This document shows positions 1 through 40,415 of a stretch of 40,415 bases of DNA, piece after piece. Both the position numbers and the translations under genes were made by a program. A model generated the notes under the pieces. The model ran no database searches, was not told the origin of the DNA, and saw nothing but the letters and a program-made list of their open reading frames with translations. Every line of letters starts with the position of its first letter. The first letter of the stretch is position 1. The stretch is from an uncultured Prevotellaceae bacterium (lineage in GTDB: Bacteria > Bacteroidota > Bacteroidia > Bacteroidales > Muribaculaceae), in assembly GCA_900320055.1 (NCBI GenBank), contig ONQS01000022.1:1-40415 (forward strand), read 5' to 3'.

Positions 1-2
1 TG

Positions 3-1925
3 TCAGCGCACACGTAACGGTCTTTCAAGATTCCGAGGCTGCGAATAGGCCATCCAGCCGTCGCCAAACTCCGACGGGTCGGGGCCATCGCTACTGGGCA
101 CCACCGCCCGATCCTGCATCACCAGCAGGCCGATGGCACGCGTCATCAAGATGTCGTCGTGCTTGCCTGGACGAGCGGCATAGCGGCCATTATGATCCTC
201 ATAGTCGCGCATTTCGTTCACGGCATCGATGTCACGCTCCACATAGGATTGCATCCTCTGGGCCTCGATCAGCGCTGCGATGGCCATACGCTTGGTCTTC
301 ACATTGGTGTGAAATCCCAACTTCTTGCCATCGCGCTTATAGATCATCCCATACTCGCGGGACACTTCTTGCAGGATGTACTCGCTCTCGCCCGCACGGG
401 CAGCCTCGTTGGTGAGCGTGTTGCTCTCCACCACCAGCAGCGCATGATTATAGTACACCGCCAGTTGCATCGACTTCCATCCCAGCAGGTCGTGGTCGAT
501 GTGTCCGCGCCATTGCGCCACGATGGCCGCTTTGCGCTCGGGTTGCGGCAGGCGCCACACGGCAATCACCGAGTAGTCGCTGTCATCGGACCGTCCGCCC
601 ACGTCCACAACCACCATATAGCGCGTGGTCACGCCACACCCCACCTCGGGCTGTTCCCATACCTTGAGCCGTCCTAGGGGCACACTCACCAAGCACACAC
701 CACGCTTAGCGTCGGCACCGCGCAGCCCGGCTCCCTGGATATCACCCACCAGCACAGGACTCAGCGCACAGCCTTGCTGCAGACGGTCAAGGTCCTTGCC
801 CACAAACGGATTGTGCCCGCTTGTCGTGAACGCTTCGCTGGCATTGCTGGGATACTCAGCCATCATCAACTCGTGGCTCCTGTACTCACGGCGTTTCTGA
901 TGATACCAGTTGATTTGCTCAAGCGTGCAGCCATCGGCCCACAACTGATGCTCATACTCGTCCATCCCGCTCCACAGAGCCGCCGCGTCGTCCACAGCCA
1001 GGGAGTACAGGTCAATCTCATGCCATGGCACAAACACGGGTTCCTTGTCGCTACGGTCCTGTTCTGCCCGCAGCCACTCGTCGTGGAAGAAGTCACCCAC
1101 ACCATTGGCCGTCGACTCGAGCACGACGACAGTATCGGCCTTGAGTGCGACACTGCCACACACGCTGCGCACCACATCGTCGGGACTATGCATCGCGCTG
1201 GCCTGCCAGAAGGCCACCTCGCTCAGGTGGGCCATCGAGATGTCGTAGCCACGCACGGCATCCTCGCTGCGCGAACTCCCCGTGATCACCAGGCAATCGC
1301 GGGCCTCGATCTGCTGCACGTTGGTTTGTCCCTCGAGTTTGGTGAAGCGCACCGAGTCGCCCGCATCATCAAGCAGTTGGCGCGGATAGTTGCGCAGCAG
1401 CAGGTTATACATGCGCTTTATGCCCTTGCTCGTAGCATGCAAGTGGCCGCAGATGAGGCTGTTCCATCCCCGATGACGCACCAGTTGCATCCATGCCAGG
1501 TACATCTGCACCAGCGTAGACCCGCCCCACTGGCGCGCCTTGAGCAGAATCACCCGCACAGGGCGGCCTGCGGCGCGTTGGTTCTCCATCACAGCCAGCA
1601 GCCGCCGCTGCGGGCGGTTCAGGATCAGCGGCACATTGCGTCCGCTCTGTTTGTCCTTGATGGTCACACAGCGGGCACACCAGTATTCAAAGTCCTCACC
1701 GATGCGGATCCGCTCCTGCTCCAGTCCGGGCAGCGAGGCATAGTCAGGCCGTTGTTCCAATACTGCCCGCGGCACGAGATTGCCTCCCACATCGACTCGG
1801 TCGCCCCAGCACCCCACTCCGGCTAGCGGATCATAGCGGTCACGGGCCATCGCTTCGAGCCGCCGCTGGTTCTCGGCCAGCACTTCGGCCATATTATTAT
1901 ATAATGTGTTATCCATGACATTCAC
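3..1925 (-). CDS. Phage terminase large subunit (TerL-like)
   Basis: ATP-driven DNA-packaging motor and headful nuclease of a tailed phage or prophage. Visible in the 640-residue product: an adenine-motif and Walker A region at about 129-137 (KARQWGGST), a Walker B/catalytic acid at about 230-240 (AHLSEVAFW), coupling motif ESTANG at about 270, and an RNase H-type nuclease with acidic residues D441 (VVVDVGG), E500 (VESN) and D590/D591 (KHDD). All expected catalytic residues are present, so the protein looks intact. The start is GTG at 1925, overlapping the stop of the upstream gene by four bases (GTGA); an ATG three codons in (1916) is an alternative. The stop lies at the window edge, so portal and capsid genes, if present, are to the left. 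Family assignment is by motif recognition, no search was run. Confidence 0.88.
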   Translation of the reverse strand: MNVMDNTLYNNMAEVLAENQRRLEAMARDRYDPLAGVGCWGDRVDVGGNLVPRAVLEQRPDYASLPGLEQERIRIGEDFEYWCARCVTIKDKQSGRNVPLILNRPQRRLLAVMENQRAAGRPVRVILLKARQWGGSTLVQMYLAWMQLVRHRGWNSLICGHLHATSKGIKRMYNLLLRNYPRQLLDDAGDSVRFTKLEGQTNVQQIEARDCLVITGSSRSEDAVRGYDISMAHLSEVAFWQASAMHSPDDVVRSVCGSVALKADTVVVLESTANGVGDFFHDEWLRAEQDRSDKEPVFVPWHEIDLYSLAVDDAAALWSGMDEYEHQLWADGCTLEQINWYHQKRREYRSHELMMAEYPSNASEAFTTSGHNPFVGKDLDRLQQGCALSPVLVGDIQGAGLRGADAKRGVCLVSVPLGRLKVWEQPEVGCGVTTRYMVVVDVGGRSDDSDYSVIAVWRLPQPERKAAIVAQWRGHIDHDLLGWKSMQLAVYYNHALLVVESNTLTNEAARAGESEYILQEVSREYGMIYKRDGKKLGFHTNVKTKRMAIAALIEAQRMQSYVERDIDAVNEMRDYEDHNGRYAARPGKHDDILMTRAIGLLVMQDRAVVPSSDGPDPSEFGDGWMAYSQPRNLERPLRVR

Positions 1926-3913
1926 TGGTGGCTATAGATGAGGGTTTTCATCAACAGTGTGCCGGTCCGCGCCTCGCCAGTCAGCGACAGGCGCAGTGTG
2001 CGCGCCCGCCAAGCCGGCGTGGGAGCCGCCAGAGGTTGGCTCACGGCACCCGCCACTTGGGTAATGCTCATATCGATATCCTGAGCCATGATGCCCCGCT
2101 GGCCCACCACCCGCAACGAGAGCGATACCTCGTCGCCGCTCAGGTGCCACACCACACGCTTGACGGTTCGCGCCATGAGCGGATTCAGTTCAAACGGATG
2201 AGTCGTCCAAGCCACCGGCATCATCGCAGCGCCTTCCCGCTCCAGGTCCAGGACCTCACCATCGCGGGTTACGGCCAGGGCATGACGCGCGTCGCTATAG
2301 AGTTGGGCGGCAGCGACAGTGCGCACACTCATCGTGCCCCGCTCCATCATCACCACAGGATAGCCGCTCGCAGGCAGCATCCACAACTCCCGATGGGCAT
2401 TGCACCATGCCAAGGAGCGGTAGGTCACGTCTGGCTGGCACACGGTGAGTGCCGATCCGCTCAAGCGACACAAGTGGCCATGTCGCGACAGCAACCAGAT
2501 GTCGCGTCCGGCCTCGACAGGAGCGACACTGGCAGCAATCACCGTCCTGTCGACCAAGCGGGCCTCACCCAGCACACCGCCCGCGCTCTGAGGGATGGCA
2601 TAGATGCCGTCGTCGCTGAACACATACACCGGATAGCGCCCGAATCCCCCCGAATACAAGGGCCTTGTCACCACAGCCATGGCTAGCGGCACCGCGCCCA
2701 GCACACTGCGCCGGTGCTGCTCGACCAGCGCATTGCCAGCAGGTGTGACAATGACATCGCCAGCGCGGGTACAGCAATACAGGCGTCCGCCCGATGCGGT
2801 CGAACACACGACATCACTGGCCTGCAACGGCGCAGCCAGTGCCGCACACTGCGAGGCGCTCCACGTCATGCCCACGACGGGGGCCACAAAGTCACTGCCC
2901 TGCAAGGTCATGCTAGCGGGGGCTGTAGCCACCAAGCGCCAAGGCGATGCGGCCAACTGCTGAGAGATGGCGCTGGCACCACGCCGCGACAGTGCCATCT
3001 CGAGCACATATTCTCTGGGGCCCGTCGTGCGCGTCAGGCAGCGGTAATCCAGCACATGGCCGGCACTGAGCAGGGTGGCCTCGTCGGTAGCCAGCACATC
3101 CACACTCTTGACCAGCGGCAGCCATTGCTCGGCGATGCCGCGCGTGACGCTAATGTCCAATGCATAATGGCGCATGGGCAAGGTAGTGGACTGAGTGCCC
3201 GTAAAGCCGTCATTGCCACTATCGACCTGAGCGGCAATGCGGTCGGCATTGGCCAGCGTATCGTCGCCTACCCTCACGGGATCACTCATCCACAGGTAGG
3301 TGTCATCCTGGAGGCGCACCGCCCACCGCACCAGCATGGGCGACGCGTGGCGGCCCAGGGCTCTGATGTCAGCGGCCAAGCCATACCAAGCCGTGCGCAA
3401 CAGTCCCGCCAGCGAAGCCGTATCCACATCGCTCAACGGGGCGCGCCATTGCCGATAGGGATTGGCAAACTCATAGGATGCTATTGTGGTGCTCAGGGTC
3501 GACATATTGGCGGTAAAGGCCAGTTCTGGCACCGCATCCGATGGATTCATCACTTCCCAGCCGTCGGCCGTCGGCGACAGATAGGTCACACCGCCACTGG
3601 CCACAATCACCATCATCGGGCCGATGGCATGGGCACCCACCACCGACCCCTCGACAGTGGTGACACGCTGGCCGTCGACACTTACCACGCTGCCACTGCA
3701 TGTGACGCTGTGCCCGTCGACCATCGCGAGCAGTCTCGCTCCAGGCGCGATTGAGCCTCTCGTCACAGGCTGCCCTGTCACTTGCAGGGCATGGTCACGT
3801 TCACGCACGTTCTGGGCCAGCACAGCCTGGCCACACTTGGCCGCTTCGCCATTGACGAGCGGCTGCATTCCCTGGGGTTGCACCAGGGTCACTCTCATTT
3901 GTTTGTCCTTCAT
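1922..3913 (-). CDS. Probable phage virion-associated protein, function unknown
   Basis: A 663-residue protein with no signal peptide or membrane segment, translationally coupled to the terminase gene by a GTGA overlap, which is the main reason to call it phage-derived. The N-terminus (VQPQGMQPLVNGEAAKCGQA) reads like a structural protein that lists a virion component, and the body is rich in short beta-strand and Gly/Ser/Ala/Val segments with repeated patterns, which would suit a beta-propeller or head-tail connector of the stabilisation-protein type. That comparison is inference only; I do not recognise a named family. Base composition is like the flanking genes, giving no sign of very recent transfer. 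The ATG at 3913 is the first in frame; an internal ATG at codon 6 is also possible. No TAnnTTTG promoter was seen directly upstream. Confidence 0.6.
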   Translation of the reverse strand: MKDKQMRVTLVQPQGMQPLVNGEAAKCGQAVLAQNVRERDHALQVTGQPVTRGSIAPGARLLAMVDGHSVTCSGSVVSVDGQRVTTVEGSVVGAHAIGPMMVIVASGGVTYLSPTADGWEVMNPSDAVPELAFTANMSTLSTTIASYEFANPYRQWRAPLSDVDTASLAGLLRTAWYGLAADIRALGRHASPMLVRWAVRLQDDTYLWMSDPVRVGDDTLANADRIAAQVDSGNDGFTGTQSTTLPMRHYALDISVTRGIAEQWLPLVKSVDVLATDEATLLSAGHVLDYRCLTRTTGPREYVLEMALSRRGASAISQQLAASPWRLVATAPASMTLQGSDFVAPVVGMTWSASQCAALAAPLQASDVVCSTASGGRLYCCTRAGDVIVTPAGNALVEQHRRSVLGAVPLAMAVVTRPLYSGGFGRYPVYVFSDDGIYAIPQSAGGVLGEARLVDRTVIAASVAPVEAGRDIWLLSRHGHLCRLSGSALTVCQPDVTYRSLAWCNAHRELWMLPASGYPVVMMERGTMSVRTVAAAQLYSDARHALAVTRDGEVLDLEREGAAMMPVAWTTHPFELNPLMARTVKRVVWHLSGDEVSLSLRVVGQRGIMAQDIDMSITQVAGAVSQPLAAPTPAWRARTLRLSLTGEARTGTLLMKTLIYSHQ

Positions 3914-3935
3914 GGTTCTTCAATTAAAAAAAATG

Positions 3936-4094
3936 GGGAACGATATAGCAGTTGACCCTGTCAGATCTTTAATGCTCATTCCGCCAATGAGACGAATTTT
4001 TACGAATAAATATTAAAAATTCGCATTCAATGAGTCAAATACGCATAATTCGCATTAGGTCCGCAGGGTTTGGGCCATCTTCTATATCATTGCC
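3936..4094. repeat. Palindromic MITE-like intergenic element, copy 1
   Basis: A 159-bp AT-rich block bounded by imperfect 23-bp inverted ends (3936-3958 against 4072-4094; 18 of 23 positions pair). The right part (about 3993-4094) aligns with the reverse complement of 11201-11305, sharing the blocks AATTCGCATTCAATGAGTC and TCATTGCCAAA. Poly-A/T runs flank both ends. No transposase is present in the window. It lies downstream of the gene at 4341-5564 when read in that gene's direction. Confidence 0.7.
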
Positions 4095-4144
4095 AAAAAA
4101 AATTACGTTTCGCAAGCCAATAACTCGCTGGCTTATTAGCATCC

Positions 4145-4196
4145 CTAAAAAACTAACAACTAACAACTATACAACTAACAACTAACAACTAACAAC
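4145..4196. repeat. Heptanucleotide tandem array (AACTAAC)n
   Basis: About seven tandem units of AACTAAC, with one AACTATAC variant in the middle. The same unit recurs at 8222-8370 (reverse complement) and 37693-37726. The rest of 4095-4260 shows only a short hairpin (AAGCCA/TGGCTT at about 4114-4134) and no gene. Confidence 0.85.
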
Positions 4197-4261
4197 TTGA
4201 CTCATCGCCTCGATCCGATGACCCGCAAAGTTACGCCTCGACGGCGCATCGGCGCAAGCAC

Positions 4262-4312
4262 AAAAAGCACGGGGACGATCCCCATGCTCTTGTGCAGGTA
4301 TCGTCCCCGTGC
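4262..4312 (-). terminator. Rho-independent terminator of the dockerin-tailed gene at 4341
   Basis: A perfect 13-bp stem (GCACGGGGACGAT paired with ATCGTCCCCGTGC, 4267-4279/4300-4312), followed on the minus strand by TTTTT at 4266-4262. It lies 28 bp beyond the stop codon. Confidence 0.85.
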
Positions 4313-4340
4313 CTGGTGCGGTTTCCAGGAAATATGTGTC

Positions 4341-5564
4341 TTAATTGCTGCCCAGCAAGATGTCGATCAGAGCGGTCACATCCGTGATGTTGATGCCGCC
4401 ATCCTGATTGCAGTCGGCACCAGCGGCGCTGAAGTCGATCGCGTCGGTGAAGTCTCCCGAGAGCAGGTGGTCGATCAGGGTAGTCACATCCGTGATGTTG
4501 ACGCTCCCGTCGCGGTTCACGTCACCGATAGTGAACGGCTCTTCCCCACCGGGCACCACAAACTTGGAGCCGTCGGCATAGGTCAACTTGTTACTGTCAA
4601 ATCCAGGCCACGTCATCTCATTGTCCCAAGGTGTGGTCAATCCCCAGGTGATGGCATCGGGCGTTGCGTTGCCGGTGTTGCCGGCTGTTACGCCGCTGCC
4701 CGTCTGCGTCATGTTCAGCCACGACCCCACGCCTTTCGGCGACATCGTGTCGGGGATATCGCGGATCGGCTGGCAGGTAAAGTCCATCGTGCCGCCCGCG
4801 GCAAGTTCCATGTGCACCTCGGGCATGCCATAGCCATAGAGGTTGGCCACATAGACCGTGTCGCCCGACTGGCGGATGCACACATCCACCACATGGCGCT
4901 GGCCATCCTCCACGCCCACAAACTCGTGCGTGCCGTTGGGCACTCTGAGCCAGGTGTTGCGATACAGCCGCGACACCGTCTTGGTCTCGTCGTTCACCAC
5001 TTGGGTCTGGCCATCTTTGGTCCTGATGGTAGTCTTCTTCATAGTCTCGATGTAGTAGGCAAAACCACCAGCGATATGGATCGAGCCATCCTCGAGAATC
5101 TCGCCCTTCACATCGCTCAATGCGGCGCCATCGACCAGCCACGCCTCGTTCACAACATAGAAGTATTGGGTGCTGTCGACAGTGATCGTGCCTGCATCAG
5201 TCACAGTGGTCGTCGTGCCCGTCAGCGTGCCGATGGGATCATCGGTCACCTCCAGGGTAACGGTGCCCGCACTATAGTCCACACGCAGCGGTTGCGATAC
5301 GGTATAGTGGGTAAAGCCACCCTCGATGGTCAGGTAGCCCTCCTGGCCAGCGGCTTCGATCGTCGTCGTCCAGCCGCCGTCATAGAAGGGGTCACCCTTA
5401 GTGACAGTGACATCACCAGCAGCGTTCTCCTGCCAGTCATACACCTGTAACAGGCAGATGCGCGGTCCAAGCATCTGCGCCTGGCTCACGTTACCGACCT
5501 GCTGCGCGGCACACACAGCCACCGCACACAGGCCCAAACTCAGCAGAGCAAATATTTTCTTCAT
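4341..5564 (-). CDS. Secreted protein with C-terminal dockerin-like repeats
   Basis: A 407-residue exported protein of unknown function. It has a clear signal peptide (MKKIFALLSLGLCAVAVCAA), then about 320 residues of beta-rich sequence, then a pair of dockerin type I-like calcium-binding repeats at about 346-407 (GDVNRDGSVNITDVTTLIDH and CNQDGGINITDVTALIDILL). The protein stops three residues after the second repeat. The central region resembles the next gene (5901-7310): both have EDGSI, a YGxP motif and a TPDxITW...SNKLT / NNKLT...G-KF segment near the tail, so they are diverged paralogues. No cohesin is encoded here, so the tail may be a stability or sorting module rather than cellulosomal. 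The start is chosen by the signal peptide. The protein could be a surface binding protein; substrate unknown. Confidence 0.85.
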   Translation of the reverse strand: MKKIFALLSLGLCAVAVCAAQQVGNVSQAQMLGPRICLLQVYDWQENAAGDVTVTKGDPFYDGGWTTTIEAAGQEGYLTIEGGFTHYTVSQPLRVDYSAGTVTLEVTDDPIGTLTGTTTTVTDAGTITVDSTQYFYVVNEAWLVDGAALSDVKGEILEDGSIHIAGGFAYYIETMKKTTIRTKDGQTQVVNDETKTVSRLYRNTWLRVPNGTHEFVGVEDGQRHVVDVCIRQSGDTVYVANLYGYGMPEVHMELAAGGTMDFTCQPIRDIPDTMSPKGVGSWLNMTQTGSGVTAGNTGNATPDAITWGLTTPWDNEMTWPGFDSNKLTYADGSKFVVPGGEEPFTIGDVNRDGSVNITDVTTLIDHLLSGDFTDAIDFSAAGADCNQDGGINITDVTALIDILLGSN

Positions 5565-5672
5565 TATCGTAATACTACTATTTTATAGGTTTTGTCTCGA
5601 TTAGTTGTTCGCGTCATGACCACAAGCCCCCACTCCACCTCCGGGAATGGACGGCACCATATATAACGCACA

Positions 5673-5680
5673 CAAAATTA
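5673..5680 (-). promoter_or_regulatory. Putative -7 element for the gene at 4341-5564
   Basis: TAATTTTG on the minus strand matches the Bacteroidetes TAnnTTTG element. The predicted start of transcription gives a leader of about 100 nt. No good TTTG was found 19-21 bp upstream, so confidence is limited. Otherwise 5565-5810 holds no gene I can support. Confidence 0.4.
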
Positions 5681-5810
5681 CTGAATTATTTTCATTCACA
5701 TCTAAGGTTTTACCGCTTTTTTCAATCTTTAACCCATTTTGCTCCACATCAGGGCACTTACCGCCCTCATCCCATAAAAAAAGTGGTGGGGGCGTCGACC
5801 GCATAGCAAT

Positions 5811-5876
5811 GGCAGGCACCCTCATCCTTGAGGATACCTGCCATGTTGTTGTTGATCAATGGGGCGCGCCCATTGA
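5811..5876 (-). terminator. Two hairpins downstream of the gene at 5901
   Basis: Stem TCAATGGG/CCCATTGA (5856-5863/5869-5876), 24 bp beyond the stop codon, followed in the direction of transcription by an imperfect GGCAGG...CCTGCC hairpin (5811-5842). There is no immediate U-run; a T-tract follows about 20 nt later. This is likely a 3'-end structure, with uncertain mechanism. Confidence 0.45.
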
Positions 5877-5900
5877 CGTTTCACCACTCGGTGATGATGA

Positions 5901-7310
5901 TTACCACTGACCCTTCAACAGATAGTCGATCAGAGTGGTAACGTCGTCGATGGTGTACGAGCCGTCCTCGTTGCAGTCGGTGCCTTCACCCACGTTGTCG
6001 AAGTCGTCCTTGAGCAGGGCGTCGATCAGAGCGGTAACGTCGTCGATGGTAACAACCTCATCACCGTTGACATCGCCACGAACGAACTCGGGTGCGGGAG
6101 GTGCGGGCATTTCAAACTTGCCACCGTTGAGCCAAGTCAACTTGTTGTTGTTATAGCCATAGAACAGGTGATAACCGTTGCAGGGAGCGGAGTAGTCCCA
6201 AGTGATCTGGTCGGGAGTGACATCACCCTCAAAGCCCCAGATAAACTCATCGATGTACTGTCCATCCTCAGTCATGGTGTAGCCACCAATGGCGTAGCAC
6301 ATGCCCAGACCACCTTCGATCCAAGAGTCGTCGATGTCCCAGATGGGGTTTTCCAGATACGTTGTGCCATCCTCACCAACCTCACCGATGCAGTTGTAGT
6401 TGGCCTTAGCGTCGCTGTTGATGGTCAGGACAATATTGGGCACACCATAGTTCCACATGTTACCAACAAACAGACTGTCGGCAGTCTCGTTCTGGAACAT
6501 ATAGGTGTAACTGCTAGCGGCCTTGTTGTCTTTCTCATTGGTGTAGTTGAGGATACCGTTGGCAGCGAGGATCTCGGTGCCCATGTACACGGTTACATTG
6601 GCAATGGTGTCGGTAGACGTCAGACTACCGTTCGTGTAGTGCTTGATGTACATTTCACGATAGTAAACGTAGTTGTCGTCAAAGATGATCGAGCCATCCT
6701 CATAGATGTGACCCTTGCAGTCGTTCTGCTGATTGTTCAAGAAGTAGTCCTCTGATAAAATAGCATGCCAGCGAACGGTGTCGATGCGGTTGCGGCCACC
6801 ACCATTGGTAGTGGTGTCGTTACGCAACAGCAGACCCCATGTCAGGGACACATCACCGGTGGTGTAGTCAATGTTGATAGGCAGGTAATAGGTGCTGCCT
6901 TCCTCATCCCAGTAGAAACCTGCGAAATACAGGCCATCGCTTGCATCGGGATACCAGTAAGCGCCACTACCAGCGAAGAAGGGATCTTCCTCCACATGGT
7001 TGCCATTCTCATCATAGGTGGCTGCATACAGGAAGCATACATAGGGATTGTTGATGATCTCGGCATCGCTCAGGCGACGGGGAGCGCGCTTGTTCACCAG
7101 GTTGCTGGTGCTGGTGCGCTGAACGTTCTTCTTGGCAGCAGCCATGAACTCCTGGCTTACCATACTGTGGGTCAACTCGTTGGCCATAGTGTTAGCCTTC
7201 ATTACCATCTGGCCCTTGTTCACTTGGGCGAGATCAGCCTTGTTGACATGAGGTGCGGCCATGGCGGTCAAGCCTGCGCACACAAACATAAGTGCTAAAA
7301 ATTTTTTCAT
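5901..7310 (-). CDS. Secreted protein with C-terminal dockerin-like repeats
   Basis: A 469-residue exported protein with signal peptide MKKFLALMFVCAGLTAMAA, a charged linker to about residue 75, a Tyr/Trp/Asp/Asn-rich beta-type body and two dockerin type I-like repeats at about 411-469 (GDVNGDEVVTIDDVTALIDA and CNEDGSYTIDDVTTLIDYLL), ending KGQW. The body is paralogous to the protein at 4341-5564 (shared EDGSI, YGVPN/YGMPE and ITW...NNKLTW blocks). The two genes are tandem but separated by 336 bp, with a promoter candidate for each, so probably not one transcript. The Asp/Asn spacing DxNxDxxxxxxD of the repeats fits calcium binding. Enzymatic activity is not apparent. The role is likely at the cell surface or in the periplasm. 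Confidence 0.85.
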   Translation of the reverse strand: MKKFLALMFVCAGLTAMAAPHVNKADLAQVNKGQMVMKANTMANELTHSMVSQEFMAAAKKNVQRTSTSNLVNKRAPRRLSDAEIINNPYVCFLYAATYDENGNHVEEDPFFAGSGAYWYPDASDGLYFAGFYWDEEGSTYYLPINIDYTTGDVSLTWGLLLRNDTTTNGGGRNRIDTVRWHAILSEDYFLNNQQNDCKGHIYEDGSIIFDDNYVYYREMYIKHYTNGSLTSTDTIANVTVYMGTEILAANGILNYTNEKDNKAASSYTYMFQNETADSLFVGNMWNYGVPNIVLTINSDAKANYNCIGEVGEDGTTYLENPIWDIDDSWIEGGLGMCYAIGGYTMTEDGQYIDEFIWGFEGDVTPDQITWDYSAPCNGYHLFYGYNNNKLTWLNGGKFEMPAPPAPEFVRGDVNGDEVVTIDDVTALIDALLKDDFDNVGEGTDCNEDGSYTIDDVTTLIDYLLKGQW

Positions 7311-7428
7311 AAAAAGTAATAAAGATAGTTAATAATTTAAGTATGAATTAAAAGAGTTAGTCGGTTTTAACTTGATTCTTTTGGTCTCAAGGATGATTTC
7401 ATGGCCACACACGGCCAAAATGATGCCA

Positions 7429-7460
7429 CAAATTTATACCCATTTTTTTTAATCCACAAC
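7429..7460 (-). promoter_or_regulatory. Putative promoter of the gene at 5901-7310
   Basis: Minus-strand -7 element TAAATTTG (7436-7429) and a GTTG -33-like element (7460-7457), 20-bp spacer. Leader about 112 nt, with a small TGGCC/GGCCA hairpin near its 5' end. Confidence 0.55.
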
Positions 7461-7517
7461 ATTTTTCCACAAAAACTAACCTCGAGATGCCAACTTTCCA
7501 CATTGTTTATAAAAAAA

Positions 7518-7590
7518 AGAAATAATAGAGAAGTTGGCCCAATCCACAGCATCCAAGGTGAGAGACCGGGCCAACTGCTATATCATTGCC
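7518..7590. repeat. Palindromic MITE-like intergenic element, copy 3 (short form)
   Basis: A 73-bp element whose 23-bp ends (7518-7540 and 7568-7590) are imperfect inverted repeats of each other, with 9 perfect inner pairs AGTTGGCCC/GGGCCAACT. The right end (GCTATATCATTGCC) is nearly identical to the right end of copy 1. Read in the direction of the gene at 7667-8221, the hairpin is followed by a T-rich tract, so it may also act as that gene's terminator. The rest of 7311-7666 holds the promoter above and nothing else recognised. Confidence 0.7.
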
Positions 7591-7666
7591 AAATTTTATA
7601 ACTAATTTTGTTGAATTTCACGCGCAAAGCGCGATTATCTCTTGCTGTGCCCAATCGGGGTATCAA

Positions 7667-8221
7667 TCAGCACTCGAGCAGCATGCCTGAGGCCACTTCA
7701 CGGGCTTTGTCTTCGCCCATGCTCAGCGACACCATGGTCAATGCAAACGGCGCAGCGGCGGCAGGACCATTGCCGGTGACGATGTTGCCATCGACAGCGA
7801 CCTGGGTCTTTCCCCAATTCACACCCTCGACAGTCTCCTCCATGCCTGGATAGCACACGGCATTGCGGCCTGCAAGCAAGCCCAGGTTGCCCAGCACCAC
7901 TGCCGGCGAAGCACAGATCGCGCCAATCTTGCCACCCTGCTCGTCGCGATCGTTCAGCAACTGGCACAAGGGCTCACACGACGCCAGATTGGGAGCGCCA
8001 GGGATTCCGCCTGGCAACACCACCCACTCGGCATCGCTATAGTCGTTGTCGCCATACACACTGTCGGCCACAACCGTCACGCCATGCGCACCGGTCACCT
8101 CGCGGCCAGCATTGATCGACACAGTCACCACGGGCATTCCCGCACGACGCATCACGTCCACACTCGTCAGGGCCTCGACTTCCTCAAATCCGTCGGCCAG
8201 AAAAATAAAACTCGTCTTCAT
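7667..8221 (-). CDS. DJ-1/PfpI (ThiJ/YajL) family protein
   Basis: Class I glutamine amidotransferase-like fold protein of the DJ-1 family: protein deglycase, chaperone or redox-sensor roles have been proposed for relatives. The 184-residue length is typical. Visible motifs: GFEEVEA (E16 equivalent to the conserved DJ-1 glutamate), VVLPGG loop, and the nucleophile elbow GAICASPAVVL with Cys103. The final segment retains the expected GNGPAAAAPFAL. No signal peptide, so cytoplasmic. It is a single-gene unit, immediately preceded by a heptanucleotide array that sits where its promoter should be and followed by a palindromic repeat. Substrate cannot be deduced. Confidence 0.92.
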   Translation of the reverse strand: MKTSFIFLADGFEEVEALTSVDVMRRAGMPVVTVSINAGREVTGAHGVTVVADSVYGDNDYSDAEWVVLPGGIPGAPNLASCEPLCQLLNDRDEQGGKIGAICASPAVVLGNLGLLAGRNAVCYPGMEETVEGVNWGKTQVAVDGNIVTGNGPAAAAPFALTMVSLSMGEDKAREVASGMLLEC

Positions 8222-8424
8222 AGTCTGTTGTATAGTTGTTAGTTGTATAGTTGTGTAGTTGTCAGTTGTTAGTTGTTAGTTGTTAGTTGTTAGTTGTTAG
8301 TTGTTAGTTGTTAGTTGTGTAGTTGTTAGTTGTGTAGTTGTTAGTTGTGTAGTTGTTAGTTGTGTAGTTGTCACTAAAAACTAAAAACTAAGAACTAAGA
8401 ACTAAAGACTGAGAACTGAAAACC
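8222..8424. repeat. Long heptanucleotide array, GTTAGTT then AACTAAA units
   Basis: Directly abutting the start codon side of the DJ-1 gene are more than a dozen GTTAGTT/GTGTAGTT units (8222-8370), followed by units of the opposite orientation (ACTAAAA, ACTAAGA, ACTGAAA; 8371-8424). The two halves are roughly inverted, so the region could fold or be recombination-prone. The rest of 8425-8529 is A/T tracts with no gene. Confidence 0.85.
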
Positions 8425-8529
8425 GTGCGCTAAGTTACCATTTTTCCCTTAAAATCGCATGCAACGAGGTCAAAAAATGCCCTTTTTTGAAAAAAAAACG
8501 CCTTTTTTTGAAAAAAAAGTCCGATTTTT

Positions 8530-8560
8530 TTTGGTGGTTCCAAAAATAGCAGTACCTTTG
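8530..8560 (+). promoter_or_regulatory. tRNA-Val promoter
   Basis: Perfect Bacteroidetes promoter: TTTG at 8530-8533, 19-bp spacer, TACCTTTG at 8553-8560. Transcription would start about 15 bp before the mature tRNA. Confidence 0.8.
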
Positions 8561-8581
8561 CATCGCTTTTGACAACAACAC

Positions 8582-8656
8582 GGGCAGTTAGCGCAGTTGG
8601 TTCAGAGCATCTGCCTTACAAGCAGAGGGTCGGGGGTTCGAATCCCTCACTGCCCA
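8582..8656 (+). tRNA. tRNA-Val (anticodon TAC)
   Basis: A 75-nt cloverleaf including the discriminator A: acceptor GGGCAGT/ACTGCCC (7 bp), D arm with GTTGG, anticodon stem TCTGC/GCAGA with loop CTTACAA (anticodon TAC, reading GUA/GUG valine codons), five-base variable loop, and T arm with TTCGAAT. The genome encodes ACC rather than CCA at the 3' end, so CCA must be added after transcription. It stands alone between its own promoter and terminator. Confidence 0.96.
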
Positions 8657-8661
8657 CCGAG

Positions 8662-8692
8662 ACGGTCCCGCACCATGGTGCGAGGCCGTTTT
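8662..8692 (+). terminator. Terminator of tRNA-Val
   Basis: Hairpin ACGG-TC-CCGCACC / GGTGCG-AG-GCCGT with a TTTT tail, starting six bases after the tRNA. Confidence 0.75.
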
Positions 8693-8819
8693 GCTTTATA
8701 TCACCCCGACCACACCTCACCCTTATGGCAGCCCCACTCAAACTATGCTAAGACCTGATAATTGATGCCAAAAAATCAGAAAAACCCTTAATTCTGTCGT
8801 GGGATTGAAAAATATTGTG

Positions 8820-8827
8820 TAGTTTTG
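8820..8827 (+). promoter_or_regulatory. Putative -7 element for the outer-membrane protein gene at 8858
   Basis: TAGTTTTG matches TAnnTTTG, about 31 bp before the ATG. No convincing -33 partner. Confidence 0.5.
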
Positions 8828-8857
8828 GCATTTGAAACAACAACAAATGACACAGCA

Positions 8858-9454
8858 ATGAACAGAAACAACAGAGCACTGGTGGTGACGCTACTCGTCA
8901 TGCTCATGTCGATGACCGCCGCGGCGCAAGCACGCCTGGGCGTGAGGGCAGGCCTCTCGCTGGGTCACCTGCGCTTTGACCGCGACGTGGTCAACAGCGA
9001 CAACCGCGTGGGCTACTGCGGAGGTCTCCTTCTCGACTTGGGGCTGCCAGTGGTAGGGCTAGGCGTCGAGGCATCGGTCATGTATACGCACCGCAACAAC
9101 CGTCTGGCCGACGACCAGCGTGTCTATAAGCGCGACTTTATCGACATACCGGTATATGCACGATACCGCATGGAAATCGTGGGCCTGTCGCATGTGTTTG
9201 CGCCCCTAGCCTACACCGGGCCATGCTTTTCCATCCTCTTCAGCGACAACGGCCCGGTCAACTACGACAGCCGCAAGACCTACACCTCGTGGGACGTGGG
9301 ACTGGGCGCCGACCTGTTTAATCGGCTCAGGGTCACCGCCACCTACGGCATCGGACTGTCCAAGGCCCTGGAGTATGTCGACCGCGAGTACACGGGTAGC
9401 ACAGTCAACGGCAAGGACCGCTACTGGACGGTGAGTGCCGCCCTGCTATTCTGA
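8858..9454 (+). CDS. Outer-membrane beta-barrel protein, PorT-like
   Basis: A 198-residue small barrel protein. The ATG at 8858 (MNRNNRALVV) is chosen over an upstream TTG because it begins a signal peptide with a hydrophobic core and AAAQA cleavage region (about residues 8-28). The mature part opens with the motif typical of this class (LGVRAGLSLGHLRF), alternates hydrophobic and polar residues through about eight strands and ends in aromatic-Phe (SAALLF), as outer-membrane barrels do. The following gene encodes a similar protein 46 bp downstream, so the two likely form an operon with apbE. The function of such proteins is generally unknown; PorT itself belongs to gliding/type IX secretion, but similarity at fold level does not show that role here. 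Confidence 0.82.
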   Translation: MNRNNRALVVTLLVMLMSMTAAAQARLGVRAGLSLGHLRFDRDVVNSDNRVGYCGGLLLDLGLPVVGLGVEASVMYTHRNNRLADDQRVYKRDFIDIPVYARYRMEIVGLSHVFAPLAYTGPCFSILFSDNGPVNYDSRKTYTSWDVGLGADLFNRLRVTATYGIGLSKALEYVDREYTGSTVNGKDRYWTVSAALLF

Positions 9455-9500
9455 CCCGTCACACCACTTATCAGCAATCATCAACTCAATCACATAACAA

Positions 9501-10124
9501 ATGAAGAAACTAACCTTACTCTTCTCCACCCTACTGCTCACTTGCACCATCTCCCTGGGACAGACCACCTCGCGATGGGGCATCACCGCTGGTGCCAACC
9601 TCAACGAAGTGCACTTCAAGCAACATGACATCGTGCCCAGCACCCGCATGGTAGGGCCGCAACTGGGCGTGACGAGCGAGATGAACTTCAGCGGCATCGG
9701 TTTCGGCGTCGAGGCATCCGCCCTCTACACCCTCAAGCAGGGCAAGGTCAACTACGGAGCCCGCCCGATGTGGGCCGCCGTAGGCGCTGGCAAGGAGACC
9801 GTGTCGATGCACTACCTGGATGTGCCTCTGCACCTCAAGTTCAAGTACAACCGCCTGGGCGGACTGGAGTCCACCATCATGCCGATGGTCTATGTGGGCC
9901 CGCAGTTCTCGTTTCTGGTGGCAAGCAATCATCACGAACTCAATATCTACCCCCCTGTCAACGTCTATCTCGACATGGGTGTGGGATGCGAACTGCTGGA
10001 GCGCGTGCAACTCCGTGGGGGCTACAACTTCTCGATCGGTCAGTCGTTCCACACCAAACTGCTCGACGACAACGTGGCCAAAAACCGCACCTGGTACGTT
10101 AACCTCACCTACTTCATGAAGTAA
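9501..10124 (+). CDS. Outer-membrane beta-barrel protein, PorT-like
   Basis: A 207-residue protein with signal peptide MKKLTLLFSTLLLTCTISLG, then WGITAGANLNEVHF, the same N-terminal barrel motif as the upstream gene product. GFGVEASALYTLKQGK is the counterpart of the neighbour's GLGVEASVMYTHRNN, so the two are paralogues from a tandem duplication. Other strand-like blocks are DVPLHLKFKYN and VYVGPQFSFL. It ends in NLTYFMK. Gap to the upstream gene 46 bp and to apbE 34 bp, same strand, consistent with co-transcription. Located in the outer membrane by inference; ligand or partner unknown. Confidence 0.83.
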   Translation: MKKLTLLFSTLLLTCTISLGQTTSRWGITAGANLNEVHFKQHDIVPSTRMVGPQLGVTSEMNFSGIGFGVEASALYTLKQGKVNYGARPMWAAVGAGKETVSMHYLDVPLHLKFKYNRLGGLESTIMPMVYVGPQFSFLVASNHHELNIYPPVNVYLDMGVGCELLERVQLRGGYNFSIGQSFHTKLLDDNVAKNRTWYVNLTYFMK

Positions 10125-10158
10125 TAACACACAGGCGCGGCTCCGCATCGCCACTCAC

Positions 10159-11175
10159 ATGAAACGCTACATCGCCATACTGGCAGCACTTGCTATCGCC
10201 GTGATCATGATGTTTGTCGCGCGCGACCGCAAGCGCTATTTCTCGCACGAGGGCGTGGTGTGGACCACCGACTATCACATCACCTATGAGGCCGACCACG
10301 ACCTTAGCGACAGTGTGCAACTGATTCTCAGCAACTTGGACATGAGTGTGTCGCCCTACAACAGGGTGTCGCTCATCAGCGCCATCAACGAGGGCAAGAC
10401 CCAACGCACCGACGCCTACCTGCAACGGCTCATCAACGCCTCACGGCAGGTGTGGCGACAGAGCGGCGGCGCCTTCGACCCGACTGTCATGCCTCTGGTC
10501 AATGCCTGGGGCTTCGGCTACAAGAACGGCACGGCGCCCAACCGGTCACAACTCGACAGCATACTCGCCTTTGTGGGCATGGACAAGGTCAGCCTGCATG
10601 GCGACACCATCGTCAAGCAGGATCAGCGCGTGATGCTCGACTTCAGTTCCATCGCCAAGGGGATGGCCTGCGACGAAATCGGGCGTATGCTCGTGCGCAA
10701 TGGCGCCGTCAACTGGCTCGTCGAGATCGGTGGTGAGGTGATGGCCAGCGGCAAGAACAGCCGCGGCACGGCTTGGCAGGTTTCGGTCGACATGCCCACG
10801 GCCGACGACGCCACAGCCCACAGCAGCGACCTGACCATCGCCCTGGACAGCAATGCCGTTGCCACCAGCGGCAACTACCGCAAGTGGCGCATGCAGGACG
10901 GCAACAAGTTGTCACACATCATCGACCCGCACACGGGCGACTCCAGAGCAGGCACCCTGCTGAGCGTCACCGTCATTGCCAGCGACTGCATGACGGCCGA
11001 CGCATGGGCGACCGCCTGTATGGTTATGGGAGAAAAAGCCGTGCAAGGCCTTATGGGCAACCGCAGAGACCTGGGAGTGATGACCATCAGCGCCGACACC
11101 ATCGGCGGCAGCCTCATCGTCTGGAGCAATGCGGCCTTTGCCGACCGCGTCAGCGCCGGCGCCTCTCAGCACTAG
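10159..11175 (+). CDS. apbE: FAD:protein FMN transferase
   Basis: Flavin transferase that attaches FMN covalently to a Thr/Ser of target proteins such as NqrB/NqrC and RnfG/RnfD, using FAD and Mg2+. The 338-residue product has an N-terminal membrane anchor (about residues 4-21) without a lipobox Cys, so it is probably tethered to the periplasmic face. Family motifs are in order: SPYNRVSLISAIN, GGAFDPTVMPLVNAWGFG, LDFSSIAKGMACD, EIGGEV, ATSGNYRK, HIIDPHTG and the metal-binding region ASDCMTADAWATA. Length is usual for the family. It follows the two barrel-protein genes on the same strand. No flavinylation target is encoded in the window. Confidence 0.95.
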   Translation: MKRYIAILAALAIAVIMMFVARDRKRYFSHEGVVWTTDYHITYEADHDLSDSVQLILSNLDMSVSPYNRVSLISAINEGKTQRTDAYLQRLINASRQVWRQSGGAFDPTVMPLVNAWGFGYKNGTAPNRSQLDSILAFVGMDKVSLHGDTIVKQDQRVMLDFSSIAKGMACDEIGRMLVRNGAVNWLVEIGGEVMASGKNSRGTAWQVSVDMPTADDATAHSSDLTIALDSNAVATSGNYRKWRMQDGNKLSHIIDPHTGDSRAGTLLSVTVIASDCMTADAWATACMVMGEKAVQGLMGNRRDLGVMTISADTIGGSLIVWSNAAFADRVSAGASQH

Positions 11176-11200
11176 AGGCGCCTCTACCCCCACCCTCATT

Positions 11201-11305
11201 TTGGCAATGACATAGAAGCCCAGCCCAAACTCTGCGGGGCTATTGCGAATTACGCGAATTGGACTCATTGAATGCGAATTATAAATATAAATTCGTGAAA
11301 TTCAA
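11201..11305. repeat. Palindromic MITE-like intergenic element, copy 2 (opposite orientation)
   Basis: Begins TTGGCAATGACATAGAAG 26 bp after the apbE stop. Its reverse complement aligns over about 100 bp with 3993-4094. It keeps the inner hairpin (AGCCC...GGGCT) and the ACTCATTGAATGCGAATT block. The far end is poorly conserved and the second inverted end is not clear, so this copy may be truncated or diverged; 11306-11418 is AT-rich without a gene. Confidence 0.7.
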
Positions 11306-11418
11306 CTGATTAGCGAAATTCGCATTAAAAAAAACTTTCAGGGTTTTCTTTCATTTTTCATGATTGCCCGGGAGACGGTGTTTCCCTGGCCACGTGCTCT
11401 TTTTCCCTCGTGGAGCCG

Positions 11419-12183
11419 TTACTTGGCGATGATCACTTCCACGCCCAGGTCCTCGAGGCGCGTGACGATCTTGGGCGACACCCCGCCATCGGTGATGATC
11501 ATATCCACCGCGTCCAGATCGGCTATCTTGGCAAAACCTCGACGGCCAAACTTGCTGCTGTCGGCCAGGACGATGGTCTTCTGTGCCGCAGCCATCATCT
11601 TCTGATTGAGGCCAGCCTCACGCATCTCGGTCGTGGTGATGCCATATTCCATATCGATGCCGTCAACACCCAGATACAACTTGCTGAACGAGCACTGCTC
11701 CAAGATGCGGGAGGCATACTCGCCGACCACCGACAGGCTGCTGTGACGCAACATGCCGCCCAACTGTATGATGTCTATGTTCTCGTGCTGCGTGAGGATG
11801 TTGCTCACCGCCAGTGACGCCGACACCACCGTCAACTTGTGCAGCGGCTGGATGTTGCGAGCCAGCGCATGGACCGTCGTGCCCGAAGCGATGACGATGC
11901 TGTCGTCCCGAGTGATCAGGCGGGCTGCCTCACGGCCGATGGCGTGCTTCTCGTCGGTAGCCAACTTCTCCTTCTCGTTGACCGACCGGTTGTTGATATA
12001 GGGATTGATCAACACCGCCTTGCCATGGCTGCGATACAGGCGGTCGCCACGCTCCAACTCGGTCAAGTCCTTGCGCACAGTCACAGCCGACACCTCGAGC
12101 ATCTCAACCAGATCAGACACAAGCACCGAGCCCTGCCTGATGAGCGTTTCCATAATGATTTCGTGACGTTGTTCCTTGGTCAT
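11419..12183 (-). CDS. glpR: DeoR-family repressor, probable regulator of the glp operon
   Basis: A 254-residue DeoR/GlpR-type regulator: N-terminal winged helix-turn-helix (about 1-57, with VSDLVEMLEVSAVTVRKDLT) and C-terminal DeoRC sugar-phosphate sensor domain (about 75-250) containing IASGTT, the GGMLR loop, YLGVDGID and ADSSKFGRRG. Family members are released from DNA by phosphorylated intermediates, here plausibly glycerol-3-phosphate. The gene is divergent from glpABC with 478 bp between them, and this gap contains paired AACGAAA-type boxes overlapping both promoters, supporting control of the operon and autoregulation. The assignment as GlpR rests on this context; the ligand is inferred. 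The ATG at 12183 places the HTH at the usual distance from the N-terminus. Confidence 0.88.
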   Translation of the reverse strand: MTKEQRHEIIMETLIRQGSVLVSDLVEMLEVSAVTVRKDLTELERGDRLYRSHGKAVLINPYINNRSVNEKEKLATDEKHAIGREAARLITRDDSIVIASGTTVHALARNIQPLHKLTVVSASLAVSNILTQHENIDIIQLGGMLRHSSLSVVGEYASRILEQCSFSKLYLGVDGIDMEYGITTTEMREAGLNQKMMAAAQKTIVLADSSKFGRRGFAKIADLDAVDMIITDGGVSPKIVTRLEDLGVEVIIAK

Positions 12184-12226
12184 AACAAATTCGGTTTCAG
12201 ATTCAATCCATCGCTAATAACACAAC

Positions 12227-12243
12227 GAAACCAGATAGGTTTC
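12227..12243. promoter_or_regulatory. Candidate repressor operator near the glpR start
   Basis: Perfect inverted repeat GAAACC-AGATA-GGTTTC with flanking CAACGAAACC, lying just downstream of the predicted glpR transcription start (about 12250). Position suits autorepression. Confidence 0.5.
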
Positions 12244-12256
12244 CTTTATGATGGCA

Positions 12257-12288
12257 CAAAATTAAGCCAAAGACCACAAACCGCCAAA
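12257..12288 (-). promoter_or_regulatory. glpR promoter
   Basis: Minus-strand TTTG at 12288-12285, 20-bp spacer, TAATTTTG at 12264-12257. Leader about 67 nt. Confidence 0.7.
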
Positions 12289-12302
12289 TATTTCGGCAAA
12301 AA

Positions 12303-12329
12303 AGTTTCGAAAAATATCAAAACGAAACT
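12303..12329. promoter_or_regulatory. Candidate repressor operator between glpR and glpA
   Basis: Perfect inverted repeat AGTTTCG (12303-12309) and CGAAACT (12323-12329) with a 13-bp A/T-rich spacer. It shares the CGAAA core with the other boxes in this gap and sits just upstream of the glpR -33 element. Confidence 0.5.
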
Positions 12330-12374
12330 CATTTTTCATCAGAAACGCGCAAATACACCTGTCATTTTTGACAT

Positions 12375-12405
12375 AAACGAAACAAATCCCGACAGTAAAC
12401 GTAAC
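12375..12405. promoter_or_regulatory. Direct pair of AAACGAAAC-like boxes
   Basis: AAACGAAAC at 12375-12383 and AAACGTAAC at 12397-12405, start-to-start 22 bp, about two helical turns. They are the same motif as the operator candidates on either side. Confidence 0.4.
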
Positions 12406-12502
12406 ACCATTTGCATAGGCCTGAATGATCCATCAATCAAATTATTCTACTTTGCCTTAGCAAGTTAAAATACAGAAATAAATAAATATTTAAAAATACT
12501 AA

Positions 12503-12528
12503 CGAAATTATTTTGCCATTCCATTTCG
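12503..12528. promoter_or_regulatory. Candidate operator overlapping the glp promoter
   Basis: CGAAAT (12503-12508) and ATTTCG (12523-12528) form an inverted repeat whose spacer contains the TTTG -33 element, so a bound repressor would block RNA polymerase. Confidence 0.55.
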
Positions 12529-12542
12529 ATGAATTAACTTTG
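12512..12542 (+). promoter_or_regulatory. Promoter of the glpABCTQ-porin operon
   Basis: TTTG at 12512-12515, 19-bp spacer, TAACTTTG at 12535-12542: a perfect match to the Bacteroidetes consensus. Predicted transcription start about 12547-12549, giving a leader of about 114 nt. Confidence 0.82.
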
Positions 12543-12544
12543 CA

Positions 12545-12642
12545 GCGAAACTAATCAGGCCATGATGACGCCCATCCCGGATGTCATCCTCAAGGATTCG
12601 GGTTCCAGATGCGGTCATGTGGCCAAAAATGATTAGTTTTGC
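12545..12642 (+). promoter_or_regulatory. Structured 5' leader of the glp operon (uncharacterised hairpin)
   Basis: Nearly the whole leader folds into one long hairpin: outer 13-base arms GCGAAACTAATCA / TGATTAGTTTTGC (12545-12557/12630-12642, one G:U), then GGCC/GGCC (12558-12561/12621-12624) with an A5 bulge, ATGATGACGC/GCGGTCATGT (12562-12571/12611-12620, two single-base bulges), CCCG/CGGG (12576-12579/12599-12602) and an apical ATCC-TCAA-GGAT. The predicted transcript starts inside the 5' arm. A 24-codon ORF (12562-12636, starting ATGATG, ending TAG) fits inside it. It resembles no riboswitch class I know. Only four U follow the stem, so it is not a clear terminator. Confidence 0.65.
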
Positions 12643-12661
12643 TACCTTAAACATTCTATTT

Positions 12662-14305
12662 ATGGTAACAAACGACATTTATAACAAGGAATATGACGTG
12701 ATCATCGTGGGAGGCGGCGCGACAGGTGCCGGCACCGCGAGGGATTGCGCGTTGCGCGGCCTGAGCGTGCTGCTCGTCGAGCGCAACGACTACAGCACCG
12801 GCGCCACAGGCCGCAATCATGGCCTGATGCACAGCGGAGCGCGCTATGCCGTGACCGACGGGGAGAGCGCCAGCGAGTGCATCAGCGAGAACATGATCCT
12901 GCGCCGCATCGCGCGTCACTGCGTGGAAGAGACCGACGGGCTGTTCATCACCCTGCCCGAGGACGACCTGCAGTACCAGCAGACCTTTGTGGACGCCTGC
13001 CAGCGCGCCGGCATCCGTGCCGACATCATCGACCCCGCCGAGGCACGACGCATCGAGCCGGCGGTCAATCCGTCGCTCATCGGTGCCGTGCGCGTGCCCG
13101 ACGCCTCGATCGACCCCTTCCGCCTGACCGTTGCCAATCTGCTCGACGCCCGCATGCACGGCGCCGAGACGCTCAACCACCACGAGGTGGAGGGCCTGAT
13201 CATCAACCAGAACCGCGTCGAGGGCGTGAAACTGCTGAGCAAGCGTGACGGGCGCCACGTCGAGGTGCGCGGGCGCGTCGTCGTCAACGCCTGCGGCATC
13301 TGGGGACAACGCATTGCCCAGATGGCCGGAGCCAAGATCTCGATGTTCCCCGCCCGCGGGGCGCTGCTGATCTTTGGCCACCGCGTCAACAACATGGTCA
13401 TCAACCGCTGCCGCAAGCCAGCCAACGCCGACATCCTCGTGCCTGACGACACCGTGTGTGTCATCGGCACCACCAGCGACCATATCCCCATTGAGACCGT
13501 CGACGACATGCGTGTGACCCGCGAAGAGGTCGACGTCCTGCTCAAGGAAGGTGTCAAGATAGCCCCCTCGCTGGCTACCACACGCATCATCCGCGCCTAT
13601 GCCGGCGTCAGGCCGCTGGTCGCCAGCGACGACGACCCCAGCGGCCGCAGCATCAGCCGTGGCATCGTCTGCCTCGATCACGCCAAGCGTGACGACATCG
13701 AGGGCTTCATCACCATCACTGGCGGCAAGATGATGACCTACCGACTGATGGGCGAAATCGCCACCAACGCCGTCTGTGCCAAACTCGGCAACACGGCTCC
13801 CTGCGTGACCGCCGCGCAGCCCCTGCCCGGATCGGAAGAGGGAGGCCCCAGCCAGAGCGACCTGACCAAGCGATACAGTTTCGGCGAGCGCGCCGCCATC
13901 GGCCGCCATGGTTCACTCGCGGCCCGCATCGAGAAGGACAACGACATCGACAATGCCCTGGTGTGTGAATGCGAAGGCGTCACCGTGGGCGAGATCAAAT
14001 ATGCCGTGCACCAACTGCACGTCCACAACCTGGTGAACCTGCGACGACGCACCCGCGTGGGCATGGGCACCTGCCAGGGCAAACTTTGTTCCTGCCGTGC
14101 AGCCTCGCTGCTGGGCGAGATCAACCACGACGTGAAAGGCGCCCAAGAGGACCTGGCTGCCTTCCTCGACGAGCGATGGAAAGGCATGAGGCCCGTTGCC
14201 TGGGGCGATACCCTGCGCGAAGCCCAATTGACCGCACACATCTATGAGGGGCTGTGCGGGCTGGACAAGGTCGTAGACTTACAAGGAAAGGAGGACGCAC
14301 AATGA
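12662..14305 (+). CDS. glpA: Anaerobic glycerol-3-phosphate dehydrogenase, subunit A
   Basis: Catalytic FAD subunit that oxidises sn-glycerol-3-phosphate to dihydroxyacetone phosphate and passes electrons through GlpB/GlpC to the quinone pool. The ATG at 12662 gives 547 residues, close to the E. coli protein, and places the dinucleotide-binding motif (DVIIVGGGATGAGTARD) at residues 12-28; an upstream in-frame ATG at 12581 lies inside the leader hairpin and is rejected. The DAO-type domain spans about 11-370. The C-terminal BFD-like [2Fe-2S] domain has Cys at about 435 and 437 (CECEG) and about 470-477 (CQGKLCSC). glpB overlaps its stop by four bases (ATGA), so translation is coupled. Confidence 0.96.
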   Translation: MVTNDIYNKEYDVIIVGGGATGAGTARDCALRGLSVLLVERNDYSTGATGRNHGLMHSGARYAVTDGESASECISENMILRRIARHCVEETDGLFITLPEDDLQYQQTFVDACQRAGIRADIIDPAEARRIEPAVNPSLIGAVRVPDASIDPFRLTVANLLDARMHGAETLNHHEVEGLIINQNRVEGVKLLSKRDGRHVEVRGRVVVNACGIWGQRIAQMAGAKISMFPARGALLIFGHRVNNMVINRCRKPANADILVPDDTVCVIGTTSDHIPIETVDDMRVTREEVDVLLKEGVKIAPSLATTRIIRAYAGVRPLVASDDDPSGRSISRGIVCLDHAKRDDIEGFITITGGKMMTYRLMGEIATNAVCAKLGNTAPCVTAAQPLPGSEEGGPSQSDLTKRYSFGERAAIGRHGSLAARIEKDNDIDNALVCECEGVTVGEIKYAVHQLHVHNLVNLRRRTRVGMGTCQGKLCSCRAASLLGEINHDVKGAQEDLAAFLDERWKGMRPVAWGDTLREAQLTAHIYEGLCGLDKVVDLQGKEDAQ

Positions 14306-15546
14306 GAATGGACACCGTCATCATGGGTGGAGGACTGAGCGCCCTCACCTGCGGCATCACGCTGGCCAAGCACGGCAAGCGCGTCACCATTGTCGCCAGC
14401 GGACAGAGCACACTGCTCTTTAACGGCGGCTCGATGGAACTGTTGGGCAGCATCGACGGCCAAGAGGTCACCGCACCGCTAGAGGCAGTCGCCACCCTAC
14501 CCGACAACCACCCTTACCGCAAGATCGGCACCGAGCGCATCGCCAGCCTGGCCAGTGAAGCCAAGCAACTGCTTGACGACGCCGGCATCAACATGGAAGG
14601 CCGCCCCGACGCCAACCACTGGCGCATCACGCCGATGGGCGTCGCCAAGCCCGCATGGCTCACCCTGAGCGACCACATGCGCATCGACGACCTGTCGCAC
14701 CTGCCTGCCAAACGCGTGGCACTGATGGCTATCCGCGGCTATCTGGACCAGCCTAACAGCATGCTCGCCCAAGGGCTGCGAAGCCTGGGCATGGAGGTCA
14801 AAGTCGTTGAGTTCTCCACCAGCGACATCACATCGCTGCGCCGCAGTCCCAGCGAGATGCGCGCGACCAGCCTGGCCAAGCATCTGATGAGCAACAGCGC
14901 CCTGCAACGCGTGGCTGAGCAGATCAATGCCTTAGCCAACGAGGCCGACCTCGTGCTGCTGCCCAGTGTGCTGGGACAGAACGACGACAACGACTTCCGG
15001 ACCCTGCAATCTATGGTCAACAAACCGCTGCGCCTGGTAGCCACCCTGCCGCCCGCTGTGGCCGGCATGAGGATGCAGGCCCAGTTGCGTCACTACTTCA
15101 GGATGCTGGGAGGCACCTATCTGATGGGCGACACCGCCGTGAGCGGCACCTTCGACCAAGACAGGCTCACCGCCGTCACCACAGCCAAACTGGGCGACAT
15201 GCCCCTCAAAGCCGACCATTTTGTGCTCGCCACCGGCTCGTTTGTCAGCCGCGGCCTCATGGCCGACTACGAGCGCGTGTATGAGCCCGTGCTGGGTGTG
15301 GACGTCGATGCTGACGCCGACCGCGAATGCTGGACCCGATTCGGTGTGCTCAACGCGCAAGCCTACACTCAGTATGGCGTCGCCACCGACAACAGCCTGC
15401 GCTGCCTGATCGAGGGCAAGCCCATCACCAACCTGAGGGCCATCGGCTCGGTCCTGAGCGGCCACGACGCCATCAAGATGGGCGACGGCACCGGCGTGTC
15501 GATGCTTACAGCCCTGGCCGCCGCTCACGACATCATCGGCCGCTGA
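14302..15546 (+). CDS. glpB: Anaerobic glycerol-3-phosphate dehydrogenase, subunit B
   Basis: Second flavoprotein subunit (FMN/FAD-binding) of the GlpABC complex, linking GlpA to the iron-sulfur subunit. The ATG at 14302 overlaps the glpA stop (ATGA) and gives 414 residues, the usual length. The N-terminus has the nucleotide-binding fingerprint (DTVIMGGGLSALTCGITLAK), followed by the GlpB-typical LLFNGGSMELLG. The C-terminus keeps the flavin-contact pattern (AIGSVLSGHDAIKMGDGTGV). No signal peptide or transmembrane segment, in line with a peripheral inner-membrane complex. glpC follows after 104 bp with no terminator between. Confidence 0.94.
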   Translation: MRMDTVIMGGGLSALTCGITLAKHGKRVTIVASGQSTLLFNGGSMELLGSIDGQEVTAPLEAVATLPDNHPYRKIGTERIASLASEAKQLLDDAGINMEGRPDANHWRITPMGVAKPAWLTLSDHMRIDDLSHLPAKRVALMAIRGYLDQPNSMLAQGLRSLGMEVKVVEFSTSDITSLRRSPSEMRATSLAKHLMSNSALQRVAEQINALANEADLVLLPSVLGQNDDNDFRTLQSMVNKPLRLVATLPPAVAGMRMQAQLRHYFRMLGGTYLMGDTAVSGTFDQDRLTAVTTAKLGDMPLKADHFVLATGSFVSRGLMADYERVYEPVLGVDVDADADRECWTRFGVLNAQAYTQYGVATDNSLRCLIEGKPITNLRAIGSVLSGHDAIKMGDGTGVSMLTALAAAHDIIGR

Positions 15547-15650
15547 CCACCACAAGCCCACCACCCGCTTGCAAGGCCGATCTGCCCCACAAGCGAAGAT
15601 ATGATATAGATTAGATAACGATTTGATTGATGATTTTTTAGAGGGATATT

Positions 15651-16910
15651 ATGGCTGAACCAATGCAACTGTGCAACATCAGCGAGAACAATTTTGAGCA
15701 GTGCACCAAGTGCTCGATCTGCACCACGGTCTGCCCCGTTGCCGCTGTAACCACCGACTATCCCGGCCCCAAACAGGCCGGCCCCGATGGGGAGCGCTAC
15801 CGCTTGAAGGATCCCGCCTACTACGACAAGATGCTCAAGTTGTGCCTCAACTGCAAGCGCTGTGAAGTGGCCTGCCCGAGCAACGTGCACATTGCCGACA
15901 TCATACAGCGCGCACGCATGCAGGCCTCCGTTGGCAAGCACGCCAGCCTGCGCGACACGATGCTGGCCAGCACCGACCTGCTGGGAACAATGGCGACACT
16001 CGTGGCACCGGTGACCAACGCCACCCTGGGCCTGAAGCCCGTGAAACTGGTGATGGACAGCGTGATGGCTATCGACAAGCATCGCACCTTCCCAGCCTAC
16101 AGCGGCACCAAGTTTGAGACGTGGTACAAGCGCCACGCCGCCAGCAGCCAAGGCGCCTACCCGCACCACGTCAGTTACTTCCACGGCTGCTACGTCAACT
16201 ACAACTTCCCCAGACTGGGACAGGATCTGGTCAAGGTCATGAATGCCGTGGGCTATGGCGTGCACCTGCTCGCCAAGGAGCAGTGTTGCGGAGTGGCCCT
16301 GATAGCCAACGGCCTGTACAAGCAGGCCCGCCGCCAAGGCCGCGTCAATGCCGCATCGATACGCCAGGCCGTCAACGCGGAGCACCGCACGGTGCTGACC
16401 ACGAGTTCGAGTTGCACCTTCAACCTGCGCGACGAGTACCCCTCCATTTTGGACATCGACACCAGCGACGTGCGCGACGGCATCATGCTTGCTACCAGAT
16501 TTCTCTACAACCTTGTGGACGAGGGGAGTATCAAACTCATCTTCAAGCAAGACTATAAGCGCCGCATCGCCTATCACACGGCCTGCCACATGCAGCGTAT
16601 GGGCTGGCAACTCTACAGCATCGAGATGCTGCGCATGATTCCCGGACTGGACCTCCAGGTGCTGGAGCAGGAGTGCTGCGGCATCTCGGGCACCTACGGC
16701 TTCAAGAAGGAGAATTACGAGCGCTCGCAGGCCATCGGCAGCGTGCTGTTCAAGCACATCGCCGATGCTCAGGTCGAGGCGGTCGCCACCGATTGCGAGA
16801 CCTGCAAGTGGCAGATCGAGATGTCGACCGGCCTGCCCGTCGAGAACCCCATCAGCATCCTTGCCGACGCCCTCGATGTAGAGGCCACACGCAAGGCCAA
16901 CGGACTCTGA
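15651..16910 (+). CDS. glpC: Anaerobic glycerol-3-phosphate dehydrogenase, subunit C
   Basis: Iron-sulfur subunit that anchors GlpAB to the membrane and delivers electrons to menaquinone. The 419-residue product has two 4Fe-4S ferredoxin clusters: C18, C21, C24, C28 (CTKCSICTTVCP) and C65, C68, C71, C75 (CLNCKRCEVACP). Two CCG domains follow, with HGCYVNY...QCCG and YHTACHMQRMG...ECCGISGTYG...DCETCKWQIE, the pattern shared with heterodisulfide reductase HdrB. Length and order match E. coli GlpC. The start at 15651 is preceded by an A/T-rich stretch with AGAGGGATATT, a possible weak ribosome site. Confidence 0.95.
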   Translation: MAEPMQLCNISENNFEQCTKCSICTTVCPVAAVTTDYPGPKQAGPDGERYRLKDPAYYDKMLKLCLNCKRCEVACPSNVHIADIIQRARMQASVGKHASLRDTMLASTDLLGTMATLVAPVTNATLGLKPVKLVMDSVMAIDKHRTFPAYSGTKFETWYKRHAASSQGAYPHHVSYFHGCYVNYNFPRLGQDLVKVMNAVGYGVHLLAKEQCCGVALIANGLYKQARRQGRVNAASIRQAVNAEHRTVLTTSSSCTFNLRDEYPSILDIDTSDVRDGIMLATRFLYNLVDEGSIKLIFKQDYKRRIAYHTACHMQRMGWQLYSIEMLRMIPGLDLQVLEQECCGISGTYGFKKENYERSQAIGSVLFKHIADAQVEAVATDCETCKWQIEMSTGLPVENPISILADALDVEATRKANGL

Positions 16911-17000
16911 GAAAAAAAACTTAAACATTCGCTTTAAGCATCATACATCAATTTGATATATATCAACTATCTAACTAAAACTTAAAATCTTCAACTAATT

Positions 17001-18413
17001 ATGGCAAGTTTTTTAGCCCCTCCGGCCTATAAGCCGGAACAGACCGGTCCCGAGGCCGATGCCAAGTACAAGAGACTGCGTTGGCAAGTCTTTGTCGGCA
17101 TCTTTATCGGCTATGCCGGTTTCTATCTGGTGAGGAAGAACCTCTCCATGGCAATCCCCATGCTGGAGCCTCTGGGCTTCTCCAAGGGCGAACTGGGCAC
17201 CGCTCTGGCGATGAACGCCGTCGCCTATGGTGTCTCCAAGTTTGTGATGGCCAGCGTGAGCGACCGCAGCAACGCGCGCCGCTTCCTGCCCCTGGGCTTG
17301 ATCCTGTCGGCCATCGCCATGATGTTTATGATCATCCCGGTACACTACTTCCGTGAGCAGAAGGGTCTGGCCATCTTCCTGATGGGCGCCTTCAACTTTA
17401 TGGTAGGTTGGTTCCAGGGTATGGGTTGGCCTCCGTGTGGCCGTGTAATGACCCGCTGGTTCTCGATCAAGGAACGTGGCACATGGATGAGTGTGTGGAA
17501 CTGCGCTCACAATGTGGGCGGCGCCCTCGTCGGTCCAATGGCGGCCTATGGTGCAGCCTGGTTTGGATCCTGGTTCTACGGCAGTCACAAAGAGATGTAC
17601 TTCCTGATCGGTACCTATGCCTTCCCCGCTGCTGTGGCCATTCTGATCGCGATCATCGCCTATGTTCTTATCCGCGACACGCCCCAGTCGTGCGGTTTGC
17701 CCTCCATTGAGAAATGGAGCGGCAGTGCCTCCAAGAATTATGATGAGAAGAAGAGCGAGCAGTCATTGAGCGTGAAGGAAATCTTCCGCACTGTGCTCTC
17801 CAACAAGTTCTTGTGGTACATCGCACTGGCCAACTCCTTTATCTATATGGTACGCTACGGTTGTCTGGACTGGGCTCCCACCATCCTGAGTAACCAGGGC
17901 GTTGACATCAAGAGCGCCGGTTGGGCTTACTTTGCCTATGAGATCGCCGCCATTCCCGGCACCCTGTTCTGCGGCTGGCTGAGCGATAAGGTCTTCAACG
18001 GCCGCCGCGCGCTGCCCACGATGATCTTCATGGCCCTGATCATCGTCGCCATCGTCATCTACTGGCAGAACATGACCAACCTGAGCATCGTCATTGCTTG
18101 TCTGATCGCTATCGGTTTCCTCATCTATGGTCCCGTGATGCTGATCGGTGTGCAGGCTCTCGACCTGGCTCCGAAAAATGCCGCTGGCACCGCCGCAGGA
18201 CTGACCGGCTTTATGGGCTACGTGCTCGGTACCGCCATCCTGGCCAACACCGTGCTCGGCTACGTGGCCGACAGCACTGGCGGTTGGGACATGCCCTTCG
18301 TCCTGCTGATCGTGGCTTGCGTGCTCGCCATCTTCTTTATGGGCATGACCTACAAGGAGGAGCAGTACCTCGTGGCTGACCGTAAGGGCACCGCTGTCGA
18401 AGAGAAGAAATAA
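17001..18413 (+). CDS. glpT: Glycerol-3-phosphate transporter (OPA family, MFS)
   Basis: Inner-membrane antiporter that imports glycerol-3-phosphate in exchange for phosphate. 470 residues with about 12 predicted membrane segments. Substrate-site arginines known from E. coli GlpT are conserved: R45 in FYLVRKNLSMAIP, and R285 in YMVRYGCLDWAP (R269 in E. coli). The OPA signature around residues 125-160 (NFMVGWFQGMGWPPCGRVMT) is also present. From this gene on, the operon uses more of the abundant CGT/GGT codons than glpABC, suggesting higher expression of the uptake genes. 90 bp separate it from glpC and 44 bp from glpQ. Confidence 0.95.
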   Translation: MASFLAPPAYKPEQTGPEADAKYKRLRWQVFVGIFIGYAGFYLVRKNLSMAIPMLEPLGFSKGELGTALAMNAVAYGVSKFVMASVSDRSNARRFLPLGLILSAIAMMFMIIPVHYFREQKGLAIFLMGAFNFMVGWFQGMGWPPCGRVMTRWFSIKERGTWMSVWNCAHNVGGALVGPMAAYGAAWFGSWFYGSHKEMYFLIGTYAFPAAVAILIAIIAYVLIRDTPQSCGLPSIEKWSGSASKNYDEKKSEQSLSVKEIFRTVLSNKFLWYIALANSFIYMVRYGCLDWAPTILSNQGVDIKSAGWAYFAYEIAAIPGTLFCGWLSDKVFNGRRALPTMIFMALIIVAIVIYWQNMTNLSIVIACLIAIGFLIYGPVMLIGVQALDLAPKNAAGTAAGLTGFMGYVLGTAILANTVLGYVADSTGGWDMPFVLLIVACVLAIFFMGMTYKEEQYLVADRKGTAVEEKK

Positions 18414-18457
18414 TCATTTTTCATACTATAATTAATTCATTAAAAACCATTTAACTT

Positions 18458-20080
18458 ATGTTTAAACATCTCGTACGAGTAGGCTTGTTGAGCACCGTTG
18501 TGCTTGCAGCCTTCACCTCATGTGAGGATGAACAGCAGTTCACCAATGAGAAACTTGATGCCAAGCGTGTTGAGGTTCAGGTACTGAACAGTGAATTGGC
18601 CAAGGTTCGTGACTATGTGCCCCTGTATGCAGTCATTGCACACCGTGGCTCCACCTTCTGGGCTCCCGAGGAGACCGAGGCTTCGTGGCGTTGGGCCCGC
18701 GAAATGGGTGCCGACTATCTGGAGAGTGACGTGCAGTGCACCAAGGACGGAATCGTGCTTGCCAATCACGATGAGAACCTGAAGCGCACCACCAACATCG
18801 AGAACGTCTTCAGCGAGAACGTTCCCACCAGCCGTGTAGACTTCTACATGAGCCTGGGCTTCTCCCGCGAGGACGCAGAAGCACAGTATGGCCGTGACAT
18901 GGCCGCCTTCCGCCCCTTCTACACCTTGAGTTACTACTATGCCGAACTGCTCATGCTCGACGCAGGCAGTTGGTTTAACGAGAGTTCACTCGAGCAGGCT
19001 CGTCCCACCTTCAAGGCTACCGAGAACGGCCGCTTCGAGAACGGTCATATCGTCTACAGCAATGGCCTGTACATCAGCGCTATTCAGGACCAGATCGCCT
19101 ATGCTCAAGGTAAGCGCCTGGTGCGTGACGCCAATGGTCGCCGCATCCTTACCTATAAGATTAAGGACGAATACAAAGGCATGACCCTGGAGCAGATCTA
19201 CAACGCCATCAAGGCCAAGGGCGAGTACAACGCCAAGTACATGGACTTCATCGAGTACGACTTCGCTCACGCCTACGAGGCTGACCCCGAGGACACCGGC
19301 AACCGTCCCGGCATCTATGTCGAGTTCAAGGAGAGTTGGCTCAACCCCGGCAACATGGAGCAGCGCGTGTATGATGTGCTGGCCGAGCAGGGCTGGAACA
19401 TCATCACCAACGATCCCGGCGACCAGCCCTTCTACAAGAATGGCAAGGTCAACGTGGGTAACACCCGCGGCCGCGTCATCCTGCAGACCTTCTCGTTTGA
19501 TGCTCTGCGCCGTGCCAACGACATCTTCAAGGGTCGCATCCCCATGTGCTACCTGCTGTGGATCAGCGAGCCCGCCTATGCCACCGACATCGCCTATGAC
19601 ACCCCCACCGGCTATGCAGCCTTCATCAAGTGGGCTCAGGACAATGGCGCACACATCATCGGCCCGGCCATCAGTGGCGCCCCCAACAACTATCCTGAGA
19701 TGAACGCCCCCTGGCAGGCCTACATGATCCGCCGCTCGGGTATGATCAACCACCCCTACAGTTTCGACAGTTGGGCACAGATGTGCAAATACATGGGTTA
19801 CTACAACTATGGTTGGGAGACCGAGTTCGACGACCTGCTCCGCCTGGAGATTCCCGCTACTCCTTACTGCACCAGCAGTTATCCCAACAGCGTGCCTGTC
19901 TACATGGACGGCTTCTTCACCAACCGCACCGAGATGTCGCTGCGCTACATGATCGAGAACGGATTCCGTGGCAACGCAAATCTGCCCAACCCCTTCCACG
20001 CTGGACAGAAATATGACAACTCGCAGGCCAATGTCACCGTACCTGATGCCGTTGCTACCCTCGAGCGTCTGGGTTACTAA
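18458..20080 (+). CDS. glpQ: Glycerophosphodiester phosphodiesterase lipoprotein
   Basis: Hydrolyses glycerophosphodiesters (deacylated phospholipids) to glycerol-3-phosphate and an alcohol, outside the inner membrane. The signal peptide ends in lipobox AFTSC (Cys22), so it is a lipoprotein. GDPD motifs: H62/R63 in AHRGSTFWAPEET, E89 and D91 in YLESDVQ, H104 in ANHDENLKRTT, then E289/K291 in IYVEFKES. At 540 residues it is clearly longer than E. coli GlpQ (about 358), mainly through an insertion at about 120-280 between the HD motif and IYVEFK. It sits between the G3P importer and a porin, which fixes its role in feeding GlpT. The insertion has no motif I recognise. Confidence 0.92.
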   Translation: MFKHLVRVGLLSTVVLAAFTSCEDEQQFTNEKLDAKRVEVQVLNSELAKVRDYVPLYAVIAHRGSTFWAPEETEASWRWAREMGADYLESDVQCTKDGIVLANHDENLKRTTNIENVFSENVPTSRVDFYMSLGFSREDAEAQYGRDMAAFRPFYTLSYYYAELLMLDAGSWFNESSLEQARPTFKATENGRFENGHIVYSNGLYISAIQDQIAYAQGKRLVRDANGRRILTYKIKDEYKGMTLEQIYNAIKAKGEYNAKYMDFIEYDFAHAYEADPEDTGNRPGIYVEFKESWLNPGNMEQRVYDVLAEQGWNIITNDPGDQPFYKNGKVNVGNTRGRVILQTFSFDALRRANDIFKGRIPMCYLLWISEPAYATDIAYDTPTGYAAFIKWAQDNGAHIIGPAISGAPNNYPEMNAPWQAYMIRRSGMINHPYSFDSWAQMCKYMGYYNYGWETEFDDLLRLEIPATPYCTSSYPNSVPVYMDGFFTNRTEMSLRYMIENGFRGNANLPNPFHAGQKYDNSQANVTVPDAVATLERLGY

Positions 20081-20133
20081 TCCACACGACAGGTTGAATA
20101 ACATTAACAACATTAAATCGACATAATATAAAT

Positions 20134-21477
20134 ATGAAAAAATATATTTTAATGCCTGTTTTGGCAATCTTCGCACTGACAGCCGCTGCCCAGGACTTCG
20201 ACACCGACCCCACCCTGGAACTCGAGAACGCTGAGAAGGAAGTGAAGTTCACCGTCGGCGCTCGCATGATGGCTGACGCTGCATACTATCGCAGCGACTT
20301 CACCCCCATGCAGAGCGGTGCCTCGATTACCGATGCCCGTATCCGCACATCGATGACCTATAAGGACTGGTACTTCTATGCTGACTTCGGTTTCGGCGGC
20401 GGCAAGTTCTCGCAGAAGAACATCTTCCTGCAGTACAGCCACCTCGACAACAACGATAACACCCACGCTATCAAGGTCGGTTACTACAACGACCCTGCCG
20501 GCTCTATGGCCCGCAACACCTCGCTGGGCAGTTACCACTTCATCAGCCGTCCCGGTTCATCCTACGCCTTGGGCGAAGGCCGCGAACTCGGTATCAGTTA
20601 CAAGTATAACAGCAACCGCTTCATGGCCTATCAGGGTGTCTTCACCGAGAATGCCTACAACAAGATTGATGCCGGTTTCAACGGTGTGACCGTCGCTGGT
20701 CGCTACCTGTTCCGTCCCATCGCCGACGACAACCAGACCCTGCATGTGGGCGTGAGCGCTCGCTTTGCACACCTGGGCGGCGGTGAGGTTTACAATAACG
20801 TGCTCAAGAAGAGTCTGCACCTGGGCCAGGCCCTCGAGACTCTGGTTGACGAGGACGAGCAGTTTGTCAGCGCCGACCTCGATTGGGCCAACAACGTCGT
20901 GAACGTGGGCGCCGAGGCTCTCTATCAGAACGACAAGTTCTTTGCCCGTGGTGAGTTCTTCTACAAGCATGTGACCAAGAAGCGTGACAGTTACTCGCTC
21001 TATATCGATGCTCAGAACAACATTGACGGTTGGGGCGACATCGAGTGGTGGGAGAACGCCAACAAGTTGAAGAACAACAACTTCATTGGTGGCTACGTAG
21101 AGGCAGGCATCCAACTCCTGGGCAATGGTTACAGGTATAACAGCCAGGAAGGTCTGCTCGGCGGACTCGACGGCAAGTCGCTCGAGATTGTAGCCCGCTA
21201 CAACTACACTGGCCTGAACAACCTCACCGATGGTGAGTACTACAACGCAGGTCGCGGTCACTTCTATGCCAACGGTTACATGGAGGATTGGCCCGGCACC
21301 GGCGCTACCAGCGTGGGTGGTGGTGATGTCCACAGTTTCACCCTCGGTCTGAACTACGCCTTCAACCGCTACGTGCTGTGCATGCTGGACTACACCTTCC
21401 ACAAGTTGGACAAGCCCTTCTTGCCCAACGACAAGAACCTCCACGTGGCTCAGGCCCGCGTTCAGTTCACCTTCTAA
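20134..21477 (+). CDS. Outer-membrane porin, OprO/OprP-like (Porin_O_P type)
   Basis: A 447-residue beta-barrel with signal peptide MKKYILMPVLAIFALTAAAQ and a short acidic N-terminal stretch (DFDTDPTLELENAEKE), then alternating barrel strands (KFTVGARMMADAAYYRSDF, KDWYFYADFGFGGGKF) and a C-terminal Phe (VQFTF), the standard signature for outer-membrane insertion. The pattern of GSYHFISRP... near residue 135 and LGISYKYNSNRF fits phosphate/polyphosphate-selective porins. It is the last gene of the glp operon, 53 bp after glpQ and before a strong terminator, so it is probably the outer-membrane entry for glycerophosphodiesters or glycerol-3-phosphate; the substrate is inferred. Confidence 0.87.
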   Translation: MKKYILMPVLAIFALTAAAQDFDTDPTLELENAEKEVKFTVGARMMADAAYYRSDFTPMQSGASITDARIRTSMTYKDWYFYADFGFGGGKFSQKNIFLQYSHLDNNDNTHAIKVGYYNDPAGSMARNTSLGSYHFISRPGSSYALGEGRELGISYKYNSNRFMAYQGVFTENAYNKIDAGFNGVTVAGRYLFRPIADDNQTLHVGVSARFAHLGGGEVYNNVLKKSLHLGQALETLVDEDEQFVSADLDWANNVVNVGAEALYQNDKFFARGEFFYKHVTKKRDSYSLYIDAQNNIDGWGDIEWWENANKLKNNNFIGGYVEAGIQLLGNGYRYNSQEGLLGGLDGKSLEIVARYNYTGLNNLTDGEYYNAGRGHFYANGYMEDWPGTGATSVGGGDVHSFTLGLNYAFNRYVLCMLDYTFHKLDKPFLPNDKNLHVAQARVQFTF

Positions 21478-21591
21478 TCAAGGGGAACTCATCTACGGAT
21501 CAGAAAAAGAATGAATTATCATCTAATAGATATCTCTATACCAACACTACTTTGATTATTCATTAGAATCTTTTTTCCTATCAATCACTAT

Positions 21592-21633
21592 GATCCCGCC
21601 TCACCCGTGAATGGGCCAGGCGGGATCTTTTTT
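21592..21633 (+). terminator. Terminator of the glp operon
   Basis: Strong GATCCCGCCT / AGGCGGGATC stem followed by TTTTTT, 114 bp after the porin stop. The intervening stretch (21478-21591) holds nothing recognised. Confidence 0.92.
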
Positions 21634-21652
21634 GTTAGGCTCTTGTGAGGAA

Positions 21653-21694
21653 ACAAAAAAAGAAGACCGTGCTCCGCTCAAGGGGCAACGGTCT
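21653..21694 (-). terminator. Terminator of the secreted-protein gene at 21730
   Basis: Minus-strand stem AGACCGT...ACGGTCT (21694-21688/21670-21664) followed by a T-rich tract (21663-21653). It faces the glp terminator, so the two transcription units are insulated back to back. Confidence 0.85.
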
Positions 21695-21729
21695 CCATTC
21701 GTTTTAGCAGGGAGTATCGTCTCCAGGGC

Positions 21730-22962
21730 TTATTTCACGACCTTGACGGCACTGGTGCTGCCATCGCTGTAGGTGGTCACCTGGATGGTCAAGCCGTAAG
21801 GTTGAGCCATCTGCTGGCCGGCCATGTTGTAGTAGCGCACGCCAGTAACAGTCTTGCCCGCGCTCAACTCATCTACAGCCGTGTGGGGATACACCTCGAG
21901 ATAGACAATATCCGACTTGTTGGTCACGCCATCGACGGTGTAGTTCAACTGCATACCGATGCGCCACGTGAACAGGGGATTATCGCCCGCATTAGTGCGA
22001 TAGAAGTAGACACGGCGCAGATAGAAGTCAAATCCGCTGTAGCCATACGGGATCTCGGTCATATCGGCCTCAAACCCATTGTTCAAGCCATAGGTGTCAT
22101 AGTCAAAGGTGAACAACTGGTCGTTGTCGGTAAAGATGCTGTAGGTCAGGTAATCCGGGTTCAGCATATTGCCATCGACATCCACCAGGTTGATGTTAAA
22201 GTCCAGACGCGTGTAGCCTTCCTCGTTGCCGCTGTCAAAGAACTCCGTCACCTCAGGATTGGCGGGCACCGCGGGCACCGCATCGCCCATAACGGTCCAC
22301 GTCGTGTTCCACTCGATGGTGGCCACACTGCCGTCGTCGCTCCACACGCCTGCCAAGCCAGTAGCCACACAGTCATAGGGATAAGGATTATCCACGCTGC
22401 CCTCGGTACCCTCGAGCGTGATGGTACCCGTCGCAGCGTCGATAGCATAGAGGGCAACCTCGGCACGCTCGTCACGGATAAAGTCCAGCCAGTAGAACAC
22501 CCCATCCTCGTCCTCAAACTCGATCACGTCGGTCGAACCCCATGCCAGTATCAGGCCATAGCCATATTCCTCGTTGTAGGACACATACTGGCCCAACGGC
22601 ACAGAGATGTAACGGCCGTCATCGACCAACTCACCCTCGACCCAGGTGCCGACGCCCTCGCCATAGCACAGGGGATCCTCGATATAGACCGTCTTGCCAT
22701 CGGGGGCATAGGTCACCTTGACACGGCCCGTCTGAACGGCAGGCTCGTAGCCATACAGGCTCGAGAGCAGGTACTCGCCGCCACGGGAATAAGTCACGAC
22801 GGTGCCCTCGGGCTGCTCGGTGATGATATCAACCCGCGACGGTGCCTTGATCGTTGCAGCCGACTTGCAGAGCGGACGATAGGCATTGCCTGCCGATTTC
22901 ACACCTGCCATCGCGCTGACAGCGACGGCAACACTCATCAATAGTAAGGAAAATTTCTTCAT
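21730..22962 (-). CDS. Secreted protein with T9SS-like C-terminal segment, function unknown
   Basis: A 410-residue exported protein; the ATG at 22962 (MKKFSLLLMSVAVAVSAMAG) is preferred over one four codons upstream because it begins a standard signal peptide. The body is rich in Tyr, Asp and Gly and probably all-beta, with Asp/Glu-rich turns such as EFEDEDGVFYW. The last 40 residues (VTGVRYYNMAGQQM..., ...DGSTSAVKVVK) have the shape of a type IX secretion C-terminal domain: V-YN-GQ, then a Gly-containing strand and a final KVVK. This differs from the dockerin-tailed proteins nearby. It stands as a single gene with its own promoter candidate and terminator. No enzymatic motif seen. Confidence 0.8.
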   Translation of the reverse strand: MKKFSLLLMSVAVAVSAMAGVKSAGNAYRPLCKSAATIKAPSRVDIITEQPEGTVVTYSRGGEYLLSSLYGYEPAVQTGRVKVTYAPDGKTVYIEDPLCYGEGVGTWVEGELVDDGRYISVPLGQYVSYNEEYGYGLILAWGSTDVIEFEDEDGVFYWLDFIRDERAEVALYAIDAATGTITLEGTEGSVDNPYPYDCVATGLAGVWSDDGSVATIEWNTTWTVMGDAVPAVPANPEVTEFFDSGNEEGYTRLDFNINLVDVDGNMLNPDYLTYSIFTDNDQLFTFDYDTYGLNNGFEADMTEIPYGYSGFDFYLRRVYFYRTNAGDNPLFTWRIGMQLNYTVDGVTNKSDIVYLEVYPHTAVDELSAGKTVTGVRYYNMAGQQMAQPYGLTIQVTTYSDGSTSAVKVVK

Positions 22963-23042
22963 AAGCGTAATCATTTATGTGTTAATGATAGAATAAATAA
23001 TCAGACATCCGCATCGCATATCGCAATCATGCGTTCAAGGCG

Positions 23043-23050
23043 CAAATATA
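23043..23050 (-). promoter_or_regulatory. Putative -7 element for the gene at 21730
   Basis: Minus-strand TATATTTG; leader about 74 nt. A TTTG lies 24 bp upstream, longer than usual. Confidence 0.5.
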
Positions 23051-23103
23051 GTAAAAATCTCGAAAAAACCGCCACAAATCGCTTACAATTCACAACTAAA
23101 TAT

Positions 23104-23111
23104 TATATTTG
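23104..23111 (+). promoter_or_regulatory. Putative -7 element for the alanine symporter gene
   Basis: TATATTTG, 32 bp before the ATG; same octamer as the divergent promoter at 23043-23050. The -33 region is weak. Confidence 0.55.
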
Positions 23112-23143
23112 CACTTTCAACCTTAAAAACACTTGACACAACG

Positions 23144-24520
23144 ATGGAGACCTTGAACCACTTCTTTGAAACACTGAGCGGCTACCTGTGGGGCTGGCCG
23201 ATGATCATATTGCTGCTGGGAACGCACGTTTTTCTCACCTTCAGGCTGGGGGTTCCTCAGCGCAAACTGTTAACAGCCATACGCTTATCCATCAACAAGG
23301 ATAAAGGATCGACAGGCGACGTGTCGCAGTTTGGCGCCTTAGCCACCGCGCTGGCGGCCACCATCGGCACTGGCAACATTGTGGGCGTAGCCACAGCGGT
23401 GGCTCTGGGTGGCCCCGGAGCCGTGCTCTGGTGCTGGCTCTCGGGCGTGTTTGGCATCGCCACCAAGTATAGTGAGGGCCTGCTGGCCATCAAGTACCGC
23501 GTCAAGGCCGAAGACGGCCGCATGTTGGGCGGCCCGATGTATGCTCTAGAGCGCGGATTGGGCTGGAAATGGCTCGCCGTGCTGTTTGCCCTGTTCACGG
23601 CGCTGGCATCGTTTGGCATCGGCAACACGGTACAGGCCAACGCCATCTCGACCATCGCACAAGGCTCCTATGGTATTCCCACCTGGGTATCGGGCGCTGT
23701 CGTCTGCCTGCTCACGGCCCTGGTGCTGCTGGGCGGCATCAGGAGCATTGCCCGTGTGTGCAGCGCACTGGTGCCCTTCATGGCTTTCTTCTACGTGCTG
23801 GGGTGCATCTACATCCTGATTGTCAACGGCCAATACGTCTGGCCCGCCATCCAACTCATCTGCCAGTCAGCATTCACGCCCCAGGCTGCCGGCGGCGGCT
23901 TTGTCGGCACCACAGTCATCGTGGCGGCACGCATGGGTATCGCGCGAGGCCTGTTCAGCAACGAGTCGGGCCTGGGTTCCGCGCCCATTGTCGCCGCAGC
24001 GGCCCAGACGCGGAACCCCGTGCGCCAGGCGCTCGTTTCATCCACGGGCACCTTCTGGGACACGGTGGTCATCTGCGCCTTTACCGGCTTGGTCATCGTC
24101 AGCAGCATCATCGCCTACCCCGACATCAGCAGCACCGATGGCGCGGCCCTGACCAAGGCCGCCTTCTCCAAGATCCCCTATGTGGGCACCCCGCTGCTAT
24201 CGTTCGGACTGCTCACCTTTGCCTTCACCACCATCCTGGGTTGGTGCTACTACGGTGAACGGGCCGTCGAGTACCTCAAGGGCAAGCGCTGGATGCTGGG
24301 CTACCGCATCATCTTTGTCGCGATGGTGTTTGTGGGTAGCGTCATCAGCCTCGACGTCGTCTGGAACGCAGCCGACTGCATGAATGCACTCATGGCCATC
24401 CCCAACCTGGTGGCACTGCTCTGCCTGAGCGGCGTCATCGCCCGTGAGACCAGGCATTACCTGTACGAGGACCGCCTCGACCATCACGCGCCCGATGCCC
24501 CCGAGCAGCCTCTCCAGTAA
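23144..24520 (+). CDS. Sodium:alanine/glycine symporter (AGCS family)
   Basis: Inner-membrane carrier that takes up alanine or glycine with Na+. 458 residues with about 10-11 hydrophobic segments. Characteristic motifs: QFGALATALAATIGTGNIVG near residue 64, GGPGAVLWCWLSGVFGIATK, MLGGPMYALERGLG, and FSNESGLGSAPIVAAAAQT about residues 273-291, which contains the sodium/substrate region of this family. Length and motif order are standard for AlsT/DagA/AgcS. Single-gene unit: divergent from the secreted protein and followed by the separately promoted SRP RNA. Confidence 0.94.
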   Translation: METLNHFFETLSGYLWGWPMIILLLGTHVFLTFRLGVPQRKLLTAIRLSINKDKGSTGDVSQFGALATALAATIGTGNIVGVATAVALGGPGAVLWCWLSGVFGIATKYSEGLLAIKYRVKAEDGRMLGGPMYALERGLGWKWLAVLFALFTALASFGIGNTVQANAISTIAQGSYGIPTWVSGAVVCLLTALVLLGGIRSIARVCSALVPFMAFFYVLGCIYILIVNGQYVWPAIQLICQSAFTPQAAGGGFVGTTVIVAARMGIARGLFSNESGLGSAPIVAAAAQTRNPVRQALVSSTGTFWDTVVICAFTGLVIVSSIIAYPDISSTDGAALTKAAFSKIPYVGTPLLSFGLLTFAFTTILGWCYYGERAVEYLKGKRWMLGYRIIFVAMVFVGSVISLDVVWNAADCMNALMAIPNLVALLCLSGVIARETRHYLYEDRLDHHAPDAPEQPLQ

Positions 24521-24591
24521 ATTCAGTCCATCTAGAATCGCCACTGCTACAGCCCGTTAAGTCAAGGTGGAAAATATTTTCTCGGAAAAGG

Positions 24592-24622
24592 CTTGCCAGT
24601 TCAGCAAAAAGCAGTACCTTTG
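24592..24622 (+). promoter_or_regulatory. SRP RNA promoter
   Basis: CTTG (one mismatch to TTTG) at 24592-24595, 19-bp spacer, TACCTTTG at 24615-24622; transcription would start at the RNA's first paired bases. Confidence 0.75.
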
Positions 24623-24627
24623 CAGCC

Positions 24628-24724
24628 GGGTAAGTCCTACACGGCCAGCTCCCTCCCAATCCCCCAGGTCTTGACCGAAGCAAGGGTAACGAGGTTGTAG
24701 CGGCGCGCTGTAGTTCACTTGCCC
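24628..24724 (+). ncRNA. ffs: Signal recognition particle RNA, small bacterial type (4.5S)
   Basis: A roughly 97-nt rod-shaped RNA: ends pair GGGTAAGT/ACTTGCCC (24628-24635/24717-24724) and CTACA/TGTAG next to them. The apical part carries the domain IV signature CAGGTCTTGACC...GAAGCAAGGGTAACGAGG (24665-24694), matching the Ffh-binding CAGG / AGCA-type asymmetric loops of SRP RNAs. A T8 run (24725-24732) directly after the closing stem acts as terminator. It has its own promoter. The RNA partners with Ffh and FtsY in co-translational targeting. Recognition is by motif and shape; a covariance search was not possible. Confidence 0.85.
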
Positions 24725-24796
24725 TTTTTTTTGTACCCCACCCCATCATTCCCTGAAAAAAGTCTCATCTGTTGTACATTTTCATAACTTTTGTAC

Positions 24797-24804
24797 TACA
24801 TTTG
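24797..24804 (+). promoter_or_regulatory. Putative -7 element for the ATP-grasp gene
   Basis: TACATTTG, 26 bp before the ATG; GTTG lies 22 bp upstream as a possible -33 element. Confidence 0.5.
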
Positions 24805-24830
24805 TAGTCTTAAACATCAGTCAATCCGTT

Positions 24831-25937
24831 ATGATCAAGGAGAATGTAAAAAGTTTATTAAGCAGCGATTTCACCAGATCGCTTGGCACACGCGTCTTTC
24901 GTTGTTTCCCCAGTCTGGCCGCCTCATACTGTAAGCGTCAAGAAGGCAAGATCTGCCGCCAAGAGGCCATTCAGCAACTACAAGCAGGCGTGACGTTTCC
25001 CGAAGGCGCCTCCAGAGAGGACTACTTCGACGCACTCGACAAGCACCAGGTCAGCCTGTCGGAATATCTGCACCAATTTGAGTTTTACCGACTCACTGAG
25101 AAAGAGCGCAGCGAGTTTATCACCAGGTCAGAAATGCGTGCCTTGTCACTCAAACTCAGGATGATGTTTCCCGAATATGATCATATCGAGATGCTCCGCT
25201 TCAAAGAGAAGTTCTTGGCACACTTTTCGGCTTTAGGCTTCTGCCATCGCCGATGGCTCTACGCCCCCGAGGCCACCTATGAGCAGTTTGCCGACCTGGT
25301 TTCCAGCACCGGCTGCATCGCAAAGCCTCACGACGGCAGCCTGGGACAGGGAGTCGAGATTATCGACAAGCAGACGGGCCCCCAAGTCAAGGCATGGTAT
25401 GATAAGATGGTACAAAACGAGATGGTCGTGGAAGAGTACCTCCACGGCTGCGAGGCCATCCAGGCGTTTCACCCCTCGTCGCTCAACACCATCCGCTTCA
25501 TCACGTTTGGCTACAAGGACAAGATCATCCCATTTGGCGCACTCATCCGCATGGGCGTCGGCAATATGGTTGTCGACAACACCCACGCAGGAGGCATTTT
25601 TGCCCATGTCAACATCAAGACGGGCGTGATCGAGAGCGAGGCCGTCACCACCGACGGATTGCACGTATCCGCCCATCCCGACACCCATATCCCCCTTATC
25701 GGTTTCCAAATTCCCATGTGGGACGAAATCACCGATTTCTGCCTGAATGCAGCCCGCCACACCAAGAACATCATCACCGGATGGGATGTCGTCATCCGAG
25801 ACGACAACCGGCTGGAATTTGTCGAGGCCAATCATCGGCCCGACATTCAGACCATGCAATCGTGGTTCAAGGTCGGATCCAAGCGCGAGATCCTCGCCAC
25901 CCTCAGCGACCTGACCGGCAAGAGAATCACCATCTAG
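24831..25937 (+). CDS. ATP-grasp enzyme, sugar-transfer-associated type
   Basis: A 368-residue cytoplasmic protein recognised as an ATP-grasp ligase-type enzyme, resembling the group found near capsule and glycosyltransferase genes (ATPgrasp_ST). Visible features: CIAKPHDGSLGQGVEII (about residues 163-179, the lysine and glycine-rich nucleotide loop), MVVEEYLHGCEAIQAFHP (about 201-218), THAGGIFAHVNIKTGVI, and the metal-binding end LEFVEANHRPDIQTMQ (about 327-342; E and N are the usual Mg2+ ligands). The N-terminal 130 residues are helical and charged, of unknown role. No sugar or cell-wall genes are adjacent, so the substrates cannot be told. Confidence 0.8.
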   Translation: MIKENVKSLLSSDFTRSLGTRVFRCFPSLAASYCKRQEGKICRQEAIQQLQAGVTFPEGASREDYFDALDKHQVSLSEYLHQFEFYRLTEKERSEFITRSEMRALSLKLRMMFPEYDHIEMLRFKEKFLAHFSALGFCHRRWLYAPEATYEQFADLVSSTGCIAKPHDGSLGQGVEIIDKQTGPQVKAWYDKMVQNEMVVEEYLHGCEAIQAFHPSSLNTIRFITFGYKDKIIPFGALIRMGVGNMVVDNTHAGGIFAHVNIKTGVIESEAVTTDGLHVSAHPDTHIPLIGFQIPMWDEITDFCLNAARHTKNIITGWDVVIRDDNRLEFVEANHRPDIQTMQSWFKVGSKREILATLSDLTGKRITI

Positions 25938-25997
25938 GCCTGTTGGCCACCATTGAGCGTTCCACTTCTCATCCCCGGCGCGCAGGACAGACGCAAA

Positions 25998-26072
25998 TCA
26001 AGGAGAGGATGTGTCATCATTGCCTGTCGCAATCCCCATTGCGACCCAACGGATGACACATCCTCTCCTTGA
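25998..26072. terminator. Very long hairpin between convergent genes
   Basis: A perfect 21-bp stem (25998-26018 with 26052-26072; AAGGAGAGGATGTGTCATC and complement) whose loop contains a second perfect 8-bp stem GTCGCAAT/ATTGCGAC. It lies between the converging ATP-grasp and phosphodiesterase genes and could end transcripts from both sides. No U-run is present on either strand. Confidence 0.7.
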
Positions 26073-26098
26073 CTGACTGCCGACGATGGCTGCAACGC

Positions 26099-27304
26099 TT
26101 ATCGCAGCATGTCGCGCACCTCGTCCAGGCTACCGTCGTTGGGCGACGGTGTCACGCCCAGCAGGTAGCACAGCAGCGGATAGATGCACACGTTGCGGAA
26201 GCGGTCGGCCTTCTCATAGCCCACCTTGAAGTCCGGGCCGATAGCGCGGAAGCCCACCTGCATGTCGGCTGCTGTGTGATCAAAGCCATGGCTGCCGCCC
26301 TGCGTCTTGCTCGGTTTGGAGGCGAAGAGCCATCCCACGTCAGGCAGCACCACCACGTCGCCCATGTTCTTGTTGCTGCCATAGCCCAGATAGGCGGGGA
26401 TGTCGGCACGCTTCCATGCCCTGATGTGGTCCACATGTTGCAAGGCATCATAGATCGAGTCGACATACTGGGGCGCCTTGGCATAGATCAGCGTGGGATA
26501 GTCGTTGCACGAGCGCTCAATCCATCGCTCGGGCAGCACATCGTCCATATCCACAAACCGCTTAGGGTCCACACTGGTCATGCCATGGTCACCGGTGATG
26601 ATGAGGTTCACCTTATCGGCGTAGGGCAGCATCTGGATGCGCGCCCACATCTTGCTCAGCAGCAGGTCCATATTCTCCATGGCGCGGCGCGTCAGACGAT
26701 GCATCGGGCCATAACTGTGACCGCTGCGGTCGGGCTCCTCAAAGTAGGCCATCACCAGATGGGGACGTTCCTTCTCGGGCATACTCAGCAGGCGCAGAAT
26801 CTCATCCACGCGGCTCTCAAAATCGAGTTGTTGGGTCTGGTAGTCTCGCCAGTAGGTAGGATGCTCGCCCTTGATGGCCACATCGCTGCCTACCCAGAAG
26901 ACGGCTGCCGTCTTCACACCCTGATGCTTGGCAGTGAGCCACACGGGGTCGCCGCCGTAATAATTACCGTCGGCTCGCGTCACGGCATTCTTGAGCGAAT
27001 ATTCCACGCCCTTGTCACGATCCCAAAACGAGTTGGCGATGATGCCATGGTGGTCGGGGGTGAGGCCCGTGGCCAGGGTGTAATGGTTGGGGAAGGTCTT
27101 GCTCGGGAACGACGGTTGCATCACCGCCTTGACGCCCTCGCGCGCCAGTTGCTGCATGAAGGGCACATCATAAGTGTCCAGATAGTCCCAACGCAATCCA
27201 TCGAGCGAAATAATCACCGTGTAGGTATCACGGCCGGCAGCCATCGCATGCCACGGCAGCATTACCATCAACAATAACAGATAAAACAGTCTTCTCATTT
27301 TCAT
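26099..27304 (-). CDS. Nucleotide pyrophosphatase/phosphodiesterase (NPP), alkaline phosphatase superfamily
   Basis: An exported 401-residue type I phosphodiesterase that cleaves phosphodiester or pyrophosphate bonds with two zinc ions. Signal peptide at residues 1-23 (LLLLMVMLPWHAMAAG). Active-site elements: D35 in SLDGLRWD, nucleophile T70 in PSKTFPNHYTLATGL, PDRSGHSYGP (Asp/His metal ligands), TGDHGM (Asp/His) and GSHGFDH (final His). All expected ligands are visible, so it should be active. Length fits the bacterial NPP catalytic domain without extra domains. It lies downstream of the BACON lipoprotein and TonB receptor on the same strand but has its own promoter candidate. Likely periplasmic, releasing phosphate or nucleosides. 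Confidence 0.92.
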   Translation of the reverse strand: MKMRRLFYLLLLMVMLPWHAMAAGRDTYTVIISLDGLRWDYLDTYDVPFMQQLAREGVKAVMQPSFPSKTFPNHYTLATGLTPDHHGIIANSFWDRDKGVEYSLKNAVTRADGNYYGGDPVWLTAKHQGVKTAAVFWVGSDVAIKGEHPTYWRDYQTQQLDFESRVDEILRLLSMPEKERPHLVMAYFEEPDRSGHSYGPMHRLTRRAMENMDLLLSKMWARIQMLPYADKVNLIITGDHGMTSVDPKRFVDMDDVLPERWIERSCNDYPTLIYAKAPQYVDSIYDALQHVDHIRAWKRADIPAYLGYGSNKNMGDVVVLPDVGWLFASKPSKTQGGSHGFDHTAADMQVGFRAIGPDFKVGYEKADRFRNVCIYPLLCYLLGVTPSPNDGSLDEVRDMLR

Positions 27305-27397
27305 ATCGCTTTCTCTTTAAAGTATCCTATTGTAACTGCCAGACGTGGTGCAGCAAAACAACTTTTCTCATGATTAATTTACTCTTCTTGTTTCCCA

Positions 27398-27429
27398 CAA
27401 AGGTAGAGAATAATTGTGAATCATGCAAG
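27398..27429 (-). promoter_or_regulatory. Putative promoter of the NPP gene
   Basis: Minus-strand TACCTTTG (27405-27398) with CTTG (27429-27426) 20 bp upstream. Leader about 87 nt. Confidence 0.6.
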
Positions 27430-27491
27430 ATAATCCACCGAAGAATGACCGCCACGCGGTGGCAGCCATCATTACCAGCCAGTATAACAAG

Positions 27492-27523
27492 GGAGGGGTG
27501 CCACCTTGACGGGGCGCCCCTCC
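27492..27523 (-). terminator. Hairpin at the end of the TonB receptor/lipoprotein unit
   Basis: GGAGGGGTGCC / GGCGCCCCTCC (27492-27502/27513-27523, one G:U), 26 bp beyond the lipoprotein stop. No strong U-run follows. Confidence 0.55.
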
Positions 27524-27548
27524 TGGTTCAGTTCATATTACCCAAATC

Positions 27549-29066
27549 TTACTGGGCCTTCTTGTGTGAGAAGTAGATACCGTTGGACAGTTGAGGAGTG
27601 CCCTTGAAGGTAGTCTTCACACCAATCACGGTGAGTTCGTCACCAACGCCGATACCCAGGGTCTCGAGCAGGTTCTTGCGGTTGTCGCCGGTAGCACCCC
27701 AACCGGGATAGCAACCATAGACGTAAACCTGGTTGGTAGCATCCTCCAGATAGAGGTTGCCATAGGTGGGATTGGCGATCTCGGTGATGTTACCGGTCAG
27801 CATGTAGTAAACATCAGCGTTGTCCTCCTTGTCGAGGAACTCATCGATGGTCACGGGGGTCACAGGCTTCACGCCCTCCAAAACGGCACCCGTCATCTGG
27901 GCCGTGCCCTTGTACTCACCACGCTTGCCCACGAGGGTAACGATGTCACCGACCTTCAGGCCAGCAGCCTCAAAGTCGCCCTTAGCGCCGATACCGTAAA
28001 CGTAGGTCTCACCCGACCAGTCACGGATATAGACATTGCCATAGGCGGGGTTAGCCACGCTGGTGATCACGCCAGTGATGCGATACTGGGTGTCGCCGGT
28101 TTCTGCAGCGAGGAAGTCGGCTACCGAGCACTCAACGATGGAGCCCTTCTGGTAGATGGTTGCCTCGGCGGTATATTCCTGACCCTTGTCGTCGGTGGTC
28201 TTGAAGACTACCACGGCACTGCGGTCGCCACCGAGGTTGGCACCAGCGCGGAAGGTTACCACGGGCTCTGCGCCACCGGCAACGGAAACGATACCCAGCC
28301 AGTCCTTAGCAGCCTCGGGCACCTCTACCGATACACCATTGTTGGTCTTGCAAGTCAGGTTGACGGCTACCGTACCACCCTCAACGGGGATGGTAGCGTC
28401 TTCGGGATCATAACCCTCGACCTTAACCAGCGACTTCTGGATCTTGACAACGGTAACGTTAACCAACTCGACGGTTCCGTTATACACGCTCTTGGGACCC
28501 TCGACGGTAACGATGTCACCCACCTCGAGACCAAGGCTCAGGAAGTTCTTCTCATTGCCCTTGGCATCCAGGGTACCATAGATGTAAACCTCACCGGTCT
28601 CATCGCGCAGATACCAGTTACCATAAGTGGTGTTGACAATCGAAGCCACGACACCAGTCACGCGGTAGTTCTTGCTCTCGGGACCGGCAAGCACCTCGGC
28701 GCAGGTAGCCTCATTAACAACAGCGAGACCTTGGATCACGTTGATGGTCTGGGTCTTGCCAGCGCAAGCAATGTGCAGAACGGTGTTACGGCCATCCGAA
28801 GCAGCAGGAGCGGTGAAGGTCACCTTGCTCTCGCCAGCGCCGCCATTCATCGGGCTGATGGTCAGCCACTCGGGAATTTCCTCAGCATCAAACGACCAAG
28901 CCTCCTTGGCATTGACGGTAATGGTGTTGGAACCACCGTTCACATCGATGCTAACATAGGAAGACGAAACCTGGATCTCATCGAGCAACGTCATTGAATC
29001 GTCGTCCGAGCAACTTGTCAGCAGGGCGACCAATGCAAAAAACGAAAGAAAATATTTAAGTTTCAT
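27549..29066 (-). CDS. BACON and OB-fold repeat lipoprotein
   Basis: A 505-residue surface or periplasmic lipoprotein. The ATG at 29066 (MKLKYFLSFFALVALLTSC) is chosen because it gives a lipoprotein signal with lipobox LLTSC; the longer reading frame runs into the receptor gene upstream. Domains: BACON module at about 35-115 (WLTISPMNGGAGESKVTF), an OB-like module with YRVTGVV...YGNWYLRD...YIYG, a second BACON-like module, then two more OB-like modules (YRITGVI...YGNVYIRD...YVYG and YMLTGNI...YGNLYLED...YVYG). The three OB units are clearly repeats. It starts 25 bp after the TonB receptor stop, so it is the receptor's likely extracellular partner, by analogy to SusD-like arrangements. Ligand unknown. 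Confidence 0.85.
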   Translation of the reverse strand: MKLKYFLSFFALVALLTSCSDDDSMTLLDEIQVSSSYVSIDVNGGSNTITVNAKEAWSFDAEEIPEWLTISPMNGGAGESKVTFTAPAASDGRNTVLHIACAGKTQTINVIQGLAVVNEATCAEVLAGPESKNYRVTGVVASIVNTTYGNWYLRDETGEVYIYGTLDAKGNEKNFLSLGLEVGDIVTVEGPKSVYNGTVELVNVTVVKIQKSLVKVEGYDPEDATIPVEGGTVAVNLTCKTNNGVSVEVPEAAKDWLGIVSVAGGAEPVVTFRAGANLGGDRSAVVVFKTTDDKGQEYTAEATIYQKGSIVECSVADFLAAETGDTQYRITGVITSVANPAYGNVYIRDWSGETYVYGIGAKGDFEAAGLKVGDIVTLVGKRGEYKGTAQMTGAVLEGVKPVTPVTIDEFLDKEDNADVYYMLTGNITEIANPTYGNLYLEDATNQVYVYGCYPGWGATGDNRKNLLETLGIGVGDELTVIGVKTTFKGTPQLSNGIYFSHKKAQ

Positions 29067-29091
29067 AATATATGTATTCTGTGACTTTGAA

Positions 29092-32000
29092 TTAGTTGAA
29101 GATGTACTTGATACCGATAGAAGCATTCCAGCACTGACCGATCGACTTGTTGGGAACGAAGGTCTTGGTGTCGCCATTGATCGAACTCGGAGTCGAGAAG
29201 GTGGGATAACCCTGAGCGTCTACGCCCTCATACTTGAGGATGCGGGGATCGCTGCCGATCTCGGGATTGAGATACTTGCTCACACCCCAACTCGAGTTGA
29301 AGAGGTTCATCAGGTTCTTGATGTCGAAACTCAACTGCAGGGTGTGCTTTGCGCCACACACGTTCAGCGAGAAGTCGTGCTTGTAACTCAGGTCAATGCG
29401 GTGAACCCAGGGGCTGTACAGGCTATAGGCCTCGGCATACTCGCCCTGGTGCTTGCTCAGGTAACTGTTGTTGTGCACATAGTCCATGAAGCGGTTCTTG
29501 CTGTCTTCGTTCACAAAGCGGAACTCACGGCTCTCGACCTGTGCATCGGTGGGGATGTACAGAGCGTCGTAGTTGTAACCGTCGCCGTTCATGTCGTTGG
29601 ACATCATGTAGGAGTAGTTGTAACCGCCGCGCCAGGTCTCATAGATCAGGCCATAGTGGTTACCGCTGCGGTCGTGACCAGTTGCCGAGAAGACGAAACG
29701 GTCAGGAGTAACATACTGCGAGTTGTGCAACTTGATGTTGTTGGGACCCTCGACGGTGGGAACATAGGTGAAGGCACTCTCGGCAGCGCTACCGGGCATA
29801 CCGGTGACTTCCTTATTAACAGTGTGGGTGTAAGCAGCCATCAGGCTCAACCACTCAAACGGGCGGGCATTGATGGTCACGTTGCCGATCCAACCATAAC
29901 CGCGGCTGGTGTTCTCCAGAACGAAGGCCTTGGTACCGCGACGGAAACCAGCGGGGAAGATGGGACGGTTGTCAACGCCGTTGAAGCGGGCATAACCACC
30001 CACGCCAGGCATGCTCCAGTCACTGATGCTGGCAGCATTGATGTTCTTGTTGAAGATACCCTCAACAGTTACGGTGAAGGGGAACGATACGGGGATGTTA
30101 ACGTCGGCAGCGATCGAGGTCTTCCATACCATCGGCATCTTGAACTTGGGATCTACTGCAGAGATCGATGAGGGAACGGTACCCATGTCAGAGGTTACGT
30201 TCTCGGGATAACCCATAGCGATGAGTTTGCTGCGCAGGGCGTCGATGGTAGCATGGCCCTCGGCGTCGGTCACCAGACCGCCAGCAAACTGGCTCATGTC
30301 GGTGTTCTTCTCGTTGAGTTGTGCCTGATACTGTACCAGACCACCATTGGTGGGCATGTTGGTGAAGAATACCAGGGGCAGACGGCCTGAGAACAGACCA
30401 GAACCACCACGCAGTTTCAGCAACTGGTTGCCCAGAACGTCCCAACTGAAACCTACACGGGGTTGAACGATCAGGTTGCTGCTCGGCCACTTACCGGTGT
30501 CGATGTGGCGAACATTACCGTTCTTGTCATAGTAGTCAAGTGCCAGGATAGCGTTGTTGGTCAGCAGGTCACCATTGTTGAAGAACAGACCGTCGAGACG
30601 CAGACCGTAGGTCAACTTGAAGTTGCGGGTCACGTTCCACTCGTCCTGAGCATAGATACCAGCCTTGTTGAACTGCACGCGGGCAGCAGGCTTGGTCTCG
30701 GTTCCGTAACCGTAGGTCAAGCAAACGACCTCGGGAGCGGCACCGTTGATAAAGTCGTCAACGCTGTTGTAGCGGTAGTAACCGGTACCATTGCGCATAT
30801 ACTGGTTGTCGGCCATCTGATGCTCAAACGACAGACCACCCATGAACTTGTGGTTACCATAGTACCAAGTGAGGTCGTCACGCAGGTTCCAGATGGTGTT
30901 GTGAACGGCGTTGTTCCAGGTAAACAACTCATAACCCAGAGCCATGTAGTTGTCACGGTTGCCATCGGCATCAGTCATGGTGATGTCGATGAAGGGGAAC
31001 TCGCTCGAGTTGGTGGTGCGGATATCGTCCAGTTTGGAGAAGGTTGCCAGGAACTCGTTCGACAGGTTGTCAGTCAAGCGGCTGTTCAAGTTAGCCGAGA
31101 AGGAGTGTACCAGGTTGTCCATGCCATACATCGAGTTGGCGAAGGAGAACGAGTACATCGACACGCGGTAGTTGGGCAGGCGGGTACCACCGTCCATCGA
31201 GGTGCCGTTGGGGTTGCTCCAGTAGCGGTTCTTGGTGTAGTTGTAACGCAGCGACAAGTGGTGGTCATGGTTGATGTTCCAGTCCAAGCGGGCCAGCAAC
31301 TTGTAGTTGTTCTCGTCGGCGGGGAAGTTGGTATAGGAACCCGTGTCATAACCGTACTTGTTCATCACGTGATTCTTCACGCGCTCCAGGTCGGCGACCG
31401 TGGTGCGAGAGATAAACTGATCAGCGTTGCCCACACCATCCTGAGAAGCGCGCCAGCGGTTCACGATGGTGGGTTGCTTGGTCATTTCACCATTGACAAA
31501 GAAGAAGACCTTGTTCTTCCAGATCGGGCCACCCAGGGTGAAGCCGTAGGTAGTCACCTGATCCTTCTCGCGGGCTGCTGCCAACTGCACGCGGTCAACA
31601 GCGTCGCCACGCATGTTCTCGTTGCGGTGGAAGATGTAGGCACTGCCGCGGAAGGTGTTGGTACCACTCTTGGTGATGGCGTTAACACCACCGCCGATGA
31701 AGTTGGTCTGACGAACGTCGTAGGGCGAAATCACAACCTGCATCTCCTCGATAGCCTCGATGCTGATGGGGTTACCACCACCAGGCAGGTTCTCGCTCAG
31801 ACCGAAGTTGTTGTTGAAGTTTGCACCATCGACCGTGAAGTTTGCCAGACGGCCATCGGTACCAGCAAAACTCATGCCGTTGCCACCGAAGGGCGACAGA
31901 CGGGTAACGTCGGTCAGGCTGCGGGTAACGGTAGGCAGGTTGCTGATCTGTGTGCTGTTAATGTTGGTGGCAGCACCAGTCTTCTCGGCACGGAACTTGG

Positions 32001-32376
32001 TAGCCTGCGAGGTAACGACAACCTCACCGAGGGTGTTGGCGTCAACGCTCATGTCAACATCCAGGTCATAGGTCTCGGCCAGTTGCAGAGTAACATCTTG
32101 AATCTGACGGGTTTGATAACCGATGTAACTCACTGTCACGGTGTAGGGGCCACCAGGACGCATACCCTTGATCGAGTAGCGGCCGTCCATGTTGGTGACG
32201 GCATTGTACTGGGTGCCAGAGGGCGTGTGCAAGGCGGTAACCGTAGCGCCGATCATCGCCTCCTGATTTTCATCGGTCACAACACCCGACAGGGCCGAGG
32301 TTGTCACCTGTGCACTCGATGCCAATGCTACAAAGAACATTGCCACTAATGCCAAAAGTTTAACTGTTCTCAACAT
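29092..32376 (-). CDS. TonB-dependent outer-membrane receptor, Oar-like
   Basis: A 1094-residue outer-membrane transporter. Signal peptide at about 1-22 (ending ALASSAQ), an N-terminal carboxypeptidase-regulatory-like beta domain at about 28-112 (GVVTDENQEAMIGATV...VSYIGYQTR), a plug domain at about 130-250 (GEVVVTSQATKFRAEKTGAA..., GGGVNAITKSGTN) and a large beta-barrel to the C-terminus (GIKYIFN). The plug lacks the long SusC signature and resembles Oar-type receptors, whose substrates include peptides or are unknown. It leads a two-gene unit with the BACON/OB lipoprotein. A 235-nt structured leader with an intrinsic terminator precedes it, suggesting control by transcription attenuation. 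Confidence 0.93.
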   Translation of the reverse strand: MLRTVKLLALVAMFFVALASSAQVTTSALSGVVTDENQEAMIGATVTALHTPSGTQYNAVTNMDGRYSIKGMRPGGPYTVTVSYIGYQTRQIQDVTLQLAETYDLDVDMSVDANTLGEVVVTSQATKFRAEKTGAATNINSTQISNLPTVTRSLTDVTRLSPFGGNGMSFAGTDGRLANFTVDGANFNNNFGLSENLPGGGNPISIEAIEEMQVVISPYDVRQTNFIGGGVNAITKSGTNTFRGSAYIFHRNENMRGDAVDRVQLAAAREKDQVTTYGFTLGGPIWKNKVFFFVNGEMTKQPTIVNRWRASQDGVGNADQFISRTTVADLERVKNHVMNKYGYDTGSYTNFPADENNYKLLARLDWNINHDHHLSLRYNYTKNRYWSNPNGTSMDGGTRLPNYRVSMYSFSFANSMYGMDNLVHSFSANLNSRLTDNLSNEFLATFSKLDDIRTTNSSEFPFIDITMTDADGNRDNYMALGYELFTWNNAVHNTIWNLRDDLTWYYGNHKFMGGLSFEHQMADNQYMRNGTGYYRYNSVDDFINGAAPEVVCLTYGYGTETKPAARVQFNKAGIYAQDEWNVTRNFKLTYGLRLDGLFFNNGDLLTNNAILALDYYDKNGNVRHIDTGKWPSSNLIVQPRVGFSWDVLGNQLLKLRGGSGLFSGRLPLVFFTNMPTNGGLVQYQAQLNEKNTDMSQFAGGLVTDAEGHATIDALRSKLIAMGYPENVTSDMGTVPSSISAVDPKFKMPMVWKTSIAADVNIPVSFPFTVTVEGIFNKNINAASISDWSMPGVGGYARFNGVDNRPIFPAGFRRGTKAFVLENTSRGYGWIGNVTINARPFEWLSLMAAYTHTVNKEVTGMPGSAAESAFTYVPTVEGPNNIKLHNSQYVTPDRFVFSATGHDRSGNHYGLIYETWRGGYNYSYMMSNDMNGDGYNYDALYIPTDAQVESREFRFVNEDSKNRFMDYVHNNSYLSKHQGEYAEAYSLYSPWVHRIDLSYKHDFSLNVCGAKHTLQLSFDIKNLMNLFNSSWGVSKYLNPEIGSDPRILKYEGVDAQGYPTFSTPSSINGDTKTFVPNKSIGQCWNASIGIKYIFN

Positions 32377-32437
32377 ACAATTAAAATAGATTTGATTGTT
32401 AATAAATGATTAATTATAAAAATTATGTATTTTCTGT

Positions 32438-32488
32438 AAAAAAATTCAGCGCTACATTAGTGGTCAGTATCCCAACTAACATAGCGCT
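32438..32488 (-). terminator. Intrinsic terminator inside the TonB receptor leader
   Basis: Stem of 14 pairs (32475-32488 with 32448-32461, outer seven AGCGCTA/TAGCGCT perfect, two G:U), then GAA and seven U (32444-32438). It lies 62 bp before the receptor ATG, so it would cut off the receptor mRNA unless prevented. Confidence 0.8.
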
Positions 32489-32612
32489 CTTGTCGCTAGA
32501 ATCCCTATCTTGCAGCGGGTTATGGTGCTGCATAGCCGCACCTGAGCCGCAAGTTATACTAAAGGGTATGCTGTATGAATGAATCAACATTATTGTATAA
32601 CTGTCAAATCCA
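32489..32612 (-). promoter_or_regulatory. Candidate riboswitch/attenuator upstream of the TonB receptor
   Basis: Between the promoter and the terminator the minus-strand RNA has: a perfect 8-bp stem AGTTATAC/GTATAACT (32602-32595/32559-32552) closing a 35-nt loop; a second arm CTTGCGGC/GCTGCAAG (32553-32546/32516-32509) with inner GGTGC/GCACC; a possible CCCT:AGGG pairing between the first loop and the segment after the second arm (32566-32563/32506-32503), pseudoknot-like; and TAGCG (32498-32494) able to pair with CGCTA (32486-32482) in the terminator's 5' half, an antiterminator. I cannot match it to a known riboswitch. It could also be an independent small RNA. Confidence 0.55.
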
Positions 32613-32616
32613 AGCG

Positions 32617-32647
32617 CAAAATTACTCTTTTTTCTGCATCCGACAAT
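32617..32647 (-). promoter_or_regulatory. Promoter of the TonB receptor leader
   Basis: Minus-strand ATTG (32647-32644, one mismatch), 19-bp spacer, TAATTTTG (32624-32617). Transcript start about 32611. Confidence 0.65.
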
Positions 32648-32710
32648 CATGATTTGGTAAGATTTTTTCAACAATTTTATGCTTTAACACATTTAACCAA
32701 AAAAATCAAA

Positions 32711-32746
32711 ATCCCGGCCGGCATCACTTCTTGATGCGGTCGGGAT
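32711..32746 (-). terminator. ruvC terminator overlapping the end of the gene
   Basis: Hairpin ATCCCG-ACC-GCATCA / TGATGC-CGG-CGGGAT followed by TTTTGATTTTTTT on the minus strand. The last codons and stop of ruvC form the 5' half of the stem. Confidence 0.8.
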
Positions 32747-33290
32747 GCTGTGCAATGAATGCCTTCCACGACTTGCCGCCTCGCGTCTGCACCGGCTTTT
32801 GCCGCTCATAGAAGTGGCACAGTGCGGCAGCCAGGGCATCGGTAGCATCCAGCAGATGAGGCATCTGGGAATCGTCGATGCCCAGGGTGCGCTGCAGCAT
32901 CATCGCCACCTGCTCCTTGCTGGCTGCGCCATTGCCCGTGATGGCCATCTTGATTTTGCGAGGCTCATACTCGGTGATGGGGATTTCGCGGTTGAGGGCA
33001 GCCACCATGGCCACACCCTGGGCTCGGCCCAACTTGAGCATCGACTGCACGTTCTTGCCATAGAACGGCGCCTCGATGGCCATCTCGTCGGGCAGATACT
33101 CCTGGATCACACCGCTCACGCGCTCATAGATGTGCCGCAGTCGCATGTAGTGGTCCTCCATGCGGTTGAGTTGCAGCACGCCCATGACGATGAGTTCGGC
33201 CTTCTTGCCGTTGACGCCCAGCAGGGCATAACCCATCACATTGGTGCCGGGATCGATGCCGATGATGATATTCTGATATTCCTTGTCCAT
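32724..33290 (-). CDS. ruvC: Crossover junction endodeoxyribonuclease RuvC
   Basis: Resolves Holliday junctions by paired symmetric cuts, working with RuvAB. The ATG at 33290 ([20 protein letters not shown]) gives 188 residues, the usual size; an upstream in-frame start would add a non-conserved extension. Catalytic acids: D13 (GIDPGT), E73 (IEAPFYGKN) and D148/D151 with H145 ([14 protein letters not shown]). The motifs GRAQGVAM and [12 protein letters not shown] are standard RuvC. The C-terminus is slightly longer than in E. coli and basic. Single-gene unit with its own -7 element and a terminator that starts within the coding sequence. Confidence 0.96.
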
Positions 33291-33302
33291 GATTGTCGCC
33301 TG

Positions 33303-33310
33303 CAAAGTTA
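33303..33310 (-). promoter_or_regulatory. Putative -7 element of ruvC
   Basis: Minus-strand TAACTTTG, 12 bp before the ATG, so the leader would be very short (about 6 nt). No good -33 element. Confidence 0.45.
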
Positions 33311-33360
33311 CCAAATTTTTCCCGTATGACCGACAACATGGGCCACTAATCAAGCGACTA

Positions 33361-33393
33361 GCGCGACACGCCCATCGTTCAGGCATGTCGCGC
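33361..33393 (-). terminator. Hairpin downstream of the amylase gene
   Basis: GCGCGACA-c-GCC / GGC-a-TGTCGCGC (33361-33372/33382-33393), 45 bp beyond the amylase stop; no U-run. Confidence 0.5.
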
Positions 33394-33437
33394 TCATGTC
33401 CTTGGGGCTCCTCAGCGCCCCCTTGCCGGCTGGCCGA

Positions 33438-36311
33438 TCACCAGTGGCCACTCAGCAGATAATCGATCAGGCTGGTCACATCGTCGATGGTGACGGCCCC
33501 ACTCTGGTCGCAGTCGGCACCCGCCAAGTCGATAGCGCTGCCGTTGCCGCTCAGCAGGTAATCGATCAGGGCTGTCACGTCGTCGATGGTGACACGGCCA
33601 TCGCGGTCCACATCGCCGCGCAGACTTGCAGTCCACTTCTCCACCACCAGGATGCCCTGGCTCAGATAGAGCGTCAGGTTATACTTGCCTGTTGCGATCT
33701 TGAAGGCGTTCTCGCCGGCAACGACATTCAGCGGCGTGCCCAGGCGGGGCTCGCTGATGAGGTAGTCTTTAGAGGTGGCGCCCAGGCGCTTGCCTGCAAT
33801 CTCACTCCACGCCGTGGCCGATGAGGCCAGCGCTGTCGAGAAACTGAAGTAACTGTAGCCGCCATAGGGGTCCACCAGGTCGATGGTCGCGGTATATTTC
33901 TCACCGTTGTCGGTCGTCATCTCGTGGCCGTTGTTGGGAGCCCAACCAGTCGCATTGATGTTGCCCAGCACATAGACGTGCTCATAACCGCTGCTGCCCA
34001 TGCCGCCGTAGCGCTCGGTCACGTCGAGATAGGTATCGGCTGCGGCATAGTTGTAGCCCGTCAGTTCGCTGTTAGGATATATAATGAACGCATCGCGCGC
34101 GAGCGTAAGCGTAGACGTCTGGTTCTCAAAGCCTCCCTGACCGTTGTTGAAGATGACACTCACCTGGTCGGCATCCACATGCAGGCAGTACCACTCGATG
34201 TCATCCACCACGACCTTGTCCAGGCTGCTGACGGCCTTGCCGGGCCAGTTGTCGCCAGTCACGCTACCGCTTGCAGTCCAGGCCCAGATATGGGCATTAG
34301 CCATGCTCGACTTGACATACACGTTAATGCCCGTGGTGGGCGCTGGAGTGATCGTGTAGATGTAGTGCTCGACGTTCTCGACCTGGTCGCCGTTGAGCAC
34401 GCCCACCTTGAGTGTCGTGTTCTCGTCAAAGGTCATCGTCGTCGAGGCAGTCAAGGTGGCGCTAGTGACCGTAGGCTCGCTGCCGTCGGTGGTATAGACC
34501 AGAGTCGTGCCTGCCGCACTCGGCGACACCGTCAGGCTCACGCTGCCCACATAGTTGCCGGCGGCCTTGCTCACCACGGGATAGCCCAGTATGCGGCCGT
34601 CCTTGCCCACATGCCTCCAGTCGATGCCGTTGCTGATGTACAGGTTGTAGCCGTCACCGCCCTGCACCAGGGTGTAACCGCTGGGAGTGCCATTGCCTGT
34701 GGCACCACCCACCTGCAGATACAGATTGCCTCGTGTGCCCTGGGTCTCGATAATGTAACCGCCACCACTCTCACGCTGCGTGAGCAGGGCGCTCTGGTTG
34801 TGGACACCGGCCGCGCGGCGGGCCTTGATGCAGTTATTGATCTCGCTGGCATACACCAGGTAGTGTTTGTAGAAGATACACGGCGTTCCAGGCATGGCCA
34901 GGATAAAGGCGTTGGCGGGCATCACGTTGGTCTTCAGGCAGTCGTAGTTGCCGCTCTGGCCCGTATCGTGGTTGTCGACAAAGGTCACCGAGTAGCGCTG
35001 GTAATCGGGGTCGGCTGCCAGGCCCTTGTCGTTGAGGGCGCTCCACGTGCCGCCGCCAAAGGCCGACTGCATGGGATACTTCAGCGCGAAGTCAAACACG
35101 GCGGTTTGGATGCGGTCGTCCTGCTTGGTGCTATTGAGCCACCAGCGCAGCGTCTCGGCATTGCCGTCCCAATACTCGCCCACCGAGAATGCGGGTTCGC
35201 AAGCCTGGTTATACAGGCCCGTGTAATAGCCCGAATAGCCCTTGCACATGTCGTATCGGAAACCGTCATAGCCCAGTTCCTGCATCAGGTAGCGCTGATA
35301 GGTCTTGACATTTTTCTGCACATTGGCGCTGGTGTGGTCCAGATCGCGGCTGCCGTCAAAGTTTTCTCCCTCGTCGGCCGCTCCGGTAGCGGCATAGCCT
35401 GCTGCCACACACTCATCGGTGCTGCAGATGTCGGCCATCGACCACGTCATGCTGTAGGTCTCGCCCGTGACCGGGCCAGTTACCGTCTCACTGGCCAGGT
35501 CCACCCAGCCGTTCTTGCCGCTCTTGTGATTGATGACCAGGTCCATGATCACGCTGGTGTTGTGACGATGCAGGGTCGAGATCATGTCACGCAACTGAGC
35601 CTCGGTGCCAAACACGCTGTTGTGCTTCAGCCAGTACACGGGCATATAGCCCATGGTCTGAGCCGTGCCGCCCGCATCGATGCTGCCCGAGTTGGGCACC
35701 CACACCACGTCGAAGTACTGTCCCAACTGCTGCGCCTTGTCGGTCAGCGAGGTCCAGCGTGTGGCTTGGTAACTGTCCCAATAGAAGCCTTGCAGCATCA
35801 CGCCACCATACATAGCCGGCCAGCCGCGGCCAGCAACGGTGCCGCCTCCGCTCTCGCGTGTGATAGTGGTGGTTCGGCCTGCCATGTCAACCGTCAGCGA
35901 GTAGGTGCCAGCAGGGATGCGGAACGCCACGTCCACATCCACACCCAGGGCGTTCATCGCGATGGGCTGCCCCAGCATGGTCGGCGTCACCCAGAAGTCT
36001 CCCTGGCTCACAGGGGTCATCCGGTAGGCCTTGATGCCATCCCAATCGCTGCTGCTCGAAGCCAAGCGCGTGGTAAAGGAGAAGTAACTCACCGCGGCAT
36101 CCTCCTCGCTGTGCTCGCCGTTAAAGGTCACCGTGGCCGTAAACAAGTTACCGTCGGTCGTCGTCATCGGCACCCCCACGCTCGGGTTCCAACTGTTGCC
36201 TTGAACCTCGCCCAGGATATAGAGCGCGTCGGTGGCGGCACTGGCAGGGTGAGCCAGTCCACAGGCGACAATCATCAGTAATAGAGTAAAAAGCGTCCGT
36301 AGTTTGGTCAT
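33438..36311 (-). CDS. Secreted multidomain alpha-amylase (GH13) with dockerin-like tail
   Basis: An exported 957-residue starch-degrading enzyme. Signal peptide at about 1-26. Residues 28-152 form a beta module (YILGEVQGNSWNPSVGVPMT) repeated at about 775-895 (YVLGNINATGWAPNNGHEMT), so the catalytic part is flanked by two copies, probably glycan-binding. The GH13 barrel spans about 165-560 with region I DLVINH (257-262), region II GFRYDMCKG (nucleophile D354), region III SVGEYWDG (acid E379) and region IV FVDNHDTG (D446). Then a chitobiase-type domain (TTDGSEPTVTSATL), a CBM26-like starch-binding module (VYVKSSMANAHIWAW...NWPGKAV) and two dockerin-like repeats at about 899-957 ending SGHW. 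All catalytic residues are intact. Not in a Sus locus here. Confidence 0.93.
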   Translation of the reverse strand: MTKLRTLFTLLLMIVACGLAHPASAATDALYILGEVQGNSWNPSVGVPMTTTDGNLFTATVTFNGEHSEEDAAVSYFSFTTRLASSSSDWDGIKAYRMTPVSQGDFWVTPTMLGQPIAMNALGVDVDVAFRIPAGTYSLTVDMAGRTTTITRESGGGTVAGRGWPAMYGGVMLQGFYWDSYQATRWTSLTDKAQQLGQYFDVVWVPNSGSIDAGGTAQTMGYMPVYWLKHNSVFGTEAQLRDMISTLHRHNTSVIMDLVINHKSGKNGWVDLASETVTGPVTGETYSMTWSMADICSTDECVAAGYAATGAADEGENFDGSRDLDHTSANVQKNVKTYQRYLMQELGYDGFRYDMCKGYSGYYTGLYNQACEPAFSVGEYWDGNAETLRWWLNSTKQDDRIQTAVFDFALKYPMQSAFGGGTWSALNDKGLAADPDYQRYSVTFVDNHDTGQSGNYDCLKTNVMPANAFILAMPGTPCIFYKHYLVYASEINNCIKARRAAGVHNQSALLTQRESGGGYIIETQGTRGNLYLQVGGATGNGTPSGYTLVQGGDGYNLYISNGIDWRHVGKDGRILGYPVVSKAAGNYVGSVSLTVSPSAAGTTLVYTTDGSEPTVTSATLTASTTMTFDENTTLKVGVLNGDQVENVEHYIYTITPAPTTGINVYVKSSMANAHIWAWTASGSVTGDNWPGKAVSSLDKVVVDDIEWYCLHVDADQVSVIFNNGQGGFENQTSTLTLARDAFIIYPNSELTGYNYAAADTYLDVTERYGGMGSSGYEHVYVLGNINATGWAPNNGHEMTTDNGEKYTATIDLVDPYGGYSYFSFSTALASSATAWSEIAGKRLGATSKDYLISEPRLGTPLNVVAGENAFKIATGKYNLTLYLSQGILVVEKWTASLRGDVDRDGRVTIDDVTALIDYLLSGNGSAIDLAGADCDQSGAVTIDDVTSLIDYLLSGHW

Positions 36312-36400
36312 AATACTAATCAGATGTCTATATTATAATAGTTTTTTGGTTATTCAGATGGTGAGGGCTGCATGGCTGCCCTGTTGCAGATTCTCGTCCC

Positions 36401-36408
36401 CAAAATTA
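36401..36408 (-). promoter_or_regulatory. Putative -7 element of the amylase gene
   Basis: Minus-strand TAATTTTG; leader about 83 nt containing a small AGGGC/GCCCT hairpin. No clear -33 element. Confidence 0.45.
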
Positions 36409-36567
36409 ATGATTCTTATCGGCATACAGTCACGTATCGGCGCCTAGCACTGCCAAAAAACCGCGCAAACGATTGCACGCCAGCGCCTCACCCACTCCAC
36501 CCTGCCGCCTGGCCCAAACGCCATCAGCCATTTCCACGCGGCTCGCGCTTTTTTTTCTTGCATGAGG

Positions 36568-36599
36568 GTTGCATATCCGCAAAAAATGGTCTACCTTTG
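36568..36599 (+). promoter_or_regulatory. Promoter of the cobalamin riboswitch transcript
   Basis: GTTG at 36568-36571, 20-bp spacer, TACCTTTG at 36592-36599. Transcription would start just before the aptamer. Between 36409 and 36567 nothing else is recognised. Confidence 0.7.
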
Positions 36600-36607
36600 C
36601 AGCCGAA

Positions 36608-36793
36608 AATTTGGTGCTGCGAGCGTCACGCCGTGATGTGTCGCAGATTAAAAGGGAATCAGGTGAGAATCCTGAGCAGACCCGCTGCTGTATATCCCGA
36701 GCCAAGTTGTCACGCATCACATTGCGTCACTGTCCACGCCTGTGGATGGGAAGGCCGCGTGACAATGGGATGAGCCAGAAGACCTGCCAAGTT
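36608..36793 (+). promoter_or_regulatory. Cobalamin (AdoCbl-type) riboswitch
   Basis: Classic conserved blocks in order: AAAAGGGAATCAGGTGAGAA and CCTGAGCAGACCCGCTGCTG (36650-36693), CACTGT (36727-36732), GGGAAGGCCGCG (36748-36759), and the B12 box GAGCCAGAAGACCTGCC (36772-36788). The ends pair AATTTGG/CCAAGTT (36608-36614/36787-36793). It senses cobalamin and controls the corrinoid adenosyltransferase gene downstream. The loop-receptor sequence for the kissing interaction was not mapped in detail. Confidence 0.93.
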
Positions 36794-36852
36794 GGACATA
36801 CTGTTGCTTTGACTCTCGTGGAATAGGGTCGGACAATCAACCATCACAGGCC

Positions 36853-36935
36853 ATGCCTAACCATCTGCCGCACCCTGCTGCGGCGAGGCATTCAGCCATG
36901 CTGCATCATTCTGCAGCGGGTTTCCATCGTTTTTT
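36853..36935 (+). terminator. Probable expression platform of the cobalamin riboswitch
   Basis: Two adjacent hairpins, ATGCCT...GCCGCA/TGCGGC...AGGCAT (36853-36891) and GCTGCA-TCATTC-TGCAGC (36900-36917), followed by GGG, a short spacer and TTTTTT (36930-36935). The arrangement suits ligand-dependent transcription termination, but the U-run is offset from the stem by about 12 nt. Confidence 0.5.
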
Positions 36936-37060
36936 GTTCCCTATCCGCGCCACCGTCAAGGCAATGAGTGACTATTTTGACTGTGTGTGATTGATGTTGT
37001 GTTACATCAATACAATAGTAACATTTTAAATATATAGTAACTTTTTGTTTTTTCGGTAGC

Positions 37061-37115
37061 GCAGTCATGCCGCCCGCAACTGTTTCATTTCTGCCAATAG
37101 GGGCGGCATGACTGC
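37061..37115 (+). promoter_or_regulatory. Perfect 15-bp hairpin in the cobO leader
   Basis: GCAGTCATGCCGCCC / GGGCGGCATGACTGC (37061-37075/37101-37115) with a 25-nt loop, ending 52 bp before the cobO ATG. No U-run follows, so it is not an ordinary terminator; it could protect the mRNA or be part of translational control. The stretch 36936-37060 between the two structures is A/T-rich with no supported gene. Confidence 0.6.
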
Positions 37116-37167
37116 AAAACTGGAGGTTTTTCAAAAAAAAAAGAACGGAGCAATCCGAAACGAGACA

Positions 37168-37701
37168 ATGAACATGACAAAACGTAATTTAGTCACCATC
37201 TACACCGGACACGGCCAGGGCAAGACCACCGCCGCTTGGGGTTTGGCCGTCAAGGCTCTGATCGACGGCAAGGCTGTCTTTATCGGACAGTTTGTCAAGA
37301 GCAACGTGGATCTGGAGAGCAAAATCGCGCAAAAGTATGACCGCCTGCAGGTCGAGCAACTGGGTTTTGAGGGATTTGACGACAGGCAGCCCAACGAGAA
37401 CGACCGCGCCGCGGCTCTCGCCGGCTTGGACCGCTGCAAGACACTGATGGTCAGCGGCATGTTTGACATGATTATTATGGACGACTTGTGCGTCGCCATC
37501 CACTGCGGCCTCATCGGCAAGCAGCAGGTGCTGGACCTGCTCGCACAGCGCCCCGACGGCACCGAGGTCGTCATCACCGGAGCCGATGCGCCACAGTGGC
37601 TCATCGATGCGGCCGACTGCGTCAGCGCCATCAACGAGTTGAAGCACCCGGCCAACGAGAGCGAGGCCTTGCTCTGTGATGCGATAGACAGTAAAAACTA
37701 A
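37168..37701 (+). CDS. cobO: Corrinoid (cob(I)alamin) adenosyltransferase, CobO/BtuR type
   Basis: Transfers the adenosyl group of ATP to cob(I)alamin or its precursors to make the coenzyme form. The ATG at 37168 gives 177 residues, slightly short of E. coli BtuR (196) because the N-terminal arm is reduced; an ATG at 37108 lies inside the leader hairpin and is rejected, and one at 37174 is an alternative. P-loop YTGHGQGKTTAAWG at about 12-25, a Walker-B-like MIIMDDLCVAIHCGL near 105-120, and the family's VVITGADAPQWLIDAAD. It lies 375 bp downstream of the cobalamin riboswitch on the same strand, which supports both calls. Its stop codon is part of a heptanucleotide array. Confidence 0.93.
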   Translation: MNMTKRNLVTIYTGHGQGKTTAAWGLAVKALIDGKAVFIGQFVKSNVDLESKIAQKYDRLQVEQLGFEGFDDRQPNENDRAAALAGLDRCKTLMVSGMFDMIIMDDLCVAIHCGLIGKQQVLDLLAQRPDGTEVVITGADAPQWLIDAADCVSAINELKHPANESEALLCDAIDSKN

Positions 37702-37726
37702 CAACTAAAAACTAACAACTAAAAAC
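37693..37726. repeat. Heptanucleotide array at the end of cobO
   Basis: Alternating AAAAACT / AACAACT-type seven-base units. The array includes the last codons and TAA stop of cobO, so the repeat has grown into, or supplied, the gene's end. Confidence 0.75.
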
Positions 37727-37733
37727 TTTATAG

Positions 37734-37741
37734 TACCTTTG
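37734..37741 (+). promoter_or_regulatory. Putative -7 element of the HAD phosphatase gene
   Basis: TACCTTTG, 24 bp before the ATG; the place of the -33 element is taken by the heptanucleotide array and shows no TTTG. Confidence 0.55.
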
Positions 37742-37765
37742 TGGCGCAATTAAGACGACACAGAC

Positions 37766-38434
37766 ATGAAGAAGTTGGTGATTTTTGATCTGGACGGCAC
37801 GCTGCTCAACACCATCGAGGATTTGGGACAAGCCGCCAACTATGCCCTCGAGCGTAACGGCTATGCGACACACAGCATGGCCAGTTACCCCTATTTTGTA
37901 GGCAATGGTGTGAGGCGGCTCATGACCCGCGTGCTGCCCGAGGACGCCCGCGACGACGAGAACGTGGATCGCGTGTTGGGCGACTTCATCGAGTACTACG
38001 ACGAGCACTGCATCGACTTCACCAAGCCCTACAACGGCATGCCCGAACTGCTGCAGGACCTGCGCGACATGGGCGTGGCCATGGCGGTCGCCAGCAACAA
38101 GTACCAGAAGGCTGTGTCCAAGATCATCCCCCACTACTTCCCCGACATCGACTTTGTCGCCATCGAGGGCCAGAAGGAGGGCGTCAACGTCAAGCCCGAC
38201 CCCTCGATCGTCTTCTCGATTCTGGCCAAGACCAAGATGGCCAAGGCCGATTGCCTGTATGTGGGCGACAGCGGCGTGGACATGGAGACAGCACGGCGCG
38301 CCTGCATCGACTCGGTGGGCGTGACCTGGGGATTCCGCAGCAAGAAGGAACTCGTCGAGTACCATGCCAACGCCATTGTGGGCAACCCAATCGACATCCT
38401 CGACATCGTCGAGAACGGCATCCGCATCAGTTAG
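37766..38434 (+). CDS. HAD-superfamily phosphatase, phosphoglycolate phosphatase-like
   Basis: A 222-residue cytoplasmic phosphatase of HAD subfamily I with an alpha-helical cap. Motif I FDLDGTLLNT (nucleophile D8, acid/base D10), motif II VASNK (S near 110), motif III lysine in VNVKPDPSIV, and motif IV LYVGDSGVDMETARRA (acidic pair). Length and the VGNGVRRLMTRVLP cap segment match the Gph/PGP branch that detoxifies 2-phosphoglycolate, but the substrate range of this group is wide, so the activity is provisional. It has its own promoter candidate and is separated from the following transporter by 92 bp. Confidence 0.88.
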   Translation: MKKLVIFDLDGTLLNTIEDLGQAANYALERNGYATHSMASYPYFVGNGVRRLMTRVLPEDARDDENVDRVLGDFIEYYDEHCIDFTKPYNGMPELLQDLRDMGVAMAVASNKYQKAVSKIIPHYFPDIDFVAIEGQKEGVNVKPDPSIVFSILAKTKMAKADCLYVGDSGVDMETARRACIDSVGVTWGFRSKKELVEYHANAIVGNPIDILDIVENGIRIS

Positions 38435-38526
38435 ATGCCGCCTGCCGGCACTCGGACTGGCCGCTATACGCCACTGGACATAAACAACACTATCACCTGA
38501 ATCTGAAAACTGAAGACTAGCAACAT

Positions 38527-40212
38527 ATGAACTGGCTAACTGAACTATTCATCGGCAACAGTGTGGCACACACCCTGATCGTGTATGCCATCGTGATCGC
38601 CATCGGCGTTATCCTAGGCAAGGTCAAGATATTCGGCATCTCGCTGGGAGCCACCTTTGTCCTGTTTTGCGGCATCCTGGTGGGGCATCTCGGCGTGGAG
38701 GTTGATCCCGCTACACTCAAGTTTATACAAGAGTTCGGCCTCATCCTGTTCATCTTCTCCATCGGTCTGCAGGTAGGTCCCAGTTTCTTCTCCTCGTTCA
38801 AGCACGAGGGCATCCAACTCAACGGTCTGGCCATGCTCATCGTGGGACTGAACGTGGCTGTGGCACTCGCCATCTACTTCATCGCCGGCAACATCACCAT
38901 CACCGACCTGGTGGGCGTCATGAGCGGCGCCGTGACCAACACGCCTGGTCTGGGTGCAGCCCAGCAGGCCCTGATCGAGACCACCCCCGACACCGCCTCG
39001 GGTCTCAACGAGTCGATGTCGCTGGGTTATGCCGCCGCCTATCCCCTGGGTGTGATCGGCATCATCCTGTCGATGGTCATCGTCAAGTTATTGTTCAAGA
39101 TCAATGTTGACAAGGAGATCGAGGACATCGAGCATGAGAAGGAAGACAGCCAACTCAAGCCTCACGTGATCACCTATCAGGTGACCAACAGGCTCATCTA
39201 TGACATCCCCATCACCCGCCTGCATAGCATCATCGACCACAACTTCACCATCTCGCGCCTCAAGCGCGCCGACGGCACGGTCGAGATTCCGCAGGGCGAG
39301 ACCATCATCCGCAAGGACGACGTGCTGCGCATCGTCATGAGCGCTCACGATCAGGACATCTTCGACGCCATCATCGGTCCGCACGTCGACTTTGACTGGC
39401 AACTCGAGACCGCCCCCAAGGGCATCGTGAGCAAGCGCATCGTCATCACTCAGAACGACATCAACGGTCGCAAGATCGGCTCCATACGCCTGCACGAGGG
39501 TTATAAGGTCAACGTTACCCGCATCTACCGTGCCGGTGTCGAACTGCTGGCCAGCCCCAACCTGTCGCTGCAAGTCGGCGACCGCCTGACGGTGGTGGGA
39601 CGTGAGGAGGATGTGGACCGCTTGGGACGCCGCATGGGCGACTCCTACAAGCGACTGGACCACCCCAACCTGTTCACCATGTTCATCGGCATCTTCCTCG
39701 GCATCCTGGTAGGCTCCATTCCCATCATGCTGCCGGGCATGTCGGTGCCCATGAAACTCGGCCTCGCCGGTGGTCCCCTGGTTGTCGCCATCCTTATCGG
39801 CCGCTACGGCCACAAGGCCAAACTGGTCACCTACACCAGCACGGCCGCCAGCCTGATGCTGCGAGAACTGGGATTGTGCCTGTTTCTGGCATCAGTGGGC
39901 ATCGCCGCCGGCGGGCGCTTCGTCTCGACCATCCTGAGCGCCAACGGTGCCATGTGGGTCCTCTACGGATTCCTGATCACCATCATTCCGCTGCTGATTA
40001 CCGTGGTCGTGGCACGGGGCAAGTTCCGCCTCAACTACTGCACCATCATGGGCCTCGTGGCTGGCGCGACAACCGACCCTCCCGCCCTGGGATATGCCAA
40101 CACCACAGCCGGCAACGACGCCCCCGCCGTCGCCTATGCCACGGTCTATCCCTTGACGATGTTTATGCGCGTCCTCATCGCCGAACTCATCATCATCTTT
40201 GCCGTCGCCTAG
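38527..40212 (+). CDS. Putative transporter, AspT/YidE (AAE) family
   Basis: A 561-residue inner-membrane protein of the aspartate:alanine exchanger type. Two hydrophobic halves (about 10-190 and 380-560, each with 5-6 membrane segments) surround a soluble middle with two TrkA-C-like regulatory domains (about 205-375; PITRLHSIIDHNFTISRLKR and RIVITQNDINGRKIGSIRLH). The two halves carry similar motifs, GAVTNTPGLGAAQQAL and GATTDPPALGYANTTAGNDA, the usual internal repeat of this family. Length is typical for YidE/YbjL. Substrate unknown; in AspT it is aspartate/alanine. No decarboxylase gene is adjacent. An array-like GAAAACTGAAGACTAGCAAC run precedes its ATG. Confidence 0.9.
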   Translation: MNWLTELFIGNSVAHTLIVYAIVIAIGVILGKVKIFGISLGATFVLFCGILVGHLGVEVDPATLKFIQEFGLILFIFSIGLQVGPSFFSSFKHEGIQLNGLAMLIVGLNVAVALAIYFIAGNITITDLVGVMSGAVTNTPGLGAAQQALIETTPDTASGLNESMSLGYAAAYPLGVIGIILSMVIVKLLFKINVDKEIEDIEHEKEDSQLKPHVITYQVTNRLIYDIPITRLHSIIDHNFTISRLKRADGTVEIPQGETIIRKDDVLRIVMSAHDQDIFDAIIGPHVDFDWQLETAPKGIVSKRIVITQNDINGRKIGSIRLHEGYKVNVTRIYRAGVELLASPNLSLQVGDRLTVVGREEDVDRLGRRMGDSYKRLDHPNLFTMFIGIFLGILVGSIPIMLPGMSVPMKLGLAGGPLVVAILIGRYGHKAKLVTYTSTAASLMLRELGLCLFLASVGIAAGGRFVSTILSANGAMWVLYGFLITIIPLLITVVVARGKFRLNYCTIMGLVAGATTDPPALGYANTTAGNDAPAVAYATVYPLTMFMRVLIAELIIIFAVA

Positions 40213-40262
40213 CAAGGCAGATCACAACTTCCCACTCATAACCCAACCGATAAATTACACAG

Positions 40263-40397
40263 ATGAAAAGTAAACGATATCGTTTCCAACCGCTCGACAA
40301 GTTGATTACAAAACAAGAAAGACAAGAAAGACAAGGTCACATCGCAAAGATCAATCAGAATGGGCAGCAGACGCCTGAAAGGCGGCCATCTGAGTAA
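40263..40397 (+). CDS. Small basic ORF, uncertain
   Basis: A 44-codon ORF, ATG to TAA, 50 bp after the transporter gene on the same strand. The product is strongly basic and hydrophilic (MKSKRYRFQPLDKLITKQER at the start), with Gln/Glu/Arg-rich sequence, no signal peptide and no membrane segment. I do not recognise it. It could be a real small protein co-transcribed with the transporter, or chance; no promoter or terminator was seen before the window ends. Confidence 0.3.
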   Translation: MKSKRYRFQPLDKLITKQERQERQGHIAKINQNGQQTPERRPSE

Positions 40398-40415
40398 CCC
40401 GCAGTAAATCAGGCT

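Follow-up and report, generated by a model that had tools for sequence, protein, structure and literature searches.

A candidate ribosome-coupled attenuator in the leader of an outer-membrane receptor operon of an uncultured Bacteroidota bacterium

The receptor operon, its leader and related leaders

The window (the whole 40415-nt stretch of DNA analysed) carries on its minus strand, at 32376..29092, a gene for a 1094-residue receptor with CarboxypepD_reg and an Oar-like beta-barrel according to Pfam (PF25183, E 6.5e-49; PF13620, E 9.5e-23), and overlapping it a second operon gene (29177..27549) whose product matched BACON and, weakly, an OB-fold (PF13004, E 5.2e-15; PF01336, E 2.1e-5, below the cut-off). 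All leader features described below lie on the same strand. Upstream of the receptor gene the sequence contains a TTG as the -33 element (32646..32644) and, 19 nt later, the -7 box TAATTTTG (32624..32617), which reads as TAnnTTTG, so that a promoter postulated earlier without coordinates could be located; the combination is of the Bacteroidota type, the Bacteroides consensus being TTTG at -33 and TAnnTTTG at -7 (PMC7366714). Transcription would begin near 32610-32614.

The leader had been described in the original prediction as a folded region, a description that overlooked an ORF of 55 codons running from ATG to TAA (32590..32423) with the translation MLIHSYSIPFSITCGSGAAMQHHNPLQDRDSSDKSAMLVGILTTNVALNFFTENT. 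Codons 8 (32569..32567) and 12 (32557..32555) of this ORF are the rare isoleucine codon ATA. They are followed, still within the ORF, by hairpin 1 (32553..32509), which appeared in both the MFE and the consensus fold. Its arms, 32553..32546 and 32516..32509, form the predicted 8-bp closing stem and enclose a smaller hairpin; this inner arm is absent from the consensus fold. Also within the ORF, as judged from sequence and folding, lies the terminator stem-loop (32488..32448), separated by GAA from a run of seven U (32444..32438) that ends 61 bp ahead of the receptor ATG (32376), in agreement with the intrinsic terminator predicted 62 bp before that codon.

For comparison, 61 genomes together with 80 named contigs yielded 110 upstream regions, 96 of them distinct. 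The nearest named relatives were MAGs; many came from the rumen, and they carry the labels Muribaculaceae, Prevotellaceae, Porphyromonadaceae or Bacteroidales, one being Candidatus Sodaliphilus. The 96 distinct regions were assigned by peptide patterns and by a start codon 26-45 nt after TAnnTTTG, giving 33 leaders like that of the window (family I), nine of a second type from a sister clade (family II) and 52 others; two regions (L075 and L084) then joined family II to make 11. In the relatives TAnnTTTG was found at the corresponding position ahead of the leader. A scan that admitted only spacings of 26-45 nt placed it 28-42 nt before the start codon in all 33 leaders of family I, and at 36-37 nt in nine of family II. 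The distance from start codon to hairpin was 92-114 nt in almost every leader for which the correct start was used. One receptor upstream region (L038) had a strong hairpin already 24 nt into its leader ORF, followed by ACTCTTTTAT, and is possibly a variant of the same layout.

Family II leaders encode different peptides (M..L.FFIFD..PGSQ.YTAGD.IS-like), with a hairpin at approximately codon 14, a terminator (CACACCGCTATTAG...) and, in the rows read (nine rows; L020 was anchored wrongly), an ORF stop inside the hairpin. A leader of the same layout also precedes a neighbouring gene in six named contigs, with weakly similar sequence in five. Two of the neighbouring proteins were tested: one matched DUF5689 (E 5.9e-60) and weakly dockerin, the other dockerin (E 8.6e-8) and weakly DUF5689. 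In some relatives this DUF5689/dockerin gene with its similar leader is located just upstream of the receptor locus. The DUF5689-type leaders, aligned with L046 left out, hold only a weak core of the peptide, and Cys14 is absent in three of the five aligned. In a further leader (L042), which precedes a receptor matching at 36% identity, the spacing is kept but the peptide is again dissimilar.

Among 101 genomes of the genus, leaders of the family I or DUF5689 type were detected at E <= 1e-7 in 39; another six gave no more than weak matches of this kind (E 0.002-0.03). Family II was found in 17 at E <= 1e-9 and weakly in two more. The strong family I-type and family II genome sets did not overlap, and seven genomes had two strong family I-type copies. 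When 297 genomes of the family, from 30 genera, were searched with the family I profile, the leader was found in 18, all belonging to the own genus and always upstream of the receptor, besides one weak match (E 0.008) with a stop. In five of the 39 strong family I-type genomes (L016, L251, L256, L266 and genome G368) the frame of the leader stays open over 1173-1256 codons and thus appears to continue, uninterrupted by a stop, into that of the receptor; the signal peptide of the receptor would then be internal, and a fused product would arise if the leader ribosome ran on.

A specificity scan that covered both strands of 40 20-kb stretches, taken from four genomes with the known receptor locus excluded from the G033 and G009 stretches, gave eight loose candidates, against two in a reversed-sequence control. 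The whole layout was present only in the already-known receptor leader of G018, so the layout looks specific to this gene group. Of 30 distinct upstream regions of receptors in the own genome (one more was too short), only the window leader had the same layout. Terminator-like hairpins were found in four others, and TAnnTTTG at least 90 nt upstream in five others, two of which have a short ORF without an overlapping terminator.

Coding content and codon usage of the leader

All 33 distinct orthologous leaders of family I keep the ORF, and their start codon swaps between ATG, GTG and TTG at a single position after TAnnTTTG. Over the 29 conserved codons of these leaders pN/pS was 0.42 in the leader frame, compared with 1.08 and 1.18 in the shifted forward frames, which have stops in 27/33 and 33/33 leaders, and 1.07 and 1.37 in two of the reverse frames. 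The third one, in which the wobble sites are shared, had a similar value of 0.43, yet contains stops in 29/33. Column shuffles matched the in-frame value in two of 200 cases (12-row subset). When 29 of the 33 peptides were aligned, several of them shortened at the C-terminus, M1, C14, A18, P25 and L26 were invariant. In the leaders the wobble base varied at many codons, including Pro9, Phe10, Gly16, Ala18, Gln21 and Phe22, with the first and second positions held, a pattern that argues for selection on the peptide. Conservation of the peptide declines beyond approximately codon 32, where a frame shift or an early stop occurs in some leaders, with the hairpin kept. A leader profile, which included the window peptide itself, found this leader in the own genome at E 2.7e-25. 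Searches of Pfam and NCBIfam with three leader peptides returned nothing but one chance-level Pfam match (E 0.17). By these comparisons the leader looks like a conserved coding ORF, and it is presumably translated.

In 18 ORFs of the window ATA makes up 19/533 isoleucine codons (3.6%) and AGG 4.4% of arginine codons, whereas codons 8 and 12 are each isoleucine in 31 of the 33 family I leaders and ATA in all 31 of these. Over codons 2-33 of family I, ATA accounted for 77/87 isoleucine and AGG for 46/53 arginine codons; the corresponding ATA fractions were 22/30 in family II, 9/14 in six DUF5689-type leaders and 6/13 in six others, against 72/207 among off-frame ATN triplets. Among 11 later-added leaders ATA was present at codon 7-9 in ten, the exception (L185) having ATT at the conserved isoleucine of codon 9; it was missing from codon 7-9 in three of the six DUF5689-type leaders.

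Codon changes were then placed on a tree built from the receptor gene. Both conserved isoleucine codons showed zero synonymous change and two arginine positions zero change of the wobble base, compared with six to 13 synonymous changes at Pro9, Phe10, Gly16, Ala18, Gln21, Phe22 and Tyr23, and with 2, 2 and 6 in the receptor's own three invariant isoleucine columns. This result suggests selection for slow codons, and the conserved ATA codons perhaps tune ribosome speed. Further leader codons, however, are similarly quiet (0-3 changes), namely Thr13, Cys14, Ser15, Glu17, Ser20, Asn24, Pro25, Gln27 and a late AGC. Some of these codons fall in hairpin 1, and an RNA-level reason for their conservation is possible.

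Terminator, upstream fold and promoter position

The fold of the whole leader was better than that of 200/200 shuffles (z -3.34), whereas the part ahead of the terminator gave z -0.92 and was equalled by 30/200 shuffles; the folding-energy signal is therefore mostly that of the terminator. In the alignment of the 33 family I leaders 94.5% of the cells of the terminator stem were paired, and both-sided changes were seen in 8/15 pairs, a number reached in 7/500 shuffles, with the covariation score reached in 0/500. The family II alignment gave six pairs with both-sided changes, compared with 1.4 in shuffles, and a run of at least four T after the stem. The longest T run in family I begins 1-6 nt past the GCGC/GCGT end of the stem and comprises 5-7 T in 18 leaders, four T in 14 and three T in one (L018). 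The runs of 3-4 T in 15/33 relatives are weaker than that of a textbook terminator; the element presumably acts as a terminator in the cell.

The ORF enters the terminator stem in 33/33 family I leaders. Its stop codon lies at least 17 nt beyond the stem in 26 of them (eight of these have no stop as far as the receptor start, at which the sequence had been truncated), 11-14 nt beyond it in four and within it in three. In a larger set the ORF enters the stem in 51/51 leaders, including all 11 later-added ones; to be included a leader had to have a hairpin at 85-125 nt of the ORF, which was lacking in L197, L251, L266 and L275. The 13 rows first counted as new in this set came down to 11, since in L244 and L250 a more upstream ATG had been taken as the start of DUF5689-type leaders already known.

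Hairpin 1 behaved differently from the terminator. Its long stem was paired in 96.3% of the family I cells over the nine pairs tested, but on five measures of covariation the observed value was reached by 47, 201, 37, 199 and 29 of 500 shuffles. As this is not clearly above shuffles, hairpin 1 could be a by-product of coding, and we rejected it as an aptamer for family I; it is possibly a pause or slow-down hairpin. The family II hairpin at approximately the same codon showed both-sided changes in 3/8 pairs.

A TAGCG segment had been proposed to pair with the 5' arm of the terminator in mutually exclusive antitermination. Although a five-base complement is indeed present just upstream in the window, such complements were no longer in the 51 leaders than in shuffles. 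We also removed the 3' arm and compared the pairing of the 5' arm with the real and with shuffled upstream RNA. The mean was 0.314 for the real and 0.446 for the shuffled sequences, with the real value exceeding the shuffled one in 7/51 leaders. A conserved antiterminator was therefore rejected. Such low upstream pairing is what would be expected if the ribosome, and not RNA, masks the terminator. With Rfam 15 at gathering scores nothing was detected in the leader region (32350..32720), and the single match at E <= 10 was a 21-base fragment (E 2.1) outside the leader.

The last 110 nt ahead of the receptor ATG contain TAnnTTTG in 0/33 family I and 0/11 family II regions, compared with 37/52 of the other upstream regions and 32/33 of a hand-picked set without a leader, mostly from Prevotella. 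A second promoter of this kind at the receptor was rejected for the family I and family II leaders. The hand-picked set was taken from L085-L122 with L090 and L094 left out for a misplaced start, L098 for having a leader, and L087 and L097 because their TAnnTTTG is found only at -124 and -340. The contrast is not absolute, as 15 of the 52 others are also without a near TAnnTTTG: six have leader-like ORFs (L036, L037, L038, L042, L066 and L069), one sequence is cut short (L073) and eight simply have no TAnnTTTG. In the window, the interval 32438-32376, in which a second promoter could account for receptor expression, has no TAnnTTTG; a sigma-70-like match (11/12, to an E. coli pattern) at 32440..32413 remains a caveat. 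The lack of a near TAnnTTTG indicates that, where the leader is present, transcripts of the receptor gene most likely extend through the hairpin.

Possible mechanism, rival explanations and known systems

The original prediction had left the choice between a riboswitch and an attenuator. The attenuator half fits the conservation of promoter, hairpin and gene order and the leader-bearing orthologues without TAnnTTTG near the receptor, whereas the riboswitch half, together with its mutually exclusive antitermination, is not supported. We think that the leader is probably a ribosome-coupled transcription attenuator of the pyrBI kind, and the comparison supports this reading through an apparently coding ORF, a covarying stem, the overlap of the two, and the lack of both a conserved antiterminator and a second TAnnTTTG promoter. 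Transcription from TAATTTTG would soon expose the start codon of the 55-codon ORF, and approximately 100 nt later the polymerase would make the strong terminator that lies within it. A ribosome following closely would occupy the 5' arm, no hairpin would form, and transcription would read through into the receptor and BACON genes; with a ribosome that lags, stalls or never started, the hairpin would form and transcription would end. The delay of the ribosome may be set by hairpin 1 together with the conserved rare codons, which are ATA and, in relatives, also AGG. That the ribosome relieves the terminator is our inference. Possible signals are the status of translation or tRNA, polymerase pausing, or a nascent-peptide stall at IPF.ITC...NPLQ. 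Our confidence was lowered by the short T runs and by the less clean promoter contrast. In addition, ribosomes had little effect in one reporter study (PMC4824070) on terminators placed in the first 100 bp of a gene, except where coupling was restored by a pause; this attenuator would therefore need a pause, at hairpin 1 or elsewhere.

A special case of such coupling, which we regard as possible although on balance improbable, is a regulatory nascent peptide, the conserved stretch of which would stall the ribosome on a signal and so set read-through. It would account for the purifying selection on residues 8-29 or so, with their many free wobble positions, and for a Cys14 that is invariant in the 29 aligned rows, and it has a precedent in the CruR uORF, which precedes a TonB transporter gene and senses copper via CXXC (PMC9426467). 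However, the second clade keeps the layout with a different peptide, the DUF5689-type leaders hold only the weak core and mostly lack Cys14, and by eye we recognised no known arrest motif. The change of peptide under a constant layout also speaks against a small protein gene that has its own terminator, with the receptor expressed by leaky read-through. This explanation seems unlikely to us despite the conservation of the peptide: the three peptides tried belong to no Pfam or NCBIfam family beyond the chance-level match, and because the stop codon lies at least 17 nt past the stem in 26/33 leaders, the terminated RNA would be without one.

It is also conceivable that the stem is not a terminator and acts after transcription, in mRNA processing or stability, given that in many relatives the T runs are short and offset from the stem. 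We consider this quite improbable, as at least four T follow the stem in 32/33 family I leaders and in the family II alignment, and the window has its seven T directly after GAA. Least probable, and to our minds very improbable, is a metabolite riboswitch with a terminator/antiterminator switch. A structured leader with a terminator and a whole-leader z of -3.34 might be read in its favour, but the fold ahead of the terminator is at chance level, hairpin 1 has no clear excess of covariation, the leader looks coding and has no Rfam match, the 5' arm is under-paired with no conserved antiterminator, and the second clade differs in leader sequence, its hairpin 1 having a nine-base loop. Returning to the ribosome-coupled attenuator, a broader version, which we put forward only as a speculative and rather doubtful proposal, is that attenuators across the genus have a largely replaceable peptide and a conserved geometry and codon speed. 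They would act as a timer of ribosome versus polymerase that gates the receptor and the DUF5689 surface protein, possibly in DNA or nucleotide uptake. The geometry of this timer would be a start codon approximately 35 nt past the -7 box, in most leaders the rare ATA somewhere in codons 7-9, then at codon 13-14 a slow-down hairpin, and the terminator approximately 100 nt into the ORF. We give this proposal less weight because invariance of the wobble base is also seen at further codons of the leader.

In E. coli pyrBI a polymerase pause is governed by UTP. PMC4824070 and PMC5021804 describe for its leader, pyrL (~135 bp), a terminator inside a short leader ORF, as found here, and a ribosome whose advance over that terminator prevents termination; the operon responds to UTP (PMC4824070). 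The window system differs from pyrBI in its conserved peptide, its conserved rare codons, its outer-membrane receptor target and its phylum. The trp, his and leu attenuators likewise combine a leader ORF, an upstream hairpin and a terminator. Attenuators of this amino-acid type use an antiterminator, whereas the 51 leaders analysed here have no conserved one, and by eye no run of end-product amino-acid codons was seen in the family I and family II peptides. In them the leader gene ends more than 20 bp ahead of the terminator (PMC4824070), unlike in the window, where the terminator is inside the ORF. CruR of the Bordetella bfrG TonB transporter operon is similar in that a translated uORF controls the operon by premature termination, but it is Rho-dependent and has CXXC and RAPP motifs (PMC9426467); CXXC, C-terminal RAPP and a Pfam match (DUF2946) are all absent from the window peptide. 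In the Bacteroidota, leader-peptide attenuation has been suggested for sORF-containing 5' UTRs of B. theta and F. psychrophilum (PMC7366714, PMC9723704). The F. psychrophilum cases concern amino-acid biosynthesis operons (PMC9723704), and not an outer-membrane receptor as in the window, and for B. theta there is a general remark with BT_4401 as example (PMC7366714); the terminator overlapped by the ORF is a feature of the window. In the open-access literature searched we found no description of such a leader before this receptor.

To our knowledge, the tie between ribosome and polymerase has been little studied in Bacteroidota. The present reading, if true, would extend pyrBI-like coupling control to their surface receptors. 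The leader would then be a natural reporter, in which a swap of two codons or of the leader start should change receptor expression predictably, and the two clades, with different peptides and the same geometry, would allow sensing of the peptide to be separated from sensing of speed.

A role of the window operon in DNA uptake is only a lead. Natural transformation of Riemerella requires two adjacent genes, one encoding an outer-membrane protein with CarboxypepD_reg and the other a DUF5689 protein (PMC8459023). The window receptor has PF13620 and its operon partner has no DUF5689 match; the single DUF5689 gene found in the own genome sits on another contig, C61, near another CarboxypepD_reg outer-membrane protein (G000:C61:10109-13694), a pair like the Riemerella transformation genes, and before this outer-membrane protein gene no leader ORF was found. 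The genome has ComEC and DprA. Elsewhere in the window we noted a tRNA (8582..8656), a Bacteroidales small SRP RNA (RF04183, 24621..24728, plus strand), a cobalamin riboswitch (Rfam RF00174, 94.5 bits, 36595..36805, plus strand) and, on the minus strand at 33438..36311, an alpha-amylase with CBM26 and a type I dockerin; dockerin matches recur beside the receptor locus in relatives.
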